Part shown: positions 1 to 64,000 of the stretch, in pieces
Position numbering within the stretch: the first letter of the stretch is position 1
Layout of the letters: each line of letters opens with the position of its first letter
Origin: an uncultured Gammaproteobacteria bacterium
GTDB lineage: Bacteria > Pseudomonadota > Gammaproteobacteria > Pseudomonadales > Pseudohongiellaceae
NCBI GenBank assembly: GCA_903862645.1
Contig: CAIOZF010000173.1
Location: 1 to 64,000 of the forward strand
Direction: 5' to 3'
Length of the DNA: 64,000 bases
Notes under the pieces: model-generated
The model's database searches: none
Seen by the model: the letters and a program-made list of their open reading frames with translations, nothing else
Told to the model about the DNA's origin: nothing
Made by a program: the position numbers and the translations under genes

Positions 1-257
1 CTTCGGAGTTGAATCCGCGCCATATCGAATTATAACCCACTGATATATAATAACTATTGATGCCGTCTTGGGCGCCATCAAGAAATTCCAGCAAACTTTC
101 TATCAAACTTCCCAGGAATACCCGCACCTTCGCCGTATACAAATGTAAATTGCATAGCTTAATATAAGTCCGGTCACTGTATTCCCGACAACAAACGGAT
201 TGAGCCCTCACTCCTAAACTACCTACGGTTTATCAGCCTGTCACGAGCGGTACGAGA
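1..257. other. A+T-rich gene-free left edge
   Basis: No open frame with coding character is visible on either strand. Composition is A+T-rich like the following gene and unlike most of the window. It may be the upstream region of the DUF6445 gene or a decayed end of a transferred segment. No clear promoter hexamer pair or strong ribosome site could be assigned. Confidence 0.4.
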
Positions 258-866
258 ATGATTAATAGGTACATCATAGTAGATGACTTTTATAGCAACC
301 CAGATGAATTGGTTCGAGTTGCTTTAAAATCACTAAAAGCAGAAGACTCGCCGAATGGAAACTATGCAGGCGTAATGACCACAGATTATTTTTTGGGACC
401 CGAGAGTAGAGAAACATTTCAAAAACTGACATTGGAACCGTCTATAAACTCCTCTACAAACGCGAACGGACGGTTGAGGTTTACGAAAGCGAACGATTCG
501 TTCAAATTCCATATTCATTATGATGTGGACGTTGAAACCAGATGGGCAGGTGTCGTGTATCTTTCAAAGAACCATCCGAAAACAGATGGCACAAATTTCT
601 GGAGACATCTGCGAACCGGCTTGGAAGTGGCGCCCAATACTCCCGAAAGTTTTGCCAAATATGGGTGGGAAAACTTTCAAGACTTGAAGGCATTCCTGGA
701 AACAGAAGGGCTTGATGAATCCTTGTGGGAAAAGACTTTTTCCATACCCTACAAATACAATAGACTGGTTTTGTTCAGGCCTTGGCTACTGCATTCTCCG
801 GGGCCAGCGTTTGGAGATACACTGGAGTCTTCCAGAATAGTTCAAACATTATTTCTGGGTAAGTAG
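258..866 (+). CDS. DUF6445 family protein (2OG-Fe(II) oxygenase-like)
   Basis: A 202-residue soluble protein with no signal peptide. Around residues 84-90 it has HIHYDVD, an HxD-type metal motif, followed by WAGVVYLS. A distal His lies in LLHSPGPAFG and an Arg in SSRIVQTLF near the C terminus. That HxD...H...R layout is what the double-stranded beta-helix Fe(II)/2-oxoglutarate oxygenases use. The overall sequence resembles the DUF6445 family, often found beside flavin-dependent tryptophan halogenases and TonB receptors. None of those neighbours is present here. Codons are noticeably richer in A/T than the rest of the window, suggesting transfer. The substrate is unknown and the oxygenase assignment is inferred from motif layout. 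Confidence 0.65.
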   Translation: MINRYIIVDDFYSNPDELVRVALKSLKAEDSPNGNYAGVMTTDYFLGPESRETFQKLTLEPSINSSTNANGRLRFTKANDSFKFHIHYDVDVETRWAGVVYLSKNHPKTDGTNFWRHLRTGLEVAPNTPESFAKYGWENFQDLKAFLETEGLDESLWEKTFSIPYKYNRLVLFRPWLLHSPGPAFGDTLESSRIVQTLFLGK

Positions 867-1007
867 CATCTCTATCCCTGAACGGCATAAGCAATCGAAA
901 ATCGATACGACTTCGCCACAGACATCATGGAGCACACGGGTTTTGCAGTTGCCAATAGCAGGTGTGGGGTAGGCTGCTCACTGCCACCCCGAACCAGCAA
1001 AGAAGAA

Positions 1008-2012
1008 TTATTCGCAATCTCTATAGCGTGACTCCAGGCACTTGTCCGCCATGGCCTGCGCCTGTGCGAGCTGTTCTTCGTTCAGGTTGGCAATTACGCT
1101 GTCACGGTTCATCACTATCTGGTCGCGCTCTTCACCGAAGGAAATCTTCTCGGCGATGTTCAGCCACATGCCAGCTTTGAGCAAGTCCTGCTCAACACCT
1201 AGGCCGTTGCCGTAGAGAATGCCGAGGTTATTCTGCGCACTGAAGTAACCATCCATCGCTGAGCGGCGATACCAGCCAGCGGCAGCAGAGTAATCCTGCG
1301 CCACGCCTTGCCCGTCTTCATACATTACTCCGAGCCTGTACATTGCGGTCAAGTGGCCCTGGTCGGCGGCCATGCCATACCATCTGGCTGCCTCTGCAAA
1401 ATCCTGGGCAACGCCTTGACCATCGTGATGCATCACAGCCAGATTGAACTGGGCGACTCCTTCTCCTTGCTCAGCTGCCATGCGGTAATACTTGGCAGCC
1501 TCCGCCAGATCCTGCGGCACGCCTTTTCCCACGTAGAAAATCTCGGCCATGCTCATCTGTGCCGTCAGGTCGCCTTCATCGGCCGCCAATCCATACCACT
1601 TGGCGGCTTCTTCGAAATTCTGCTGCACGCCGTAGCCATTGCTAAAGAGCAGAGCCAGGTTCAGCTGTGCGACGGTAATGCCTTGCTCGGCGGCCGGGCG
1701 GAACCACTTCTCCGCTTCGACGTAATCCTGGGCTACGCCCATACCGAAGTTGTACATCATGCCCAGATTCATCTGCGCCATAGCATTCCCTTGGTCGGCG
1801 GCCAGGTGGTACCACTTGGCTGCCTCCACCATATCGGGAGGCACGCCTTGCCCGGTCTGATACATAACTCCAAGGGCTTGTTGAGCCTGCGCATCACCCG
1901 CCTCTGCTTTGGCGATCAACTCTGCTGTGCCAAAGCTCTGGGCATGACTTAACAGCGCCGAACAGGCCAGCGTTACCGCGATAAAAAATGTACTGATTCG
2001 TCTAAGCGACAT
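1008..2012 (-). CDS. exported Sel1-repeat protein
   Basis: A 334-residue protein. The N terminus (about residues 1-24) is a signal peptide ending in LLSHAQ. The rest is about seven tandem Sel1-like repeats of 36 residues, each with the pattern A..LG.MY..G.GV..D...A..W+..AA..G, for example LGVMYQTGQGVPPDMVEAAK. Sel1 repeats form alpha-alpha solenoids that bind proteins, so a periplasmic scaffold or regulator is likely, but no partner is evident. The C-terminal ~50 residues break from the repeat and contain two Cys residues (DKCLESRYRDC). It converges with the upstream DUF6445 gene and diverges from the esterase gene. A remnant of another Sel1 gene lies at 28195-28485. Confidence 0.85.
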   Translation of the reverse strand: MSLRRISTFFIAVTLACSALLSHAQSFGTAELIAKAEAGDAQAQQALGVMYQTGQGVPPDMVEAAKWYHLAADQGNAMAQMNLGMMYNFGMGVAQDYVEAEKWFRPAAEQGITVAQLNLALLFSNGYGVQQNFEEAAKWYGLAADEGDLTAQMSMAEIFYVGKGVPQDLAEAAKYYRMAAEQGEGVAQFNLAVMHHDGQGVAQDFAEAARWYGMAADQGHLTAMYRLGVMYEDGQGVAQDYSAAAGWYRRSAMDGYFSAQNNLGILYGNGLGVEQDLLKAGMWLNIAEKISFGEERDQIVMNRDSVIANLNEEQLAQAQAMADKCLESRYRDCE

Positions 2013-2202
2013 GATTCTTTTACCCCTGACGACATCGCCTTACGGCCGGTCATCAAACTTAAGTTGATTTAACAGTGGTGGCGGACCCGTGACACGGAAC
2101 CGCGCTGCGGGCGGACCTTGTACTGGACTGCATTCAATGTGTGCTGAATGCTATTCCCAAAGCGTCAAAAAGGAAAGATTGGCCTAATTCAGTCGCTGGT
2201 TT

Positions 2203-3474
2203 ATGATCCCTGCCATGAAAATAATAATGCTCCCCATCCTACTGGCTTCCAGCGTGCTGCTTCCCCAGTGCCAATCCGCCGTCGGTAGCGATGGCGGGCA
2301 GAATCTCGTCGATCAGTTCTGGCGTGCGGATACCGAGCGCGCTCAGGAACGCTCCAAAACACAGCTTTTGGAGGCTTCAGCAGGTGTGGAGACCCTTTAC
2401 GACTGGCTCAAGACCGGGCCCAATTACTCCGACGCTGTGCCGACCGGCCAGTTGGAGTTGAGCCGTGTTGCGACAGACGGCACCGAATTCCCCTACATCG
2501 TCCTGGTACCGGAGGGCTATGATCCAGCCCGGGCCTATCCTGTGGAATTCAACCTGCACGGCGGCGTGGGTCGTCCTCGTCCGGAACCAGGTGAGCCGCT
2601 GTGGCGGCAAGGCTACGATGGCCTGCGCGACCCAGAACGCATCGTCGTGGTGCCGGCAGCCTGGGACGAAGCTTTCTGGTGGTTCGACAATCAGGCCGAC
2701 AACGTGCCGGCGATCCTCAAGTCCATCAAACAGACTTATCACGTGGACGACAATCAGGTTTATCTGACCGGGGTCTCCGACGGCGGCACTGGCAGTTATT
2801 TCTTTGCCTTCATGCAGCCGACCGAATGGGCTGCCTTCCTGCCCTATATTGGCAATCCCGGCGTACTGCAGAATCCAGCCGGTCAGGTCAGCTATCCGCT
2901 GTCCTTCGACAATCTGGCAGGCAAGGCTCTGTATATCGTCAACGGCGAGAATGATCCTCTCTACCCGGCCCGCGCAGTGCAGCGCTATATCGACTACATG
3001 GCCAGAGCGGGCGTGGAGCACATCTTCAAGGTTATCCCCAACGGTGGTCATAACACGGCGTGGTTACCGGATGAACGTCCCGCAATTGAGGCTTTCAAGC
3101 GCGCCCATATCCGCGATCCACTGCCGGACAGGGTGCAGTGGGCCACCAATCGCACTGACCGTTACAATCGCAATCACTGGCTGCTGATCGATGAACTGGA
3201 TGAAGAAGGCGAACCGGGGCGGGTGATTGTCATGCGCGACGGTAATCAGATCAGCATCAATGCCTACTACGTCAGCGCCTTCACGTTGCTGCTTAGCCCT
3301 GAGGAGATCGATTTCAGTCAGCCGGTGACGGTGACGATCAATGACAGTGTTGTCCATGACGGCCTGGTGACCGAGAGCGCCGACACTCTTCTCACGTGGG
3401 CGGCCAAGGATCGCGATCGCAGCATGCTGTTCACCGCAGAGCTGAGCCTGCGCGTACCACTGACACTGCAGTAA
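2203..3474 (+). CDS. secreted alpha/beta-hydrolase (esterase/PHB-depolymerase-like)
   Basis: A 423-residue protein with a hydrophobic signal segment in the first 25 residues. The alpha/beta-hydrolase core has an oxyanion stretch FNLHGGVG near residue 115, the nucleophile elbow GVSDGG with Ser at about residue 192, an acidic residue in GENDPLYP and the catalytic His in PNGGHNTAW. This is the arrangement of feruloyl esterase/PHB depolymerase-like hydrolases. The C-terminal ~120 residues look like a beta-rich accessory domain (FTLLLSPEEIDFSQPVTVTI). The start could also be the ATG at 2215, which gives a shorter signal peptide. The only purine-rich tract (AGGAAAG) lies about 25 bases upstream, so neither start has a good ribosome site. 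The Cys in LLPQCQ is not in a canonical lipobox. Confidence 0.75.
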   Translation: MIPAMKIIMLPILLASSVLLPQCQSAVGSDGGQNLVDQFWRADTERAQERSKTQLLEASAGVETLYDWLKTGPNYSDAVPTGQLELSRVATDGTEFPYIVLVPEGYDPARAYPVEFNLHGGVGRPRPEPGEPLWRQGYDGLRDPERIVVVPAAWDEAFWWFDNQADNVPAILKSIKQTYHVDDNQVYLTGVSDGGTGSYFFAFMQPTEWAAFLPYIGNPGVLQNPAGQVSYPLSFDNLAGKALYIVNGENDPLYPARAVQRYIDYMARAGVEHIFKVIPNGGHNTAWLPDERPAIEAFKRAHIRDPLPDRVQWATNRTDRYNRNHWLLIDELDEEGEPGRVIVMRDGNQISINAYYVSAFTLLLSPEEIDFSQPVTVTINDSVVHDGLVTESADTLLTWAAKDRDRSMLFTAELSLRVPLTLQ

Positions 3475-3477
3475 CGG

Positions 3478-4317
3478 CTAAGAAAGCGCCGCACTCAACA
3501 GGCGCCGCCAGTCATAGTCCGCATCGCCCAGCGCCAGAAACGATGGATTCAAGATATTGTCCTTATCGTTGTAATGCAGCGGCACTAGATCCGTCCGACA
3601 GACCATCCCTCCGGCCGCACACAGAACCGCCTGGGCGGCAGCGGTATCCCATTCACTAGTCGGCGCCAGCCGTGCATATAAATCTGCTCCGCCTTCGGCC
3701 AAGATGCAGATCTTCAGCGAACTGCCCATGTGCACCAGGTCCACCGCTGCGAAATTCTCTGCCAGCACATCCAGCAGGCGCTGCATGGTGGCCTCTCCGT
3801 GTCGACGGCTGGCGACCACTCTGATGCCGCCCTTGGCGCTAGGCGCAGGCATCGCCACCGTGGCAATGGACCGCCTCTCCTCCTCTGCTGTCTGCTTCCA
3901 TGCACCCAGGCCCGGCAGGCCGCCCCAGGTTGCGGACAAGACCGGGGCATGCACCACCCCCAACACTGGCACACCATCACGGATCAGTGCGATATTCACC
4001 GTGAACTCATCGGTACGACTGATGAATTCCCGCGTTCCATCGAGTGGATCAATCAGCCAGTACTCGCGCCACTGGCGGCGCGTCGCATACGGGAGCAGCG
4101 CGGATTCTTCGGAGACCAGAGGGATATCCGGCGTCAGCCTCTGCAACTCGCGCACTATCAAGGCATTGGCTCGGGTGTCCGCTTCGGTCAAAGGAGAGTC
4201 GTCGGCCTTGACGTGAATGGCAATGACACTACCACGCCGATAGACATCGAGGATCTCTTCGCCAGCGCGTTTGGCTATCTCTGCCACCGCAGAGAGCAGG
4301 GCTTGATCGTCCTTCAT
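3478..4317 (-). CDS. cysQ: 3'(2'),5'-bisphosphate nucleotidase CysQ
   Basis: A 279-residue member of the Li+-sensitive inositol monophosphatase-like superfamily. Metal-binding motifs are visible: SEES near residue 70, DPLDGTREF near residue 91, and EWDTAAAQAVL near the C terminus. CysQ removes the 3'-phosphate from adenosine 3',5'-bisphosphate, the by-product of sulfate assimilation. The open frame runs 60 codons further upstream, but that extension (to 4497) has no homologous character. The Met at 4317 begins the conserved MKDDQALLSAVAEIAKRAGE helix and has purine-rich GGAAGGATGAAGAAG ahead of it. The stop lies 4 bases from the stop of the converging esterase gene. Confidence 0.9.
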   Translation of the reverse strand: MKDDQALLSAVAEIAKRAGEEILDVYRRGSVIAIHVKADDSPLTEADTRANALIVRELQRLTPDIPLVSEESALLPYATRRQWREYWLIDPLDGTREFISRTDEFTVNIALIRDGVPVLGVVHAPVLSATWGGLPGLGAWKQTAEEERRSIATVAMPAPSAKGGIRVVASRRHGEATMQRLLDVLAENFAAVDLVHMGSSLKICILAEGGADLYARLAPTSEWDTAAAQAVLCAAGGMVCRTDLVPLHYNDKDNILNPSFLALGDADYDWRRLLSAALS

Positions 4318-4543
4318 GACTTCTTCATCCTTCCAGGAGAGCGGATTGCATCGCCAAACCCTGTCGGCCTGTGCGGTAATCACGCGGATCGTTCGACTCG
4401 ACTCGGTCGGCAATGTTAGCATCGCTCGACTTTGAAGCGGAACGATCGCGAATGGCCTGCGACAATCCCTTTTCTTACCACCCGACTCACCGCACAAAAC
4501 AGCACTCTAAATAGCACCCAAAATAACAACAAGGAGACACCCC

Positions 4544-5344
4544 ATGCGCGTACTTTCCTCCCTCTTGATGCTCCTGTTGCTGGCCGGCACGGCCCAGGCG
4601 CAGCTCGCAGTGCCCAACCCGGCCGGCCTGACCTACGGCCACGTCCACCTCAACGTCACCGACATGGAACTGCACAAGCAACTGTGGGTTAAACACTTCG
4701 GCGGCACTGTCGTCGTCAAGGGGACACTCACTGCTGTGCGCATGCCCAACATGATGGTCGTCCTGTCGGATCGCGACCCAGCTGGCGGCTCCCAGGGCAC
4801 GGTGATGGACCATTTTGGTTTCAAAGTCCGCAACATTGCGACCTTCCTCGCCAAATGGCGCGCAGACGGACTCCCGGTGGGCCGTGAATTCATTGGCGCC
4901 GAAGGTCAGCCCAACGCTTATGTGATGATGCCTGACGATGTCTATGTCGAATTGCAGGAAGATCAGGCATTGCCCGTTGAAATCTCCCCCTACCACATCC
5001 ATTTCTATACCCCGGAATTCGAATCGCTGCTGGCGTGGTATACCGAATTGCTGAACATTGAGGTGCGTCCGCGTGGCTCGATAACTTCGACCACCAACGT
5101 GCCGGGCATGAACCTGAGCTTCGCCAATTCCGATGAGCCGCGTCTGGCCACCAAGGGTCGCTCGATCGACCACATCGGCTTCGAAGTCGACGATCTGGAA
5201 GCGTTCTGCAAGCTGCTCGAAGCCAAGGGCATCGCCTTTGATGTCGCCTACCGCGACGTCCCGACCATCGGACTGAAGATCGCCTTCATCACCGATCCGT
5301 CCGGGGTCTACATCGAGTTCACGGAAGGTTTTGACGAGTACTGA
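4544..5344 (+). CDS. exported two-domain VOC (glyoxalase/dioxygenase-fold) protein
   Basis: A 266-residue protein. Residues 1-20 form a signal peptide (MRVLSSLLMLLLLAGTAQA), so the protein is predicted to be periplasmic, which is unusual for the family. Two vicinal-oxygen-chelate modules follow. The first has YGHVHLNVTDMELH, DHFGF and VYVELQED. The second has HIHFYTPEFES, IDHIGFEVDDL and VYIEFTEG. The His/His/Glu pattern expected for a metal centre is seen best in the second module. A ribosome site (AAGGAGAC) lies just upstream. The substrate cannot be deduced. It sits 20 bases before yrfG on the same strand and may be cotranscribed. Confidence 0.75.
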   Translation: MRVLSSLLMLLLLAGTAQAQLAVPNPAGLTYGHVHLNVTDMELHKQLWVKHFGGTVVVKGTLTAVRMPNMMVVLSDRDPAGGSQGTVMDHFGFKVRNIATFLAKWRADGLPVGREFIGAEGQPNAYVMMPDDVYVELQEDQALPVEISPYHIHFYTPEFESLLAWYTELLNIEVRPRGSITSTTNVPGMNLSFANSDEPRLATKGRSIDHIGFEVDDLEAFCKLLEAKGIAFDVAYRDVPTIGLKIAFITDPSGVYIEFTEGFDEY

Positions 5345-5364
5345 AATTTGACGACGAGGGTCTG

Positions 5365-6093
5365 ATGCTGGAGTGGAAATCAATCGATACGGTGCTGTTC
5401 GACATGGACGGCACTGTGCTCGATCTGCACTTTGACAACTACTTCTGGGAAGACCTCGTCCCGGCCCGTTACGCCGAGCGCCATGGCCTGGAGAAGGCCG
5501 AGGCGCAGACGCTGTTACGCCGCCGCTACGAGAACGTCAAGGGCACGCTGGACTGGTATTGTCTCGACTTCTGGTCACGGAGCCTGGACATGGACATCGC
5601 CCGGCTCAAGGAGGAAGTTCGCCACAAGATTGCCTTGCGCCCCCACGTACTGGAATTTCTGCAACAGTTGCGCAACAGCGGCAGGCAGGCTTTGCTGGTC
5701 ACCAATGCTCATCCCGACAGCCTCGACCTGAAGATGCGCCACACCGGCATCGCCTCCCACTTCGACCATAGAATCAGCTCGCACTCTTTGCGCCTTGCCA
5801 AGGAAAATTCCGGCTTCTGGCATACGCTGCAGCAACACCATCCTTACGACCCGCAACGCACACTGCTGATTGACGACAGCCTGCCTGTGCTGCGCCGCGC
5901 CAGTGCTGAGGGCATCGGCCACCTGCTCGCCATCCGCCAGCCCGACAGTCAGCGCCCGCCGCTGCACCAGGAGGAATTCCTGCAGCTGGATGACTTTACC
6001 CAGATCATGTCAGGCCTCCAACCTATCACCCGTGGGAGCTTAGCCGCTCACGATGGAGCAACCTATAAAGCTCCGTCGCCAAAGCGAGGATGA
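5365..6093 (+). CDS. yrfG: GMP/IMP nucleotidase YrfG (HAD superfamily)
   Basis: A 242-residue HAD-like hydrolase. Motif I is LFDMDGTVLDL (nucleophile Asp and general-acid Asp), motif II is LLVTNAHPDS, motif III uses Lys in LAKENSGFW, and motif IV is LLIDDSLPVL. The following gene is hslR, matching the yrfG-hslR order of Escherichia coli and supporting the GMP/IMP 5'-nucleotidase assignment. The last ~22 residues, after the conserved end, are low in family character. The DNA there contains GTGGGAGCTTAGCCGCTC, which resembles a REP half-site, so the tail may be derived from repeat DNA. The stop is one base before the hslR start codon. Confidence 0.85.
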   Translation: MLEWKSIDTVLFDMDGTVLDLHFDNYFWEDLVPARYAERHGLEKAEAQTLLRRRYENVKGTLDWYCLDFWSRSLDMDIARLKEEVRHKIALRPHVLEFLQQLRNSGRQALLVTNAHPDSLDLKMRHTGIASHFDHRISSHSLRLAKENSGFWHTLQQHHPYDPQRTLLIDDSLPVLRRASAEGIGHLLAIRQPDSQRPPLHQEEFLQLDDFTQIMSGLQPITRGSLAAHDGATYKAPSPKRG

Positions 6094-6094
6094 G

Positions 6095-6502
6095 ATGAGC
6101 AAAGACAACGAATCCACCACCCCCGCCGTCCGCCTTGACAAATGGCTGTGGGCGGCTCGCCTCTTCAAAACCCGCGCCACCGCCAAAGAGGCCGTGGAAA
6201 GCGGTAAAGTTCAGTGCGAAGGACAGAAGTTAAAGGCCGGTCGGCTGGTATCTGCGGGATTGCTGCTGACTGTGCGCCAGGGCTGGGATGAAAAAACCTT
6301 GCTGGTCACCGGCCTCTCGGAGCAACGTCGCGGTGCGCAAGACGCTGCGCTGCTTTACACAGAGACGCCCGAGAGCACTGAGAAGCGTAAGGAAATCGGC
6401 GAACAGCGACGGCTGCATGCCCTCCTGCTCCTGCAGCCGCAGGCAAAGCCGGACAAGAAAGACCGCCGCCTGCGCCAACAGTTGAAGCAGAAAGTCGAAT
6501 AG
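6095..6502 (+). CDS. hslR: heat shock protein 15 HslR (ribosome-associated S4 protein)
   Basis: A 135-residue basic protein with an S4 RNA-binding domain at residues 13-70: VRLDKWLWAARLFKTRATA then GKVQCEGQKLKAGRLVSAG. The C-terminal tail is highly charged (PQAKPDKKDRRLRQQLKQKVE). Hsp15 binds 50S subunits that carry a stalled peptidyl-tRNA after erroneous dissociation and helps recycle them. The ATG at 6095 is preferred over the ATG at 6053 because it directly precedes the conserved N terminus and follows GAGGA at 6086-6090. It is translationally coupled to yrfG. Confidence 0.92.
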   Translation: MSKDNESTTPAVRLDKWLWAARLFKTRATAKEAVESGKVQCEGQKLKAGRLVSAGLLLTVRQGWDEKTLLVTGLSEQRRGAQDAALLYTETPESTEKRKEIGEQRRLHALLLLQPQAKPDKKDRRLRQQLKQKVE

Positions 6503-6683
6503 AAATGAACAAAATGCCCGTTAGGTAGTGCAGACTTTTTTTGGCATAATCCGGAGGATCGCTGCCAGACAACAATAATAATATTCTTTGCTCTGCCTGA
6601 AATAAAAATGCGGGCTGGCACTATGGATAAAAAAGCCTGAGAAAGCCCTGCCCGGGCTGCTCTCAGCGCACAGGGGATGGGGC

Positions 6684-8270
6684 TTGACCAAACAATTCAA
6701 AGAATGTCTGAAACGATTTGATCTGCCAGAGTTCAAACCGGAGTGGGGAAAGTTTCTCCGGGGCATAGAGAAAGAAAGCCTGCGAGTCACTGTCAAGGGA
6801 CAACTGGCTCAGACCGATCATCCGGCTGGACTCGGATCGGCGCTCACGCACCCCTATATCACCACCGATTTCTCCGAAGCGCTCATGGAGCTCATCACGC
6901 CGGCCTCCGACAGCGTCGAGGGCTGCCTGAACTTTCTCGCCGACCTGCACTCCTATACTTACAGCCAGATGCCTCGGGATGAACGCCTCTGGGTTTCCAG
7001 CATGCCTTGTCAGCTGGAAGGTGATGATCATATACCCCTCGCTCGTTACGGCAGCTCCAACATCGGGCGCATGAAGACGCTCTACCGCGAAGGACTCGGC
7101 CATCGCTACGGCCGCGTGATGCAGACCGTTGCGGGCATTCACTACAACTTCTCCATGCCTGAAAATTTCTGGGCGGAATATCGTGCCATCCGTGGTTCGC
7201 AGGACGACCTGCAGACTTTTCAGACCCGCCAGTATCTGCACCTGATCCGCAACTTCCATCGCCACTGCTGGCTGCTGCCCTATTTATTCGGCGCATCACC
7301 GGCCGTGAACAAAAGCTTCCCGCAGGGTCGCGAGCACGACCTGCAGGAGTTCTATGAGGCCACACTCTACAAGCCCTATGCCACGGCCCTGCGCATGGGC
7401 AATCTCGGCTACAAGAGCGAAGCCCAGAAGTCGCTGTTCGTCTGCTACAACGATCTTGGCAACTATCTGGACAGCCTGCAGGGCGCGCTATCCACTCCTT
7501 ACCCGGCCTATGAGACCATCGGCATCCAAAAGGGAGGCCGTTACCTGCAGATCAACACCAACCTGTTGCAGCTGGAGAACGAGTTCTACGGCTCCATCCG
7601 CCCCAAGCGCCTCGGCAACTCAGGCGAACGTCCGCTGACCTTGCTGCGCGAAAAGGGTATCCAGTACATTGAAGTGCGGGTGCTGGATCTCAACCCCTTC
7701 CTCCCGCTCGGCATTGATGCGGAGCAGATTCGTTTCCTGGACGCCTTCCTGCTGTTCTGCCTGCTCTCCGACAGTCCAGCCTGCACACGGGCCAGCTTTG
7801 CAGAGTTCGATGAGAATTTGTCCCGCGTCGTCAATAAGGGCCGCGCACCGGGCCTGTCACTGATCCGCAAAGGCGCAGAGGTAAGCTTTACCGACTGGGC
7901 TTCCGAGCTGCTCGAAGAGATCGGGCACACCGCTGGCATCCTCGATCACATCCACCACACTCACGCTCACACGCAAGCTACAGCGCAGCAGGCTGCCAAG
8001 GTGGCCGATTCAGAGCTGACGCCCTCGGCGCAGCTGTTGCGGCAGATGCGTGAACAGAAGCGCCCGTTCTGTGCCATGACCACAGCCCAGTCCATCGGTT
8101 TTGAAGAGTATTTCCGCAATAATCCACTGAGCGCTTCACGCCTGGCCGAGCTGCAGGAGACCAGTCGCTCCTCAGTGCAGCGCCAGGCTCAGATCGAAGC
8201 TGACGACACCGTCAGCTTCGACGAGTACCTGCGCCAGTGGAACACTATTGCTGAATTACGAAAGAAGTGA
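6684..8270 (+). CDS. gshA: glutamate-cysteine ligase GshA
   Basis: A 528-residue type I (gammaproteobacterial) glutamate-cysteine ligase, the first enzyme of glutathione synthesis, acting in the cytosol. Conserved blocks include GIEKESLRVT near residue 29, LTHPYITTDFSEALMELITP near residue 54, a GVIHYNFS-like motif (GIHYNFSMPENFW), and YIEVRVLDLNPFLP around residue 330. Length agrees with the ~518-residue E. coli enzyme. The start is TTG at 6684 preceded by CAGGGGATGGGG. No in-frame ATG exists until well inside the catalytic domain. Its partner gshB lies 48 kb away at 56014. The 3' end overlaps the converging FliL-like gene by 26 bases. Confidence 0.93.
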   Translation: MTKQFKECLKRFDLPEFKPEWGKFLRGIEKESLRVTVKGQLAQTDHPAGLGSALTHPYITTDFSEALMELITPASDSVEGCLNFLADLHSYTYSQMPRDERLWVSSMPCQLEGDDHIPLARYGSSNIGRMKTLYREGLGHRYGRVMQTVAGIHYNFSMPENFWAEYRAIRGSQDDLQTFQTRQYLHLIRNFHRHCWLLPYLFGASPAVNKSFPQGREHDLQEFYEATLYKPYATALRMGNLGYKSEAQKSLFVCYNDLGNYLDSLQGALSTPYPAYETIGIQKGGRYLQINTNLLQLENEFYGSIRPKRLGNSGERPLTLLREKGIQYIEVRVLDLNPFLPLGIDAEQIRFLDAFLLFCLLSDSPACTRASFAEFDENLSRVVNKGRAPGLSLIRKGAEVSFTDWASELLEEIGHTAGILDHIHHTHAHTQATAQQAAKVADSELTPSAQLLRQMREQKRPFCAMTTAQSIGFEEYFRNNPLSASRLAELQETSRSSVQRQAQIEADDTVSFDEYLRQWNTIAELRKK

Positions 8271-8676
8271 AGTAGAGCTCGAGGATATTTTCCGCACCGC
8301 TGCCATCCAGATCGTTGAGGATGCGGCGCATCTCCTCCAAGGCGGCGATACGCAGAGCTTCTTTGCCTTCGGTAGAGGTAATGTCTTCCTCCAGCTGAGA
8401 GGAGAACATGGAGACCAGACTGTTGCGGATAAAGGGCAAGTGATGACGCACCGCTTCATCCGTCGGCCTCCGTGCTCTGACGCTGACATCGACCTTGAGA
8501 TAGCGCAGCCTGCCACCGCCGTCGTAGTTGGTGACGAAGCTGGGAGCAAGGTCCACATAGGGCGTATCGCTGTCGCTGCCACCGGAGGCGGGGGCGCTTG
8601 AAGCAAAAGCCGGTGTAGCGAAACCGCCCGCCAACAAGACAAGAAAAAGCGCCAGACAGGTGGATTTGTTCGGCAT
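8245..8676 (-). CDS. FliL-like exported protein
   Basis: A 143-residue protein with a signal peptide or anchor (residues 1-25, ending ATPAFA). The remainder resembles the periplasmic domain of FliL: YVDLAPSFVTNY, then RYLKVDVSVRAR, LPFIRNSLVSMFSSQ, and the terminal LYFTSFVIQQ. FliL proteins support the flagellar stator, but no flagellar gene is in this window, and Pseudomonas also carries a FliL-like gene next to gshA. The role is therefore open. AGAAGGA lies 10 bases before the ATG. The last 26 bases overlap the end of gshA tail to tail. Confidence 0.75.
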   Translation of the reverse strand: MPNKSTCLALFLVLLAGGFATPAFASSAPASGGSDSDTPYVDLAPSFVTNYDGGGRLRYLKVDVSVRARRPTDEAVRHHLPFIRNSLVSMFSSQLEEDITSTEGKEALRIAALEEMRRILNDLDGSGAENILELYFTSFVIQQ

Positions 8677-8894
8677 GAGAGTGATCCTTCTGAATAAATG
8701 GAGTCCACGTGACGAAAGAGTTATCGGCAGGGGCTGCCACTTTCTGAAGAGCGAGGAGCCAAGGCAGTTGTGTTCTGACAGACTGTTCGAGCATATACAG
8801 CCAGCGATATTTGTTTAGAATAGGCCGCGTTTCTATCCAGCCGATCCTCTATCAGGTCGGCCTTTTGAGCCCGCAGTGGCAGTGAGTTTTCAAG

Positions 8895-9404
8895 ATGACA
8901 AAATTGGTGGCAATGATTCCGGGTTCAAGAAACCTCAACCTGCTGATATTCGTGGCATGCACCTCGATGATCCTCATCGCTCTCTACATGGAGCACGTAA
9001 TGCTGCTGCAGCCCTGTGGCCTGTGTATCACGCAGCGTGTGTTTGTCATCCTGACCGGACTGGTGTGCCTGGCGGCGGCCATCCACAAACCCTCGCCCGC
9101 TGGTGTGCGCAACTACGCACTGCTGGCTGCCAGCATGTGTGTAGCAGGTGGTTATTTCGCGGGGCGCCAGATCTGGTTACAGCACCTGCCCGAAGATCAG
9201 GTGCCGGCCTGCGGCCCCGGCCTGAGCTACATCATGGACAACTTCCCACTGATGGACATGCTGTCTTTCCTGCTCAAGGGCGACGGCAACTGCGCTGAGG
9301 TTACCTGGCGCTTCCTGGGCATCTTCTCCATCGCCGAACTGTCCATGATCGGTTTAGTCATGCTGTTCTGCATCTGCATATTCCAGGCGCTGCGCCGCAG
9401 CTGA
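8895..9404 (+). CDS. dsbB: disulfide bond formation protein DsbB
   Basis: A 169-residue inner-membrane quinone reductase with four predicted transmembrane helices. The first redox pair is in LLQPCGLCITQRVF (residues ~40-43). The second periplasmic pair is the Cys of VPACGPGL and the Cys of GDGNCAEVTWRF. DsbB reoxidises DsbA by passing electrons to ubiquinone or menaquinone. The N terminus carries a longer polar lead (MTKLVAMIPGSRN) than E. coli DsbB. It has no adjacent DsbA gene. It ends 13 bases before a strong hairpin that separates it from the converging oxidoreductase gene. Confidence 0.92.
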   Translation: MTKLVAMIPGSRNLNLLIFVACTSMILIALYMEHVMLLQPCGLCITQRVFVILTGLVCLAAAIHKPSPAGVRNYALLAASMCVAGGYFAGRQIWLQHLPEDQVPACGPGLSYIMDNFPLMDMLSFLLKGDGNCAEVTWRFLGIFSIAELSMIGLVMLFCICIFQALRRS

Positions 9405-9416
9405 TCTGCTTCTTTG

Positions 9417-9442
9417 GTGGGAGCGGGCAGGCCCGCTCCCAC
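9417..9442. repeat. REP-like hairpin, probable bidirectional terminator
   Basis: A perfect 12-base stem, GTGGGAGCGGGC / GCCCGCTCCCAC, with a 2-base loop, lies between the stops of two converging genes (dsbB and the TVP38 fusion). The CCCGCTCCCACAG half is the same sequence seen at other intergenic sites in this window and resembles Pseudomonas REP elements. There is no T-run, so any terminating effect would rest on position and stem strength. Confidence 0.75.
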
Positions 9443-9449
9443 AGCAACA

Positions 9450-11585
9450 TCACCCACGCCGCCAGCGGAAGTAGCGCTCCGCCCAGGGCAGCAGATGCTT
9501 CGGAATACGGGCACTGCGCCAGGCATTAGCCGAGAAGCGATTGGCCTCTGACAACGTCGGATAAATGTGAATCGTCGCGGCAATCTTCTTCAGCCCCAGA
9601 CCATGAGTCATGGCCAGCACGAACTCCGTAATCAATTCCCCCGCGTGATAGCCAACGATGGTCGCCCCCAGAATGCGATCACTGCCGGGCTGCGTCAGCA
9701 CCTTCACGAAACCGTGAGCCTCTTCGTCGGCAATGGCTCTGTCCAGATCGTCGATCTCGTAGCGGGTCAGTTCGTAGGCAATCCCCTGCTCCTTTGCCTC
9801 CTGTTCGCTCAGTCCTACACGCGCCACCTCGGGATCGGTAAAGGTCGCCCACGGCACCACGGAATAGTGGACCTTGAACCGCTTCAACCCACCCAGCATC
9901 GCGTTTAGCACCGCGAACCAGGCCTGGAACGAGGCCATATGGGTGAACTGATAAGGGCCGGCCACATCGCCGCAGGCGTAGATGTTCGGATAGGCGGTCT
10001 GCAGGTATTCGTTGACCTTGAGGGTGCCGCGCGTCTCCAGCGGCATGCCCAGTTCTTCGAGTCCGAAGCCCTCCACATTGGCCTTACGTCCGATGGCGAC
10101 CAACACTTTGTCGAACTCCAGACGCAGCGGTCCCGTGACTGTTTCAGCCAGCATGACACCACCCTCTGCAGTGCGCTCAAAGGACTGCGCCTTGCAGCTG
10201 GTGAGCACACGAATGCCACCCTGTTCAAAACGCTTCATCACCAGCGCGGCCGCATCGTCGTCTTCGCGCGGCATGATGCGCGGCGCCTGATCAACGAGGG
10301 TGACCTGCGAGCCGAGGCGCGCGAAACTCTGCGCAAGCTCGCAACCGATCGGCCCTGCCCCGAGCACCAGCAGGCGTCTGGGCAGTTCGCGCAGTTCCCA
10401 GAGCGAATCCGAGGTCAGGTAGTCGATGCTGTTCAAGCCCGGAATCGGCGGTACGAAGGGCCGTGCGCCCGTGGCAATAATGATGGAGCGTGTAGTGATT
10501 GTGCGGCCGCCGACTTCCACGCTGTAGGGGGTCCGAATAAAGGCCTCGCCACTGACGCACTCCACGCCCAGCCCCGTGAAGCGCGCGACCGAATCGTGCG
10601 GTTCAATGGCGGTCACCACGCGCTGTACGCGCTCCATGACCTTCGCAAAATTCACCGCGCCGGTGGCATTGTCGATCCCGAACTCACTGGCACGACGCAG
10701 GTAGTCGGCAATTCTGGCGCTGCGTATAAGCGCCTTGCTGGGCACGCAACCGGTATTGAGGCAATCGCCACCCATGCGATGTTTCTCGATCAGCACGACC
10801 TTGGCCTTCGCGCCAGCAGCGATGATCGACGACACCAACCCGGCCGAGCCAGCGCCGATCACGACGACGTTGGCATCGAAGTGGTGCGGTTTGGCAAAGG
10901 CTTTGGGCGCGCGCGGGCGACGGAACAGCGCCAGCAGGGCGCGCGCCAGCCAGGGAAATATACCCAGCAAGGCAAAGGAGAAGACGATAGAGGGGCTGAC
11001 CAGACCGGACAGCGACTCGATCTGCCCCAGCTCAGCGCCCGCGTTTACATACACGGCGGTCCCCAGCAGCATGCCGACCTGGCTCACGGCAAAATACGGC
11101 ACCAGGCGGATCGGGGTCAGACCCATTAGCAGGTTCACTATAAAAAAGGGAAACAGCGGCACCATGCGCAGGCTGAACAGGTAGAAGTTGCCGTCCTTCT
11201 CGACACCCTCGTTGATGGCCTTGAGGGTGCGCCCGAAGCGTTGCTGCACCCAGTCCCGCAACAGCAGACGGGAGGTCAGAAAGGCGAGAGTGGCGCCGAT
11301 CGTACTGGCAAAAGACACCAACACAGTCCCCCACAACAGCCCGAAGATTGCGCCACCGGCAAGGGTCACGACCACCGCGCCCGGAATCGACAGGGCTGTG
11401 ACCGTCACATAAGCCATGAAGTACAGCGCTGCTGCCGTGGCAAAGTTCGCCGTGGTGAAGTCCTGTATCGCTCCCAGCTGCGACTGCACATAATCGAGGG
11501 TCAGGAAACGCCCGAGATCAAACGCGATATAGGCGGTGATCAGCGCCACAAACACGGCCAGTACGAGGCCCTTTGCTTTTGTCAT
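9450..11585 (-). CDS. TVP38/TMEM64 membrane domain fused to a mercuric-reductase-like flavoprotein
   Basis: A 711-residue fusion. Residues 1-230 are a TVP38/DedA-type membrane domain with several helices and the conserved LSIPGAVVVTLAGGAIFG region. Residues ~235-711 are a class I pyridine-nucleotide disulfide oxidoreductase: FAD-binding VVVIGAGSAGLVSSI, redox pair in GGDCLNTGCVPSKAL, NAD(P)-binding LVLGAGPIGCELAQSF, ACGDVAGPYQFTHMA, and the dimerisation domain with the His-Pro-like IYPTLSE segment. The same fusion occurs in other gammaproteobacteria. The electron acceptor is unknown, and there is no HMA domain or mer operon, so mercury reduction is unlikely. An upstream ATG at 11639 is possible, but the family N terminus fits MTKAKGLVLAVF at 11585. 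Confidence 0.85.
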   Translation of the reverse strand: MTKAKGLVLAVFVALITAYIAFDLGRFLTLDYVQSQLGAIQDFTTANFATAAALYFMAYVTVTALSIPGAVVVTLAGGAIFGLLWGTVLVSFASTIGATLAFLTSRLLLRDWVQQRFGRTLKAINEGVEKDGNFYLFSLRMVPLFPFFIVNLLMGLTPIRLVPYFAVSQVGMLLGTAVYVNAGAELGQIESLSGLVSPSIVFSFALLGIFPWLARALLALFRRPRAPKAFAKPHHFDANVVVIGAGSAGLVSSIIAAGAKAKVVLIEKHRMGGDCLNTGCVPSKALIRSARIADYLRRASEFGIDNATGAVNFAKVMERVQRVVTAIEPHDSVARFTGLGVECVSGEAFIRTPYSVEVGGRTITTRSIIIATGARPFVPPIPGLNSIDYLTSDSLWELRELPRRLLVLGAGPIGCELAQSFARLGSQVTLVDQAPRIMPREDDDAAALVMKRFEQGGIRVLTSCKAQSFERTAEGGVMLAETVTGPLRLEFDKVLVAIGRKANVEGFGLEELGMPLETRGTLKVNEYLQTAYPNIYACGDVAGPYQFTHMASFQAWFAVLNAMLGGLKRFKVHYSVVPWATFTDPEVARVGLSEQEAKEQGIAYELTRYEIDDLDRAIADEEAHGFVKVLTQPGSDRILGATIVGYHAGELITEFVLAMTHGLGLKKIAATIHIYPTLSEANRFSANAWRSARIPKHLLPWAERYFRWRRG

Positions 11586-11677
11586 GATGGATGTCTTCTG
11601 TAATGTCCGTGAAGGGCTGATCTGCGCGGGCAGTGTCATTGCCAGGTTAGCCCGGTTTATCTGACGGGCGTTGATAT

Positions 11678-12761
<1,084 letters not shown>

Positions 12762-12790
12762 AGCTTATGGCATTGATAACAATTTCTTAC

Positions 12791-12818
12791 TTGAAACCGC
12801 GATTTTAGGCCTTATGAT
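12791..12818 (+). promoter_or_regulatory. sigma70-type promoter of trxA
   Basis: TTGAAA (12791-12796) and TATGAT (12813-12818) are separated by 16 bases in the intergenic region 73 bases before trxA. This is close to consensus and the only good pair in the gap. Confidence 0.55.
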
Positions 12819-12890
12819 AAGCATTGCAGGCAGTACGACAGCTCCAATTCAGCGCAAACCAAGCAACATCACAATTTTAGGAAAGTATTT

Positions 12891-13217
12891 ATGAGTGACC
12901 ATACCGTGCAAATTTCTGACGCCAGTTTCGAGCAAGACGTACTGAAGGCAACCGGCCCCGTGCTGGTCGACTTCTGGGCAGAATGGTGCGGTCCGTGCAA
13001 AATGATTGCACCCGTGCTTGACGATTTAGCCGCAGAATATGCGGGCAAACTCACGATTGCCAAGCTGAATATTGATTCAAATACGCTGACTGCACCAAAG
13101 TACGGTGTGCGCGGAATTCCAACGCTGATCCTCTTCAAGAACGGCAAAGTCGAAGGTACCAAAGTGGGCGCCCTGTCCCGATCACAACTCGCCGCCTTCA
13201 TCGACAGCGTAATCTGA
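12891..13217 (+). CDS. trxA: thioredoxin 1 TrxA
   Basis: A 108-residue thioredoxin with the active site [10 protein letters not shown] at residues ~29-38, the cis-Pro loop RGIPTLILF, and [12 protein letters not shown] at the C terminus. Length matches E. coli TrxA (109 residues). It is the general cytosolic dithiol reductant. TAGGAAAG lies before the ATG. It precedes rho, as in E. coli and Pseudomonas, but a terminator-like hairpin and a separate promoter divide the two. Confidence 0.96.
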
Positions 13218-13290
13218 GTACCGCCTGCATCCCATACATCGAACCCTCTCTTGACTGTGCATCCTCCTTCCCCGGAGCGGCCTGCAGAGA

Positions 13291-13319
13291 GGGCTCCGGT
13301 GCCCGCACAGAGCCTTTTT
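13291..13319 (+). terminator. intrinsic terminator after trxA
   Basis: GGCTC (13292-13296) pairs with GAGCC (13310-13314), with further GTGC/GCAC pairing inside, followed immediately by TTTTT. It sits about 75 bases after the trxA stop. A wider CCCTCTC/GAGAGGG pairing surrounds the left arm. Confidence 0.6.
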
Positions 13320-13347
13320 AGAGACACAATTAAAGACAAAATTTCGC

Positions 13348-13377
13348 TGGACAGCCCGTGTAGACTCGTTCTATATT
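13348..13377 (+). promoter_or_regulatory. candidate rho promoter
   Basis: TGGACA (13348-13353) and TATATT (13372-13377) have 18-base spacing. Transcription would begin near 13385, leaving a leader of roughly 225 bases before the rho start codon. Confidence 0.5.
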
Positions 13378-13384
13378 GAAGCCA

Positions 13385-13609
13385 TCGTCGTCTCCAACTG
13401 GCGATCTTATCTCTTATCTACACAGCTCCAAAACAACAAGCTTTAAACTAAACCCTTTTAACCAGTAAATTTTTACTAAAAAACAGCCAACCACTCTGTT
13501 CACAACCAATACAAGCTTCCAAGCCCATAAAAATTCGGCTGCTTAATGCCAGAATTCATTTTTGGGTCTGAGCTTCACCATACCCCACAAACCTACGTAT
13601 CAAACCATC
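13385..13609 (+). promoter_or_regulatory. C-rich, G-poor rho leader (probable rut site)
   Basis: The untranslated leader of rho is strongly depleted in G. In 13441-13560 there are about 32 C against 10 G, in a largely unstructured A/C/T context with repeated CCA and CAA groups. Such C>G bubbles are what Rho binds. In E. coli rho is autoregulated by Rho-dependent termination in its leader, so the same is inferred here. No obvious leader peptide was recognised. Confidence 0.5.
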
Positions 13610-14869
13610 ATGAATCTAACTGACTTAAAGAAACAGCCCATCGCAGACCTCTTGACCATGTCCCAGGAAATGGGACTCGAAAACCTCTCCAGAACGCGCA
13701 AGCAAGACATCATCTTCGCAATCCTCAAGAAACACGCAAAGAACGGAGAAGACATCTCCGGTGATGGCGTGCTGGAAATTTTGCAGGACGGTTTCGGTTT
13801 TCTTAGGTCCGCCGACTCTTCTTATCTAGCGGGTCCCGATGACATTTATGTTTCTCCCAGTCAGATTCGACGCTTCAATTTACGTACCGGGGATACGATA
13901 TCGGGAAAGATCAGACCCCCGAAAGAAGGTGAACGCTACTTTGCTCTGCTGAAAATCTCCGAAGTCAATTTCTCGAAACCCGAAAACTCCAAGAACAAAA
14001 TCCTCTTCGAAAACCTTACTCCACTGTTCCCCACCAAACGTCTGCGCCTGGAAATCGGCAACGGCAGCACCGAGGATTTGAGTGCGCGCACCATCGATCT
14101 CACAGCGCCTATCGGCAAAGGTCAGCGTGGCCTGATCGTGTCTCCACCCAAGGCCGGTAAGACGTTCATTTTGCAGAACATCGCGCAGTCTATTGCAAGG
14201 AACAATCCCGAATGCCGTCTGATCGTTCTGCTGATCGACGAGCGCCCGGAAGAAGTGACCGAGATGCAGCGTTCCGTGCGCGGCGAAGTAGTCGCCAGCA
14301 CCTTCGACGAGCCGCCCGCGCGCCACGTTCAGGTCGCCGAGATGGTGATCGAGAAGGCAAAGCGTCTGGTTGAACACAAAGAGGACGTGGTGATTCTGCT
14401 CGACTCGATCACTCGTCTGGCACGCGCCTACAACACCATCGTTCCATCATCAGGCAAAGTACTGACGGGTGGTGTGGACGCACACGCACTGGAACGCCCA
14501 AAGCGTTTCTTCGGTGCCGCGCGTAATCTGGAAGAAGGCGGCAGCCTGACTATTATCGCCACGGCGCTGGTGGAAACCGGTTCGAAGATGGACGAAGTGA
14601 TTTACGAAGAATTCAAAGGCACCGGTAACATGGAACTGCATCTCGACCGCAAAATTGCCGAGAAGCGCGTGTACCCGGCCATCAATGTGCGCCGCTCCGG
14701 CACCCGTCGCGAAGAATTGCTGACGAACGAAGAAGAGCTGCAACGCATGTGGATTCTGCGCAAGATCCTCAGTTCCATGGAAGACGTGCAGGCTACCGAG
14801 TTCATCCTCGACAAGCTCAAGGACACCAAGACCAACGAAGACTTCTTCAACTCCATGAAACGCAAATAA
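13610..14869 (+). CDS. rho: transcription termination factor Rho
   Basis: A 419-residue protein, exactly the length of E. coli Rho. The N-terminal [15 protein letters not shown] and [14 protein letters not shown] are followed by the RNA-binding domain ([19 protein letters not shown]), the Walker A motif [15 protein letters not shown] near residue 180, the Walker B segment [17 protein letters not shown], and the R loop [21 protein letters not shown]. It is a hexameric RNA helicase that ends transcription. The frame extends to a TTG at 13562, but the ATG at 13610 matches the family start. That ATG lacks a clear Shine-Dalgarno sequence, consistent with a gene controlled in its leader. Confidence 0.97.
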
Positions 14870-14900
14870 CCTTAGTGGGATCGTACTCGAGGGCATAAAA

Positions 14901-14949
14901 GCCTGCTCGCGACTTTGCAGAGCATTCAATCGCGAGCAGGCTCGCTCTC
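14901..14949. repeat. REP-like hairpin between rho and ubiD
   Basis: GCCTGCTCGCGA (14901-14912) and TCGCGAGCAGGC (14930-14941) form a perfect 12-base stem with a 17-base loop. The right arm continues into TCGCTCTCACAC, a variant of the CTCCCACA end found in the other REP-like copies. The region is downstream of rho and may act as its terminator or as an mRNA stabiliser. Confidence 0.65.
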
Positions 14950-14966
14950 ACACTGGAAACGCACTC

Positions 14967-16436
14967 ATGCCCTGCAAAGATCTTCGTGAATTCATCGCCC
15001 TTCTGGAAGAGAAGGGCGAACTAAAGCGCATAAAAACCGAAGTTGATCCCTATCTCGAAGTGACCGAGATCTGCGACCGCACACTGCGCGCCAACGGTCC
15101 AGCGCTGCTGTTCGAAAATCCTCGTAACTCCAACATACCACTGCTTGCCAATCTGTTTGGCAGCCCACGCCGTGTCGCGCTCGCCATGGGGCAGGAAGAT
15201 CTGCAGGGACTGCGTGATGTCGGGCACCTGCTCGCCTTCCTGAAGGAGCCGGTTCCCCCCAAGGGTTGGAAAGAGCTGTGGCAGAATCTGCCTGCATACA
15301 GGCAGGTGCTCAACATTGCGCCGGACCTGAAGAAGAAGGCGCCATGTCAGGATGTCGTCATCGACGAAGCCGATATCGACTTGTCATTCCTGCCGATTCA
15401 AACCTGCTGGCCGGGCGATGCCGCACCGCTGGTGACCTGGCCACTCGTCATCACCCGCGGCCCCGAGAAAGAACGGCAGAATCTCGGCATTTATCGCATG
15501 CAGAAGATCGGGCGCAACAAGCTGATCATGCGCTGGCTTTCTCATCGTGGCGGCGCGCTGGATTTTCGTGACTGGCAATTAAAGCACCCCGGCAAACCAT
15601 TCCCTGTTTCTATTGCCATTGGCGCCGACCCGGCGACCATACTCGCCACCGTGACGCCGATTCCCGACACACTGTCCGAGTACGCTTTCGCGGGGCTGCT
15701 GCGCGGTGAGAAGACCGAAGTGGTGAAGTGCCTGACGAATGATCTGCAGGTTCCGGCAAGTGCCGAGTTTGTGCTTGAAGGAGTTATTGAACCGGGTGAG
15801 ATGGCCCCTGAAGGTCCGTTCGGAGATCACACCGGCTATTACAACGAAGTCGACAAATTTCCTGTCTTCACCATCAAGAAGCTTACGCACAGAAAAGACC
15901 CGATCTACCACAGCACTTATACGGGCCGTCCGCCCGATGAACCGGCGATGCTGGGTGTCGCACTCAATGAAGTTTTCATCCCGTTGATCCAGAAGCAGTA
16001 CCCGGAGATTGTGGATTTCTATCTGCCTCCCGAGGGCTGTTCATATCGCCTGGCCGTGGTCAGTATCCGCAAGCAATACCCTGGGCATGCCAAGCGCATC
16101 ATGATGGGCACATGGTCCTTTCTGCGTCAGTTCATGTACACGAAGTTCGTCATCATCGTTGATGAAGACGTTAATGTGCGCGACTGGAATGACGTAATCT
16201 GGGCCATGACCACACGCATGGACCCGGCACGCGACACGGTGATGATTGAGAACACGCCAATCGATTATCTTGACTTCGCCTCACCCGTATCGGGCCTCGG
16301 CTCGAAGATCGGCATGGACGCCACCAACAAGTGGCCGGGTGAGACCGTGCGCGAATGGGGCACGCCGATCGAGATGAGCGCGAGCGTGAAGAAGCGCGTG
16401 GATGATATGTGGGATGAGCTGGGGATAAATCCCTGA
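14967..16436 (+). CDS. ubiD: 4-hydroxy-3-polyprenylbenzoate decarboxylase UbiD
   Basis: A 489-residue prenylated-FMN-dependent decarboxylase of ubiquinone synthesis, near the 497 residues of E. coli UbiD. Recognised blocks are [20 protein letters not shown], the central [13 protein letters not shown] cofactor region, [11 protein letters not shown] (with catalytic Glu and Arg nearby), and [21 protein letters not shown]. It needs prFMN from UbiX, whose gene is not in this window. It lies about 100 bases downstream of rho, separated by a hairpin. Confidence 0.95.
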
Positions 16437-16472
16437 GCCACTAAAAGCGATGTGGAAGCGGGCTGAATAGGT

Positions 16473-17312
16473 TCAGGGCTGCGGGAATTTCGGCATACCA
16501 GCGCCCATAGTGCTCGTATGCGGCCGCAGATAATGCGGATTACGCTCGGGTTCACGAAGATTCTGCAGCAGCCGCGCCAGCTCTGCGAACACTTCCGCGT
16601 CCGGCGCCAGCGTCAAGCTGCGCTCAAAATAATCCCGCGCTTTTCCCCACAGCTGATTGCGCAGGCTCAAGCGGCCCAGAGTCAACAGCAAAACTGCGTC
16701 CTGCGGTCGAGTCACCAGCCAGAATTCAGCGCGCTGTAACTGTTTCGCGGCACTCGATGAATCCAGCGGCAGCGACAACAATGCGTATCGCCGCACCAGC
16801 ACATCATTCCACTGCCGTTCCAGACTCCCCTCAACAATACTGACCGCCTCGGCAGCGGCGCCGATGTGCTCCAACACGTTCAAGTACTCCGTCACAACAT
16901 CGATATCATCCACGAAATTTCTAGCGCGCTTCTTCCAGAATTTATGCAACTCCGTAAGCTTGATTGCCTCGGCAGCGGGTACACTTCGCAGCGCCTGCAT
17001 CTCCACTATGAGTTGTCGTTCTGCAAGGTTTGCCGGTGCGGCAGCCTCCGCTTCCTTGCGCAAACGGCGCTGCAGGGACCAGGAGCGTCCGAACGAAAGC
17101 AGGTGCATGGGATTGATCCAGTCCAGAATCATGAACAGCAGACGCAGCAGCAACACCAGTACCAGTAACGCTACGAACAGCGCGAACAAACTGGTCTCAA
17201 AGGTGTAGTGCCGGAAAGAAATCAGCAGATAACCCGGGTCACTCGCGAGCAGGAGTGTGACCACGAGTCCCGTAACGATGGCCAGCAGCGTATAGAGAAA
17301 TAGTCGCACCAT
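16473..17312 (-). CDS. hemY: haem biosynthesis-associated membrane protein HemY (short form)
   Basis: A 279-residue protein with two N-terminal transmembrane helices (residues ~3-23 and 40-65) and a TPR-like cytoplasmic domain. It is the last gene of hemC-hemD-hemX-hemY, starting 2 bases after the hemX stop. HemY of the proteobacterial type is usually near 400 residues. Here the segment between the second helix and the WKKRARNFVDDIDVV region is much shorter than I expect, so some TPR units seem to be missing. The C-terminal TPR (LLLTLGRLSLRNQLWGKARDYFERSL) is intact. This is not the protoporphyrinogen oxidase also called HemY in Gram-positives. Confidence 0.85.
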   Translation of the reverse strand: MVRLFLYTLLAIVTGLVVTLLLASDPGYLLISFRHYTFETSLFALFVALLVLVLLLRLLFMILDWINPMHLLSFGRSWSLQRRLRKEAEAAAPANLAERQLIVEMQALRSVPAAEAIKLTELHKFWKKRARNFVDDIDVVTEYLNVLEHIGAAAEAVSIVEGSLERQWNDVLVRRYALLSLPLDSSSAAKQLQRAEFWLVTRPQDAVLLLTLGRLSLRNQLWGKARDYFERSLTLAPDAEVFAELARLLQNLREPERNPHYLRPHTSTMGAGMPKFPQP

Positions 17313-17314
17313 GC

Positions 17315-18463
17315 TCAGTTGCCGTCGCTAAGCGGCTGCAGGCGATTTTTGCTGATCTTCAGCAACGCCTCCAGAGAACCGGAAATATCGGGACGCATCT
17401 GGGTGATGCGCTCGGTGGACAGTGTGCGCAGCTCTTCTGTGAGTGTGCGACCCGCCCCGGCATCAATGGCGAAATAGCGCGCCGCCCAACCACTGCCTTT
17501 AGTCAGACTGTCACGATAGACGGCCTCCTCGCTCATCAGCAAAGCCAACTGAGCCTGCTCCAGCATCAAGCGCAGATTCTGTTTCAGCATGGCTTCCTGT
17601 GGCGCGGGCAGAAGTGCTTCGGGCGCTAGGTCCCAGCGTTGCAAGACAAAAATCGAACCGAGAATATCGAGACCTCGCGCCAACAATCCGGCGTCGGCAG
17701 CATCAGATTGATTGCCAGACTGCCCCGGCAATTGCGCGGAATAATTCTGCACCAGCGCACTGCGCAGCGAGAGCCGCTCGATGATCGGCATGACGTTGTT
17801 CAACCGCACGTAGAGACCGGCGATGTCGATCGGCTCCATGCTGCGGACGGCCAGAATGTTAGCTGCCAATGCCTCGCGGACGGGAAACAATGCCGGATCA
17901 TCCTCCTGGCTCAGCATTTTATCCACGGTGGTCAATAACAATAGCGCCGACTCCGTGTCGCCTTCCAACTGCAGCTTCTGATTGGCCAAGCGCAACAGAT
18001 ATTCTGATTCTGTCCATAGCCAGTCGCGCGCCGCGCCTTCCGGCGGAGTGATGGAAAGCTGAGACTGCAGCCCCGCTGTGGTGTTCGAGAGTGCTTCAAT
18101 GCGCGCTTCCAGACTTAAACGCAAGTCGTCCAGCAGCTGCGGATCGAGGCTGGGGACGCTGGCGACTGGATTGCCAAGCGCTGACTGCAGCGTCGCATTT
18201 TCCTGGCGCAACTCCTCAATCGCAGCATCGGTACGAGCCTGCTCGATGGTGAGCCATGCCATGAACAACACCACTGGGACCAGCATGACGACAATGATCA
18301 GGAATCGACGCAGACCATTATGCCGACGCAGAGTGCTCGCACGTGCGGTGTTGTTCTTGCTCAATTCGTCGAGCACCTTGGGCGTATCGTGACGCGCAGC
18401 AGTGCCGGGCGCCTCACCCTGCCCCGCACTGCCTGAACCGCCGCCGTTCTTCACTTCTGTCAC
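17315..18463 (-). CDS. hemX: HemX, uroporphyrinogen operon membrane protein
   Basis: A 382-residue protein with a charged N-terminal cytosolic tail, one transmembrane helix at about residues 50-70 (FLIIVVMLVPVVLFMAWL), a coiled-coil stretch (IEELRQENATLQSALG), and a large domain with ARDWLWTESEYLLRLANQKL. This is the layout of gammaproteobacterial HemX, historically annotated as uroporphyrinogen-III C-methyltransferase without having that fold. Its role in tetrapyrrole flow is not established. Its start overlaps the hemD stop by 4 bases (ATGA), indicating translational coupling. Confidence 0.9.
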   Translation of the reverse strand: MTEVKNGGGSGSAGQGEAPGTAARHDTPKVLDELSKNNTARASTLRRHNGLRRFLIIVVMLVPVVLFMAWLTIEQARTDAAIEELRQENATLQSALGNPVASVPSLDPQLLDDLRLSLEARIEALSNTTAGLQSQLSITPPEGAARDWLWTESEYLLRLANQKLQLEGDTESALLLLTTVDKMLSQEDDPALFPVREALAANILAVRSMEPIDIAGLYVRLNNVMPIIERLSLRSALVQNYSAQLPGQSGNQSDAADAGLLARGLDILGSIFVLQRWDLAPEALLPAPQEAMLKQNLRLMLEQAQLALLMSEEAVYRDSLTKGSGWAARYFAIDAGAGRTLTEELRTLSTERITQMRPDISGSLEALLKISKNRLQPLSDGN

Positions 18464-19314
18464 ATTGCCTCCTTCTTGTTTACTGATGCAGCCAGATTCT
18501 TTTGCAGACTTGTCAGTACGGTATCGTCATCAGCACCGCCAGCATCAACAACGCTCTGAAAGCCCGCCGCCAGCGCCTGTTCACGAACACGCTGCGAGGG
18601 CACTACTACACAAATGCCAAGCAACTTTTCGGGCAATTCGCCATCCGCCTGCACAAGTGTCACGAAACTGTCCAGTATCTGCTGACTGGTGGCCACCACC
18701 GCGTTGATGGCGTTGTCGTGGATCTGTTGCATCACCATCGCGCGCGTATACTCGGGCACACGGCGCTGATATATCTCCAGATAGTCCACCCGGGCTCCAC
18801 GCTCGCGCAGTGTCTCGGCCAGCAACTCGCGGCCATCCTGTCCTCTGAATAGAGCGATGCGCTTGCTGGCGACGTCCTGCAAACCCGGTAGTGCTAACAA
18901 ATGTTCACTGGTCACGCCGACGTCGGAACACTGCACTGGCCACGGCAACTGGCGAAGAATCTCTGCGGTGCCCGGCCCTACAGCGTAGGCTTCAAGCCCG
19001 ACCGGCAACTGCGGCCAATAGTTGTCGATCCATTCCAGCCCCAGTGTCGCGGCATTGGTGCTGATGAAGATCGCGGCGTCGTAGTTGTCCAGCGCCATGA
19101 TGAAGGTCTTGAGTCGCTCGACGGCAGCGCGTTCGGTGATCGGCTCGATCGCGAGCAGAGGCAACTGCGTCACCCGTCCGCCGAGGCTCTGAATGGCAGC
19201 GGCCAGTTTGTCGGCCTGCCCCGCTGGCCGGGTCAGCAACACGCTCAATCCGGCAAGCGGCAATAACCCTGCCGTGTCACCGGTCGCCTGCTGCGCACCG
19301 GCCGTCACGTTCAT
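18460..19314 (-). CDS. hemD: uroporphyrinogen-III synthase HemD
   Basis: A 284-residue cytosolic enzyme that closes hydroxymethylbilane with inversion of ring D. The family is weakly conserved in sequence. Visible support includes [20 protein letters not shown] at the N terminus, the conserved FISTNAA region, [38 protein letters not shown], and [16 protein letters not shown] near the C terminus. Position between hemC and hemX, with 4-base overlaps on both sides, makes the call secure. It carries a slightly longer N terminus than E. coli HemD. Confidence 0.93.
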
Positions 19315-20261
19315 GCAGACACCAGCGCAGCGGTGTCATGGTGCAAAGCCTCGAGAATCTTGTCGGCGCCCTGCGCCAGAAGTGCTTCGGCCGCGGCGAT
19401 GCCCAGCTGTTCGGCAGCGGCACGCGGGCCGCGAATCTCGCTGCGCAGGATGCGTTGCCCGTTCGCTTCGCCAACCAAGGCACGCAGATAAAGATCATCG
19501 CCCTCGATCTCGGCGAAGCAGGCAATGGGCACCTGGCAACCACCGTGCAGATGGGTGTTGACGGCACGCTCGGCGACCACGCGATCCGCACTCTCCTGGT
19601 GATGCAGTGGCTGCAGCAGAGCGATCACATCCTTGTCCGCCACGCGGCACTCAATGCCGACCGCGCCTTGTCCGCCTGCGGGCAGAGAGGTATGAGTATC
19701 AAGACGCTGGCGAATACGCTCGGCGAGCTTGAGGCGCACCAGCCCGGCGGTCGCAAGGATGATGGCGTCATAGTCGCCACGATCGAGCTTGCTCAAACGG
19801 GTGCCGACGTTGCCACGCAGATCGCCGATCTGCAGGTCCGGGCGCAGAGCGCGCAGCTGACACTGACGGCGCAGGCTGGAAGTGCCCACGCGGGCTCCCA
19901 GCGGCAGGTCTTCGAGGCGGGCATAGGTGTTGGAGACAAAAGCATCGGTGGGGTCTTCGCGTTCGCAGATAACGGTCAGGCCAAGTCCTTCCGGAAACTC
20001 CATCGGCACGTCTTTCATCGAATGCACGGCGATGTCCGCAGTCCCTTCCAGTAGCGCGACCTCCAGCTCTTTCACGAACAGCGCCTTGCCGCCGATCTTG
20101 GAGAGCGGCGAATCGAGAATGATGTCGCCACGCGTCGTCATGCCGATCAGTTCGACGCTGAGCGTGGGGTACAACGCCAGAAGCGCGCTCTTGACGTACT
20201 CTGCCTGCCACAGCGCCAGCGGGCTCTCCCGCGTGGCGATGCGAATTCTGTCTACTGCCAT
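19311..20261 (-). CDS. hemC: porphobilinogen deaminase HemC (hydroxymethylbilane synthase)
   Basis: A 316-residue enzyme that polymerises four porphobilinogens. The N-terminal [48 protein letters not shown] (Arg-rich substrate site) and the cofactor-Cys region [15 protein letters not shown] are all present. It is the first gene of hemC-hemD-hemX-hemY on the minus strand and diverges from argH. In Pseudomonas the algZ-algR regulators lie between argH and hemC. Here only 154 bases separate them. Confidence 0.96.
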
Positions 20262-20364
20262 GATCTGTTTGCTACCTTGGGTGGTCTCTTGCTGAATGAG
20301 TATCGACGTCGATTCTACGTCAACGGCAATGAAATTTCCCCTGTCCCCTGTGTGGGCGTTATGT

Positions 20365-20373
20365 TGTTATAAT
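20365..20373 (+). promoter_or_regulatory. extended -10 promoter of argH
   Basis: TATAAT at 20368-20373 preceded by TGT forms a consensus extended -10 element about 43 bases before the argH start. The -35 region is poor (C-rich), which extended -10 promoters tolerate. Confidence 0.6.
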
Positions 20374-20415
20374 CGCCGCCCCTGAGCGCCAGAAGGCATG
20401 ACTGAGAGAAGGATT

Positions 20416-21816
20416 ATGAGCGACAAGACACAAGACGCGATCAAACCCTGGGGCGGCCGCTTCAGCGAACCCACCGACGCCTTCGTGGAGCGCTTCACTG
20501 CGTCCGTCACCTTCGACAAGCGCCTCTATCACCATGACATCAACGGCTCCGTCGCCCACGCCACCATGCTCGGCAAAGTCGGCATCCTCACGGCGCAGGA
20601 AGTCTCGGACATCATCAACGGTCTGGAAGGCATCCGCGAAGACATCGTCGCCGGCCGCTTCGAATGGTCCGTGGCGCTCGAAGACGTACACATGAACATC
20701 GAGACCGAGCTGACCAAGCGCATCGGCATCAGCGGCAAGAAGCTGCACACCGGCCGTTCTCGCAACGACCAGGTCGCCACCGACATTCGTCTGTATGTGC
20801 GCGACGAGATCGACACCATTGGCAAGGAACTGACCCGTCTGCAGCAGGCGCTGCTGGATGTGGCCGAGCGCGAAGCCGACACCATCATGCCGGGCTTCAC
20901 CCATCTGCAGACCGCCCAGCCCATCACCTTCGGCCACCACATGATGGCCTGGTACGAGATGCTGGAGCGTGATTTCGACCGCCTGCAGGATTGCCGTACA
21001 CGTCTGAATTATTCCCCGCTGGGCGCCGCCGCACTGGCTGGTACCAGCTACCCGATCGACCGTGAATACACCGCGCAACTGCTTGGTTTCACCGCTGCCA
21101 CCCGCAACTCGCTGGATTCGGTGAGCGACCGAGACTTCGCCATCGAGCTGGCCGCCTGCGCGAGCATTCTGATGACGCACCTGTCGCGCTTCTCCGAGGA
21201 GCTGGTGCTGTGGACGTCCTCGCAGTTCGACTTCGTGGATCTGCCCGATCGCTTCTGCACCGGCTCGTCCATCATGCCGCAGAAGAAGAACCCCGACGTG
21301 CCGGAGCTGGTGCGTGGCAAGACCGGCCGCGTCAACGGCCATCTGGTGGCACTGCTGACGCTGATGAAGTCCCAGCCGCTGGCCTACAACAAAGACAATC
21401 AGGAAGACAAGGAGCCGCTGTTCGACCTCATCGACACGGTGCGCGACTGCTTGAAGGCCTACGCGGACATGGTGCCCGCGATCAGGCCGAAGAAGGAGAA
21501 TCTCTACAACGCGGCGCTCAAGGGCTACGCCACCGCGACCGATCTGGCCGACTATTTGGTCCGCAAGGGCATCGCCTTCCGCGACGCCCATGAGATCGTC
21601 GGCAAATCGGTCGCTTATGGCATCGCGCAGAAGAAGGATCTGAGCGCGCTGTCGCTGGCCGAACTGCAGCAGTTCTCGGCGCAGATCAGCGATGATGTGT
21701 TCAAGGTGCTGACCCTGGAAGGCTCGGTGCAAGCCCGCAACCACGTCGGCGGCACCGCCCCGAACCAGGTCCGCGCCGCCGTCGCCAAACGCCGCACCGA
21801 CATCGCGGCCCGCTAG
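20416..21816 (+). CDS. argH: argininosuccinate lyase ArgH
   Basis: A 466-residue member of the fumarase/aspartase superfamily that cleaves argininosuccinate to arginine and fumarate. Motifs are [18 protein letters not shown] at the N terminus, [12 protein letters not shown] (residues ~110-121), the [13 protein letters not shown] loop, and the catalytic signature [16 protein letters not shown] near residue 280. The ATG at 20416 is chosen over the ATG at 20398 because AGAAGGA precedes it and it matches family starts. The gene ends 7 bases before a perfect palindrome. Confidence 0.96.
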
Positions 21817-21822
21817 CCCCGG

Positions 21823-21877
21823 AAATTTGGGGTCAGAGTAAAAATACAGGCTGTATTTTTACTCTGACCCCAAATTT
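21823..21877. repeat. perfect 27-bp inverted repeat, likely bidirectional terminator / MITE-like element
   Basis: The arms 21823-21849 and 21851-21877 are exact reverse complements with a single G between them. The core reads GGGGTCAGAGTAAAAATAC. It fills the space between the argH stop and the stop of the DegS-like protease, and T and A tracts on both sides suit termination in both directions. Similar GGGGTCAGAGTAAAAAT palindromes are scattered in many gammaproteobacteria, often near REP-associated (IS200-like) transposases. This last point is recollection, not a search result. Confidence 0.85.
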
Positions 21878-22960
21878 TTAGCGCTCTGCTGTTCCCTGCA
21901 GTTCAATCTCGTACGTCTGCGTCGCGCTATCACGCCGCGTCGTCACCGTGACCACATCCCCCGCGCGATGATTCTCCAGCGCATTGAGCAGATCATCTTC
22001 GTTAGCGATGCTCGCCCCCTCGATTGACGTGATCACATCGCCCAGCAAAACGCCCTGACTGGTCTCCCGCAGACCCCGCATGCCGGCGCGCTGCGAGCCA
22101 CCGCCTTCGATCACGTCCATCACCACCACGCCCTCAATCTGCGCGTTCTGCCGATAGTAATCCGCATACTGCGCGGGCAGCACAGAGATGCCCATCGTGG
22201 GCGTCTGCACCTGACCATAAGTAATCAGCTCCGGCACGATCTTCTTCACCGTGTTCGCCGGAATCGCAAAACCGATGCCGGAACTGACGCCGGTCGGACT
22301 GTAGATCGCCGTATTCACGCCCACTAACTGCCCCAGTGAATTGAGCAACGGGCCTCCGGAATTACCAGGATTGATCGCCGCGTCGGTCTGAATCACATCC
22401 CGAATCTTGCGGCGGCTGACCGAATCGATCTCGCGTCCCAGCGCACTCACCACCCCCACCGTCAGCGTCGTATCCAGCCCGAACGGATTGCCGATCGCGA
22501 TCACCTTGCGCCCCACCTCCAGCAACGACGAATCGCCCACCTGGATCGGCGTCAGCTTCTCCTGTGGCGCATCGATACGCAGCACGGCCAGATCCTTGTC
22601 CGGCTCATAACCCACCACCTCGGCGTCATAAGCATTGCCATCCTGCAGCGTTACCGTCAGCCGCGATGCCTGCTGGATCACATGAAAATTCGTGACCACA
22701 TAGCCCTCTTTGCTCCACACAAAACCCGACCCACTGCCCTGCGGCACCTCTTGCGGGTTCAGCGAATAGTAAGAACGCTGCACCAGCCGCGAGTTGGTGA
22801 TGTACACCACCGACGGACTGGCCTGCTTGAACACCTCGATGTTGTTCGCCTCGTCATCGGTCTTGAAGGTGGCGTAATCCTGCTGCGCAATCGCGCTGCC
22901 GTTGGCCAGCTGCAGTCCCAGAAGAGCGACGAAGGGAAGCCAATATTGGCGTTTGTTCAT
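21878..22960 (-). CDS. DegS/AlgW-type periplasmic serine protease
   Basis: A 360-residue HtrA-family protease with an N-terminal signal or anchor (residues 1-25, ending GSAIAQ), a trypsin-like domain and one PDZ domain. The triad is His in VVTNFHVI, Asp in EPDKDLAVLRI and Ser in INPGNSGGPLL. One PDZ (residues ~255-355) places it with DegS/AlgW rather than two-PDZ DegP/MucD. DegS/AlgW cleave the anti-sigma factor RseA/MucA in envelope stress. No algU-mucAB genes are in the window. It converges with argH. Confidence 0.88.
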   Translation of the reverse strand: MNKRQYWLPFVALLGLQLANGSAIAQQDYATFKTDDEANNIEVFKQASPSVVYITNSRLVQRSYYSLNPQEVPQGSGSGFVWSKEGYVVTNFHVIQQASRLTVTLQDGNAYDAEVVGYEPDKDLAVLRIDAPQEKLTPIQVGDSSLLEVGRKVIAIGNPFGLDTTLTVGVVSALGREIDSVSRRKIRDVIQTDAAINPGNSGGPLLNSLGQLVGVNTAIYSPTGVSSGIGFAIPANTVKKIVPELITYGQVQTPTMGISVLPAQYADYYRQNAQIEGVVVMDVIEGGGSQRAGMRGLRETSQGVLLGDVITSIEGASIANEDDLLNALENHRAGDVVTVTTRRDSATQTYEIELQGTAER

Positions 22961-23129
22961 GGTGAAGTGGCTCCTGTTAGGCGCGGCGTCGGGGGCGGCG
23001 TGGCATCTGTATTAGATGGCGGCAACGGGGTGGGATTCAAGGTCAAAAACGCAAATCTGTGCTAGATACATTGCATACGGGCAAAGCGCGTCCCGGAAAT
23101 GTGCAGCATAAAATTTAATAATTTGCCAA

Positions 23130-23146
23130 AGTCCCGTTTTGGGACT
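23130..23146. promoter_or_regulatory. candidate HigA operator
   Basis: AGTCCC and GGGACT form a perfect 6-base inverted repeat with a GTTTT spacer, 12 bases before the toxin start codon. Type II antitoxins autorepress by binding such repeats over their own promoter. TTGCCA lies just upstream. Confidence 0.5.
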
Positions 23147-23157
23147 AGGATGAAAGT

Positions 23158-23460
23158 ATGCGAATAATAGCTCTCTCAACACTCAAGGAATTCTGGGAGA
23201 ACAACCCGTCATGCGATGACGCTATGGACCCTCTGCTCTCATGGTACAGGCGAACGTTACAGGCAGACTGGGCCTCACCTGCGCTGCTCAAGCAGGACTT
23301 TCGCAACGCAAGCGTACTGCGGGACGGGCGAGTGGTATTCAATATCGCGGGCAACAAGTATCGCGTGGTGGTGTGGATCAATTATGCGTATCGAGTCGTG
23401 TACATCGGCTTTGTAGGAACGCATGAGCAATATGACCGCATCGATGTTCAAACGATTTGA
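23158..23460 (+). CDS. higB: HigB-type mRNA interferase toxin
   Basis: A 100-residue RelE-superfamily toxin. The core GRVVFNIAGNKYRVVVWINY followed by YIGFVGTHEQYDRID is the HigB signature. Positively charged and aromatic residues suit ribosome-dependent mRNA cleavage. AGGA sits 7 bases before the ATG. It is the first gene of a toxin-first pair, the order typical of higBA, and the antitoxin begins 17 bases downstream. Confidence 0.9.
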   Translation: MRIIALSTLKEFWENNPSCDDAMDPLLSWYRRTLQADWASPALLKQDFRNASVLRDGRVVFNIAGNKYRVVVWINYAYRVVYIGFVGTHEQYDRIDVQTI

Positions 23461-23477
23461 AACAGGAGAGAACCAAA

Positions 23478-23849
23478 GTGAGCGTCAAGGTAATCAAGAC
23501 TGACGCGGAATATCGCGCCGCACTTAAAGGCATCGACAGCCTGATGACCGCAGCAGCCGACACCCCCGAGGGCGAGATGCTGGACCTGATGGTCACTCTG
23601 GTAGAAGCCTATGAACGCCAAAACTACCCTCTGGATCTTCCGGACGCAGTAGCGGCTATCCGCTTTGAGATGGAGCAAAAAGGGCTGACCGTAAAAGACC
23701 TCGAGCCGATGATAGGAAGAACGAACCGTGTCTACGAAGTGCTCAACTACAAACGCTCTCTGACGACTCGCATGATCTGGCGCCTGCACAAAGAACTGGG
23801 CATTCCTGCCGAGTCGCTAATCAAACCGGCGGAACAGGTGCGCCCGTAA
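23478..23849 (+). CDS. higA: HigA-type antitoxin
   Basis: A 123-residue protein. The C-terminal half is a helix-turn-helix of the HigA type: EMEQKGLTVKDLEPMIG, then VYEVLNYKRSLTTRMIWRLHKELGIP. It neutralises HigB and probably represses the pair. The GTG at 23478 is chosen because AGGAGAG precedes it by 7 bases. An in-frame TTG at 23457 overlaps the toxin stop and has no ribosome site. Confidence 0.9.
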   Translation: MSVKVIKTDAEYRAALKGIDSLMTAAADTPEGEMLDLMVTLVEAYERQNYPLDLPDAVAAIRFEMEQKGLTVKDLEPMIGRTNRVYEVLNYKRSLTTRMIWRLHKELGIPAESLIKPAEQVRP

Positions 23850-23898
23850 TTGAGGACCATGGCGATATACCAAAGCGCGGATTCAATAGGTTTACGGC

Positions 23899-24891
23899 TC
23901 ATCCACTTAGTTCGGCATCGTCCCAGCGGCTCTGGATGGCAAGAATCTCTGGCAGGATTTCGTTAAATAAATCCACCAGTTCCGGGTCGAAGTGCGCGCC
24001 GGAGCCAGCTTCGAGTTGCGCCAATATCTTCGCCAGCGGCCACGGCTCCTTGTACCGCCGTCTCATGCTCAACGCATCGAACACATCGACTACCGCGACG
24101 ATGCGTGCCGACTGCGGTATGTCCTTGCCCTTCAAACCCGCCGGGTAGCCGCTGCCATCCCACTTTTCGTGATGACACAGCGAAATTTCGGCGGCCAGCT
24201 TGAAGACGGGCGCATCGCTCTTGCTCAAGATGTCGAAGCCCACTTGCGGATGAGTGCGCATGACGATCCACTCCTGCTCATTCAGTGGCCCGGGCTTGCG
24301 CAGAATGGCCTGCGGCACACCGAGCTTGCCGGTGTCGTGCATCGGTGCGGCCAGTTCCAGGCGCGCACTGCTGTCGTCGTCCCAGCCGCAGGCCACGGCC
24401 AGGGCGCGCGAATAGGCCGCCATGCGCCAGATGTGGCCGCCAGTATCGGTGTCGTTGTAATGTCCGGCGTGGCCCAGCATCATGATCGCTTCCCGGTAGC
24501 TTTGCTCCAGAGCGGCAACCTGCACGCGCGCCAGATGGGCGCTCACTCTGGCCCGGACAATCTGCGGCAGAATAGGCTTGACGATGTAGTCCACGCCGCC
24601 AGCTTCAAAGCCGGCCGCCTCGTGTTCGGGATCGCTGTAACCGGTCACAAAGACGACCTGCAGGCAGCCCGTCGAATCGAGCTGCCTGATCTGTCGGCAC
24701 AACTCGTAGCCATCGATGTCTGGCAAGCCGATGTCCAGCAACGCCAGCGAGGGCTGGTGCTTGACGACAGCGCGCCGCGCCTCAGCCCCATTGCGGGCAG
24801 TCACCAGCACATATCCGTCCGCTAAAGTACGTTCCATAATGGCCAGGTTGGTTGGCTCGTCGTCCACGATCAATATTGTCTTGCGGCTCAT
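23899..24891 (-). CDS. response regulator with HD-GYP phosphodiesterase domain
   Basis: A 330-residue RpfG-like protein. The receiver domain (residues 1-120) has TILIVDDEPTNLA, the phospho-acceptor Asp in LALLDIGLPDIDGYEL, and Lys in DYIVKPI. The HD-GYP domain (residues ~135-320) has MHDTGKLGVP (HD), HPQVGFDIL, and HHEKWDGSGYPAGLKGKDIP (GYP). Such proteins hydrolyse c-di-GMP on phosphorylation. It is the last gene of a minus-strand operon, starting 3 bases after the REC-REC-Hpt frame, and is the likely output of the kinase at 26407-28074. Confidence 0.93.
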   Translation of the reverse strand: MSRKTILIVDDEPTNLAIMERTLADGYVLVTARNGAEARRAVVKHQPSLALLDIGLPDIDGYELCRQIRQLDSTGCLQVVFVTGYSDPEHEAAGFEAGGVDYIVKPILPQIVRARVSAHLARVQVAALEQSYREAIMMLGHAGHYNDTDTGGHIWRMAAYSRALAVACGWDDDSSARLELAAPMHDTGKLGVPQAILRKPGPLNEQEWIVMRTHPQVGFDILSKSDAPVFKLAAEISLCHHEKWDGSGYPAGLKGKDIPQSARIVAVVDVFDALSMRRRYKEPWPLAKILAQLEAGSGAHFDPELVDLFNEILPEILAIQSRWDDAELSG

Positions 24892-24894
24892 GGT

Positions 24895-26403
24895 TTAGCT
24901 CCCTAAATCTATGGCGTAATCGATCGCAAGCTTTTGCGTGTGGGTTTTTGCCGCTCGAAAATCGTAGTCCAGTACACTGGCCAATATGGCTGTCAGCGCT
25001 GGCGCCGGCAACTGCTGCTCCAGCATCGTCATCGCGCGCTTTATCAGCACCGGATTGTCAGAGTCCAGCGCAAGCAGAAATTGGCTCAATTGTTTCTGCA
25101 ACGCGATCCGCGCAGTCGCAGACAACGGCGGCGCTGCCACTCGGGTTGTATTGACGGCCTCTTTGTCTTGTTCGATAGGGGGCGCATACCGATCGATCTC
25201 TGCCATCACCGCCGCCAGCGCCTTGCTTAAATCGGCCAGAGCCGGCCCGGGGTCGTCCTGCGTGTGCAGCAACGCTTCCAACGCCTGCGCAGCGCAGCGC
25301 GTGTCAAGCAAGGCCAGGTTGGCCGCTACTCCCGAAATCTGGTGCGCCAGAGCGGCTGCCCCGGGCCGGTCGCCCGCGATCAGGTGGGTGCCAAGCAGCG
25401 CAATGGCGTCGCCGTAACTTACGGCAAAGCGACGCAGATAAGTCTGGTAGGTCGGAAGGTCTAGCCAGTTTCCCAGTGCGTGCTCGGTATCCATGACACC
25501 TGTTGCCAGGGATGCAACAGCGAGCGCGCCTGAGGGCATTGACACAGCGTTGAGCGAAGCGGTCGCTGGCTTGGCTGGAAGCAACTTGGAGGGGCGACGC
25601 AAACGCTGGATCAGGGCGACAGTCAGGGGCACATCAAAGGGCTTACGGATAAACTCCGTCATGCCAACGGCCATGGCTGCCTGCTGCTGCGACTTGAGGA
25701 CCCCAGCGCTCAGGCCCACGATGGGAAGGTCGTCAAACTGGGGCAGGCGGCGCAAACGGCGCGTTGCCTCTGCGCCGTCGAGCACCGGCATTTGCACGTC
25801 CATCAGCACCAGGTCCACTTCAAATGGGTGCTCCAAGAGCCAGTCGATCGCCTCCTGGCCGTCTTCGGCCAGGCTCACCGTAGCGCCCAGCCCCTCCAGA
25901 ATACGCTTCGCCACTTCACGGTTGATGTCGCTGTCCTCCACCACCAACAAGCGCACCCCCTCCAACGGGGGGCCGCCGCCCAGCAGATCCGAGGGCGCGC
26001 TGCCCTGATAGTTGATTCGATGCCGCTGCGCCTGACGCACGGCGTTGTAGAGGGCCGATTCAGTCACGGGCTTGGCCAGAAAGGCATCGACCAAATCTGC
26101 GTCGACCTGGCTGGCCAGACTGGCAAGCGGCTGAGCGGTAGCCATAATCACGATCGGGCAGGCGCCGTGGGCGACGCTCGCACGGATCGAGCGCGCCAAG
26201 GTCAGCCCGTCCATGCCCGGCATCTTCCAGTCAATCACGACCACATCAGGGTGCCTGGCGCTCTTCTTCTCCTGCAGCCACGCCAGGGCGCCGGCGCTGG
26301 AATCGATCTTGTGGACCTGCCAGCCCAGTTGTTGCGCGACCCTGCCAATGGCCTCCAATGCGATTTCACTGTCGTCGACGATGAGGATCTTGAGCGCGAC
26401 CAG
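24895..26403 (-). CDS. REC-REC-Hpt half of a hybrid kinase cut off by an amber codon
   Basis: The frame encodes a first receiver starting LKILIVDDSEIALE, with phospho-acceptor in VVVIDWKMPGMDG, a second receiver (VRLLVVEDSDINREVAK, LVLMDVQMPVLDG), and a C-terminal Hpt domain with the phospho-His in ALAHQISGVAANL. It has no ATG or GTG at its beginning. The first possible starts are a CTG at 26403, immediately after the stop of the kinase, or a TTG at 26358 that would remove the receiver's acidic pocket. The frame is the same as the kinase frame, so the two were evidently one gene (HK-REC-REC-Hpt, about 1060 residues) split by one TAG at 26407-26409. Expression would need readthrough, reinitiation or a CTG start. 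Confidence 0.75.
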   Translation of the reverse strand: MVALKILIVDDSEIALEAIGRVAQQLGWQVHKIDSSAGALAWLQEKKSARHPDVVVIDWKMPGMDGLTLARSIRASVAHGACPIVIMATAQPLASLASQVDADLVDAFLAKPVTESALYNAVRQAQRHRINYQGSAPSDLLGGGPPLEGVRLLVVEDSDINREVAKRILEGLGATVSLAEDGQEAIDWLLEHPFEVDLVLMDVQMPVLDGAEATRRLRRLPQFDDLPIVGLSAGVLKSQQQAAMAVGMTEFIRKPFDVPLTVALIQRLRRPSKLLPAKPATASLNAVSMPSGALAVASLATGVMDTEHALGNWLDLPTYQTYLRRFAVSYGDAIALLGTHLIAGDRPGAAALAHQISGVAANLALLDTRCAAQALEALLHTQDDPGPALADLSKALAAVMAEIDRYAPPIEQDKEAVNTTRVAAPPLSATARIALQKQLSQFLLALDSDNPVLIKRAMTMLEQQLPAPALTAILASVLDYDFRAAKTHTQKLAIDYAIDLGS

Positions 26404-26406
26404 GTT

Positions 26407-28074
26407 CTAGGACGAATCCTGCGCCGCAGCGACTCGTTTCAGCGGCAGGGTAAACCAGAACTCACTGCCCTGACCGGGCGCGCTGATCAGGCCGATCTCA
26501 CCGCCCATCAACTTCACCGTCTCGCTAGATATCGTCAGCCCCAGGCCGGTGCCCCCAAAGCGGCGGGTGGTGGACAAGTCGGCCTGGACGAAGGCCTCAA
26601 AGACAGCGCTTTGCTGCTCGGGCGGGATGCCGATACCGGTGTCGCGGAAACTGAAGCGCAACCAATCCGACCCGTCTGCTCGGCTCAGCGACTCGATGCC
26701 CACCACAATGGAACCGGCCTGCGTGAACTTGGCGGCGTTGCTCGCGAGGTTGATGAGTACCGCCTGCAAGCGCGTCGCGTCGCCAACAATGCCGCGCACT
26801 CCTGCTGGCAGGGGCGCGATGGTCACCTCAATGTCCTTTCCCCCGATGGCCGTTCCCAGAGTCGTGGCCACGTTGTCGACGATCGTCCACAGATCGAAGG
26901 GGGCCTGCTCGATCTTCAGTTGGCCGGCTTCAATCTTTGCCATATCCAGGATGTCGCTGATGCTGTCCAGCAACATGCTCCCCGAGCTTCTGATCTTGCG
27001 CACCATCTCGCGCGCGACTCCATCCAGATTGGCCTGCTCCAGTAGATAGGCCAGGCCGAGAATAGCGTTGAGCGGCGAGCGGATCTCGTGACTCATGTTA
27101 GCCAGGAACATGCTCTTTGCTTGGTTGGCGGCTTCGGCCTGCGCGCGTGCCTCCAACTCTAAGGCATGGCTATTCTTCTGTGCCGTAACGTCCCGGTGGG
27201 TTCCTGACATCAGCAGAGGATTGCCATCGGCCGTTCGGCTCGTCACCCGGCTGCTGCTATGCAGCCACACCCAGTGCCCGTCCCTGTGGCGCAGGCGCGC
27301 GTCGCATTCATAGTGATCCGACTGACCGGCGAGGTGCTCCTTCAACAGCCTTTCCGCACCCTCCCGGTCTTCCGGGTGAGTGCGATTGATCCAGGTCTCC
27401 ATGGAGGCTGGCATAAATTCTGCCAGCCCGAACCCGATCAACTTTGCACTGCGCTCGTCCATCGAGAGCTCGCCGGTGAGCAAGTTCCATTCCCAAGTGC
27501 CGACATTCGCGCCTTCGAGGACGTCGGACAGGCGCCTGCGCTCCTCGGCGAGGATCGCCGCAACGTCCTCCAAAGTCACGCGCACCAGCTCCTCTTCCAC
27601 GCAATCGGCAAGGTCGCGCAGCATGGTAATGTCCCTGGCGCCGAATGCCCGCAGCTGCGTGTCGATGACGCACAGCGTGCCGACTCGCTCTCCGCCCGGC
27701 GCATGCAACGGCGTCCCAGCATAGAAGCGTATCTTGGGACTGCCGGTTACTAACGGATTGTCAGCGAAGCGCGGATCCTCAGTGGCATCGGGGACAATCA
27801 GGATGGCGTCGTTCAGGATGGCGTGGCCGCAGAAGGAGATGTCGCGTGATGTCTCGGTCGCGTCCAATCCTTGGCACGACTTGAACCACTGCCGCTCCTC
27901 ATCGACCAGAGACACCAAGGCAATTGGAACGTCGAAATGTCGCTGTGCGACTCGGGTGATGCGGTCAAAGCGCGCTTCGGCCGGCGTATCGAGCACCTTG
28001 AGGGCATACAACGCCGCCAGGCGTTCCGCTTCGTTTGTAGGGATGTCGGGGGAATGCCGGAATTTTACCGTCAT
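26407..28074 (-). CDS. GAF-PAS sensor histidine kinase (N-terminal half of a hybrid kinase)
   Basis: A 555-residue protein with an N-terminal GAF domain (LKVLDTPAEARFDRITRVAQ ... GTLCVIDTQ, residues 1-175), a PAS domain with PAC (GTWEWNLLTGELSMDERS, residues ~185-305), a HisKA domain with the phospho-His at about residue 329 (MSHEIRSPLNAILGL), and a complete HATPase_c domain (NLASNAAKF, FRDTGIGIPPEQ, GTGLGLTIS). No transmembrane helix is seen, so it is a cytosolic sensor. It ends RVAAAQDSS-TAG, and the receiver reading frame continues without a shift after that single stop. It is the first gene of an operon with the REC-REC-Hpt frame and the HD-GYP regulator. Confidence 0.9.
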   Translation of the reverse strand: MTVKFRHSPDIPTNEAERLAALYALKVLDTPAEARFDRITRVAQRHFDVPIALVSLVDEERQWFKSCQGLDATETSRDISFCGHAILNDAILIVPDATEDPRFADNPLVTGSPKIRFYAGTPLHAPGGERVGTLCVIDTQLRAFGARDITMLRDLADCVEEELVRVTLEDVAAILAEERRRLSDVLEGANVGTWEWNLLTGELSMDERSAKLIGFGLAEFMPASMETWINRTHPEDREGAERLLKEHLAGQSDHYECDARLRHRDGHWVWLHSSSRVTSRTADGNPLLMSGTHRDVTAQKNSHALELEARAQAEAANQAKSMFLANMSHEIRSPLNAILGLAYLLEQANLDGVAREMVRKIRSSGSMLLDSISDILDMAKIEAGQLKIEQAPFDLWTIVDNVATTLGTAIGGKDIEVTIAPLPAGVRGIVGDATRLQAVLINLASNAAKFTQAGSIVVGIESLSRADGSDWLRFSFRDTGIGIPPEQQSAVFEAFVQADLSTTRRFGGTGLGLTISSETVKLMGGEIGLISAPGQGSEFWFTLPLKRVAAAQDSS

Positions 28075-28108
28075 AAAACTCTATTCCAAGCCAAGTCCAG
28101 TAAACGTT

Positions 28109-28129
28109 TAATTCTAAAATTGAGAATTA
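28109..28129. promoter_or_regulatory. inverted repeat upstream of the kinase operon
   Basis: TAATTCT and AGAATTA form a 7-base inverted repeat with a 7-base spacer, about 35-55 bases before the kinase start, in an A+T-rich region. It could be an operator of the operon. No further support. Confidence 0.3.
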
Positions 28130-28194
28130 CTGCAAATCTTTATCATTATGTTTGTTGTTGCGAATCTGTCCGGCTACTCGCAATTTTTATAATT

Positions 28195-28485
28195 TTAGTT
28201 ATAGCATTGAACTGCCAAATATTCGCCTCGCGAAAATTGATCAACCGTTACAAGTGAGATGACGATATCTCTAATTTCTGTGCCTGCTTCAGCTCCTCTC
28301 GCTGAAGCGAAAGAAGCCCATACATACGCCAAAAAATAATCTATGGCAACGCCTATTCCCTCCTGAAAACTTTTACCTAGAAAAATATACGCGTCGCTTT
28401 TGCATTGACATCGTTGGCCAACGCGAGAGTCGTGGTGAAATCTTGAGCGTAGGTTAATCCAGATTCCAAAAAAAAGTACCGACAA
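28195..28485 (-). pseudogene. fragment of a Sel1-repeat gene
   Basis: The frame contains one clear Sel1 repeat, AYIFLGKSFQEGIGVAIDYF followed by LAYVWASFASARGAEAGTEIRD, and a C-terminal tail like those of complete Sel1 proteins (ISLVTVDQFSRGEYLAVQC). There is no signal peptide, no ATG start (only TTG) and no upstream repeats. The surrounding DNA is A+T-rich and otherwise empty. It reads as the 3' remnant of a Sel1 protein gene. A small functional protein cannot be excluded. Confidence 0.5.
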
Positions 28486-28692
28486 AAAAAGCGCTGAGCA
28501 ATTTCACACAATCAATCCTTTACATTAATTGTCAGGAATCTAACCCGGATTCCTCCGCTAAAACAACCCATTATTTAGAATGTCTTATGGCTGCTCACAT
28601 GGAAGGCCTGGGTGCACGGCTCCTCGACATATTCACACAGAAGCTACCCATATAAATTAAAAGCTTATTGATAATGTGCTTCCCTATCGCCC

Positions 28693-29057
28693 TCGCACCA
28701 AAGCCTGCGCGAGCCGGACTTCGTCATCGATACTCCCAGAATGTGATCCCTGCCGTCGGCATTCTCGATTACATGTATACCGAGCTGGAGCTGCCCTTTA
28801 CCGAAGACAAATAGGTTCGGGCGTTCCACTACTACTCCCAAGTCAGTGTGCCCGCCTACAACTATGGCTGGCAACCGCTGTACTGGCTGGAAGCGCCACG
28901 CGCGGTCGAGCCAGGCACCGTGGTGAATGTCTCTGGGGCCTTCGATAATTCCCTGTCCAACCCCTTCAACCCCAACGTCAGGGAAGCGGTGGGGTGGGGC
29001 TTCAACAGCGGCGAGGAAATTTTTACCGGGTATTTGACGTATTCGATTGAGCGGTAA
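28693..29057 (+). pseudogene. decayed copper type II ascorbate-dependent monooxygenase-like gene
   Basis: Two frames join to give a recognisable protein. The first frame reads SHQSLREPDFVIDTP and hits TGA at 28744. The next frame continues VIPAVGILDYMYTELELPFT, meets TAG at 28812 (at the position of a family Trp in EDRW), and runs on as VRAFHYYSQVSVPAYNYGWQ to a C-terminal AFDNSLSNPFNPNVREAVGW segment. Intact relatives have some 200 or more residues between the LPFTEDRWVRA block and the SVPxYNxxWQ block, so there is also a large internal deletion. The gene is dead by one frameshift, one nonsense codon and a deletion. Family assignment is from remembered motifs. Confidence 0.6.
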
Positions 29058-29261
29058 GCACGAGGGTTGGGCCATTCAAACGCGTCCGTTTCTCGCGATC
29101 TCAGCCGGTAATCATCCTGCGGGATGATCTCTGCAATATTCATGAGTTGCAGTCGAAAGGATTTCCCTGAAGTATCTGTCACGACCATAATCGGCGCAAT
29201 CACGCAGGGTGGCCAACGCCCCGCTCGTATTTTTCCCAACCCAACCAAAGGAATGAAGCTC

Positions 29262-30215
29262 ATGACCAACACCTTCACCAAACGCGCTGCCTGCGTGCTC
29301 GCCACTGGCCTGCTGATGGCCGCCCACACTGCCAGCGCGCAGGACATTCAGATTCTCGGCGAGCGCATTTTCCCCGAGAGCCTGACCTCTGCCGCCGACG
29401 GCACCGTCTACTTCGGCAGCATCGGCCTCTCTGCTGTGCTGCGCGCTCAACCCGGCGCAGCAAGCACCGATGCTCAGCCGTGGATCGCCACTGGCGTGGG
29501 CGGACTGCAGAGCGTGCTCGGCGTGTTCGCGGACGAGGCGTCCAACACGCTGTGGGTCTGCTCAAATCCTGCCAACCCGCCAGCAACACCGAACCCACCA
29601 CCCTCGGCGCTGCTGGCCTTCGACCTGAGCTCCGGCGCGCCCAAGGGCAGCTATGAATTGCCGACTGCGGGCGGGCGCTGCAATGACATCGCCGTGGACG
29701 CGGAAGGCGCTGCCTATGCGACTGACACGCCGAACATGGAGCTGTTGCGCCTGGCGCCAGGAGGCACAGCGCTTGCAGTGTGGGTCGGCGATGGTGCGTT
29801 CGGCGCGACCGGCGATGTGCTCGACGGCGTGGCCGTGCTGGGTGATCGCGTGTTCGTGAATGCGCTGGCCACCAGCAAACTGTTCGCGGTGGACATCGAA
29901 GCGGGCGGCGCGGCGGGAGACACCGTGGAGATCACACTGGACCGTCCGATCTCGCGTCCCGACGGCATGCGCAGCACCAGTGCCAATGAACTGCTGATCG
30001 TGGAAGGTGGCGAGGGTGGCCGTCTGTCGCACGCGCTGATCGAGGGCAATTCGGCGAAGCTGACTACGCTGAAGGAAGACTTCCCCGGAGGCGCGGTGGC
30101 GGTGACGGTGGTGGGCGATACGGCTTATGTGGTCGAAGCGCAGTTCGCCGGGATGCGTGCTCCGGCTGGCACTGCGCTGCTGCCGTTCCGCGCGATTGCG
30201 GTGCCGTTGGAATAG
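29262..30215 (+). CDS. exported SMP-30/gluconolactonase-like beta-propeller protein
   Basis: A 317-residue protein with a signal peptide (residues 1-27, ending TASA-QD). The mature part shows six-bladed propeller features: SLTSAADGTVYFGSIG, GRCNDIAVDAEGAAYATDT, LDGVAVLGDRVFVNA, and SRPDGMRSTSANELLIVEGG. These match the SMP-30/LRE fold, with Asn/Asp metal ligands at the usual places. The enzymatic substrate is unknown, and some members act as binding proteins. AAGGA lies 10 bases before the ATG at 29262. The ATG at 29253 touches that site and is less likely. Confidence 0.75.
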   Translation: MTNTFTKRAACVLATGLLMAAHTASAQDIQILGERIFPESLTSAADGTVYFGSIGLSAVLRAQPGAASTDAQPWIATGVGGLQSVLGVFADEASNTLWVCSNPANPPATPNPPPSALLAFDLSSGAPKGSYELPTAGGRCNDIAVDAEGAAYATDTPNMELLRLAPGGTALAVWVGDGAFGATGDVLDGVAVLGDRVFVNALATSKLFAVDIEAGGAAGDTVEITLDRPISRPDGMRSTSANELLIVEGGEGGRLSHALIEGNSAKLTTLKEDFPGGAVAVTVVGDTAYVVEAQFAGMRAPAGTALLPFRAIAVPLE

Positions 30216-30247
30216 GCGAGGGCTTTTTTATTTAAGGCCGGAGCAAC

Positions 30248-30412
30248 TCAGCCCGGTGCATTTCTCTGCGATGGGTCGCGTTTGAAATCCTTCACCAGCT
30301 GGTGCGGATCGATGAGACCGCTCTGCGCTTTTGTCGCGGCGGCCCACCACTCCAACTGCAGGAAAGATCTGCCGAGATATTCGGCCCAGCGCAGTGCGTC
30401 CTGCCCTTCCAT
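30248..30412 (-). CDS. possible small protein of 54 residues
   Basis: A short frame starting MEGQDALRWAEYLGRSFLQL and ending SQRNAPG. It is preceded by a strong purine-rich ribosome site (AGGAGGAAGGTGAGG) about 3-16 bases before the ATG. It is acidic-to-neutral with three Trp, and helical in appearance, with no signal peptide. It lies downstream of the cupin gene on the same strand, 140 bases after its stop. I do not recognise it. It could also be a remnant of a longer gene, since the flanks show no other coding signal. Confidence 0.35.
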   Translation of the reverse strand: MEGQDALRWAEYLGRSFLQLEWWAAATKAQSGLIDPHQLVKDFKRDPSQRNAPG

Positions 30413-30553
30413 CACCTCACCTTCCTCCTGAAATGCCTCCTACGCTTTTGGCGATGGGGACGCCCCGTACCTCGGCGCATTGGAGTTTGGAAAACCAATG
30501 CCCGTGTACGGTCCGAGGACGCAAGGGATATAACAAAGACTTCGCGTCGAAGA

Positions 30554-31018
30554 TCAGGGCTGGGTGAGCTGTGTCGTTTCCACAGGCCCCATGCCCATGA
30601 TCTGCACCGTCACCTCTTCGTCCTTGGCCATGTCGTAGTGATGGCCATTGGGCGGTTGATACAGGAAAGTACCAGCAGGCACCGCTGTCATCTGGTCCGG
30701 ATTGTAGACATCGGCGCCAGGTCCGGAAGAAACGTACCACGTCCCCTTTATCACCGTGATGTAACGCGCTTGTGTGTGAAAGTGCGGACGACTGCCCTGC
30801 CCCGCCGGGAAGGTGATGCGCACCACATAGAGCCCCGGCTCACTCGGGTTCCCCAGCACATTCACCGTGCGCGACCCTTCTTTCGGCACCATCGTCTCGG
30901 GCTTCGCCACCATGAAACCGTTGGCATCCAGCGGCACTATCTGCGCCATCGCCATGTGTGCGCCAACCATCAGCGCTCCTGCTACACCTGTCTTGATGAA
31001 CAATCTTCTTATTTTCAT
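30554..31018 (-). CDS. exported cupin-domain protein
   Basis: A 154-residue protein with an N-terminal signal peptide (MKIRRLFIKTGVAGALMVGAHMAMA, with a twin-Arg-like RR). The single cupin domain has VRITFPAGQGSRPHFHTQARYITVIKG, holding the HxH...  motif 1, and AGTFLYQPPNGHHYDM as motif 2. Its ligands suit a metal. Substrate or partner is unknown. The frame extends to 31045, but the ATG at 31018 has AGGAG at good spacing (6 bases). Confidence 0.78.
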   Translation of the reverse strand: MKIRRLFIKTGVAGALMVGAHMAMAQIVPLDANGFMVAKPETMVPKEGSRTVNVLGNPSEPGLYVVRITFPAGQGSRPHFHTQARYITVIKGTWYVSSGPGADVYNPDQMTAVPAGTFLYQPPNGHHYDMAKDEEVTVQIMGMGPVETTQLTQP

Positions 31019-31424
31019 ATCCATCTCCTGCTCTATTACGAGCAATGTTTGCTTATGTGACCTCTCTTGTTCTCACGCAGACATAGTGCCTTCTTGTCCA
31101 ACACCCGTCCACTCGGCAATACCGCGCAGCTTTCACGGACCTGGCCTAGCCATTGTGGCAAAACACGCACTAATGCCCGGTAAGCAGTTCCTGATCGGCA
31201 AGCGCCATCTGCTTTACGAAGTGTGATGCTGAGAGCGTGGTACTGAGAGTGTGGTGATCATGCAGATGAGCGGGTTCGGTGGTAGCTACCGCGCCGCTCA
31301 AACAGCCAAATGAGACAAGGGGAAACGTTCTGATCTGCCATGGCATTTGTTGCTAAACGGACTGAAGACCTTGGTCAGGCTGCAGAAGCAGCCGATCACA
31401 TTGAAATCTACCGCGACAGAAAAC
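31019..31424. other. gene-free interval
   Basis: About 400 bases between the cupin start and the terminator of the Met/His-rich gene. No frame on either strand shows family similarity or a good ribosome site. It must hold the promoter of the cupin gene, but no convincing hexamer pair could be named. Confidence 0.4.
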
Positions 31425-31461
31425 AAAAAGCCGAAGCAAATCCACGATCCGCTCCGGCTTC
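31425..31461 (-). terminator. intrinsic terminator of the Met/His-rich protein gene
   Basis: On the minus strand AAGCCGGAGC pairs with GCTTCGGCTT (one G-T pair) and is followed by TTTTTG. It lies 24 bases after the stop of the gene at 31485-32111. Confidence 0.75.
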
Positions 31462-31484
31462 TTCATTCAATCTGAACTAAACGT

Positions 31485-32111
31485 TTATTGACCGCGCTGC
31501 ATCATCCGCTCACGCATCTGTGTCATGCGGGCTTCTTCTGCTTCGCGGTACTTAGCCATCTGGGCTGCGGTCAGCACAGGCGTCAGCAGTGCTTCGGCCT
31601 GACGCTGCATCTCGGCACGACGCTCCATGTTCATTGCCATGCCGCCACCCTGTCCTGCACCCATGCGCATGCCGCCACCGGCTGCTGCCGGTGCATCTGT
31701 GGTGGCTGCTGCACCGTGGTTGGCGTGATCGCCAGCATCTGCAGCCTGGTCACCAGTTGCAGGTGCGCCACCGTGCTGGGAATGATCCACCGGGGCATCT
31801 GCAGGAGCGGCAGCCTGACCGCCCTGCGGCATGGCGCCCTGTCCAGCGCCCATGCGCATGCCAGCACCACCGCCGCTAGCCATCATTCCACGCATGGCCG
31901 ACATCTGCATTTCGTTGATCTTGCCCATGGCTTCGCGGAAGGCGGCTTCCTGCTGAGAAGTGATTTCTAGCGTGGCGATCAGCTCTGCCACGCGCGCTTC
32001 GGGGTTGCCCATGCCCATTCCGCCACCGCCTGCGCCGGGTTGGGCGAGGAGCGTTTGGCTGCCGAGAGTCAGAACTAGCGTTGTCAGGAGGGGAATCAGT
32101 TTTGATTTCAT
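31485..32111 (-). CDS. exported Met/His/Gly-rich protein (CpxP/Spy-like, possible metal binder)
   Basis: A 208-residue protein. A signal peptide covers residues 1-24 (LVLTLGSQTLLAQ). The mature part has helix-forming ends with LEITSQQEAAFREAMGKI and LTPVLTAAQMAKYREAEEAR, similar to the LTxxQ helices of Spy/CpxP-type proteins. Between them is a low-complexity middle rich in Met, His and Gly (MGMG, DHSQHGG, GDHANHG, MRMGAGQG, the latter twice). Such Met/His clusters can bind Cu or other soft metals. The start at 32111 follows TGGAG. An upstream Met at 32186 is not supported. Confidence 0.65.
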   Translation of the reverse strand: MKSKLIPLLTTLVLTLGSQTLLAQPGAGGGGMGMGNPEARVAELIATLEITSQQEAAFREAMGKINEMQMSAMRGMMASGGGAGMRMGAGQGAMPQGGQAAAPADAPVDHSQHGGAPATGDQAADAGDHANHGAAATTDAPAAAGGGMRMGAGQGGGMAMNMERRAEMQRQAEALLTPVLTAAQMAKYREAEEARMTQMRERMMQRGQ

Positions 32112-32190
32112 GGTGTGCTCCAGTGAATTGCGTATGTATAAATGCTTACGTGTGGGGCGTCGAAATCTGTTGCGGCCAAATTTCATTGTA

Positions 32191-32231
32191 CTGCTGGGGG
32201 CGGGCCATCGCCAGCAGGCTGGCTCCCACAG
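32191..32231. repeat. degenerate REP-like sequence
   Basis: GGGGGCGGGCCATCGCC followed by CAGGCTGGCTCCCACAG lies between the yheS stop and the start region of the Met/His-rich gene. The terminal GGCTCCCACAG matches the other REP-like copies, but the stem is imperfect. Confidence 0.5.
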
Positions 32232-32240
32232 ACGCGACAG

Positions 32241-34130
32241 TCAGCCCTCGGATTCCAGAGTTTCGCTCTTTTCGAGCCATTGCTCTTCGACTGCGTTGGC
32301 GTCGGACTTGAGAGCGGCCTGTTGCTGCAGGAGTGTGGTGAGGTCCTTCTTGCGGGATTCCTGATAGAGCGTTTCGTCGGCGAGTTTGTCTTCGATCTGC
32401 TTGAGTTCAACGTGGAGCCTTTCGAGTTTCTGTTCCAGCTTCTTGATCTCGTTGCGCAGCGGGGCGAGTTGCTGCCGTTGCGCAGCGGCCTGCTGGCGCT
32501 GTTCCTTGCGGTCGCCTTTGCTGCTGTCGGGCGCGCCAGCGGAAGTGCCGGTGCTGCCCTTGCTGTTTTCCTGCATCCACTTCTCGTAGTCGTGCAGATC
32601 GCCTTCAAATTCCTGACAGCGGCCGTTGTGAATCGAGTAGAACTCGTCGACGGTGTTGCCGAGCAAATAGCGATCGTGGGAAACGATAACCAGTGCGCCT
32701 TCATAGCGCATCAGCGCCTCGGTGAGTGCGTGACGCATTTCGAGATCGAGGTGGTTGGTCGGTTCGTCGAGCAGCAGCAGATTTGGTTTCTTCCACGCGA
32801 CGATAGCGAGCGCGAGACGGGCCTTCTCACCACCGGAAAAATTCTCGATGGTCTCGTTGATGCGCTCGCCACGAAAATCGAAACCGCCGAGAAAATCACG
32901 CACGGTCTGCTCGCGTGCGGAAGGGTCGAGACGTTGGATCAGCAGCATCGGGCTGGCGCGCTGATCGAGCACGTCCACCTGATGCTGTGCGAAGTAACCT
33001 ACCTGCAGATATTTCGAGGTGCGCATCTCACCGGCCAGTGGCGTCAGTTCGCCCGCCATGCTGCGCAGCAGTGTGGATTTGCCGCAGCCGTTGAAACCGA
33101 GCAAGCCGATACGCGTCCCACCACGCACAGTAAGGCGAATATTGGTGACCAGCGCTTTGTCCCCATAACCAACGCTGACCTTGTCGAGTGCCAGCACTTC
33201 TTCGGGAATTCGCTCGGGCGCGGGGAATTCAAAATGGAATGGTGAGTCAATGTGTGCAGGTGCGATCTTCTGCATGCGGTCGAGTTCTTTCAAACGGCTC
33301 TGCGCTTGTCGGGCCTTGGTGGCTTTGGCGCGAAAGCGGCGCACGAAGTCTTCGATCTCGGCAACGCGGCGCTGCTGCTTCTCGAACATCGCCTGTTCCT
33401 GCGCGAGACGTTCGGCGCGTTGCAGTTCGAAGCTGCTGTAATTGCCGCGATAAAGATTCAGGCGCTGCTGCTCCACGCTCACCACATACGAGATCACTTC
33501 GTCGAGAAAGCTGCGGTCGTGGGAGATGATCAGCAACGTGCCCTGGTAACGATTGAGCCACTGTTCAAGCCACAACGTGGCTTCCATGTCGAGGTGGTTC
33601 GTCGGTTCGTCGAGCAGCAGCAGGTCCGAGGGAGCCATCAGCGCGGCGGCCAGGTTGAGGCGGATGCGCCAGCCACCAGAGAAAGTGGAGACGGCGTTGT
33701 CGAATTTGTCGGCGCTGAAGCCGAGTCCGGAGAGCAACTGCATGGCGCGGTAGCGGATGTCGTAGCCGCCGATCTTGTCCATTTCGCTATGCCAGTGGGC
33801 GATCTTTGCGCCATCGCCGGCCTTGTCGGCCGCGAGCATATTGCGTTCGATCTCGCGGTAGTGCTCGTCGCCATCAATCACGTAATCGACCGCAGACTGC
33901 GCTGATGCCTCGGTCTCCTGCCGCATGTGGGCGATGCGCGTCGCCTCAGGCAGCGAGAGCTCACCTTGATCCAGTCCCAGTTGTCCCATAAGGCAGGCAA
34001 AAAGACTGGACTTGCCACTGCCATTGCGGCCGATGACGCCGATCTTCTGACCATCGTGAATCGCAAGGCTGGCATTCTGGAGGAGAACTTGTTCGCCGCG
34101 CATCAACGTGGCATTGGTCAGGGAGATCAT
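32241..34130 (-). CDS. yheS: ABC-F family ATPase YheS
   Basis: A 629-residue protein with two ABC nucleotide-binding domains and no membrane segment. NBD1 has Walker A GRNGSGKSS and signature/Walker B FSGGWRIRLNLAAALMAPSDLLLLDEPTNHLD. NBD2 has GFNGCGKST and FSGGEKARLALAIVAWKKPNLLLLDEPTNHLD. A linker (~residues 230-310) and a C-terminal coiled coil follow. ABC-F proteins bind the ribosomal E site and ease stalled translation. The frame opens at 34271, but the family start MISLTNATLMRGEQVLLQNA is at 34130. Another possible Met is at 34163. Confidence 0.92.
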   Translation of the reverse strand: MISLTNATLMRGEQVLLQNASLAIHDGQKIGVIGRNGSGKSSLFACLMGQLGLDQGELSLPEATRIAHMRQETEASAQSAVDYVIDGDEHYREIERNMLAADKAGDGAKIAHWHSEMDKIGGYDIRYRAMQLLSGLGFSADKFDNAVSTFSGGWRIRLNLAAALMAPSDLLLLDEPTNHLDMEATLWLEQWLNRYQGTLLIISHDRSFLDEVISYVVSVEQQRLNLYRGNYSSFELQRAERLAQEQAMFEKQQRRVAEIEDFVRRFRAKATKARQAQSRLKELDRMQKIAPAHIDSPFHFEFPAPERIPEEVLALDKVSVGYGDKALVTNIRLTVRGGTRIGLLGFNGCGKSTLLRSMAGELTPLAGEMRTSKYLQVGYFAQHQVDVLDQRASPMLLIQRLDPSAREQTVRDFLGGFDFRGERINETIENFSGGEKARLALAIVAWKKPNLLLLDEPTNHLDLEMRHALTEALMRYEGALVIVSHDRYLLGNTVDEFYSIHNGRCQEFEGDLHDYEKWMQENSKGSTGTSAGAPDSSKGDRKEQRQQAAAQRQQLAPLRNEIKKLEQKLERLHVELKQIEDKLADETLYQESRKKDLTTLLQQQAALKSDANAVEEQWLEKSETLESEG

Positions 34131-34320
34131 CGGTATAGCTCGGTCGAAGAAATTGCGCGCCATAATACTATCCATGCCATGGCACTGCACTCGTTGTGTG
34201 ACGACTTGTGACGCCGGCATTGCAGCCCAGGCTCGTTGATTGATTTCCCCGGCTTGAATTCGTACACTCAAATCACCTGTTCAGGGACACTCGTCTGCTG
34301 GGCGATGCGAGCAGAACAAT

Positions 34321-35022
34321 ATGAAACAGATACTGTTGATAGATGACGACGAAAAGCTCGGGCAACTGCTGACGCAGTACCTCGAGCGCTATGACATGAC
34401 GGTGACCGCCGCTCATACCCCATCGAAAGGCTTCGAACACCTCAAGCGCCACAAACCCGATCTGTTGATTCTCGATGTCATGCTGCCCGAGAAAGACGGC
34501 TTCGAAATCTGCCGGGAAATTCGCGCGAAATCTTCCATCTATGGCCAGTTGCCAATTCTTATGTTGACCGCGCACGGGGAAGTGACTGACCGCATCGTCG
34601 GCCTGGAGCTGGGGGCGGACGATTATCTGCCCAAGCCATTCGAACCGCGTGAACTGGTCGCACGCATCACCAACATTCTGCGGCGCACCAGCGATGAGGC
34701 GCGCAATCAGCAGGAAGTACCGAAAATTCAGGGGCTGGACGTAGACACGGTGCGACGCATAGTGCATCTGGATGAAGTGGTGATCGAACTGACGACGATG
34801 GAATACGAGCTGCTGATTCTGTTCATGCAATCGCCAAACAAGACGTTCACGCGTGACGAACTGATGAACCGTCTGCGCGGCATCGATGCAGAATTGTTTT
34901 CACGCGCGGTGGATACCCTGGTCAGCCGTCTGCGCCACAAACTCAACGACACCTCCAAGACACCGCGCTTTATCAAGACGGTGTGGGGGCGCGGCTACAC
35001 CTTTGTCGGCGAGCCCAGATAA
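34321..35022 (+). CDS. OmpR-family response regulator (RstA/CpxR-like)
   Basis: A 233-residue regulator. The receiver has ILLIDDDEKLGQLL, phospho-acceptor Asp in LLILDVMLPEKDGFE, and Lys in DYLPKPFEPREL. The C-terminal winged helix is EYELLILFMQSPNKTFTRDELMN and ends with KTVWGRGYTFVG. It is paired with the sensor kinase starting 14 bases downstream. The signal and regulon are unknown. Confidence 0.93.
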   Translation: MKQILLIDDDEKLGQLLTQYLERYDMTVTAAHTPSKGFEHLKRHKPDLLILDVMLPEKDGFEICREIRAKSSIYGQLPILMLTAHGEVTDRIVGLELGADDYLPKPFEPRELVARITNILRRTSDEARNQQEVPKIQGLDVDTVRRIVHLDEVVIELTTMEYELLILFMQSPNKTFTRDELMNRLRGIDAELFSRAVDTLVSRLRHKLNDTSKTPRFIKTVWGRGYTFVGEPR

Positions 35023-35036
35023 ATGCTGATCTCCTT

Positions 35037-36380
35037 ATGAAAGTGAATGGACGCTTTCGCACCTCGCTGTTCTTCCGGCTCGTTGTCATTTTCAGTGCCA
35101 CGGTGCTGGTGTTCTTCGTCATCATCCTGCTGTCGCTGCGGCAGATCGACAGAAACTGGCGTGAGCAGCGCATCAACCCACTGCCGGACTTCTATCTCGA
35201 CAATATCACCCTCATCCTCGACAACATCGGCATGCCGCCAGACCTGCTACGCGCTACGGAACTGGCGCAGGAGCTGTCGCTCACTATCCTAATCCGCAGC
35301 TCCCACATCAACTGGCAATCGGATGAGCAGAGCGCCCTGGACATCACCAACCTGAGCTTCCTGCGCGATCTGTCTGACGAGGCGCAGGTGTTGCAGGCTG
35401 GCAGTGAAGAGGTCATTCGTGTGGCCCGCGGCGATTACGAATACTTCCTCCATCGGCGCGTTCCGACACTGAGTGAGTACGACATGATCGTTGTCTATAT
35501 CGGCCTGACGCTGGCGGCCATCGTGCTGCTGCTCAACTATTGGATGGTACGTCGCTTGCTGGAACCGGTCAGGCAATTGCGCGAGGGCGCGGAACGTATC
35601 TGTGCAGGTGACCTCGGTTATCGAGTCATTTCGAATCGCGGTGATGAACTGGGCGAGCTGACCGACAGCGTGAACCATATGGCGGATTCGCTGCAATCGA
35701 TGCTCGAGGCCAAGCGCCAATTGCTGCTGGCAATCAGTCATGAGCTACGTACGCCGATTACCCGCGCCAAGCTGCAGCTCGAATTCATGGATGAGGGCGT
35801 CATCAGAACCAACCTGCGCGATGACATCGATGAGATCGACCTGTTGATCACTGATCTGATCGAGGCCGAGCGCCTGAGCCACCAGCACGCCGCGCTGGTG
35901 GCCGATCACGTCGACTTCGCCATGTACATCGGTCTGGTGCTGGATCCCTACAAAAGTTATCTGGGCGGCCTGCACTACCTTCGCCCGGATAAGGATGCGT
36001 CTGTCAGCATCGACAAACTGCGCACACGCCTGCTGTTGACCAATATCGTCAACAACGCGATTCGCCACGGCGAGGGCCAGCCCATCACAGTCACGGTGTC
36101 ATTCTCGGAGAACGAGGCGATGGTGGGGGTGGTGGACGAGGGCGAGGGCATCGCGCCGGAGCATATCGATCATCTGAGCGAGCCGTTCTACCGCGCCGAC
36201 AGTGCGCGCCAGCGGCACACTGGCGGTTTCGGGCTGGGGCTGTATCTGTGCCGCCTGATCGCCGAGGCGCATGGCGGCAAACTCACCATCAGCAGCGTGC
36301 TGGGCGAGGGCACGCATGTGAAGGTGCATTTGCCATATGAGCAGGAGAGCGAATATGGCGAGGAGCATCCCCAGCACTGA
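35037..36380 (+). CDS. sensor histidine kinase (RstB/CpxA-like)
   Basis: A 447-residue membrane kinase. TM1 lies at residues ~15-35 (LFFRLVVIFSATVLVFFVIILL), then a periplasmic domain of about 110 residues, TM2 around residues 145-165 (YIGLTLAAIVLLLNYW), HAMP (RRLLEPVRQLREGAERI), HisKA with His in LLAISHELRTPITRAKL, and HATPase_c with VNNAIRHGE, VVDEGEGIAPEH and GFGLGLYLCR. The frame can be extended to 34983, but that part is out-of-frame regulator sequence. The ATG at 35037 gives a normal N terminus, though it lacks a good Shine-Dalgarno sequence and may depend on coupling with the regulator gene. Confidence 0.92.
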   Translation: MKVNGRFRTSLFFRLVVIFSATVLVFFVIILLSLRQIDRNWREQRINPLPDFYLDNITLILDNIGMPPDLLRATELAQELSLTILIRSSHINWQSDEQSALDITNLSFLRDLSDEAQVLQAGSEEVIRVARGDYEYFLHRRVPTLSEYDMIVVYIGLTLAAIVLLLNYWMVRRLLEPVRQLREGAERICAGDLGYRVISNRGDELGELTDSVNHMADSLQSMLEAKRQLLLAISHELRTPITRAKLQLEFMDEGVIRTNLRDDIDEIDLLITDLIEAERLSHQHAALVADHVDFAMYIGLVLDPYKSYLGGLHYLRPDKDASVSIDKLRTRLLLTNIVNNAIRHGEGQPITVTVSFSENEAMVGVVDEGEGIAPEHIDHLSEPFYRADSARQRHTGGFGLGLYLCRLIAEAHGGKLTISSVLGEGTHVKVHLPYEQESEYGEEHPQH

Positions 36381-36381
36381 T

Positions 36382-36414
36382 TCGCGGGACGGATGGGAAC
36401 GGGCCTGCCCGCGA
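36382..36414. repeat. REP-like inverted repeat after the sensor kinase
   Basis: TCGCGGG (36382-36388) and CCCGCGA (36408-36414) enclose ACGGATGGGAACGGGCCTG. It lies directly after the kinase stop and faces a second REP-like copy at 36470-36492, so the pair could form a double REP between convergent genes. Confidence 0.55.
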
Positions 36415-36463
36415 TAAGATTCAGCACCAGCGCTGTCCCGGGCGAGTCCCACTCCCCCCAGGT

Positions 36464-38488
36464 TCAGGCGCGGGCTATGCCCGCTCCCACAGCGGCTGCG
36501 GCACTCGCGCGCTTGCGGCCACGGGCATAGCCCAGCGCCAGCGCGAAGGCAATCAGCAGGATCGGCACCAGCGCGGTGTTGACGAACTTCAGTACGGAAC
36601 CCAGTCGCTCGATGTCCTGATTGAGTTGCAACTGCACCTCGCGCAAACGGCGGCGCGTCTCCAGCTGCTGTTCGTAGAAGCGATCTACCTCGGCCTGCTG
36701 TTCCGGCAAAATCTCGTTGCCTTCGCGGTTGGCGTTGAGCGCGGCGATCTGCATCTCGGTCTGCTGCAGGTTCTCCAGCAGCACTCGTTCTTCCTCACGC
36801 AGACGGTCATCGGCCTCGCGCTGCAGATCCAGCACAGTCATGAACGGTCTGGCGAAACGCCCACGGCTGCGGATCGTCACCAGCTCGGCATTGCCCGCCA
36901 GGTTGTCCAGTGAATTCATCACGAAGTCGCCATTGCTGGCGAAAGCCTGCGGAATGCGCTGACCGAGGAAGTTCTGAATCTGCACCCACAATCTGTCGCT
37001 GAGGAAATCACTGTCGGCCACGATCAACAGGTTCACGGTGCCGGAGGATTCAGTCAGGTGGGGCGCAAGCTCTGCTGCTGGTTCTGCAGCAGCTGGCGCG
37101 GGATTCGCAGTCGGAGCGGCAGCATCCGCAGTCGCAGCATCAGCCGCAGGAGCCGGCTCCGCAATCACGGGACGGCCATTCGGGAATGCCGTCTGCACAC
37201 GTCCAGTGATGCGCGCCGCGATGGTCTGCGGACGGTTCTCGGAGACGAACTCATCCACCAGGATGCTCGGGTCTGCGAGCTGGGTGAAGAGGGTATTGGC
37301 CATCAGCATCGACTGCGCGCTGGACTGAATCAGTGGCTCGAACGTAGTGCCCGCGCCTTCGATCGGTGCCAGCGCACCCGGCGTCGAGAAATTCATCACT
37401 TGCAGCCCGGTATTGACGATGTCGTTAGCGAAGCTGGTGCGCTGTACACCCAGCATGCCGTAGTGCGCCACCGGACGACTGGAATCGCCGACATTCACCA
37501 ACAGCGCCTGTTCCGCGTCGGTCAGCACTTTGGTGCTGTCGTACTCGACACCCCAGGCGGCCAGCAACGGTTCGAGATCGGACGCGCCATTCTCGACGAA
37601 GGGCACACCGTCGGGGCCGCGCTGCGCGGTGGAGTCCGCATTCGGGTCGAGGAACACCAGCGCCTTGCCGCCACGCAGCACGTGCTGGTCAATCGCATAC
37701 AGCATCTGCTCGCTCAGCTCCTGCGGGTGCACGAGCAGCAGGATGTCGATAGCTTCATCGATCGCCTCTGCATCCGGGTCGACGCGCTGCACCTGATAGA
37801 GCTGACGCACGGAGTCCATGAACATCCACGGCTCGGTCGGCTGCATGGTCTGTTGATTAACGCCACCGTCAATCGGCAGCCCGGAGAGGAAGCCGACAAT
37901 CGGCAGCTCGGGATTGGCCACCTGGGTGATCAGCTTGGAGAACTCATACTCCAGAAATTCTTCCTGGTCGGGGCGAATCAGCGGGATGGTCTTGAAGACC
38001 TTCGGCGCCAGCGCTGCTTCTGCAGGAGTCTGCTCCGGGGCGTCTTCCGCCGGAATCGTCGCCGGGTCCACCACTACGATGCCGAAGAACACCGACTCGC
38101 CACCCTGGGTCAGCGGCACCGGCTGCACGCCATACTCACCGGCCAGATCCTCTTCTTCCGAGAACGGCACCGGATCAACGACGCGCAAGGTCAGATTGCC
38201 ATCACTGGCGATTTCCATCTCGCGCAGCAATTCCTGCACGCGCACACCATAGGTTCGCAGTTGCGGAATATCGGCGGTGGCCTCTTCGGAGTAAAAGAAC
38301 AGCATCTCCACCGGCTTCTCCAGCCCGCTGACAATATTGCGCGTGCCATCGGCCAGCGTGTAGAGATTGTCCTGCGTCAGGTCGATTCGCAGACGCGGAA
38401 AGGCACTGATGACGCCCACACTGATCAACAAAAAAACGCCGGTAAGAGCGAGGCCTGTTGCTGAAAACAAAGATCGATATTTCATCAT
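36464..38488 (-). CDS. Gld-like ABC transporter auxiliary membrane protein
   Basis: A 674-residue protein with an N-terminal transmembrane helix (residues ~10-32), a large periplasmic Gldg/ABC-type auxiliary domain (RIDLTQDNLYTLADGTRNIV, LLLVHPQELSEQMLYAIDQHVLRGGKALVFLDP), a low-complexity Ala/Pro insert around residue 465, a coiled coil (LLENLQQTEMQIAALNANRE), and a C-terminal helix (VNTALVPILLIAFALALGYA). It is the last of three genes with a permease and an ATPase, like gldG of the gliding ABC group, which is widespread without gliding. The last nine codons are formed by a REP-like repeat. Start may be 38488 or 38485 (ATGATG). Confidence 0.8.
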   Translation of the reverse strand: MMKYRSLFSATGLALTGVFLLISVGVISAFPRLRIDLTQDNLYTLADGTRNIVSGLEKPVEMLFFYSEEATADIPQLRTYGVRVQELLREMEIASDGNLTLRVVDPVPFSEEEDLAGEYGVQPVPLTQGGESVFFGIVVVDPATIPAEDAPEQTPAEAALAPKVFKTIPLIRPDQEEFLEYEFSKLITQVANPELPIVGFLSGLPIDGGVNQQTMQPTEPWMFMDSVRQLYQVQRVDPDAEAIDEAIDILLLVHPQELSEQMLYAIDQHVLRGGKALVFLDPNADSTAQRGPDGVPFVENGASDLEPLLAAWGVEYDSTKVLTDAEQALLVNVGDSSRPVAHYGMLGVQRTSFANDIVNTGLQVMNFSTPGALAPIEGAGTTFEPLIQSSAQSMLMANTLFTQLADPSILVDEFVSENRPQTIAARITGRVQTAFPNGRPVIAEPAPAADAATADAAAPTANPAPAAAEPAAELAPHLTESSGTVNLLIVADSDFLSDRLWVQIQNFLGQRIPQAFASNGDFVMNSLDNLAGNAELVTIRSRGRFARPFMTVLDLQREADDRLREEERVLLENLQQTEMQIAALNANREGNEILPEQQAEVDRFYEQQLETRRRLREVQLQLNQDIERLGSVLKFVNTALVPILLIAFALALGYARGRKRASAAAAVGAGIARA
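36470..36492. repeat. REP-like repeat forming the end of a coding sequence
   Basis: GCGGGC-TAT-GCCCGC followed by TCCCACAG, the consensus form seen elsewhere in the window. Read on the minus strand it encodes the final residues AVGAGIAR of the Gld-like auxiliary protein, whose stop lies at 36464-36466. Confidence 0.75.
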
Positions 38489-38496
38489 CGGCTCCC

Positions 38497-39228
38497 TCAA
38501 TTCGCTTTCTTGATTTCGATGACGATTGCGGACGCAAACAGCCACGAACCAATGAATATTACAAAGAACAGAATGTCACGCAGGTCGAGCACGCCCTTGC
38601 TGATGGAGTCGAAGTGCGTAAGGAAACTCAGTGCCGCCACGGCGTCGATCAGAATCTGCGGCGCCCAGCGCAGGGCGTTCAGAATGATCTCGGTGCCGGA
38701 GGCCACGAACACGAAGCAGATCGCGACGGTCAGGATGAAGGCGATCACCGAGTTGCGGGTCATCGCCGACATGCACGACCCGATGGCGAGGAAACCGCCG
38801 GCCATCAGCCAGCTGCCCAGATAGGCGGCAACGATGACGCCGTTGTCGGGGTCGCCGAGGTAGTTGACCGTGATCCAGATCGGGAAGGTCAGCAGCAGTG
38901 CGACGCCGCTGAGTGCCCACGCTGCCAAGAACTTGCCCAGCACTGCGTCGGACAGCGTCACCGGTAACGTCATCAACAGTTCGATGGTGCCGGACTTGCG
39001 CTCATCGGCCCACAGGCCCATGGCGATGGCCGGAATCATGAACAGATACAGCCAGGGGTGGAAACTGAAGAACGGCATCAGGTCGGCCTGGCCACGGACG
39101 TAGAAGCCGCCCATGTCGAAGGTGAAGATGCCGCTCATGACCAGAAAGATCACGATGAACACATAGGCGAGCGGCGTGGCGAAATAGCCAGCCAGCTCCC
39201 GCTTGAAGATGATTCCCATATTTTTCAT
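38497..39228 (-). CDS. Gld-like ABC transporter permease
   Basis: A 243-residue ABC-2 type permease with six predicted helices: LAYVFIVIFLVMSGIFTF, LYLFMIPAIAMGLWADERKSGTIELL, the VTLSDAVLGKFLAAW coupling segment, VALLLTFPIWI, GFLAIGSCMSAMTRNSVIAF, and a final C-terminal helix. ADERKSGTIELLLTLPV is typical of GldF-type permeases. It lies between the ATPase (stop 4 bases upstream of its start) and the auxiliary subunit (8 bases downstream). Confidence 0.88.
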   Translation of the reverse strand: MKNMGIIFKRELAGYFATPLAYVFIVIFLVMSGIFTFDMGGFYVRGQADLMPFFSFHPWLYLFMIPAIAMGLWADERKSGTIELLMTLPVTLSDAVLGKFLAAWALSGVALLLTFPIWITVNYLGDPDNGVIVAAYLGSWLMAGGFLAIGSCMSAMTRNSVIAFILTVAICFVFVASGTEIILNALRWAPQILIDAVAALSFLTHFDSISKGVLDLRDILFFVIFIGSWLFASAIVIEIKKAN

Positions 39229-39232
39229 GTCG

Positions 39233-40225
39233 TTAACCCTGCTGCTGGTTGGCTGATTGGCGAGAGGCGCGGGCGCCGCGCGAGGTTCCAGGCTGCGACG
39301 CGGCCCCTTGCGATGTCACACTGCGGAAGAAGTGTTCCAGCAGCCCCTCCACCAGATGAAATTCGGCCACTGGCCAATGTTCGCTCTGCACACGGTCCAG
39401 CACCTTGCTGAAAATCTGCTTGCCCGGTACCGGAATGATGATGAAGCGGCGGCGCTCTTCGTCGCTCGGCTCGATGTCGGCCACCTCCTCTACTCCCTCC
39501 AGCGCGGCGGCGAGATCGAAGTCCTGGGTCAGTTGGATACTCACGGCCCCGAACAGATGCGAACGGGCCTCCAGCTCCTTCGGCGTGCCATCGGCCACGA
39601 TCCGGCCGGCCGCGATGATGATGGCGCGGGTGCACACGGCACTGACTTCTTCGAGGATGTGAGTGGAGATGACGACGATGCGGTCACGAGCGAGGTCGCG
39701 GATAAGCTGACGAACCTGGTGTTTCTGGTTGGGATCGAGGCCGTCGGTGGGCTCATCGAGAATCAGCACCTTGGGATCATGAATGATCGCCTGGGCCAGG
39801 CCGACGCGGCGCTTGAAGCCCTTGGAGAGCGTGTCGATGGTCTTGTGGCAGACCTCGCCCAGCTCCACCTCGCGGACCACCTTGGCGATGCGCCGTTTCT
39901 TCTCCTCGCCGGAGAAGCCGCGCACGGCTGCGATGAATTCGAGAAACTCCATCACCGTCATGTCCGGGTAGCTGGGGGCCCCTTCCGGCAGGTAGCCGAT
40001 CAGGGATTTCACTGCCAGAGGATCGGTGGCGATATCGTGTCCGTGGACCGTGACCGAGCCAGAGCTGGCGCCGAGAAACCCGGTAATGATCTTCATGGTG
40101 GTGGACTTGCCGGCGCCGTTGGGGCCGAGAAACCCGAGCACTTCTCCCTCTTCCACCGTGAAACTCAAATCATCAATCGCCGTAAAACCATCAAACGTCT
40201 TGGTTAAGTGACTAATTTCAATCAT
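39233..40225 (-). CDS. Gld-like ABC transporter ATP-binding protein
   Basis: A 330-residue ATPase. Walker A is GPNGAGKSTTMKII, the Q-loop region is GYLPEGAPSYPDMTV, the signature is LSKGFKRRVGLAQA, Walker B is VLILDEPTDGLDPNQ, and the switch His is VISTHILEEV. The C-terminal ~110 residues carry an extra domain (FIIIPVPGKQIFSKVLDRVQ) as in GldA/CcmA-like export ATPases, and a basic Gln-rich tail. First gene of the operon, read from the promoter at 40348-40376. Confidence 0.9.
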   Translation of the reverse strand: MIEISHLTKTFDGFTAIDDLSFTVEEGEVLGFLGPNGAGKSTTMKIITGFLGASSGSVTVHGHDIATDPLAVKSLIGYLPEGAPSYPDMTVMEFLEFIAAVRGFSGEEKKRRIAKVVREVELGEVCHKTIDTLSKGFKRRVGLAQAIIHDPKVLILDEPTDGLDPNQKHQVRQLIRDLARDRIVVISTHILEEVSAVCTRAIIIAAGRIVADGTPKELEARSHLFGAVSIQLTQDFDLAAALEGVEEVADIEPSDEERRRFIIIPVPGKQIFSKVLDRVQSEHWPVAEFHLVEGLLEHFFRSVTSQGAASQPGTSRGARASRQSANQQQG

Positions 40226-40337
40226 ATTTTATTATTCCGTAAACGTTGTTGCGAAATACTGAACCACTGGAACGCGGAGTTCCACCGCACGGGATTGCAG
40301 CACGCTGGCCACCATCACCGCCTGTCACCGGAAAAAG

Positions 40338-40376
40338 TTGAGGCGCCAATATAGGCGCCTCAATCTCACTTTTCAA
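40338..40376 (-). promoter_or_regulatory. promoter of the Gld-like operon with palindrome around the -10 box
   Basis: On the minus strand TTGAAA (40376-40371) and TATATT (40353-40348) are exactly 17 bases apart, a near-consensus sigma70 promoter. The -10 box is the 6-base loop of a perfect 10-base palindrome, TTGAGGCGCC / GGCGCCTCAA (40338-40347 and 40354-40363). A repressor bound there would block the promoter. The same palindrome followed by CTTTTT could alternatively act as a hairpin near the transcript start. Confidence 0.6.
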
Positions 40377-40479
40377 GGCGCGTGACTTTTCGTTACAGTT
40401 CGTAAAAATATGTCGTTTTTCCGATAGTTGCGCGGATATACACAATCTCCCGGCATGGCTTTTGCAGAAACTCTGCGGG

Positions 40480-40485
40480 TATAAT
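40480..40485 (+). promoter_or_regulatory. -10 element of the lptM-lysA promoter
   Basis: A consensus TATAAT lies 55 bases before the lptM start, in the context GGGTATAATCGCCGC, which also resembles the region before argH. A -35 box is not clear (TTTTGC at slightly long or short spacing). Confidence 0.5.
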
Positions 40486-40540
40486 CGCCGCACCGAAACC
40501 GCCCATAGAAACCGTTAAATCGAAAGAAAGTGAGCTCCTC

Positions 40541-40678
40541 ATGCGCCTGTTCCTGATCGTTATCCTGGCCGCTGGCCTGTGCAGCTGTGGCCAGAAGGGC
40601 CCCCTGCAGCGGCCGGACCAGACTGCCCTGCACTCAGATGTGCGGGTTGTGATCGACGCTGACACTGCCGTCAGCTGA
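40541..40678 (+). CDS. lptM: LPS-translocon maturation lipoprotein LptM (YifL)
   Basis: A 45-residue lipoprotein. The signal sequence MRLFLIVILAAGLCSC ends in a lipobox (LCSC) and is followed by GQKGPLQRPD, the conserved CGxKGPL mark of LptM. LptM assists disulfide maturation of LptD. The short spacer to lysA (40 bases) reproduces the lptM-lysA-dapF order of Pseudomonas. The usual divergent cyaY is missing. The ribosome site AAAGAAAGTGAG precedes the ATG. Confidence 0.9.
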   Translation: MRLFLIVILAAGLCSCGQKGPLQRPDQTALHSDVRVVIDADTAVS

Positions 40679-40718
40679 CGCTCACCCCACCACCCCAGAA
40701 CGCCAGGTAGCTTTTCCC

Positions 40719-41972
40719 ATGGACGCTTTTCAATACCGAGACAATCACCTGTTTGCCGAGGACATCTCCGTGGCCGAGATCGCCCGTCGTCACGGCACGC
40801 CCTGCTATATCTATTCCCGCGCCGCTCTGGAGCAGAACCTGCTGGCCTATGAGAAAGCACTCGCAGGCAGCAGGCACCTGACCTGTTTCGCCGTGAAGGC
40901 CAATTCCAACCTGGCCGTGCTCAATGTGCTGGCCCGGCTGGGCGCCGGTTTCGACATCGTCTCCGGCGGCGAACTTGAGCGCGTAATGCGGGCCGGCGGC
41001 GATCCCGGCAAAGTGATATTTTCAGGCCTGGGCAAGACCGAGGACGAGATCGCCCAAGCGCTGGAGCTGGGCATCCTGTGTTTCAACATCGAATCCGAAC
41101 CGGAACTGGACCGTATCAATGCGGTGGCCGCCCGCGTCGGCCGCCGCGCCTCAATCTCTCTGCGCGTGAACCCGGACGTGGATGCAGGCACCCATCCATA
41201 CATCTCCACCGGCATGAAGGAGAACAAGTTTGGTATCGCCATCGACAGCGCCGTCGCCGTATACCAGCGCGCCGCGCAGATGAGCCACATCGACGTGGTG
41301 GGCGTGGACTGCCATATCGGCTCCCAGCTCACCAACATAGAACCCTACCTCGACGCCATCGACCGCGTGCTGCTGCTGGTAGACCGCCTCGCGGCGCTGG
41401 GCATCCGCATTCACCACTTCGACATGGGAGGCGGACTGGGCGTGTGCTATCGCGATGAGCAGCCCCCGGCGCCCTCCGAACTGATCCAGGCCGTGCTCGG
41501 CAAACTGGCCGGCCGCCACCTGACGCTGTGTCTGGAGCCGGGCCGCTCGATCTGCGCCAATGCCGGGCTGTTCGTGACCAAGGTGGAGTATTTAAAGCTT
41601 ACCCCGCACAAGAATTTTGCTATTGTTGACGGCGCCATGAATGACCTGCTCAGGCCCGCGCTGTACGGCGCCTGGCAGAATATCGTGCCCGTGCACAGAA
41701 GCCCGGACGGCGTGTTGACCTCTCGCAGTTACGACGTGGTCGGCCCTGTCTGCGAGTCGGCCGACTTTCTCGGCAAGGATCGCAGCCTGGCTATTGCGCA
41801 GGGCGACCTGCTGGCAGTGCGCAGCGCCGGTGCCTATGGCTTTGTGATGAGTTCGAACTACAACACCCGCAACCGCGTGGCGGAGATCATGGTGGATGGC
41901 GCGACGGCCACCGTGGTGAGACAGCGCGAGACATTGGAATATCAGCTTTCGTTGGAGTCGGTGCTGCCCTGA
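40719..41972 (+). CDS. lysA: diaminopimelate decarboxylase LysA
   Basis: A 417-residue fold III PLP enzyme producing L-lysine from meso-DAP. The PLP lysine lies in CFAVKANSNLAVLN, the glycine-rich phosphate-binding loop in DMGGGLGVCY, EPGRSICANAG contributes cofactor contacts, and VCESADFLGKDR carries the active-site Cys of the partner subunit. GAYGFVMSSNYNTRNR is at the C terminus. It is followed by dapF, which supplies its substrate. Confidence 0.96.
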   Translation: MDAFQYRDNHLFAEDISVAEIARRHGTPCYIYSRAALEQNLLAYEKALAGSRHLTCFAVKANSNLAVLNVLARLGAGFDIVSGGELERVMRAGGDPGKVIFSGLGKTEDEIAQALELGILCFNIESEPELDRINAVAARVGRRASISLRVNPDVDAGTHPYISTGMKENKFGIAIDSAVAVYQRAAQMSHIDVVGVDCHIGSQLTNIEPYLDAIDRVLLLVDRLAALGIRIHHFDMGGGLGVCYRDEQPPAPSELIQAVLGKLAGRHLTLCLEPGRSICANAGLFVTKVEYLKLTPHKNFAIVDGAMNDLLRPALYGAWQNIVPVHRSPDGVLTSRSYDVVGPVCESADFLGKDRSLAIAQGDLLAVRSAGAYGFVMSSNYNTRNRVAEIMVDGATATVVRQRETLEYQLSLESVLP

Positions 41973-42030
41973 TGTGGGAGCTTGCCTGCAAGTGATGCAA
42001 AAAGAATCGCGGGCTATCCCGCTCCCACAG
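41973..42030. repeat. REP-like element between lysA and dapF
   Basis: TGTGGGAGC (41973-41981) and GCTCCCACA (42021-42029) form the outer arms, and GCGGG / CCCGC (42009-42022) form an inner stem with a CTAT loop. The right half is the same GCGGGCTATCCCGCTCCCACAG type as at 36470. It begins immediately after the lysA stop codon. Confidence 0.75.
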
Positions 42031-42048
42031 GAATAGACACGAACACCT

Positions 42049-42897
42049 ATGCAACTACCTTTCACCAAAATGCACGGCCTCGGCAACGACTTCGTGGTGC
42101 TCGATCTTATCTCGCACCCGGTCAAGCTTAGCCCCGCACAAATCAGGAAGATGGCCGACCGCCACTTCGGCATCGGCTTCGACCAGATGCTGCTCATCGA
42201 ACCGCCGAGCCAGCCGGATGTCGACTTCGACTACCGCATCTACAACAACGACGGCAGCGAAGTGGAACACTGTGGCAATGGTGCGCGCTGCTTCGCTCGC
42301 TTCGTGCTCGACAAAGGCCTGACCGCCCGCAACCCGATTCGCGTGAAGACGGTGAACCGTATTCTTACGCTCAAGGTCGAGAGCGATGGGCTGGTCACCG
42401 TAGACATGGGCATGCCGGATTTCAGCCCGACCTCGCTGCCCTTCAGGGGCATGCAGGCACCACAACACGAGCGCAGCCTGACGATCGATGGCGCGCAACA
42501 CACCGTGAGCTTCCGAGTCGTCTCTGTCGGCAATCCTCACGCGGTGATCGTAGTCGATGATCTGGACACCACGCCGGTACAGGCCATCGGCACAGCACTT
42601 GGCAGCCACCCGGATTTTCCGAGGGGTGTGAACGTCGGCTTCATACAGATTCTAGACAAAGACACCTTCAAGCTGCGCGTCTATGAGCGTGGTGCGGGCG
42701 AGACCATTGCCTGTGGCACTGGCGCCTGTGCGGCGATGGTGGCCGCGCGCGCGGCGGGCCTGCTCAATGCGGACGCACTGGGCCGTCTCACTGGCGGTGA
42801 TCTGCGCCTGAGCTGGGCAGGTGATGGTCACGCGATTATCATGTGCGGCCCGGCGACCACAGTCTTCGAAGGCAGTATCGATACGCACGATTTGTAA
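42049..42897 (+). CDS. dapF: diaminopimelate epimerase DapF
   Basis: A 282-residue cofactor-independent epimerase converting LL-DAP to meso-DAP. The two catalytic cysteines are in EHCGNGARCFARF and ETIACGTGACAAMVAA. The N-terminal FTKMHGLGNDFVVLD is typical. It acts directly before LysA in lysine and peptidoglycan synthesis. Confidence 0.96.
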   Translation: MQLPFTKMHGLGNDFVVLDLISHPVKLSPAQIRKMADRHFGIGFDQMLLIEPPSQPDVDFDYRIYNNDGSEVEHCGNGARCFARFVLDKGLTARNPIRVKTVNRILTLKVESDGLVTVDMGMPDFSPTSLPFRGMQAPQHERSLTIDGAQHTVSFRVVSVGNPHAVIVVDDLDTTPVQAIGTALGSHPDFPRGVNVGFIQILDKDTFKLRVYERGAGETIACGTGACAAMVAARAAGLLNADALGRLTGGDLRLSWAGDGHAIIMCGPATTVFEGSIDTHDL

Positions 42898-42953
42898 GCT
42901 GCATTTTATGAGTGCCAGAACCCCACTATAACAGCCAAAGGCATCGACCCAGT

Positions 42954-43679
42954 ATGACCAGCGAGACTTTTCCCCAGCAAAACCCCAGCCGCAGTTCCGA
43001 TCATTCTGACAAGAAGCCGTTGACGGCCGACCAGGTTGCCGCCTATCTGAAGGAAAACCCCGACTTCTTCATCAACAGGGATAGCCTGCTGGCGGAGATC
43101 ACACTGCCGCACGAGAGCGGCAAGGCCATCTCGTTGCTGGAACGACAGGTCCGCGTGTTGCGTGAACGCAGCATCGAGTCGCGCATCACCCTGAACACAC
43201 TGCTGGAAAACGCCAGATACAATGATCAGCTCTTCAATGTCACCCGCGCCCTGATCATCGCGCTGCTGATGGAAGACGAGGTTGCCCAGATCGCCAGCGC
43301 CACCGAAGCGAACCTGTGCACCCAGCCAGGCATCGACGCCTGCAGCGTGATCCTGTTCCAAGGCGACCATCTCCGCAACGTCGAACACATGCGTCTGGAG
43401 TCAGCCGAATTTCTGCAGCCGAATTTCCCCACGCTGTTACGTGACCGCCGCACCATGTGCCGTGCTATCGACAAAGAGACCGCAACCTTCCTGTTCCCGC
43501 ACCACGGTAGCGGCAGCATCCGCTCGGCAGCCTTGTGCCCGATCGGCCGCGAGAGAATGCTCGGCGTGCTCGCCATCGGCAACAAGGCCAAAGACTATTT
43601 CAACGAGGGCCTGGACACCATGTTCCTCGACTTCATCGGCGAAGTGCTTGAGTCGATCATCATTCGCAAGATCAACTGA
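42954..43679 (+). CDS. DUF484 (GAF-like) family protein
   Basis: A 241-residue protein with a polar N terminus, then LTADQVAAYLKENPDFFINR and LLERQVRVLRERS (helical, coiled-coil), and a GAF-like C-terminal half (LCPIGRERMLGVLAIGNKAKDYF). The DUF484 family lies between dapF and xerC in Pseudomonas and enterobacteria. Function is unknown. Here xerC does not follow. Start at 42954 fits the family. An in-frame GTG at 42912 is less likely. Confidence 0.88.
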   Translation: MTSETFPQQNPSRSSDHSDKKPLTADQVAAYLKENPDFFINRDSLLAEITLPHESGKAISLLERQVRVLRERSIESRITLNTLLENARYNDQLFNVTRALIIALLMEDEVAQIASATEANLCTQPGIDACSVILFQGDHLRNVEHMRLESAEFLQPNFPTLLRDRRTMCRAIDKETATFLFPHHGSGSIRSAALCPIGRERMLGVLAIGNKAKDYFNEGLDTMFLDFIGEVLESIIIRKIN

Positions 43680-43687
43680 GTGTCACC

Positions 43688-44521
43688 ATGGAATCACGAT
43701 TGACTCCCTACCAGGCCGTGCCGCTGATTGAGTGCACAGCGGCGTTGGTCTTCGCGCCCCATCCTGATGATGAGACGCTTGGTTGTGGGGGCCTGCTGGC
43801 CGCTTATCGCGCGGCGGGAATTCCAACGCACGCCGTTATCGTGACCTCTGGGGATTTTGGTGAACACGGCAAGGTGGGCAGTGCCGCGCGCGAGGCGGAG
43901 ACCCGTGCTGCCGCCGAGGTACTCGGCATCGACACGCTTACATTCTGGCGTGAATCCGACCGCGGTGTGACCTGCGACGAACGTACCATTGCCGCCGCTC
44001 GCCAGGCGATTCTCGCAGCCAACGCCGACTTGATTCTGACGCCCTCCTTCCACGAGATTCACCCGGATCATCGCGCCACCGCCTGGATTGTCATCGAGGC
44101 CACCCGGCGCCTCGCAGAAGAGGGCCGCAACCTGCGTGTGGCGATGTACGAAGTTGGCGCGCCGCTGCACCGCGTCGATGTGCTGGTAGACATCACCGCA
44201 CACGCAGCCGCCAAGCGCGATGCCATCGCGAAATATGTCTCGCAGCTGAGCATTCAGCCCTACGACGCAGTGATCTTTTCTCTGAACCATTTCCGCACCT
44301 ACACATTGCCCATTACTGTCCGTTACGCCGAGGCGTTTTGTATTCTCGACGGCGCTACACTGCGCGAGCCTGCGCTGATCATCGAGGCGGAACTTCTGCG
44401 GCAGGAGCGCCTGGGGCTGGTGACAGTGCAGATGCCGGACAGCTTTCGCAAGGAAGAGCTTCACAAGTTGGCTCAATCCAAGCGTTCATTAATGGATCGA
44501 TTGCTGGGGCGCCAGCAATGA
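43688..44521 (+). CDS. PIG-L family deacetylase (LmbE-like)
   Basis: A 277-residue zinc-dependent N-acetylglucosaminyl deacetylase-like protein. The metal motif is FAPHPDDETLGCGG near residue 24, and the second part is FHEIHPDHRATAW near residue 122. FWRESDRGV and the terminal QERLGLVTVQ are also seen. It likely removes an acetyl group from a glycan or glycolipid intermediate. It stands where xerC is expected and overlaps the giant glycosyltransferase gene by 4 bases (ATGA), so the two are probably cotranslated and act on the same product. Confidence 0.88.
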   Translation: MESRLTPYQAVPLIECTAALVFAPHPDDETLGCGGLLAAYRAAGIPTHAVIVTSGDFGEHGKVGSAAREAETRAAAEVLGIDTLTFWRESDRGVTCDERTIAAARQAILAANADLILTPSFHEIHPDHRATAWIVIEATRRLAEEGRNLRVAMYEVGAPLHRVDVLVDITAHAAAKRDAIAKYVSQLSIQPYDAVIFSLNHFRTYTLPITVRYAEAFCILDGATLREPALIIEAELLRQERLGLVTVQMPDSFRKEELHKLAQSKRSLMDRLLGRQQ

Positions 44522-47500
44522 CACAAGGCACCAAAGGCACGTCCGCAATCAACACGGCAGGTACACCTGGTTTGCAAAACTCAGCATCTTCACTTCATCG
44601 CGATTCAACTCTGCCATTGGTGTCCGTGCTGTGCCGCAGCATGAACAGGCCCGAACTGCACGAGGCGCTGGTCTCTGTAAACCGCCAGACCTATACCAAT
44701 ATCGAAGTGATTCTGGTGGATGCCAGTGGCAAGGGCCTGAACCAACACAAGAGCGTCACAGCACGCTTTCCAGTCCGCGAGGTCGCAGGCACAGGCCAGC
44801 TGAATCGCCCGGCTGCCGCGAATCTGGCGCTGCAGAGTGCACAGGGCAGTTACTTGATTTTTCTGGACGAAGATGACTGGATTGCCGACGACCATATCCG
44901 CATTCTTGTGGATGCGCTGACACAACATCCCGAGATCGGAGTCGTTTACAGCAGCACGCAAAAAACTACTGCGAGTGGCGAGGCGACGGGTGACACATTT
45001 AAAGTAAATTACGACCCCATCCGGTTGCGCCGTGACAACTTCATTCCGATTCACGCCGCGCTGTTCCGCAGAACGCTGCTCGCCGGCACCACGGATTCTG
45101 CCCCATGCCATTTCGATGCGAGCCTCGATGTTTTCGAGGATTGGGATTTCTGGCTGCAGCTATCAACCAGAACCAGCTTCCTGCATGTGGATGCGCTGAC
45201 GGCGTTCTATCGCCAGGGCGGCGAGTCCAATACCGCTTCCAATGATCCCACGACGCGCTATCGCCAAGGCCACCCTATTGCCGAGGGGCGTGCGAAGGTG
45301 TTCGACAAGTGGCTGCCAGAATGGAAGGGTGCTGAACTCAATCAGTTGCTGGGCAGCCTCGATGAAGGCGTGCTGATCGAGGCGCTGCACAGTGATATCA
45401 AGCGTCTCAATAGCACAGCGCAGGAATCTGACCGGGAGATAACTCGTCTGCACGAGCAGATGCGTGAACTCGACCGGGAGACAACCCGTCTGCACGAACA
45501 GATGCGTGAACTCGATCAGCGCCTGAACACCGAGATTCGCGGCCTGCACCACACCGTTACCAAACTGAATCAGAGCATCATCCGCAAGAGCACAGAGTTG
45601 GAAGAAACCAAGGCACAGATCGAGCATCTCAACGGTTACATTCACATGCTGCAGGGCTCATTGTCCTGGCACGTCACCCGTCCGCTGCGCTGGTTGCGGC
45701 GCAAGATCGAAGGCCTGCGCGCAACCTCTCCAGTCAGTTCAGCGATCAGTAATGCGCCGCGCGCTGCAAACCCGATTCAAGGCAGCCTCGACATTCCCAG
45801 TGCCACTCAGAACGAGTTCCCGGAGCAGGTGACGCTGCAGGGCTGGTGCTGTTCGCCCAATGGCATCGAGAAGATCGAAGCAATGGTTGACGGTCAGGTG
45901 CAGTCCACCTTCGGCACCGGCATCAGCAGACCCGACATAGCAGAGCTCTTTCCGAAACTGCCGGAGTCATTCTCAGCGGGGTTCTATCAGGAGATTGCAC
46001 TGCCGGACCTGCCGGCTGGCGAGCACACGCTGGAGTTGCGTTTCACCGACAAGGCGCAACAGCAGAGCAGCATCACGCGCAAATTCTTTCTCTTCAAGAA
46101 CAGCGATCTGTACAACACATGGTATTGTCGCAACCTACCGGATGACGACGAACTGGCGCAATTGCGCAGCGCTGCTGCAGCGATTACCGCCAACGCACAG
46201 GAGACATTCCATCTGCTCGTCCACAGCACGGGCGACGAGTCGGCAATGCTCGCGACGCTCTCCAGCCTCACAGACCAGACATGGCCCCATTGGACCCTGC
46301 ACTTGACAGGCCCGCAGCTACAGAGTGGAGAAAGTTTCATTGCCCAGCATGGCGGAACTGCCAGGCAGGTCCAGTGGCACGCCTCTTTGCAGGCCGCTCT
46401 GATCTCGTTGCAGAACAGCAGTGGCTGGCTCAGCTTCCTGCAGGCTGGCGAGACTCTCGCACCCCACGCTCTGGCAGAGTTTGTCGAACTCGCACACAGC
46501 GGTGCAGTGGCGCTGCTCTACAGCGACCACGACCTGCTCAGCCCGTCCGGTATGCACCTTGAGCCGACGTTCACTCCCCATTGGTCGCCGGAGCACCTGC
46601 TGTCGAGCAACTACATTGGCGGGGTCTTTGCATTCAGAAGCGTACATCTGCAGCACTGGCAAGAGCTCGATCTCAGCAGCCCGGCGTGGCGTTACGGCGC
46701 GCTGCTGATGATCGCCGACTCCATCGCTCAACAGCACGGCGACGTGCAGCGCAGCGCGAAGATGTTGTGGTCTGGCACTGAAGGCGCCACGACGCCCGCT
46801 CTACTGCAGGCCGAGACCGCCGCTCTGCGCGCGCACCTGTCCCGCACTCAGCCGGATGCGTGTTTGCAGGAAAGAGAACACGGACTGCGTGCAGTGCTAT
46901 GGCCGCTCAGCACTACTCCGAAGGTCTCCATCATCATCCCGACCATGGGCAAGCTCGATCTGATCAAACCCTGCATCGATTCACTGCTAGCGAAGACGGC
47001 CTACAGAAATTTTGAAGTGGTGATGCTCGACAACAGTCGCGGGAAATTCCCGGAAGGCATCCAGTACCTCAAGGACAAGCAGCTGCAGGTCATCGAATGC
47101 AATGAGCCCTTCAACTGGGCGCGTCTGAATAACATCGGCACACGACATGCCACCGGCGATCTTTACCTGTTCCTCAATGACGACATCGAGATCACCGACG
47201 GCGACTGGCTGGAACAGCTGGTACGGCAGGCGGTGCGGCCCGAAGTCGGTGCGGTTGGGGCCCTGCTCTACTATCCGAACGGTGCGCTGCAGCACACCGG
47301 CGTGCTGCTGGTGAATTATGGCGGCGGAGGAATTCATCTGCTGCACAAGCGCATGCCGGGGAACAACATCTACCGTCGCCTGCACGAGACTGTGCGTGAA
47401 GTGTCGGCGAATACTGGCGCCTGCCTCATGCTTAGCCGAGAGAAATTCGACGAGATCAAGGGCTTCGACGAGGAGCTCGCAGTCGTGGGCAACGATGTCG

Positions 47501-48897
47501 ATCTGTGCCTGCGACTTTTGATGCGTGGCTATCGCAATATCTGGACCCCTCTGTGCCATCTGATTCACCATGAGAGCATCAGCCGCAAGGCCAGTGTCCC
47601 GAAAGAAGACGAGAAAGCCATGTGGCAGCGCTGGAGCAAACGCTTCATCGCCGGCGATGATTATTACAACCCCAACCTTTCGGCCGACAAGGGGGACTTC
47701 ACGCTGCAAGTGAACAACCTGCGCGTGCGCAGTGCCCTGACAACACAGGCTGGTGCCGCCGCGCCCGTCAGAGCCGAACGCCTGCTGCCCGGCGTTAATC
47801 TGATCGGCTATACCCGTGCGGAAATGGGCATTGGCGAAGGCGCACGCAGTGATGCCAGAGCCTTGCATGCCGCCAACGAGCCCTTCGGCATCATCTGCTT
47901 CATGTCGGGCAACCCTTCGCGCATGACCGACCTGAGCTGGCAATACAAGGAAATCGACAACGCTCCCTATGACGTGACACTGCTGCACATCAATCCCGAT
48001 CACGCACTGCAGGCGATTACCGAGCTTCCGTCCAGCCACTTCGATGGCCATTACTCGATTGGCTATTGGGCGTGGGAACTGCCCGAGATACCAGCCGATT
48101 GGGAAAATAGCTTCAAGCACTTCGACGAGATCTGGGTGCCTTCAAGCTTCGTGCAGGATGCGGTGGCGATGAAGTCTCCTGTGCCCGTGGTGAGAATTCC
48201 CCATGCCGTTGAAATCAGTGTCGACCAGCAGTTGACCCGCGCCAGTTTCGGCCTTCCGGCAGAACCATTCCTGTTCCTGGTAATGTTTGACACCTTCAGC
48301 AGACAGGAGCGCAAGAATCCCTACGGCGCCATGCAGGCCTTCCGTGACGCCTTCGTGGCAGACGACCTTTCGGTACGCCTGGTGATCAAGGTCAACAACG
48401 CCACTCCGGATGCCTTGCAGGCGATCCGCGACAGGGCTGGCTCACATCAGAATATTCTGCTGCTGGATCAGGTGTACACGCGGGCGCAGGTGAACGCGAT
48501 CATTGCCAACTGCGATTGCTATGTGTCGCTGCATCGCTCCGAAGGATTCGGATTCGGTCCCGCCGAGGCCATGGCACTGGGCAAGGCTGTCATGGCCACC
48601 AACTGGTCCGGCAACATCGATTACATGCGCCCTGATAACTGTGTCGGCATCAACTATCGCCTCGTCACCATTGAGCAAGACTACGGCCCCTACAAGAAGG
48701 GACAGGTGTGGGCGGAACCGGACCTGCAGCAGGCCGCACAGGCCATGCGGCTGCTGGCGGGCGACCGTGAGATGACGCAGCAGCTGGGCAATAGAGGCAA
48801 GGAAACCATCGAAGCTGAATTCTCACCGGCAGCGGTGGGAGCAATGATGCGCAAACGTCTGGCGGCAATTCGTAAGCAGCGTGCCGGAGAGGGCTGA
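44518..48897 (+). CDS. 1459-residue multi-domain glycosyltransferase (GT2-coiled coil-GT2-GT4)
   Basis: Order of domains by approximate residue: GT2 (37-290; LVSVLCRSMNRPELHEALVS, metal-binding LDEDDWI); coiled coil with a tandem 14-residue repeat LHEQMREL (300-385); a beta-rich module (430-530; LQGWCCSPNGIEKIEAMVDG); a GT2-like module apparently lacking key acidic motifs (555-790); a complete GT2 (800-1060; KVSIIIPTMGKLDLI, LFLNDDIEI); and a GT4 (1088-1459; RSEGFGFGPAEAMALGKAV). No transmembrane helix is seen. Such proteins build O-antigen or capsule-like chains, with each domain adding a sugar. The ATG at 44518 overlaps the PIG-L stop. The longer frame from 44338 is a shadow of that gene. 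Confidence 0.85.
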   Translation: MTQGTKGTSAINTAGTPGLQNSASSLHRDSTLPLVSVLCRSMNRPELHEALVSVNRQTYTNIEVILVDASGKGLNQHKSVTARFPVREVAGTGQLNRPAAANLALQSAQGSYLIFLDEDDWIADDHIRILVDALTQHPEIGVVYSSTQKTTASGEATGDTFKVNYDPIRLRRDNFIPIHAALFRRTLLAGTTDSAPCHFDASLDVFEDWDFWLQLSTRTSFLHVDALTAFYRQGGESNTASNDPTTRYRQGHPIAEGRAKVFDKWLPEWKGAELNQLLGSLDEGVLIEALHSDIKRLNSTAQESDREITRLHEQMRELDRETTRLHEQMRELDQRLNTEIRGLHHTVTKLNQSIIRKSTELEETKAQIEHLNGYIHMLQGSLSWHVTRPLRWLRRKIEGLRATSPVSSAISNAPRAANPIQGSLDIPSATQNEFPEQVTLQGWCCSPNGIEKIEAMVDGQVQSTFGTGISRPDIAELFPKLPESFSAGFYQEIALPDLPAGEHTLELRFTDKAQQQSSITRKFFLFKNSDLYNTWYCRNLPDDDELAQLRSAAAAITANAQETFHLLVHSTGDESAMLATLSSLTDQTWPHWTLHLTGPQLQSGESFIAQHGGTARQVQWHASLQAALISLQNSSGWLSFLQAGETLAPHALAEFVELAHSGAVALLYSDHDLLSPSGMHLEPTFTPHWSPEHLLSSNYIGGVFAFRSVHLQHWQELDLSSPAWRYGALLMIADSIAQQHGDVQRSAKMLWSGTEGATTPALLQAETAALRAHLSRTQPDACLQEREHGLRAVLWPLSTTPKVSIIIPTMGKLDLIKPCIDSLLAKTAYRNFEVVMLDNSRGKFPEGIQYLKDKQLQVIECNEPFNWARLNNIGTRHATGDLYLFLNDDIEITDGDWLEQLVRQAVRPEVGAVGALLYYPNGALQHTGVLLVNYGGGGIHLLHKRMPGNNIYRRLHETVREVSANTGACLMLSREKFDEIKGFDEELAVVGNDVDLCLRLLMRGYRNIWTPLCHLIHHESISRKASVPKEDEKAMWQRWSKRFIAGDDYYNPNLSADKGDFTLQVNNLRVRSALTTQAGAAAPVRAERLLPGVNLIGYTRAEMGIGEGARSDARALHAANEPFGIICFMSGNPSRMTDLSWQYKEIDNAPYDVTLLHINPDHALQAITELPSSHFDGHYSIGYWAWELPEIPADWENSFKHFDEIWVPSSFVQDAVAMKSPVPVVRIPHAVEISVDQQLTRASFGLPAEPFLFLVMFDTFSRQERKNPYGAMQAFRDAFVADDLSVRLVIKVNNATPDALQAIRDRAGSHQNILLLDQVYTRAQVNAIIANCDCYVSLHRSEGFGFGPAEAMALGKAVMATNWSGNIDYMRPDNCVGINYRLVTIEQDYGPYKKGQVWAEPDLQQAAQAMRLLAGDREMTQQLGNRGKETIEAEFSPAAVGAMMRKRLAAIRKQRAGEG
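45430..45513 (+). repeat. tandem 42-bp repeat inside the glycosyltransferase
   Basis: Two copies (45430-45471 and 45472-45513) differ at 3 of 42 bases, all giving DRExTRLHEQMREL. They lie in the coiled-coil region. Being a multiple of 14 codons, copy-number change would lengthen the coil without breaking the frame. Confidence 0.85.
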
Positions 48898-48903
48898 TGC
48901 ACG

Positions 48904-49875
48904 TCATTGGCTGACGTGCAGGTATTTCAGCACCAACTTCTGCACAAAATTACTGCGGCTGGCCAGTCTGCGGGCGACCTGCAGCAAACACCACTGCTCG
49001 CGACTCAGACGCTGCGAATAGCTGTCCAGGAAGGCTTGTACCTGTATTCCGAGTCCGGTTAGAAGCTCCCGGTGACGAACCTCCAGCAGCCTGCTCAACA
49101 GGCTGCCCCGACGATCCTTCTGATAGGCCTTCGCACCGATCGCATTGCGGCCGTGCTGTCGATATTCCACCAGGGCCTCATCGATATAGCCAATATGCCC
49201 AAATGCACTCACCACCAGCGCCAGCCACCAGTCATGCATCACCGCCGCGGAGGGAACAGGGCTCGCCAGCAACGCCAATTCTTCGTTCAGCAACGCAGTG
49301 CAACCAGTGACCGTATTGCTCACGATTATTCGCCCGAGTGTATTTCGCAGCGGCTCCAACCCCTGATACGCAATGAACGATGGCGCGATCTGCTGGCGCT
49401 GTTCATCCACCACCTTCAGGTCGCTGTGTACCAGCAGGGGTGTACGGGGATATTGCTGCTCCAGCGCCTGCATACGCTGCATTGAGACGGCGATTTTGTG
49501 CGGCACCCAGACATCGTCCTGATCGCAGAACATCAGCCACGCACGCTCCAGGCCCAGCTCCTTTTGGTGCTGCAATGCGTAATTCATCAGATAAGAGAAG
49601 CTGCCACTGGCGCCGAAATTTCTGCCGTCGTCGGCCAGCACACGAATGTGATGCGGATGCGCGGCGGCGTACTTGGAGAGCAGCACTGGCGTGCCATCGG
49701 TAGAACCGTCGTCGCGGATCACGATGATGATGTTGGGGTACGTCTGTGCAAGCAGCGAATCCAGTTGCTCAGCGAGAAATTTCTCGCCATTCCAGGTCGG
49801 CAGCAGAATGGCGATGCGGGGCTGTGTGGCAGGACTTGCCGTCGATGTTGTCTCGTAGGTGTTCGTTGAGCTCAT
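48904..49875 (-). CDS. GT2 family glycosyltransferase (rhamnosyltransferase-like)
   Basis: A 323-residue GT-A enzyme. RIAILLPTWNGEKFLAEQLDSLL, VIRDDGSTDGTPVLL, and the DxD-like CDQDDVWVPHKI lie in order. VMHDWWLALVVSAFG near residue 225 and EYRQHGRNAIGA are typical of family 2 rhamnosyltransferases of O-antigen loci. It starts at 49875, overlapping the stop of the upstream GT2 gene by 4 bases. The frame's earlier Met (49956) is within that gene. It converges with the giant glycosyltransferase gene (gap of 6 bases). Confidence 0.85.
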   Translation of the reverse strand: MSSTNTYETTSTASPATQPRIAILLPTWNGEKFLAEQLDSLLAQTYPNIIIVIRDDGSTDGTPVLLSKYAAAHPHHIRVLADDGRNFGASGSFSYLMNYALQHQKELGLERAWLMFCDQDDVWVPHKIAVSMQRMQALEQQYPRTPLLVHSDLKVVDEQRQQIAPSFIAYQGLEPLRNTLGRIIVSNTVTGCTALLNEELALLASPVPSAAVMHDWWLALVVSAFGHIGYIDEALVEYRQHGRNAIGAKAYQKDRRGSLLSRLLEVRHRELLTGLGIQVQAFLDSYSQRLSREQWCLLQVARRLASRSNFVQKLVLKYLHVSQ

Positions 49876-50807
49876 TCCAGCCCTCCCGCATCGGCAAAGC
49901 CCTTGCGGATGTTCTGCCAGTAGGCCGCGCGCTGCACGGAAAACAGCAACAGCCACGCGGCCTTCAAGGCAAAGCGCGGCACATCGCGCAGCTTCCAGCC
50001 CAACGGCGCATAGGGCTGACGATACAAGTGCAGTCGATTGCGGGTGGAATAGTAGGCGCGCAGCGGGCTGTGGCTGACGATAAGGCCGGAGCGCACCAGA
50101 GGATTGTTGTCAGGCAAACCGATGCTGTGCAGCAGGCGCGTGTGATCGCTGCCCAACAGCACAAAGCCACCAGCCCTGGCGCGGAAGCACCACTCCAGAT
50201 CGACATTGTCGATGAAATAGCTGTCCTTCATCAGGCCGATGGCATCCAGATGCTGCAGCGCGAGCAGGCATCCAGAGGAAATTAGGAAATCCGCGCGGTA
50301 CAGTTTGTCGCTGCCCGGCAGCGCCACGTCGGAGCGTCGGAGTATGCGATTGAAGAGCTTGAAGGGCGTACGCCTGCCGGTGTCGGGATTTTCGATGCGC
50401 GGCCCGATGGCGGCAACTCGCGGGCCGCACAAGGCGACGGCGTCTGCGTATGCAAGCTGCATCGCAGCGAAAAAGCCATCTGGCACCTGACTATCCTGAT
50501 CGAAGAGCACAACGAAATCATAGCCGGCGGACTGGATCTCGCGCAGTCCGACGTTCATGGCGCTGGCCAGCCCGACGTTGCCGTCCAGACGACGCACACC
50601 GAGACAGCGCGGCGTGTTATTCGCTATAGACACGAAGGACTCCGGATTGGCGGAAGCGTTGTCGACGATCAGAAAATCGGTTTGCGCGGCCAGCTGGCCG
50701 ACCAAAGCGAGCAGCACAGTGGTATCTGGATTGTAAGTGACGATGATGGCGCAGGTGCTGCTGGCCCTGTCGTCGTGCTGGTTCTGCTGGCTCATATGTG
50801 TGTGCAT
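49872..50807 (-). CDS. GT2 family glycosyltransferase (WbbL/rhamnosyltransferase-like)
   Basis: A 311-residue enzyme with CAIIVTYNPDTTVLLALVGQL, LIVDNASANPESF, NVGLASAMNVGL and the metal-binding FDQDSQVPDGFF. The acceptor region has LISSGCLLALQHLDAIG and DNVDLEWCFRARAGGF. It resembles rhamnosyltransferases of O-antigen assembly. The start at 50807 or the Met at 50795 are both possible. It is coupled to the next GT2 gene by an ATGA overlap. Confidence 0.85.
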   Translation of the reverse strand: MHTHMSQQNQHDDRASSTCAIIVTYNPDTTVLLALVGQLAAQTDFLIVDNASANPESFVSIANNTPRCLGVRRLDGNVGLASAMNVGLREIQSAGYDFVVLFDQDSQVPDGFFAAMQLAYADAVALCGPRVAAIGPRIENPDTGRRTPFKLFNRILRRSDVALPGSDKLYRADFLISSGCLLALQHLDAIGLMKDSYFIDNVDLEWCFRARAGGFVLLGSDHTRLLHSIGLPDNNPLVRSGLIVSHSPLRAYYSTRNRLHLYRQPYAPLGWKLRDVPRFALKAAWLLLFSVQRAAYWQNIRKGFADAGGLE

Positions 50808-50866
50808 GCTTGTCGAACCTGCCGCGCTTGTGGGTCTAGCTGTCGGGACTATTCAGCTGTGATCAC

Positions 50867-51376
50867 TCAGGAATGCTTCGGCACATCGACGCCGACGCCC
50901 GGACGCTCAGGGTAGCGCAGGCGTTGCAGCAGAAAGTACAGGATCGAGGCAATGCCGACCACCAGCCCGGTGACCACACCCGCATCCACAATGCCGCGCC
51001 ATGGCTGTGGCAGCAATCGCACCAGCAGGACGAAGCAGATGATCATGCCGGTGAGTCCGAAGGACAGCAGCTTGCGCTTGCGAGTGGCGTAGATGTACCC
51101 CATGCAGAACACGGGGGCCAGCATAATATGCAGCGGACGCGGATTGGCCTGCAGGTAGGAGGCACGGGCCACGACGCGGGGGGCAAAAGCGAGATGAAAT
51201 CCCTTGTAGCCTTCGGCATAGGCCATATAGAGGACGCTCACGGCGAGTGCAAACCAGTGAAGCGGCTGCAGTTCCAGCGCGAACAACTCCAGTGCCATCG
51301 GCCCCAGGCGCACCACGGCGAACAGCAGAAGCAATACTATCCCGCCAATACCCCAGACCAAGCCTAATGTTTTCAA
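50867..51376 (-). CDS. integral membrane protein of unknown function
   Basis: A 169-residue protein with four or five hydrophobic helices (residues ~5-24, 40-55, 85-98, 105-125, 135-155) and a basic loop AFAPRVVARASYLQANPRP. The tail RYPERPGVGVDVPKHS is polar. I do not recognise the family. Position on the same strand just upstream of the two GT2 genes suggests envelope or glycan involvement, but this is only context. Confidence 0.6.
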   Translation of the reverse strand: MKTLGLVWGIGGIVLLLLFAVVRLGPMALELFALELQPLHWFALAVSVLYMAYAEGYKGFHLAFAPRVVARASYLQANPRPLHIMLAPVFCMGYIYATRKRKLLSFGLTGMIICFVLLVRLLPQPWRGIVDAGVVTGLVVGIASILYFLLQRLRYPERPGVGVDVPKHS

Positions 51377-51412
51377 AACGTTGTCTGCCAGTGTCGAAAA
51401 ACGAAGGCCGCA

Positions 51413-54400
51413 TTATACCGGCTTCGGTGCAATATCCCAACGCGGCAGTAGCAACCGGAAGCAGCTGCCAACCCCAGCCGTCGATTCAACCTCGACACGC
51501 CCGCCCAAAGCAGTGACGACGCTGTTGACCATGGCCAGTCCTATACCGTGACCGGCGTCCTGCGTCGCCCTTTTGCGCGTGCTGAAACCCGGCAGCAGCA
51601 CCCACTGCAGGCGCTGTTGGGATTCGACGCTCACCTCCAGCGCCATGCCGAGCTGGCTCGCACGCTCGGTCAGCGACCGGCTGTCGATGCCGGCGCCGTC
51701 GTCGCGCAGCTCCAGCACCAGATTGGCGTCCCGTTCCTGCATATCCAGCGTCACAAAACCGCCGTCAGGCTTGCCGCGGGCACGCCGCAGGCTGATGGGC
51801 TCGATGCCATGATCGATGGCGTTGCGCAGCAGATGCTCCAGCGGCGCAATCAGCTGCTCCAGCATCAGACGATCCACGCGCAGGGCATCGTTACGCACCT
51901 GAAAGCGCAGCTGGCGGTCGAGCTGATTGCTGTGCCGCCCGGCCAGCCGCTGCAACCGGGGAGTCACGCGGGCGAAGCTCACCAGTCTGGAACCGGCGAC
52001 CTCCTCATCGAGTTGCACGATGCAGCGCTCCTGCTCGATGAGCAGATCCACCAAAAGGCTGAGTCGCGCGGCGTCCTGTTCGTGCCGACAGGACTGCAAC
52101 ACGTCCAGCGCGGCCCGAACCTGGGTGCGGGCACTGCCCGCCAGCGCAGTAATGCGCTGCAGTGCCAAAGCCGGGATGGGAACGCTGTGCTCCGGTGCGG
52201 CGAGGAACACCGAACCGCACGGCGCCGGTGGCCGAGTGTTCGAAGCCTGCTCGTGCGTAGCCGGATCATCCAATGACGGTCCGGTCGCCGACAGCTCGTC
52301 CAGTGCCACGCGCAGTTCACTGATCAAAGCCCCGAGGCTGGCCAACTCATTGACCAACGGCTTGCCATGCGCATTTCTCCTCTCAACAGCATCGTCATCG
52401 ACATTGTGACAGTCGTACTGCACAGCCGAACTGCACTCCGCCACGGCGGTGGGTCGAGAGAGAGCAAAGGGTTTGCCCGCCAGCAGGACGCTCTCGCTAC
52501 GATGACAGAGAGAAGCGATTCGCTCACAACCAAACAGCCGCGCACTGCCCTTCAGGGTGTGCAGGGCATGCAGCAGCTCATCTGGAACCGCTGCGGTCAA
52601 GCTGGCAGACAAGCCACTGAGATGCGCATCGATACGCTCCACCAACGCCTCGGCCTCGCGGCGAAAGACGCGGAAACTCTCGGAGTCGAACTCAAATGCA
52701 GTGCTTGTATGAGGCCACGGGCCGGGCAGCCGATCATGCGAAACAAGCTGTGGAGCCGCCTGCAGCTGGTCCAGACATTGGTAGAGGCTGGCAATCGCCT
52801 CGCGCGGGTTGCTTACCTCCCGACGCGCCGCCGCCTGATTCAAGCCGCGCCGCAGTTGCCGATGCGCGTCTGCCAACCGCGTCAGGAGAGTTGCTTCCGG
52901 GCACGCCGTAGTCGATTCCGCCAGTGCCTGATGCACCTCTGCCAGCACGGCGCTCAGACGCGCAACGCGGTAAACCTGCAGCGCGCGTGCCCCGGTTGCA
53001 AGCATCCGCAATTCCACAATCAGCACTCGATTCAACCCCGCGAACCAGCCCGGATCATTTGCACACGCCTCCAGTCGCTCCGCCGCCGGCAACAGTTCGC
53101 GAATGTTCTGGGCGAGATAGACGGGTAATTGCGCGATGGCGATGCAGGCTCTCTGCGCGAGGCCGTCGTCACAGGCGCGTTCAACGCTCACGTCGACATC
53201 GTCACTGCGGGGAAGCGCCTGCCAGCGCGCGACACACGCACTGATGCTGATCTGGAGACTGGCGAGTGCTTTCTGCGGGAGGTTGGTGGAGGCAGACAAG
53301 GCATCCTTTGCCGGCTCCGACCCAAACGCCATTTGGGGAGACGGTCCGTGCTGTTCTTGCGCACCCGGTGGTGGACCAACCTGGGAATGCAGAAGCTCAT
53401 GCAGCTGGCGCAGCACTGCCAGTTCATCGGCGCCAACGCTCACCTGCCGTTCCAGCAAGGTGGTCAGCAGCTGCCGCAGACTTTCCAGCACCTCGTAGAG
53501 TTCCAGTTCCCCGATCAACAAGGCGTTGAGGGCCTGCCTGCACACGACCGTGCAAAACAGGTCGGCCGGGAAATCACTCTCTTCCGACCCGCCCTGCTGC
53601 TGGCATCGCTGGAGGTTCTGCGACATGAGGTTCAATTCAGCCGCCAGCTCCGCCCCGACGAGGTTCAGCCATTCGGGTTCCGGCGGATATTCGGTTGCCA
53701 GTCGACGTCGCCAGGAGGATCTTTGCAGTCGCTGCAGATGCCGGCTGTCTCGCACCAGTGCGTGCTTCTGCTGCGTCAGCAGTTTCCTCCACGCCGGGGT
53801 AGTCCAGAGGCTGTCGCCAGGGCATAGATTGCCCGCTTCGGCATCGAGCGCACGCAGCAAGAGCAGCTGGACATGCAGCACCAGTCGACGACCACGCGCC
53901 GCCAACCCCTGCGGTATGCCGCCGTCCAGACTCGTCGCTACTCGCTGCCAGCACCACAGGTGCTGAAGCAAATGCTCGCACTCGGTCAGCAGTGCTGACA
54001 CATCAGACCGAGGCAGCAAGCCGTCTCGGGCATTCGTGACCAGCTGCAGGGGACGATACAGCGCCAGCAGGGCGCATCCGACATCCTCAGGAACTGCTCC
54101 CTGGGAAATCGGTGCTGCTGCCAGGGGCCCCAACAGTTCGCTTAGTCTGCGGTGCGCAAGCTCGTACCAACGTTGCCGGGCGTCATGCAGCAGGCATTCC
54201 GTGGCGACCGGCACCGACCTCTTGCGCCGACCGAGCACGGCTTCGGGCACACTGATTCGGGCAGGCGCCTGAGTCGCAAGGAGGAAGCCAATCTGCAGAT
54301 CAAGCCGCAACAGAAGCCCCGCAATACGACCCGCATCACGCGGCTCCTCGGCGCCTGGCGATCCGAACCAGGTTGGACCCAGCACCTGCAGCACAGAATC

Positions 54401-55003
54401 GAGACTGTCCAGCTCCTTCAGTAAACTCAGGCTCAACTCGTGAGGGGCCGCAGTGGAGGCCTGACCGAACATGGCCTGCACACCTCGAACACGCTGCCGC
54501 AGCAGCGGCAGGATGTCAGGCACCGGGCAACTGCCCAGGAGTGGAGAATCGGTCGCCCTTGTCCCGTCCGGCGCCTCCGGCAGCAGACTCTTGCCCGCGG
54601 CCGCACGCAGGTTATTGAGCCTGCCCACGTCGAACTCCTCGTCATTCACCGCCGGACTCAGCCCCTTCAAGAAGCGGCTTAGGTGCAGGACGCTGATGCG
54701 AACCAGCGCGCCGAGCGACCCAGGCTGGCTAGCGCCGCCCATCCTCACGAATTGCGTGAGCAGCCCCGCCAACTCCGAGCAGAAGAGCACTGCTCGCCGG
54801 GCACCCCACAACCGGCACAACCCGGCAATGCGTTCGAGTGCCTGCAGTACATTGGTCAGTGCTACCTCCCTTGCCGCAGTCGGGACAACCGCCTCTGCTG
54901 CAGTCTTCACGACAACCTCCGCGACAACCGCTTCCAACTGCGCCGCGCAGTTCGCCAACACCCCGGACAATTCTTCAGCGCAAGACTCAACCATAGCCAG
55001 CAC
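51413..55003 (-). CDS. ChpA/CheA-like kinase without CheW-binding and receiver domains
   Basis: A 1196-residue protein. The first ~780 residues are helical and degenerate, as in the multi-Hpt N terminus of ChpA, and the only convincing Hpt site is ELLHALHTLKGSARLFGCER with the His at about residue 815. After a linker (~850-930) and dimerisation helices comes a CheA-type ATPase: LEHLLRNAIDHGIEPISLRR (N box), LELRDDGAGIDS (G1) and GHGIGLAMVNSV (G2). The protein stops 35-40 residues later. The P5 (CheW-like) domain and the receiver normally ending ChpA are absent. It follows pilG- and pilH-like genes and gshB as in Pseudomonas. Confidence 0.8.
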   Translation of the reverse strand: MLAMVESCAEELSGVLANCAAQLEAVVAEVVVKTAAEAVVPTAAREVALTNVLQALERIAGLCRLWGARRAVLFCSELAGLLTQFVRMGGASQPGSLGALVRISVLHLSRFLKGLSPAVNDEEFDVGRLNNLRAAAGKSLLPEAPDGTRATDSPLLGSCPVPDILPLLRQRVRGVQAMFGQASTAAPHELSLSLLKELDSLDSVLQVLGPTWFGSPGAEEPRDAGRIAGLLLRLDLQIGFLLATQAPARISVPEAVLGRRKRSVPVATECLLHDARQRWYELAHRRLSELLGPLAAAPISQGAVPEDVGCALLALYRPLQLVTNARDGLLPRSDVSALLTECEHLLQHLWCWQRVATSLDGGIPQGLAARGRRLVLHVQLLLLRALDAEAGNLCPGDSLWTTPAWRKLLTQQKHALVRDSRHLQRLQRSSWRRRLATEYPPEPEWLNLVGAELAAELNLMSQNLQRCQQQGGSEESDFPADLFCTVVCRQALNALLIGELELYEVLESLRQLLTTLLERQVSVGADELAVLRQLHELLHSQVGPPPGAQEQHGPSPQMAFGSEPAKDALSASTNLPQKALASLQISISACVARWQALPRSDDVDVSVERACDDGLAQRACIAIAQLPVYLAQNIRELLPAAERLEACANDPGWFAGLNRVLIVELRMLATGARALQVYRVARLSAVLAEVHQALAESTTACPEATLLTRLADAHRQLRRGLNQAAARREVSNPREAIASLYQCLDQLQAAPQLVSHDRLPGPWPHTSTAFEFDSESFRVFRREAEALVERIDAHLSGLSASLTAAVPDELLHALHTLKGSARLFGCERIASLCHRSESVLLAGKPFALSRPTAVAECSSAVQYDCHNVDDDAVERRNAHGKPLVNELASLGALISELRVALDELSATGPSLDDPATHEQASNTRPPAPCGSVFLAAPEHSVPIPALALQRITALAGSARTQVRAALDVLQSCRHEQDAARLSLLVDLLIEQERCIVQLDEEVAGSRLVSFARVTPRLQRLAGRHSNQLDRQLRFQVRNDALRVDRLMLEQLIAPLEHLLRNAIDHGIEPISLRRARGKPDGGFVTLDMQERDANLVLELRDDGAGIDSRSLTERASQLGMALEVSVESQQRLQWVLLPGFSTRKRATQDAGHGIGLAMVNSVVTALGGRVEVESTAGVGSCFRLLLPRWDIAPKPV

Positions 55004-55373
55004 CGATTCCCGAATCTGTCGTCCCCTGCAGCTGCGCGATCCGTGCCGCCAGCCGCGGTGCCGTAATCGGCCTGGTCAACACACCCTGCAGACCCAGAGC
55101 TCGCGCCCAGATGTCATCGGTTTCACGCCACACCCCACTCATCAGCAGCACCTGGCTGACCCCGGCCCGCAGCAGACTGAGCCCGGCATCGAAGCCGTTG
55201 TCCTGCAGTAGATTCAGCTCCACCAACGCCAGATCGATTCCCCCGGCCACGACCGCTGCCTGCGCGTCGGACAAGTCGACGACAGCAGCAACCTCATGCC
55301 CGAGCGCGCGCAGTTGACGCCCCAGATGCAGTGCCTGTGTCGGTGAATCATCCAGCAACAGGATGCGCAGCAT
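54987..55373 (-). CDS. PilH-like pseudo-receiver
   Basis: A 128-residue single receiver aligning without gaps to the first 52 residues of PilH: RILLLDDSPTQALHLG, acidic D8-D9, but Glu at position 52 where PilH has the phosphorylated Asp (LALVELNLLQDNG), and Arg at 101 in place of the invariant Lys (VLTRPIT). Ser79 is kept. The MP of xxMPG after the acceptor site is also gone. It cannot be phosphorylated in the usual way, and Glu may mimic the active form. Start at 55373 overlaps the PilG stop by 26 bases, and its end overlaps the kinase start by 17 bases. Confidence 0.75.
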   Translation of the reverse strand: MLRILLLDDSPTQALHLGRQLRALGHEVAAVVDLSDAQAAVVAGGIDLALVELNLLQDNGFDAGLSLLRAGVSQVLLMSGVWRETDDIWARALGLQGVLTRPITAPRLAARIAQLQGTTDSGIGAGYG

Positions 55374-55824
55374 CACCGACCTCCTCTCCAGCCACCGCAG
55401 AGGGCGTCTCCTCCCCTGCCGTCGGCACCAGCGCCGCAATCGCCTCCAGCAGATCCGCCTTGAGAAAGGGCTTGAGGATATAGCGTCGCGCTCCGGCCAA
55501 CTCCGCTCGTGCTCTATCCAGCAGTCCGTCGCTACCCGATATCAACACCACTGGCGTCTCCCCGAACTGCGGGCTGGCCCGGATCAGTGCACAAGCCTGA
55601 AACCCATCCAGACCCGGCATCATCACATCCATGAAAATAATGTCCGGCCGCAGCGCGGCGATGCGGCACAGGGCGTCAAACCCATCCTCCGCGAGCGTGA
55701 TCTGACACCCCATGGATTCCAGCATCCCCTTCGCACTCTGCCGAATGCTCCTGCTGTCATCGACGAGCAGCACTTTGAGTTGGGGCGCGTTTTCAGTAGT
55801 ACGTTTGTTAGATCTGGCTTCCAT
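55348..55824 (-). CDS. pilG: PilG-like response regulator
   Basis: A 158-residue single-domain receiver with intact residues: D22-D23 in VLLVDDSRSIRQ, the phospho-acceptor Asp66 in IIFMDVMMPGLDGFQ, Ser in VVLISGSDG, and Lys in RYILKPFLK. It is close to Pseudomonas PilG (FDALxxIA, FQACALI). PilG promotes type IV pilus extension when phosphorylated by ChpA. AAGGAG lies 7 bases before the ATG at 55824. The frame extends to 55899 but without a ribosome site. It diverges from gshB. Confidence 0.88.
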   Translation of the reverse strand: MEARSNKRTTENAPQLKVLLVDDSRSIRQSAKGMLESMGCQITLAEDGFDALCRIAALRPDIIFMDVMMPGLDGFQACALIRASPQFGETPVVLISGSDGLLDRARAELAGARRYILKPFLKADLLEAIAALVPTAGEETPSAVAGEEVGDAAHPVAG

Positions 55825-56013
55825 GCCAATCTCCTTTTGCTGCAGTGTGTTGGCAGGATCTGCGCGACAGGCAGAGACTTCCACATAAAGGTCTAGCACA
55901 GCTTCTCAATTTCCGCGAATTCGCCCGCGTCGATACGAAGCGGGAGTTGGGTTATGATCTAAGCAACCTCCGGGTCTCATGACTCAATCAGAAACCGAAC
56001 TACAGGCGCGCAC

Positions 56014-56976
56014 ATGACCATCAGACTCGGCATCGTAATGGACCCGATCCAGACCATCAGCTACAAGAAAGACACCAGCCTCGCCATGCTCATCGCCGCC
56101 CAAGAGCGTGGATGGGAGCTTTATTACATGGAACAGTCGGACCTGTATCTGCAGGACGGCGTGGCAATGGGCCTGATGCGCCAGCTGAATGTGGCATGGG
56201 ACGAAAAGCAGTGGTACTCCTTCGGCGAAGCCAGCGACGAGCCGCTGGGCAATCTCGACGTCATCCTGATGCGCAAGGACCCGCCATTCGACAATGAGTA
56301 TATTTACTCGACCTACATCCTGGAGCAGGCCGAGAACGCTGGCTGTCTGGTGGTCAACAGGCCGCGCAGCCTGCGCGACTGCAACGAGAAGCTGTTTGCT
56401 ACCCAGTTCCCCCAGTGCTGCCCGCCGCTGGTGGTTAGCAATAACACCACCGTGCTGAAGCACTTCCACGTCACCCACGGCGACGTAATCTTCAAGCCGC
56501 TGGACGGCATGGGTGGCTCGTCGATCTTCCGTCTGCGTCACGATGACCCCAACGTCAGTGTCATCATAGAGACTCTGACCGGGCACGGCCGCACACCTAT
56601 CATGGCGCAGCGCTTCATTCCCGAGATCGTCAACGGCGACAAGCGCATCCTGCTGGTGGACGGTGATCCGGTGCCCTATGCACTGGCGCGCGTCCCGGCC
56701 CGAGGCGAAACCCGTGGCAATCTGGCAGCCGGCGGCAGTGGCATCCCGCAGCCACTAAGTGATCGCGATCGCTGGATCTGCAGTCAGGTACGCGAATCGG
56801 TCAGAGAGAAAGGACTGCTGTTCGTGGGCCTGGACGTGATCGGCGATTACCTCACCGAGATTAACGTGACCAGCCCGACCTGTGTGCGCGAGTTGAACAA
56901 GGCGTACAATCTGGACATCGCCGGTGATCTGATGCGCAGTATCGAGAGCCGACTGGTGGAACGCGACCAATCCTGA
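56014..56976 (+). CDS. gshB: glutathione synthetase GshB
   Basis: A 320-residue ATP-grasp ligase joining gamma-glutamylcysteine and glycine. LGIVMDPIQTISYKKDTSLAML, LMRKDPPFDNEYIYSTYIL, FKPLDGMGGSSIFRL, QRFIPEIVNGDKRILLVDG and the ending TEINVTSPTCVREL match E. coli GshB throughout, including length. It completes the pathway begun by gshA at 6684. TATGAT at 55953-55958 might be its -10 box. Confidence 0.96.
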   Translation: MTIRLGIVMDPIQTISYKKDTSLAMLIAAQERGWELYYMEQSDLYLQDGVAMGLMRQLNVAWDEKQWYSFGEASDEPLGNLDVILMRKDPPFDNEYIYSTYILEQAENAGCLVVNRPRSLRDCNEKLFATQFPQCCPPLVVSNNTTVLKHFHVTHGDVIFKPLDGMGGSSIFRLRHDDPNVSVIIETLTGHGRTPIMAQRFIPEIVNGDKRILLVDGDPVPYALARVPARGETRGNLAAGGSGIPQPLSDRDRWICSQVRESVREKGLLFVGLDVIGDYLTEINVTSPTCVRELNKAYNLDIAGDLMRSIESRLVERDQS

Positions 56977-57010
56977 CACGGAATCAACCCAAAACCGATC
57001 GTGAGAGCGA

Positions 57011-57931
57011 ATGCCCAACATAGCCAAAGCCAGCAAAGAAAGCCCCATGATCAGGAACACCGACGTCAGTGCGGCACTGAGCAAGGACCGCTTCGGCTTC
57101 ACGATCTTCCTGTCCGGCTGCCTGCACATCATGCTGATCGTCGGCGTGGGCTTCACATACCTGGAAGAGAGTAACAGCACACCTGCCGTCGAGATCACCC
57201 TCGCGCAGTATCGCAGCGATGTCGCACCCGATGAGGCCGATTTCGTTGCCCAGGAAAACCAGAGCGGCAGCGGCGTGCTTGATACGGCGGCGACACCCAC
57301 CACCCCCTTTGTCTCCGCGTTCCATGACGAGGTGATTCAGCGTGTGGACCCGGTTCCGCAGGCGCCGACCCCCAGTCAGCAGGCCGACCCCAATGACCTG
57401 GCTCTGTTGAACGCGACCACGGCCGATTTCGCTGTCGAGGAACAACTGGTAGAAGACAATCCCGAGACCGACAAACCGATCTCCGACACAGCCACACCAG
57501 AAGAATTGAGCCTCGCTATCGCCAGCCTGCAGGCACAGTTGGATCTTCAACAGCAGGCCTATGCCAAGCGTCCGCGCACCTACACGATATCCTCCGCGTC
57601 CACCCAGAAGCGCGACGACGCGCTTTATCTGGATTCGTGGCGCAAGCGCATTGAGGCGGTGGGCAATCTGAATTATCCGCAGCAGGCGCGCGAACAGGAA
57701 ATCTATGGCAGCCTGCGCATGCTGGTGTCACTGCGGCCCAACGGTACAGTGCAAGAAATCCGCATTCTGCAAGGTTCTGGTCAGCGTGTGCTGGACGAGG
57801 CGGCCATCAACATCGTGAGTCTGGCAGCGCCCTTCGACCCGTTCCCTCCAGAGTTGCTGGAGCAAGTCGACATCCTTGAAATCATTCGCACCTGGCGCTT
57901 TCACCAGGGCAATTCGTTCAGCAGTGAGTGA
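57011..57931 (+). CDS. TonB-family energy transducer (TonB3-like)
   Basis: A 306-residue protein. One N-terminal transmembrane helix (residues ~31-51, FLSGCLHIMLIVGVGFTYL) is followed by a long flexible periplasmic region with acidic patches, not the usual Pro-Lys repeat, and a TonB C-terminal domain (YPQQAREQEIYGSLRMLVSL, IRTWRF). In Pseudomonas the gene between gshB and algH is tonB3, needed for twitching motility. Start may be 57011 or the Met at 57047. No exbB/exbD nearby. Confidence 0.85.
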   Translation: MPNIAKASKESPMIRNTDVSAALSKDRFGFTIFLSGCLHIMLIVGVGFTYLEESNSTPAVEITLAQYRSDVAPDEADFVAQENQSGSGVLDTAATPTTPFVSAFHDEVIQRVDPVPQAPTPSQQADPNDLALLNATTADFAVEEQLVEDNPETDKPISDTATPEELSLAIASLQAQLDLQQQAYAKRPRTYTISSASTQKRDDALYLDSWRKRIEAVGNLNYPQQAREQEIYGSLRMLVSLRPNGTVQEIRILQGSGQRVLDEAAINIVSLAAPFDPFPPELLEQVDILEIIRTWRFHQGNSFSSE

Positions 57932-57941
57932 AGGAATTCTT

Positions 57942-58538
57942 ATGCACGACGAAGCGGAATATCAGGCGACACCCGGGACACTGGCCAATCAATTCCTGAT
58001 CGCCATGCCACATCTGCAGGATCCCTGGTTCGCACGCACCGTCACCTATCTGTGGAAACACAACGAGGAGGGCGCGCTTGGCATCGTCATCAACAAACCG
58101 TCCAGCATGCTGCTATCTGAACTGCTCGCAGAGTTGAACATTGATGCCGAACTGCGGCGAGGTGACCGTATATTCCATAGTCAGCGTGTGATGACTGGCG
58201 GACCAGTGGAGAAGCACAAGGGCTTTATCCTGCACGAGAGTGGTCGCAATTGGGAGTACACCTTGCCGATTACACCTGGGCTGAGTTTGTCGATGTCCAA
58301 AGACATTCTCGCCGACATCGCCAATGGCAAGGGCCCTGAAAATTATCTGGTGGCGCTGGGCTGCGCGGGCTGGGAGTCCGGACAGCTCGAACGAGAAATC
58401 GGCGACAACTTCTGGCTCACGGCGCCCGCCATTCCCGCATTGATCTTCTCCACCGACTACGAAGGCAAGCCCGGAGCGGCCGCCGCAAGTCTTGGCGTCA
58501 GCCTCAGCCAGCTCTCCAGCATTGCGGGACATTCATGA
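57942..58538 (+). CDS. algH: YqgE/AlgH family protein
   Basis: A 198-residue member of the AlgH/YqgE family. LANQFLIAMPHLQDPWFARTVTYLW, GALGIVINKP, GGPVEKHKGFILH and the end LVALGCAGWESGQLEREI are the family signatures. Structure is known, function is uncertain. AAGGA precedes the ATG at 57942. The frame opened 22 codons earlier in tonB. The next gene, ruvX, is 39 bases downstream, which is the usual pair. Confidence 0.93.
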   Translation: MHDEAEYQATPGTLANQFLIAMPHLQDPWFARTVTYLWKHNEEGALGIVINKPSSMLLSELLAELNIDAELRRGDRIFHSQRVMTGGPVEKHKGFILHESGRNWEYTLPITPGLSLSMSKDILADIANGKGPENYLVALGCAGWESGQLEREIGDNFWLTAPAIPALIFSTDYEGKPGAAAASLGVSLSQLSSIAGHS

Positions 58539-58577
58539 ACGTGCCGCGCGTCTTTCCATGCCGAGAAGCACACTGAC

Positions 58578-59024
58578 ATGGATGCCTTTCCTGTGAAAAA
58601 GCCCGGGGACATCTCTGCACTGGGTTTCGACTTCGGCACCAAACGCATCGGCGTGGCCAGCGGGCAATCCATCATCGGCACGGCCGGTGCACTCGGCCCG
58701 ATTGCAGCGCGCGACGGCATTCCCGACTGGCAGATTCTGGATAAGTTGATCGAGAAATGGCAACCGGATGTCTTCGTGGTGGGGCTGCCATTCAACATGG
58801 ATGGCAGCGAGAGTGAATTGTTATTCAAGGCACGCAAGTTCGGCAATCGACTCAACGCGCGCTATCACAAACCCTGCTATGGGATGGACGAGCGCCTCAG
58901 CTCTTTCGAGGCACGCGGGCAGTTATTGCGCGGGGAGTCCACCGCACAGCTGGACAGCCTGGCGGCGCAGCTGGTTCTGGAATCTTGGTTCAGCGGGCTG
59001 GCAGAAAAATTCCACGAGCAGTAG
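58578..59024 (+). CDS. ruvX: pre-16S rRNA nuclease RuvX (YqgF)
   Basis: A 148-residue RNase H-like protein. Acidic catalytic sites lie in GFDFGTKRIGVA, VVGLPFNMDGSES, DERLSSFEA and LDSLAAQLVLESW. It processes the 5' end of 16S rRNA, though it was first called a Holliday junction resolvase. pyrR/pyrB that follow in Pseudomonas are missing. Confidence 0.93.
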   Translation: MDAFPVKKPGDISALGFDFGTKRIGVASGQSIIGTAGALGPIAARDGIPDWQILDKLIEKWQPDVFVVGLPFNMDGSESELLFKARKFGNRLNARYHKPCYGMDERLSSFEARGQLLRGESTAQLDSLAAQLVLESWFSGLAEKFHEQ

Positions 59025-59032
59025 AAGTGCCC

Positions 59033-59046
59033 TGTGGGAGCGGAGT
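59033..59046. repeat. REP half-site after ruvX
   Basis: TGTGGGAGCGGAG is one arm of the REP-like consensus without a matching partner nearby, between the converging ruvX and pilT genes. Confidence 0.4.
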
Positions 59047-59058
59047 GCTGCAAATTTA

Positions 59059-60093
59059 TCAGAACGAATCGGGCATCTTGGCCTTGGCCCGCGCCGCTTC
59101 CCTGGTGATGACGCCCTTCTGCACCAGTTCCTTGAGGGACTGATCCAGCGTCCTCATCCCGTACTGCGAGCCAGTCTGAATTGCTGAGTACATCTGTGCC
59201 ACCTTGTCCTCGCGGATCAGGTTGCGGATTGCAGGTGTGCCGATCATGATTTCGTGTGCCGCCACTCGGCCACCGCCATTCTTTTTCAGCAGCGCCTGAG
59301 AAACTACCGCTTGCAGAGATTCCGATAGCATCGAACGTACCATGGACTTTTCCGCAGCAGGGAACACGTCGATGATTCGGTCGATGGTCTTGGCAGCGGA
59401 CGTGGTGTGCAGCGTTCCGAAAACGAGGTGACCGGTCTCTGCGGCAGTCAGTGCCAGACGGATCGTTTCCAGGTCGCGCAATTCACCCACCAGAATGATA
59501 TCCGGGTCTTCACGCAGCGCAGATCGCAGCGCTTCTGCGAAACCCAACGTATCGCGATGGACTTCGCGCTGGTTGACCAGACACTTCTTGCTTTCGTGAA
59601 CAAATTCAATGGGGTCTTCGATGGTAAGGATGTGTTCATAGCGGGTGTTGTTGACGTAGTCCATCATGGCGGCAAGCGTAGTGCTCTTGCCCGAACCGGT
59701 AGGCCCCGTCACGACTACCAGCCCCCTCGCGAGATCGGACATATCGCGAAAGATCTGCCCCATGCCCAGTTGCTCCATCGACAGCACTTGGGAGGGAATG
59801 GTACGAAACACGGCCGCCGCTCCGCGGTTCTGATTGAAGGCGTTCACCCTGAAGCGCGCGAGTCCCGACACCTCGAAGGAGAAGTCTGTCTCCATGAACT
59901 GTTCGTAGTCCTTGCGCTGTTTATCGGTCATGATCTCGTAGATGAGACCATGAACTTCCTTGTGATCCATGGAGGGGATATTGATCTTGCGCATGTCACC
60001 GTCGACACGGATCAGGGGCGGCATGCCTGCGGTGAGATGCAGATCCGATGCGCCTTGTTTAACACTGAAACCCAGTAATTCGGTGATATCCAT
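59059..60093 (-). CDS. pilT: type IV pilus retraction ATPase PilT
   Basis: A 344-residue hexameric ATPase that retracts type IV pili. Walker A VVTGPTGSGKSTTLAAM, Asp box, Walker B DIILVGELRDLETIRLAL, His box ETGHLVFGTLHT, and the AIRNLIRE motif near residue 290 are all intact, so the motor should be functional. Length matches the 344 residues of Pseudomonas PilT. It diverges from yggS, as in Pseudomonas. No pilU follows within the window. Confidence 0.96.
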   Translation of the reverse strand: MDITELLGFSVKQGASDLHLTAGMPPLIRVDGDMRKINIPSMDHKEVHGLIYEIMTDKQRKDYEQFMETDFSFEVSGLARFRVNAFNQNRGAAAVFRTIPSQVLSMEQLGMGQIFRDMSDLARGLVVVTGPTGSGKSTTLAAMMDYVNNTRYEHILTIEDPIEFVHESKKCLVNQREVHRDTLGFAEALRSALREDPDIILVGELRDLETIRLALTAAETGHLVFGTLHTTSAAKTIDRIIDVFPAAEKSMVRSMLSESLQAVVSQALLKKNGGGRVAAHEIMIGTPAIRNLIREDKVAQMYSAIQTGSQYGMRTLDQSLKELVQKGVITREAARAKAKMPDSF

Positions 60094-60149
60094 TGTGAGG
60101 TCTGCCCTTGATTCGGAATGAGATGGTCAAGTGGTGTCCAGAACTGCTG

Positions 60150-60158
60150 TGCTATAGT
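60150..60158 (+). promoter_or_regulatory. extended -10 promoter of yggS
   Basis: TATAGT (60153-60158) preceded by TGC lies 41 bases before the yggS start in the pilT-yggS divergent gap. Confidence 0.45.
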
Positions 60159-60199
60159 TCAGGCCGTTACAACAGTCATATGATCGGTATCCAGAAGTC

Positions 60200-60883
60200 A
60201 TGGCAAGCATAACAGAAAACATTTTCACAGTTCGTGAACAGATCGGCAAAGCCGCCCGCGACTGCGGCAGGCCCGCTGCATCCGTCACATTGCTTGCCGT
60301 GAGCAAGACTCAGGGGGCGGACAAGGTGCGCGAGGCCTATGCGGCGGGGCAACGCGACTTCGGCGAAAATTATGTGCAGGAGGCTCTGGACAAGATCAAG
60401 ACATTGCCTCTGCCCGGCCTGTGCTGGCACTTCATTGGTCCGATCCAGTCCAACAAAACCCGTGAGATCGCTGAGCACTTCGACTGGGTACACAGCGTGG
60501 ACCGATTGAAGATCGCTCAACGACTCAACGCACAGCGCCCTCTCCAGACGGGGCCTCTCAACGTCTGCATTCAGGTCAATATTTCAGCGGAAGACACCAA
60601 GTCCGGAGTCGCGCTGATGGAAGTGGCTGCGCTGTCTGACGCAATCAATAGACTGGAGAATCTGCGCCTGCGGGGTCTGATGGCAATCCCCGCACCCTGC
60701 GCTGATGTGCAGCAGCAACGCCTGATGTTTCGTCCATTGATGCAATTGCTGCAAAGCCTTGCAAAGGCGTACCCCCAGATGGATACACTCTCAATCGGCA
60801 TGAGTGGAGATTACGCGGCGGCAATAGCGGAAGGTTCCACAATCGTCAGAATCGGTGCGGCGATTTTCGGAGCTCGGCAGTGA
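60200..60883 (+). CDS. yggS: PLP homeostasis protein YggS
   Basis: A 227-residue fold III PLP-binding protein. The PLP lysine is in LLAVSKTQGADKVREAY, then FGENYVQEALDKI, WHFIGPIQSNKTREI and LSIGMSGDYAAAIAEGSTIVRIG (phosphate-binding). It controls PLP levels and amino acid metabolism without catalytic activity. proC and yggT, its usual followers, are absent. Confidence 0.95.
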   Translation: MASITENIFTVREQIGKAARDCGRPAASVTLLAVSKTQGADKVREAYAAGQRDFGENYVQEALDKIKTLPLPGLCWHFIGPIQSNKTREIAEHFDWVHSVDRLKIAQRLNAQRPLQTGPLNVCIQVNISAEDTKSGVALMEVAALSDAINRLENLRLRGLMAIPAPCADVQQQRLMFRPLMQLLQSLAKAYPQMDTLSIGMSGDYAAAIAEGSTIVRIGAAIFGARQ

Positions 60884-60947
60884 AGTGCCAGGTCACTCTT
60901 CCCTGTAATTTACAGGTAGTCGTTTACCACTACTCATTTGCCACCAA

Positions 60948-61277
60948 TCACAGATGCTTGAACGAGAGCCCGCAATGCGCGCACTGTGAACGAAATGGAT
61001 TGAGAAAAAACCGTTTCACAAAAAATTGTTCATGACATTCAGGGCAACGTTTGACCGAGGCACTGATGCCGAAGAACGCATACAGCAGCATGTAGGAATA
61101 CATGATCACGGTGGAGGAGCTTCCCGAGTTGAGCAGTTGCGTTACCGCATAGACATAGACAGGGAAGGTCCAGAAGCAGACGAACAAACGATTTCTGGCA
61201 GCGCGGATACTGAGCAGTAGGTTGTGCTGCACTTCTTCTTTGTGTGTTTTTGCAGACATCTTCTCGTGATCTGACAT
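60948..61277 (-). CDS. small membrane protein with a C-terminal zinc ribbon
   Basis: A 109-residue protein with two hydrophobic helices (residues ~31-50, FVCFWTFPVYVYAVTQLL, and 57-74, VIMYSYMLLYAFFGI). The C-terminal tail has two CxxC knuckles: RCPECHEQF and QCAHCGLSF, separated by 18 residues, typical of zinc ribbons. GGGGA sits before the ATG at 61277. The long upstream frame to 61727 has no coding character. Family not recognised. Confidence 0.6.
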   Translation of the reverse strand: MSDHEKMSAKTHKEEVQHNLLLSIRAARNRLFVCFWTFPVYVYAVTQLLNSGSSSTVIMYSYMLLYAFFGISASVKRCPECHEQFFVKRFFLNPFRSQCAHCGLSFKHL

Positions 61278-61306
61278 AGTTCCCCAGCCCGATGAGTGGA
61301 AGAGAC

Positions 61307-61332
61307 GCGTCCGGGCCCAGGACGCTCCCACA
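61307..61332. repeat. REP-like element upstream of fimX
   Basis: GCGTCC / GGACGC with a GGGCCCA loop, followed by TCCCACA. The stem differs from the GCGGGC form, but the end sequence and size match. It lies between the divergent zinc-ribbon gene and fimX. Confidence 0.55.
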
Positions 61333-61474
61333 TGAAAACTGACAAAGACAGTGGTGCCAGGCCTGGGTTGCCGGGCGGCCGCTGCGTTCGATGGCAGTGT
61401 ACACGTTGCCGGCCGGAAATCCGAGGTCGCCTGGCATTTTCCACGGGGCTGCCTGTCTGGCTGACGGGTTACCT

Positions 61475-61484
61475 GTGCTAAACT
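61475..61484 (+). promoter_or_regulatory. possible extended -10 of fimX
   Basis: TAAACT at 61479-61484 preceded by TGC, about 59 bases before the fimX start. No good -35. Confidence 0.35.
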
Positions 61485-61542
61485 CGGCCCATAGTGGTTG
61501 TTGCGCGACGTTAAAGAGTGATATTTCAGACCAGAGCCCGGT

Positions 61543-63648
61543 ATGGACCAGCCCCCCACCATCAACATTCTGATCGATGCTGACCTCCTGACGGATGGTG
61601 AGCGGCTGGTCAATATTTTGCGCAAGTCCGGCCTCAGCGTTAACGCTGAGGCCGTGCGGGACGAAGACTTTCTGCGCGGACGTCTGCTCCTAAAAAGCTG
61701 GGACATGCTGTTCCTGTTCGCTGCCAACCAGCGTTTATCCGCTGAACGCCTGCAGTGGCTGCTGCAGGAAATGGCGCTGGACCTGCCGTCTGTCCTACTC
61801 GGTTATTACCCCTCTGCCTTCCCCGCCCCGACTTCGATCCCAGACCACTTCATCATCAGTGGCGTCACCGAACTCGACGATGCACAGCAGTGTGCCTGGT
61901 TGGCACGCCAGGTGCTGCATGAGCTGACGGGGCTGCATGAGCTGACGGGGCTGCAGGAGCGCCGGGAGCTGCGCCGAAGCAGCGCCGCCCTCAAGGATCT
62001 GCAGCAGCGTTATCAGCTCCTGCTGGAAAGTTCGGCAGAGGCAATCGGTTATCTGCACGACGGGGTGCACCTCTACGCCAACCGCGCTTATGCGGCGCTG
62101 TTCGGATACACGGATGCCGAAGCGCTGCGCAGTGTTGCGTTTCTGGATCTGGTGCAGGAGCAGGACGTCGCCGCTGTGCAGCAGTTCCTCCGCGACTGTC
62201 GGCAGGCTCCCGGAGGACGCTGCGTTTTTCATGGGCTGATTGCGGGCGATGCAGTAGTACGCCTCAGCCTGGAATGCGCAATTGTCACTTATAGCGAGGA
62301 ACGCAGCCTGCAGATCATTGTGCGTCCGCTCACGGGTAACCTCGATCAGCAGCAGCTGGCGCTTACCGTGCAGGGGCAGGATCTGGTGACCGATCTGCTC
62401 AACCTGGGCAGCCTGACCAGTCGTATCGAACAAGCCATCGCCACGGCCTTTTATGAACACCAGCACAGCATGCTGGTGCTGTTACGACTCAACGGTTTCG
62501 AGAACTTCGTCGCCCTCTCCGGGCGTTCGGCCAGCAACCTCCTGCTCGCCGACGCCGCACGCACGCTTCGAGAAGAGGCGCCCGGGCCGGCCGTGGCGGG
62601 CCGCTGTGCAGACAATGAATTCGCCGTCCTTCTCCCAGTAGCAGCCGGCAGCGATCGCGAGCGCATTCTTCTTCACCTGCGCCAATCTCTGGACGACAGT
62701 TTGCAGAGCGTGTTGCCGCTCGGGACCCAGGTCAGCGTGGCCGGCGGCTTTGCCATCGTCAACGATCTGGCGCCGACAGCGGAGGCGGTTCTGGAGCGGG
62801 CGCGTCACAACCTGACCGTGCGCGAATCCACCAGGCTGCATAGACCAGTCTCGCCAGAGGAGCCCTATGGCACACCTGAACAGATGTACGAGCGGCTTGA
62901 ACAGGCCTTCGTCAGTGAAGATTTCGTCCTGGTCTTCCAACCGGTTGTCCGCCTCAAGGAAGACCGTGTCGAGCGGTACGAGGTCCGCATACGCCTGCGC
63001 GACAAGGACCAACTTATTTACCCGCCGCGCTTCCTGGAACTGGCCAACCAATACGGACTGGGCGAAAAGATTGACCGCTGGGTCGCCCGCAAGTCTCTGC
63101 AGTTATTGCAGGAACGTCAGGACCCAAATCTGCAGCTCACCATCAACCTGACCCAGAACTCCTTCGGCAGCGCAGACTTCCTCTCCTGGCTGACGGCCCA
63201 GCTGAACGCCACCAGGCAATCGGCAGACCGGATTGTGCTGCAGATCAGTGAGCTGGATATCATTAGTGCACCGGACAGACTGACGCAGTTCGTTAAGCAA
63301 TTGCAGGAACTGCAGATTCCGCTGTCCGTCACCCACTTCGGCTGCACTTTGAGTCCTTTTCAATACCTGCCCAATACCGGGGTCAATTTTGTGAAACTGG
63401 ACAAATCGCTGCTGAGCAATATCGGCACCGATCCGGCACAACGGGAAAAACTTGGCATCACCGTCAACAGCCTGCACGCACGGGGTGTGCTGGTCATTGC
63501 CCCCATGATCGACCACATTGAGGTGCTGCCGTTGCTCTGGCAGGCCGATATCAATTTCGTTCAGGGGAACTGCCTGCAGGAGCCCAGTGACAAGATGGAT
63601 TTCAGCTTCGTGCAGGATGAAGAGATCACACTGGACTCCTTTTACTAG
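61543..63648 (+). CDS. fimX: FimX-type c-di-GMP effector of type IV pili
   Basis: A 701-residue protein, near Pseudomonas FimX (691). Domains: degenerate receiver (residues 1-125, INILIDADLLTDGERLVNIL, no clear phospho-Asp); a PAS domain (160-265, LLLESSAEAIGYLHDG); a degenerate GGDEF (285-425, with ADNEF in place of GGDEF); and a degenerate EAL (445-690), where EAL reads EVR (YEVRIRLRD). The terminal INFVQGNCLQEPSDKMDF matches the FimX end. In Pseudomonas such EAL domains bind c-di-GMP without cleaving it and stimulate pilus assembly through PilB. It is near pilT, but no pilB or pilZ is in the window. Confidence 0.85.
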   Translation: MDQPPTINILIDADLLTDGERLVNILRKSGLSVNAEAVRDEDFLRGRLLLKSWDMLFLFAANQRLSAERLQWLLQEMALDLPSVLLGYYPSAFPAPTSIPDHFIISGVTELDDAQQCAWLARQVLHELTGLHELTGLQERRELRRSSAALKDLQQRYQLLLESSAEAIGYLHDGVHLYANRAYAALFGYTDAEALRSVAFLDLVQEQDVAAVQQFLRDCRQAPGGRCVFHGLIAGDAVVRLSLECAIVTYSEERSLQIIVRPLTGNLDQQQLALTVQGQDLVTDLLNLGSLTSRIEQAIATAFYEHQHSMLVLLRLNGFENFVALSGRSASNLLLADAARTLREEAPGPAVAGRCADNEFAVLLPVAAGSDRERILLHLRQSLDDSLQSVLPLGTQVSVAGGFAIVNDLAPTAEAVLERARHNLTVRESTRLHRPVSPEEPYGTPEQMYERLEQAFVSEDFVLVFQPVVRLKEDRVERYEVRIRLRDKDQLIYPPRFLELANQYGLGEKIDRWVARKSLQLLQERQDPNLQLTINLTQNSFGSADFLSWLTAQLNATRQSADRIVLQISELDIISAPDRLTQFVKQLQELQIPLSVTHFGCTLSPFQYLPNTGVNFVKLDKSLLSNIGTDPAQREKLGITVNSLHARGVLVIAPMIDHIEVLPLLWQADINFVQGNCLQEPSDKMDFSFVQDEEITLDSFY
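61918..61953 (+). repeat. perfect 18-bp tandem duplication in fimX
   Basis: Two exact copies of an 18-base unit encode HELTGL twice, in the linker between the receiver and PAS domains. Confidence 0.85.
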
Positions 63649-63761
63649 AGAAAACGACCTTGCCTACAGATGACTTGTCGAGAGACAAACCCACACAGAA
63701 TTTTTCGGCGCTCACGGGGGATGACCTGGCGAGTGAAAGCCTGACTGCTGAAAAGGCTCTC

Positions 63762-63783
63762 GCGGGCGGGGCCCGCTCCCACA
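63762..63783. repeat. REP-like element before the last gene
   Basis: GCGGGC (63762-63767), GGG loop, GCCCGC (63771-63776), followed by TCCCACA. Same family as the copies at 9417, 36470 and 42009. Confidence 0.7.
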
Positions 63784-63785
63784 AT

Positions 63786-64000
63786 ATGGCGCCTGTGTCG
63801 CATTTGAAGGTCGGGCAGAAGCTGGCGATTGCCAGCTGTGCACTGCTCATTCTGTCCATGTGCGTGTTCTGGCTCGTCACCAATCAGACCATCGAAAACA
63901 TTCTGCGCCAGCAGGCCGACAGCCTAGGCAACGCCCTCGCGCGCCAGACCGCCATCCTCGCCACCGAGCTGGTGCTGGCCAACGATCTGATCAGCATGAA
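63786..64000 (+). CDS. partial membrane protein, perhaps AhpA/YtjB-like
   Basis: The 5' part of a gene that leaves the window. From the ATG at 63786 it encodes a short cytosolic lead (MAPVSHLKVGQKLAIA), one transmembrane helix (CALLILSMCVFWLV), and the start of a periplasmic helix (QQADSLGNALARQTAILATE). This agrees with the SMP/AhpA (YtjB) group of membrane proteins that neighbour serB and fimX in Pseudomonas, but too little is visible. The frame is open back to a TTG at 63660, which would make the REP-like repeat coding. The ATG is preferred because it sits right after the repeat. Confidence 0.5.
   Translation, partial: MAPVSHLKVGQKLAIASCALLILSMCVFWLVTNQTIENILRQQADSLGNALARQTAILATELVLANDLISM

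What the first reader, a model, noticed from the sequence alone, without database searches (positions are those of the whole stretch)
26401..26409. One in-frame amber codon splits a hybrid histidine kinase into kinase and REC-REC-Hpt halves
The kinase ends AAAQDSS then TAG, and the very next codons in the same frame read N-L-V-A-L-K-I-L-I-V-D-D, a perfect receiver start. There is no ATG, GTG or ribosome site for the second half. The downstream 1.5 kb stays open and has intact phospho-acceptor sites in both receivers and the Hpt, with no other damage. Possible explanations are a very recent nonsense mutation, phase-variable or suppressor-dependent readthrough, or a CTG/reinitiation start that makes the two halves from one message. 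The next gene is an HD-GYP phosphodiesterase, so the break may uncouple or tune a c-di-GMP output.
Basis: seen in the sequence. Interest (0 to 1): 0.75.

Follow-up and report, generated by a model that had tools for sequence, protein, structure and literature searches.

The report
Hybrid sensor kinase cut by nonsense mutation
A bacterial sensor-kinase gene carries one fresh stop codon between its kinase half and its signal-relay half; comparison with relatives points to an ordinary, recent loss-of-function mutation in an expendable gene that is also breaking down, differently, in a sister species.

Summary
On the minus strand a TAG (26409-26407) ends a GAF-PAS-HisKA-HATPase kinase, and the same frame then stays open for 503 codons of REC-REC-Hpt with intact phospho-sites and no ATG, GTG or TTG before the first receiver's acid pocket. 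Relatives settle most of it. All 80 relatives fetched from named genomes are fused through this junction. The closest one (same genus, G009) reads Ser (TCG) where the window has TAG, so a single base change probably made the stop. G009's copy is damaged elsewhere: PAS domain missing, first receiver's motif changed, GAG to TAG after the Hpt. The gene lies in a small island (HigB-type toxin, REC-HD-GYP, kinase) with low synonymous divergence (dS 0.09-0.19; neighbours 0.37-0.53) and raised dN/dS (kinase 0.4-0.5; sampled median 0.08), which fits a recently exchanged, weakly selected accessory module. TAG looks like an ordinary stop here: RF1 is intact, no tRNA found reads TAG, and TAG terminators look normal. 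Other genes in this genome also carry nonsense codons. Best reading: a recent nonsense mutation, not a regulated split. Leaky readthrough, weak reinitiation or a base error in the draft assembly are not excluded. Interest is low.

The parts
26407..26409 (-). premature TAG codon between kinase and first receiver; aligns with TCG (Ser) in G009 and CCG (Pro) in L031
26407..28074 (-). ORF of the kinase half, 555 aa: GAF (33-160), PAS_3 (203-293), HisKA (319-384), HATPase_c (431-546)
24895..26406 (-). open frame after the stop, 503 codons: REC (26388-26035), REC (25947-25624), Hpt (25440-25201), conserved tail; no usual start codon that keeps receiver 1 whole
23899..24891 (-). REC-HD-GYP gene, own Shine-Dalgarno-like AGGGAG 7 nt before its ATG, 3 nt after the kinase gene's natural TAA; 90% identical in G009
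23158..23460 (+). HigB-type toxin gene of the same low-divergence island
23457..23849 (+). HigA-like antitoxin partner (inferred from position; no Pfam hit)

Best explanation
This is a hybrid sensor kinase (GAF-PAS-HisKA-HATPase-REC-REC-Hpt) that normally works as one polypeptide and probably passes phosphate through its receivers and Hpt to the adjacent REC-HD-GYP phosphodiesterase. A single base change in the linker (inferred from the closest relative: Ser codon TCG to TAG) created a nonsense codon. Translation should now end after the kinase, leaving a 555-aa kinase without its relay; the relay half is not translated, or only at trace level (inferred). The HD-GYP gene keeps its own ribosome-binding site and can still be made, but without its usual phosphate source (inferred). 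The lesion is recent and sits in an accessory island under weak selection; the sister species is losing the same gene by other mutations.
For: All 80 named-genome relatives are fused at this junction (loci). G009 (85% identical) and L031 (63%) are intact at the junction, and the TAG aligns with TCG in G009. G009 has independent damage: PAS deleted, receiver 1 MPGMDG changed to VSGTEG, and GAG to TAG after the Hpt. The island higB-higA-HD-GYP-HK has dS 0.09-0.19 and dN/dS 0.17-0.49; its neighbours argH, degQ and the 29262 gene have dS 0.37-0.53 and dN/dS 0.035-0.054; the median of 39 sampled orthologues was dN/dS 0.077. No kinase orthologue was found in 12 of 13 sister genomes. TAG is the expected stop: 65% of possible nonsense changes in this gene give TAG. 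RF1 (prfA) is intact. No tRNA with anticodon CTA or TTA was found. TAG terminators show normal spacing to the next stop and are mostly kept between orthologues. Other genes in this genome also carry nonsense codons, including PilR with TAG plus TAA.
Against: The relay half shows no sign of decay after the stop: on the window's branch 24 synonymous and 20 nonsynonymous changes, against 12 and 18 before the stop, and no second stop where about 3.4 would be expected over the whole branch under neutrality (P about 0.03). That fits a very recent mutation, but equally a half that is still made. The genome is a draft (254 contigs), so a base error cannot be ruled out.
Confidence: 0.79

Rival explanations
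1. Assembly or consensus error, or a minor strain allele fixed in the draft sequence: the real gene is intact.
For: The window lies in a 254-contig draft genome. A single substitution explains the stop. Several otherwise intact genes of this genome carry lone nonsense codons (PilR, an AMP-ligase, a TonB receptor, a secreted beta-propeller), and no true frameshift turned up in 127 ORF comparisons, a number that includes shadow frames: the pattern that substitution errors would give.
Against: Short-read consensus is usually accurate at the base level (general knowledge). Gene remnants in this genome (window 28700-29054; TonB fragments on C80 and C122) show real decay. G009, an independent draft, has its own lesions in the same gene.
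Confidence: 0.12
2. The stop is leaky or bypassed: near-cognate readthrough, or reinitiation at the CTG two codons on, makes some full-length or separate relay protein, so the circuit is tuned rather than lost.
For: No decay after the stop. Precedent: Shigella flexneri diguanylate cyclase pseudogenes with premature stops still yield downstream or full-length products (PMC11327459).
Against: No matching tRNA anticodon found, RF1 intact. No ribosome-binding site at a useful distance and no ATG, GTG or TTG near the stop. The stop is not conserved in G009. In the Shigella cases a Met codon lies near the stop; here there is none.
Confidence: 0.07
3. TAG is partly a sense codon in this lineage (amber suppression), so that the protein is made whole.
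For: At least six in-frame TAG codons in otherwise intact genes of this genome, against two TAA and no TGA in this non-exhaustive set. The tRNA set is incomplete (Tyr, Ile and some others not found), so a suppressor tRNA could be missing from the draft.
Against: PilR is also broken by TAA. The TAG share matches the mutational expectation. RF1 intact. 69 genes end in TAG with normal downstream spacing, and TAG terminators are mostly kept between the species. The replaced residues differ (Ser here, Gln in PilR and the ligase).
Confidence: 0.02

Closest known systems
Hybrid histidine kinases of the HisKA-HATPase-REC-REC-Hpt type in Burkholderiales and relatives (e.g. L031, L032)
   Same: Same domain order; in L031 and L032 followed by a REC gene that aligns with the window's REC-HD-GYP gene
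   Different: The window copy has a stop between HATPase and receiver 1
Nonsense-disrupted signalling pseudogenes, such as the diguanylate cyclase genes of Shigella flexneri (PMC11327459)
   Same: c-di-GMP-linked signalling gene split by a premature stop, downstream domain otherwise intact
   Different: In Shigella a Met codon lies near the stop and downstream products were detected; here there is no such start and no protein data

Membership tests
Hybrid histidine kinase with REC-REC-Hpt | HisKA and HATPase_c followed by receiver and Hpt domains with phospho-acceptor residues | tested here: met
   Pfam hits and residues
Hybrid histidine kinase with REC-REC-Hpt | One continuous reading frame | tested here: not met
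   TAG at 26409-26407; 80 of 80 relatives continuous
Nonsense pseudogene | Intact orthologues with a sense codon at the position | tested here: met
   G009 TCG, L031 CCG
Nonsense pseudogene | Relaxed selection | tested here: inconclusive
   dN/dS 0.41 before and 0.46-0.49 after the stop against a sampled median of 0.077, but no extra relaxation after the stop on the window's branch
Amber suppression or recoding | tRNA with CUA anticodon | tested here: inconclusive
   None in 36 tRNA matches, but the draft lacks some expected tRNAs
Amber suppression or recoding | Loss or weakening of RF1, or avoidance of TAG as terminator | tested here: not met
   prfA 540 bits, no stops inside; 69 TAG-terminated genes, normal spacing
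Programmed split with own start for the second half | Start codon and ribosome-binding site at the junction, conserved in relatives | tested here: not met
   No ATG/GTG/TTG before 26358; relatives fused

The most novel reading that the evidence does not exclude
The stop is kept as a leaky or reinitiating junction, so that one message gives a stand-alone kinase and a small amount of relay protein, and this tunes the HD-GYP output.
Probability: 0.05. Interest if true: 0.55.

Novelty: new member of a known kind. Interest (0 to 1): 0.15.

Why it matters
As a single case it matters little: it is one more signalling gene lost by a nonsense codon. Slightly more interesting is the setting, a small toxin-antitoxin, HD-GYP and sensor-kinase island that looks recently exchanged between two species and whose kinase is eroding independently in both. 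It also warns that an in-frame stop with an intact downstream half is not by itself evidence for readthrough.

Tried and rejected
Amber recoding was considered seriously after a second interrupted gene (PilR) was found. An earlier count said PilR had two TAG codons; the codon check showed TAG plus TAA, which weakened the idea, and the terminator test gave no support. Codon-potential scans of 843 kb gave many apparent splits that are gene boundaries or shadow frames. Most internal stops in the orthologue comparisons are antisense shadow frames; an apparent frameshift near window 11600 lies before the gene's start and is not real. The promoter scan gave no same-strand promoter-like site at the junction. 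No structure was predicted, because the domains are plain from sequence.

Full report
What is there. On the minus strand the window encodes a 555-aa protein with GAF, PAS, HisKA and HATPase_c domains (28074-26407) that ends in TAG at 26409-26407. The same frame then stays open for 503 codons, giving two receiver domains, an Hpt and a conserved tail, down to TAA at 24897-24895. The catalytic and phospho-acceptor residues are present on both sides. No ATG, GTG or TTG precedes the first receiver's acid pocket; the first such codon is TTG at 26358, and the CTG two codons after the stop has only a weak AGGA 13 nt upstream (read). A REC-HD-GYP gene follows at 24891-23899 with its own AGGGAG.

Relatives. 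The 80 best relatives of the relay half in named genomes are all fused to a HATPase domain in one frame; this set was chosen by the relay half, so it says that fusion is the rule, not that split forms never occur. The nearest relative, G009 of the same genus, is 85% identical and reads DPSSQVAGIKILIVDD where the window reads DSS*NLVALKILIVDD; the TAG aligns without gaps with TCG. L031, a Burkholderiales draft genome at 63% identity, is also intact there. The stop therefore arose on the window's own branch, by one base change if the ancestor had TCG (inferred from one close relative).

The sister copy is also damaged. In G009 the PAS domain (window residues 168-310) is absent, receiver 1's MPGMDG reads VSGTEG, and a GAG codon after the Hpt has become TAG. 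In the relay half the G009 branch has 43 nonsynonymous and 18 synonymous changes, close to neutral, against 20 and 24 on the window's branch (rough parsimony with a distant outgroup). The window's relay half was thus under some constraint until recently, which suits a young stop, or one that does not abolish expression. Under neutrality for the whole branch about 3.4 further nonsense changes would be expected in the relay half; none is seen.

The island. Between the window's genome and G009, higB, higA, HD-GYP and kinase have dS 0.09-0.19 and dN/dS 0.17-0.49. The genes on either side (argH, degQ, and the 29262-30215 gene, of which only 70 codons are covered) have dS 0.37-0.53 and dN/dS 0.035-0.054. 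In the sampled orthologues the median dS was about 0.97 and the median dN/dS 0.077 (39 genes). Both genomes have the block in the same place: two overlapping G009 contigs, C141 and C315, cover it. No other of the 13 sister genomes has a kinase orthologue or an HD-GYP match above 44% identity. The simplest reading is a module exchanged by recombination after the species split and under weak selection; that is an inference from divergence.

Is TAG read as sense here? RF1 is intact. Among 36 tRNA matches none has anticodon CTA or TTA, although some expected tRNAs, such as Tyr, are not in the draft. The genome does carry other nonsense codons in otherwise intact genes: PilR with TAG and TAA, an AMP-binding ligase with TAG where two sisters have CAG, a TonB receptor with two TAG, and a secreted beta-propeller protein with TAG. 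Three sister genomes had no stop inside their AMP-binding and TonB domains. TAG predominates, but 65% of possible nonsense changes in this gene give TAG; one PilR stop is TAA; 69 genes end in TAG with ordinary spacing to the next stop, and TAG terminators are mostly kept between the species. Recoding is therefore unlikely. A raised load of pseudogenes, or of consensus errors, in this draft explains the set.

Mechanism and verdict. Most likely the ribosome stops at the TAG, releasing a kinase without its relay; the relay half is lost or made only in traces, and the HD-GYP protein is made from its own site without its usual phosphate source. The stop and the fused form in relatives are shown; the consequences are inferred. 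Precedent for partial function after such stops exists in Shigella diguanylate cyclase pseudogenes (PMC11327459), so leaky expression deserves a simple blot, but nothing in the sequence favours it. The finding is real and ordinary.

Noticed in passing
window 28700-29054 (+): C-terminal remnant of a larger gene (sisters have versions in open frames of about 560-600 aa, about 80% identical) with an in-frame TAG at 28812; the stretch had no match in the G009 contig covering this block.
   Followed up: partly
L151 2384-3802 (own genome C146:18383-19801): PilR, the type IV pilus regulator, is interrupted by TAG (Gln in G009) and TAA (Glu in G009), while pilS upstream is open.
   Followed up: partly
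L160 2467-4362 (own genome C165): AMP-binding ligase with a TAG where two sister genomes have CAG; intact in the sisters checked.
   Followed up: partly
L258 (own genome C65:7233 and 7497): TonB-dependent receptor with two in-frame TAG codons, otherwise open.
   Followed up: no
L165 about 5020 (-) (own genome C235): Secreted beta-propeller protein with a TAG some 60 codons after its start.
   Followed up: no
window 21820-21885: Short palindromic element between argH and degQ, about 58 bases, with many copies across G009 contigs, often at contig ends: a REP-like repeat.
   Followed up: no
own genome C52 (L150 366-512): Two directly adjacent tRNA genes (Asp GTC and an unusual low-scoring Lys TTT), possibly on a phage or plasmid contig.
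   Followed up: no
L218-L237 (G001): G001, placed in the same genus, has G+C 0.41 in a 400-kb sample against 0.565 for the window's genome and 0.58 for G009.
   Followed up: no
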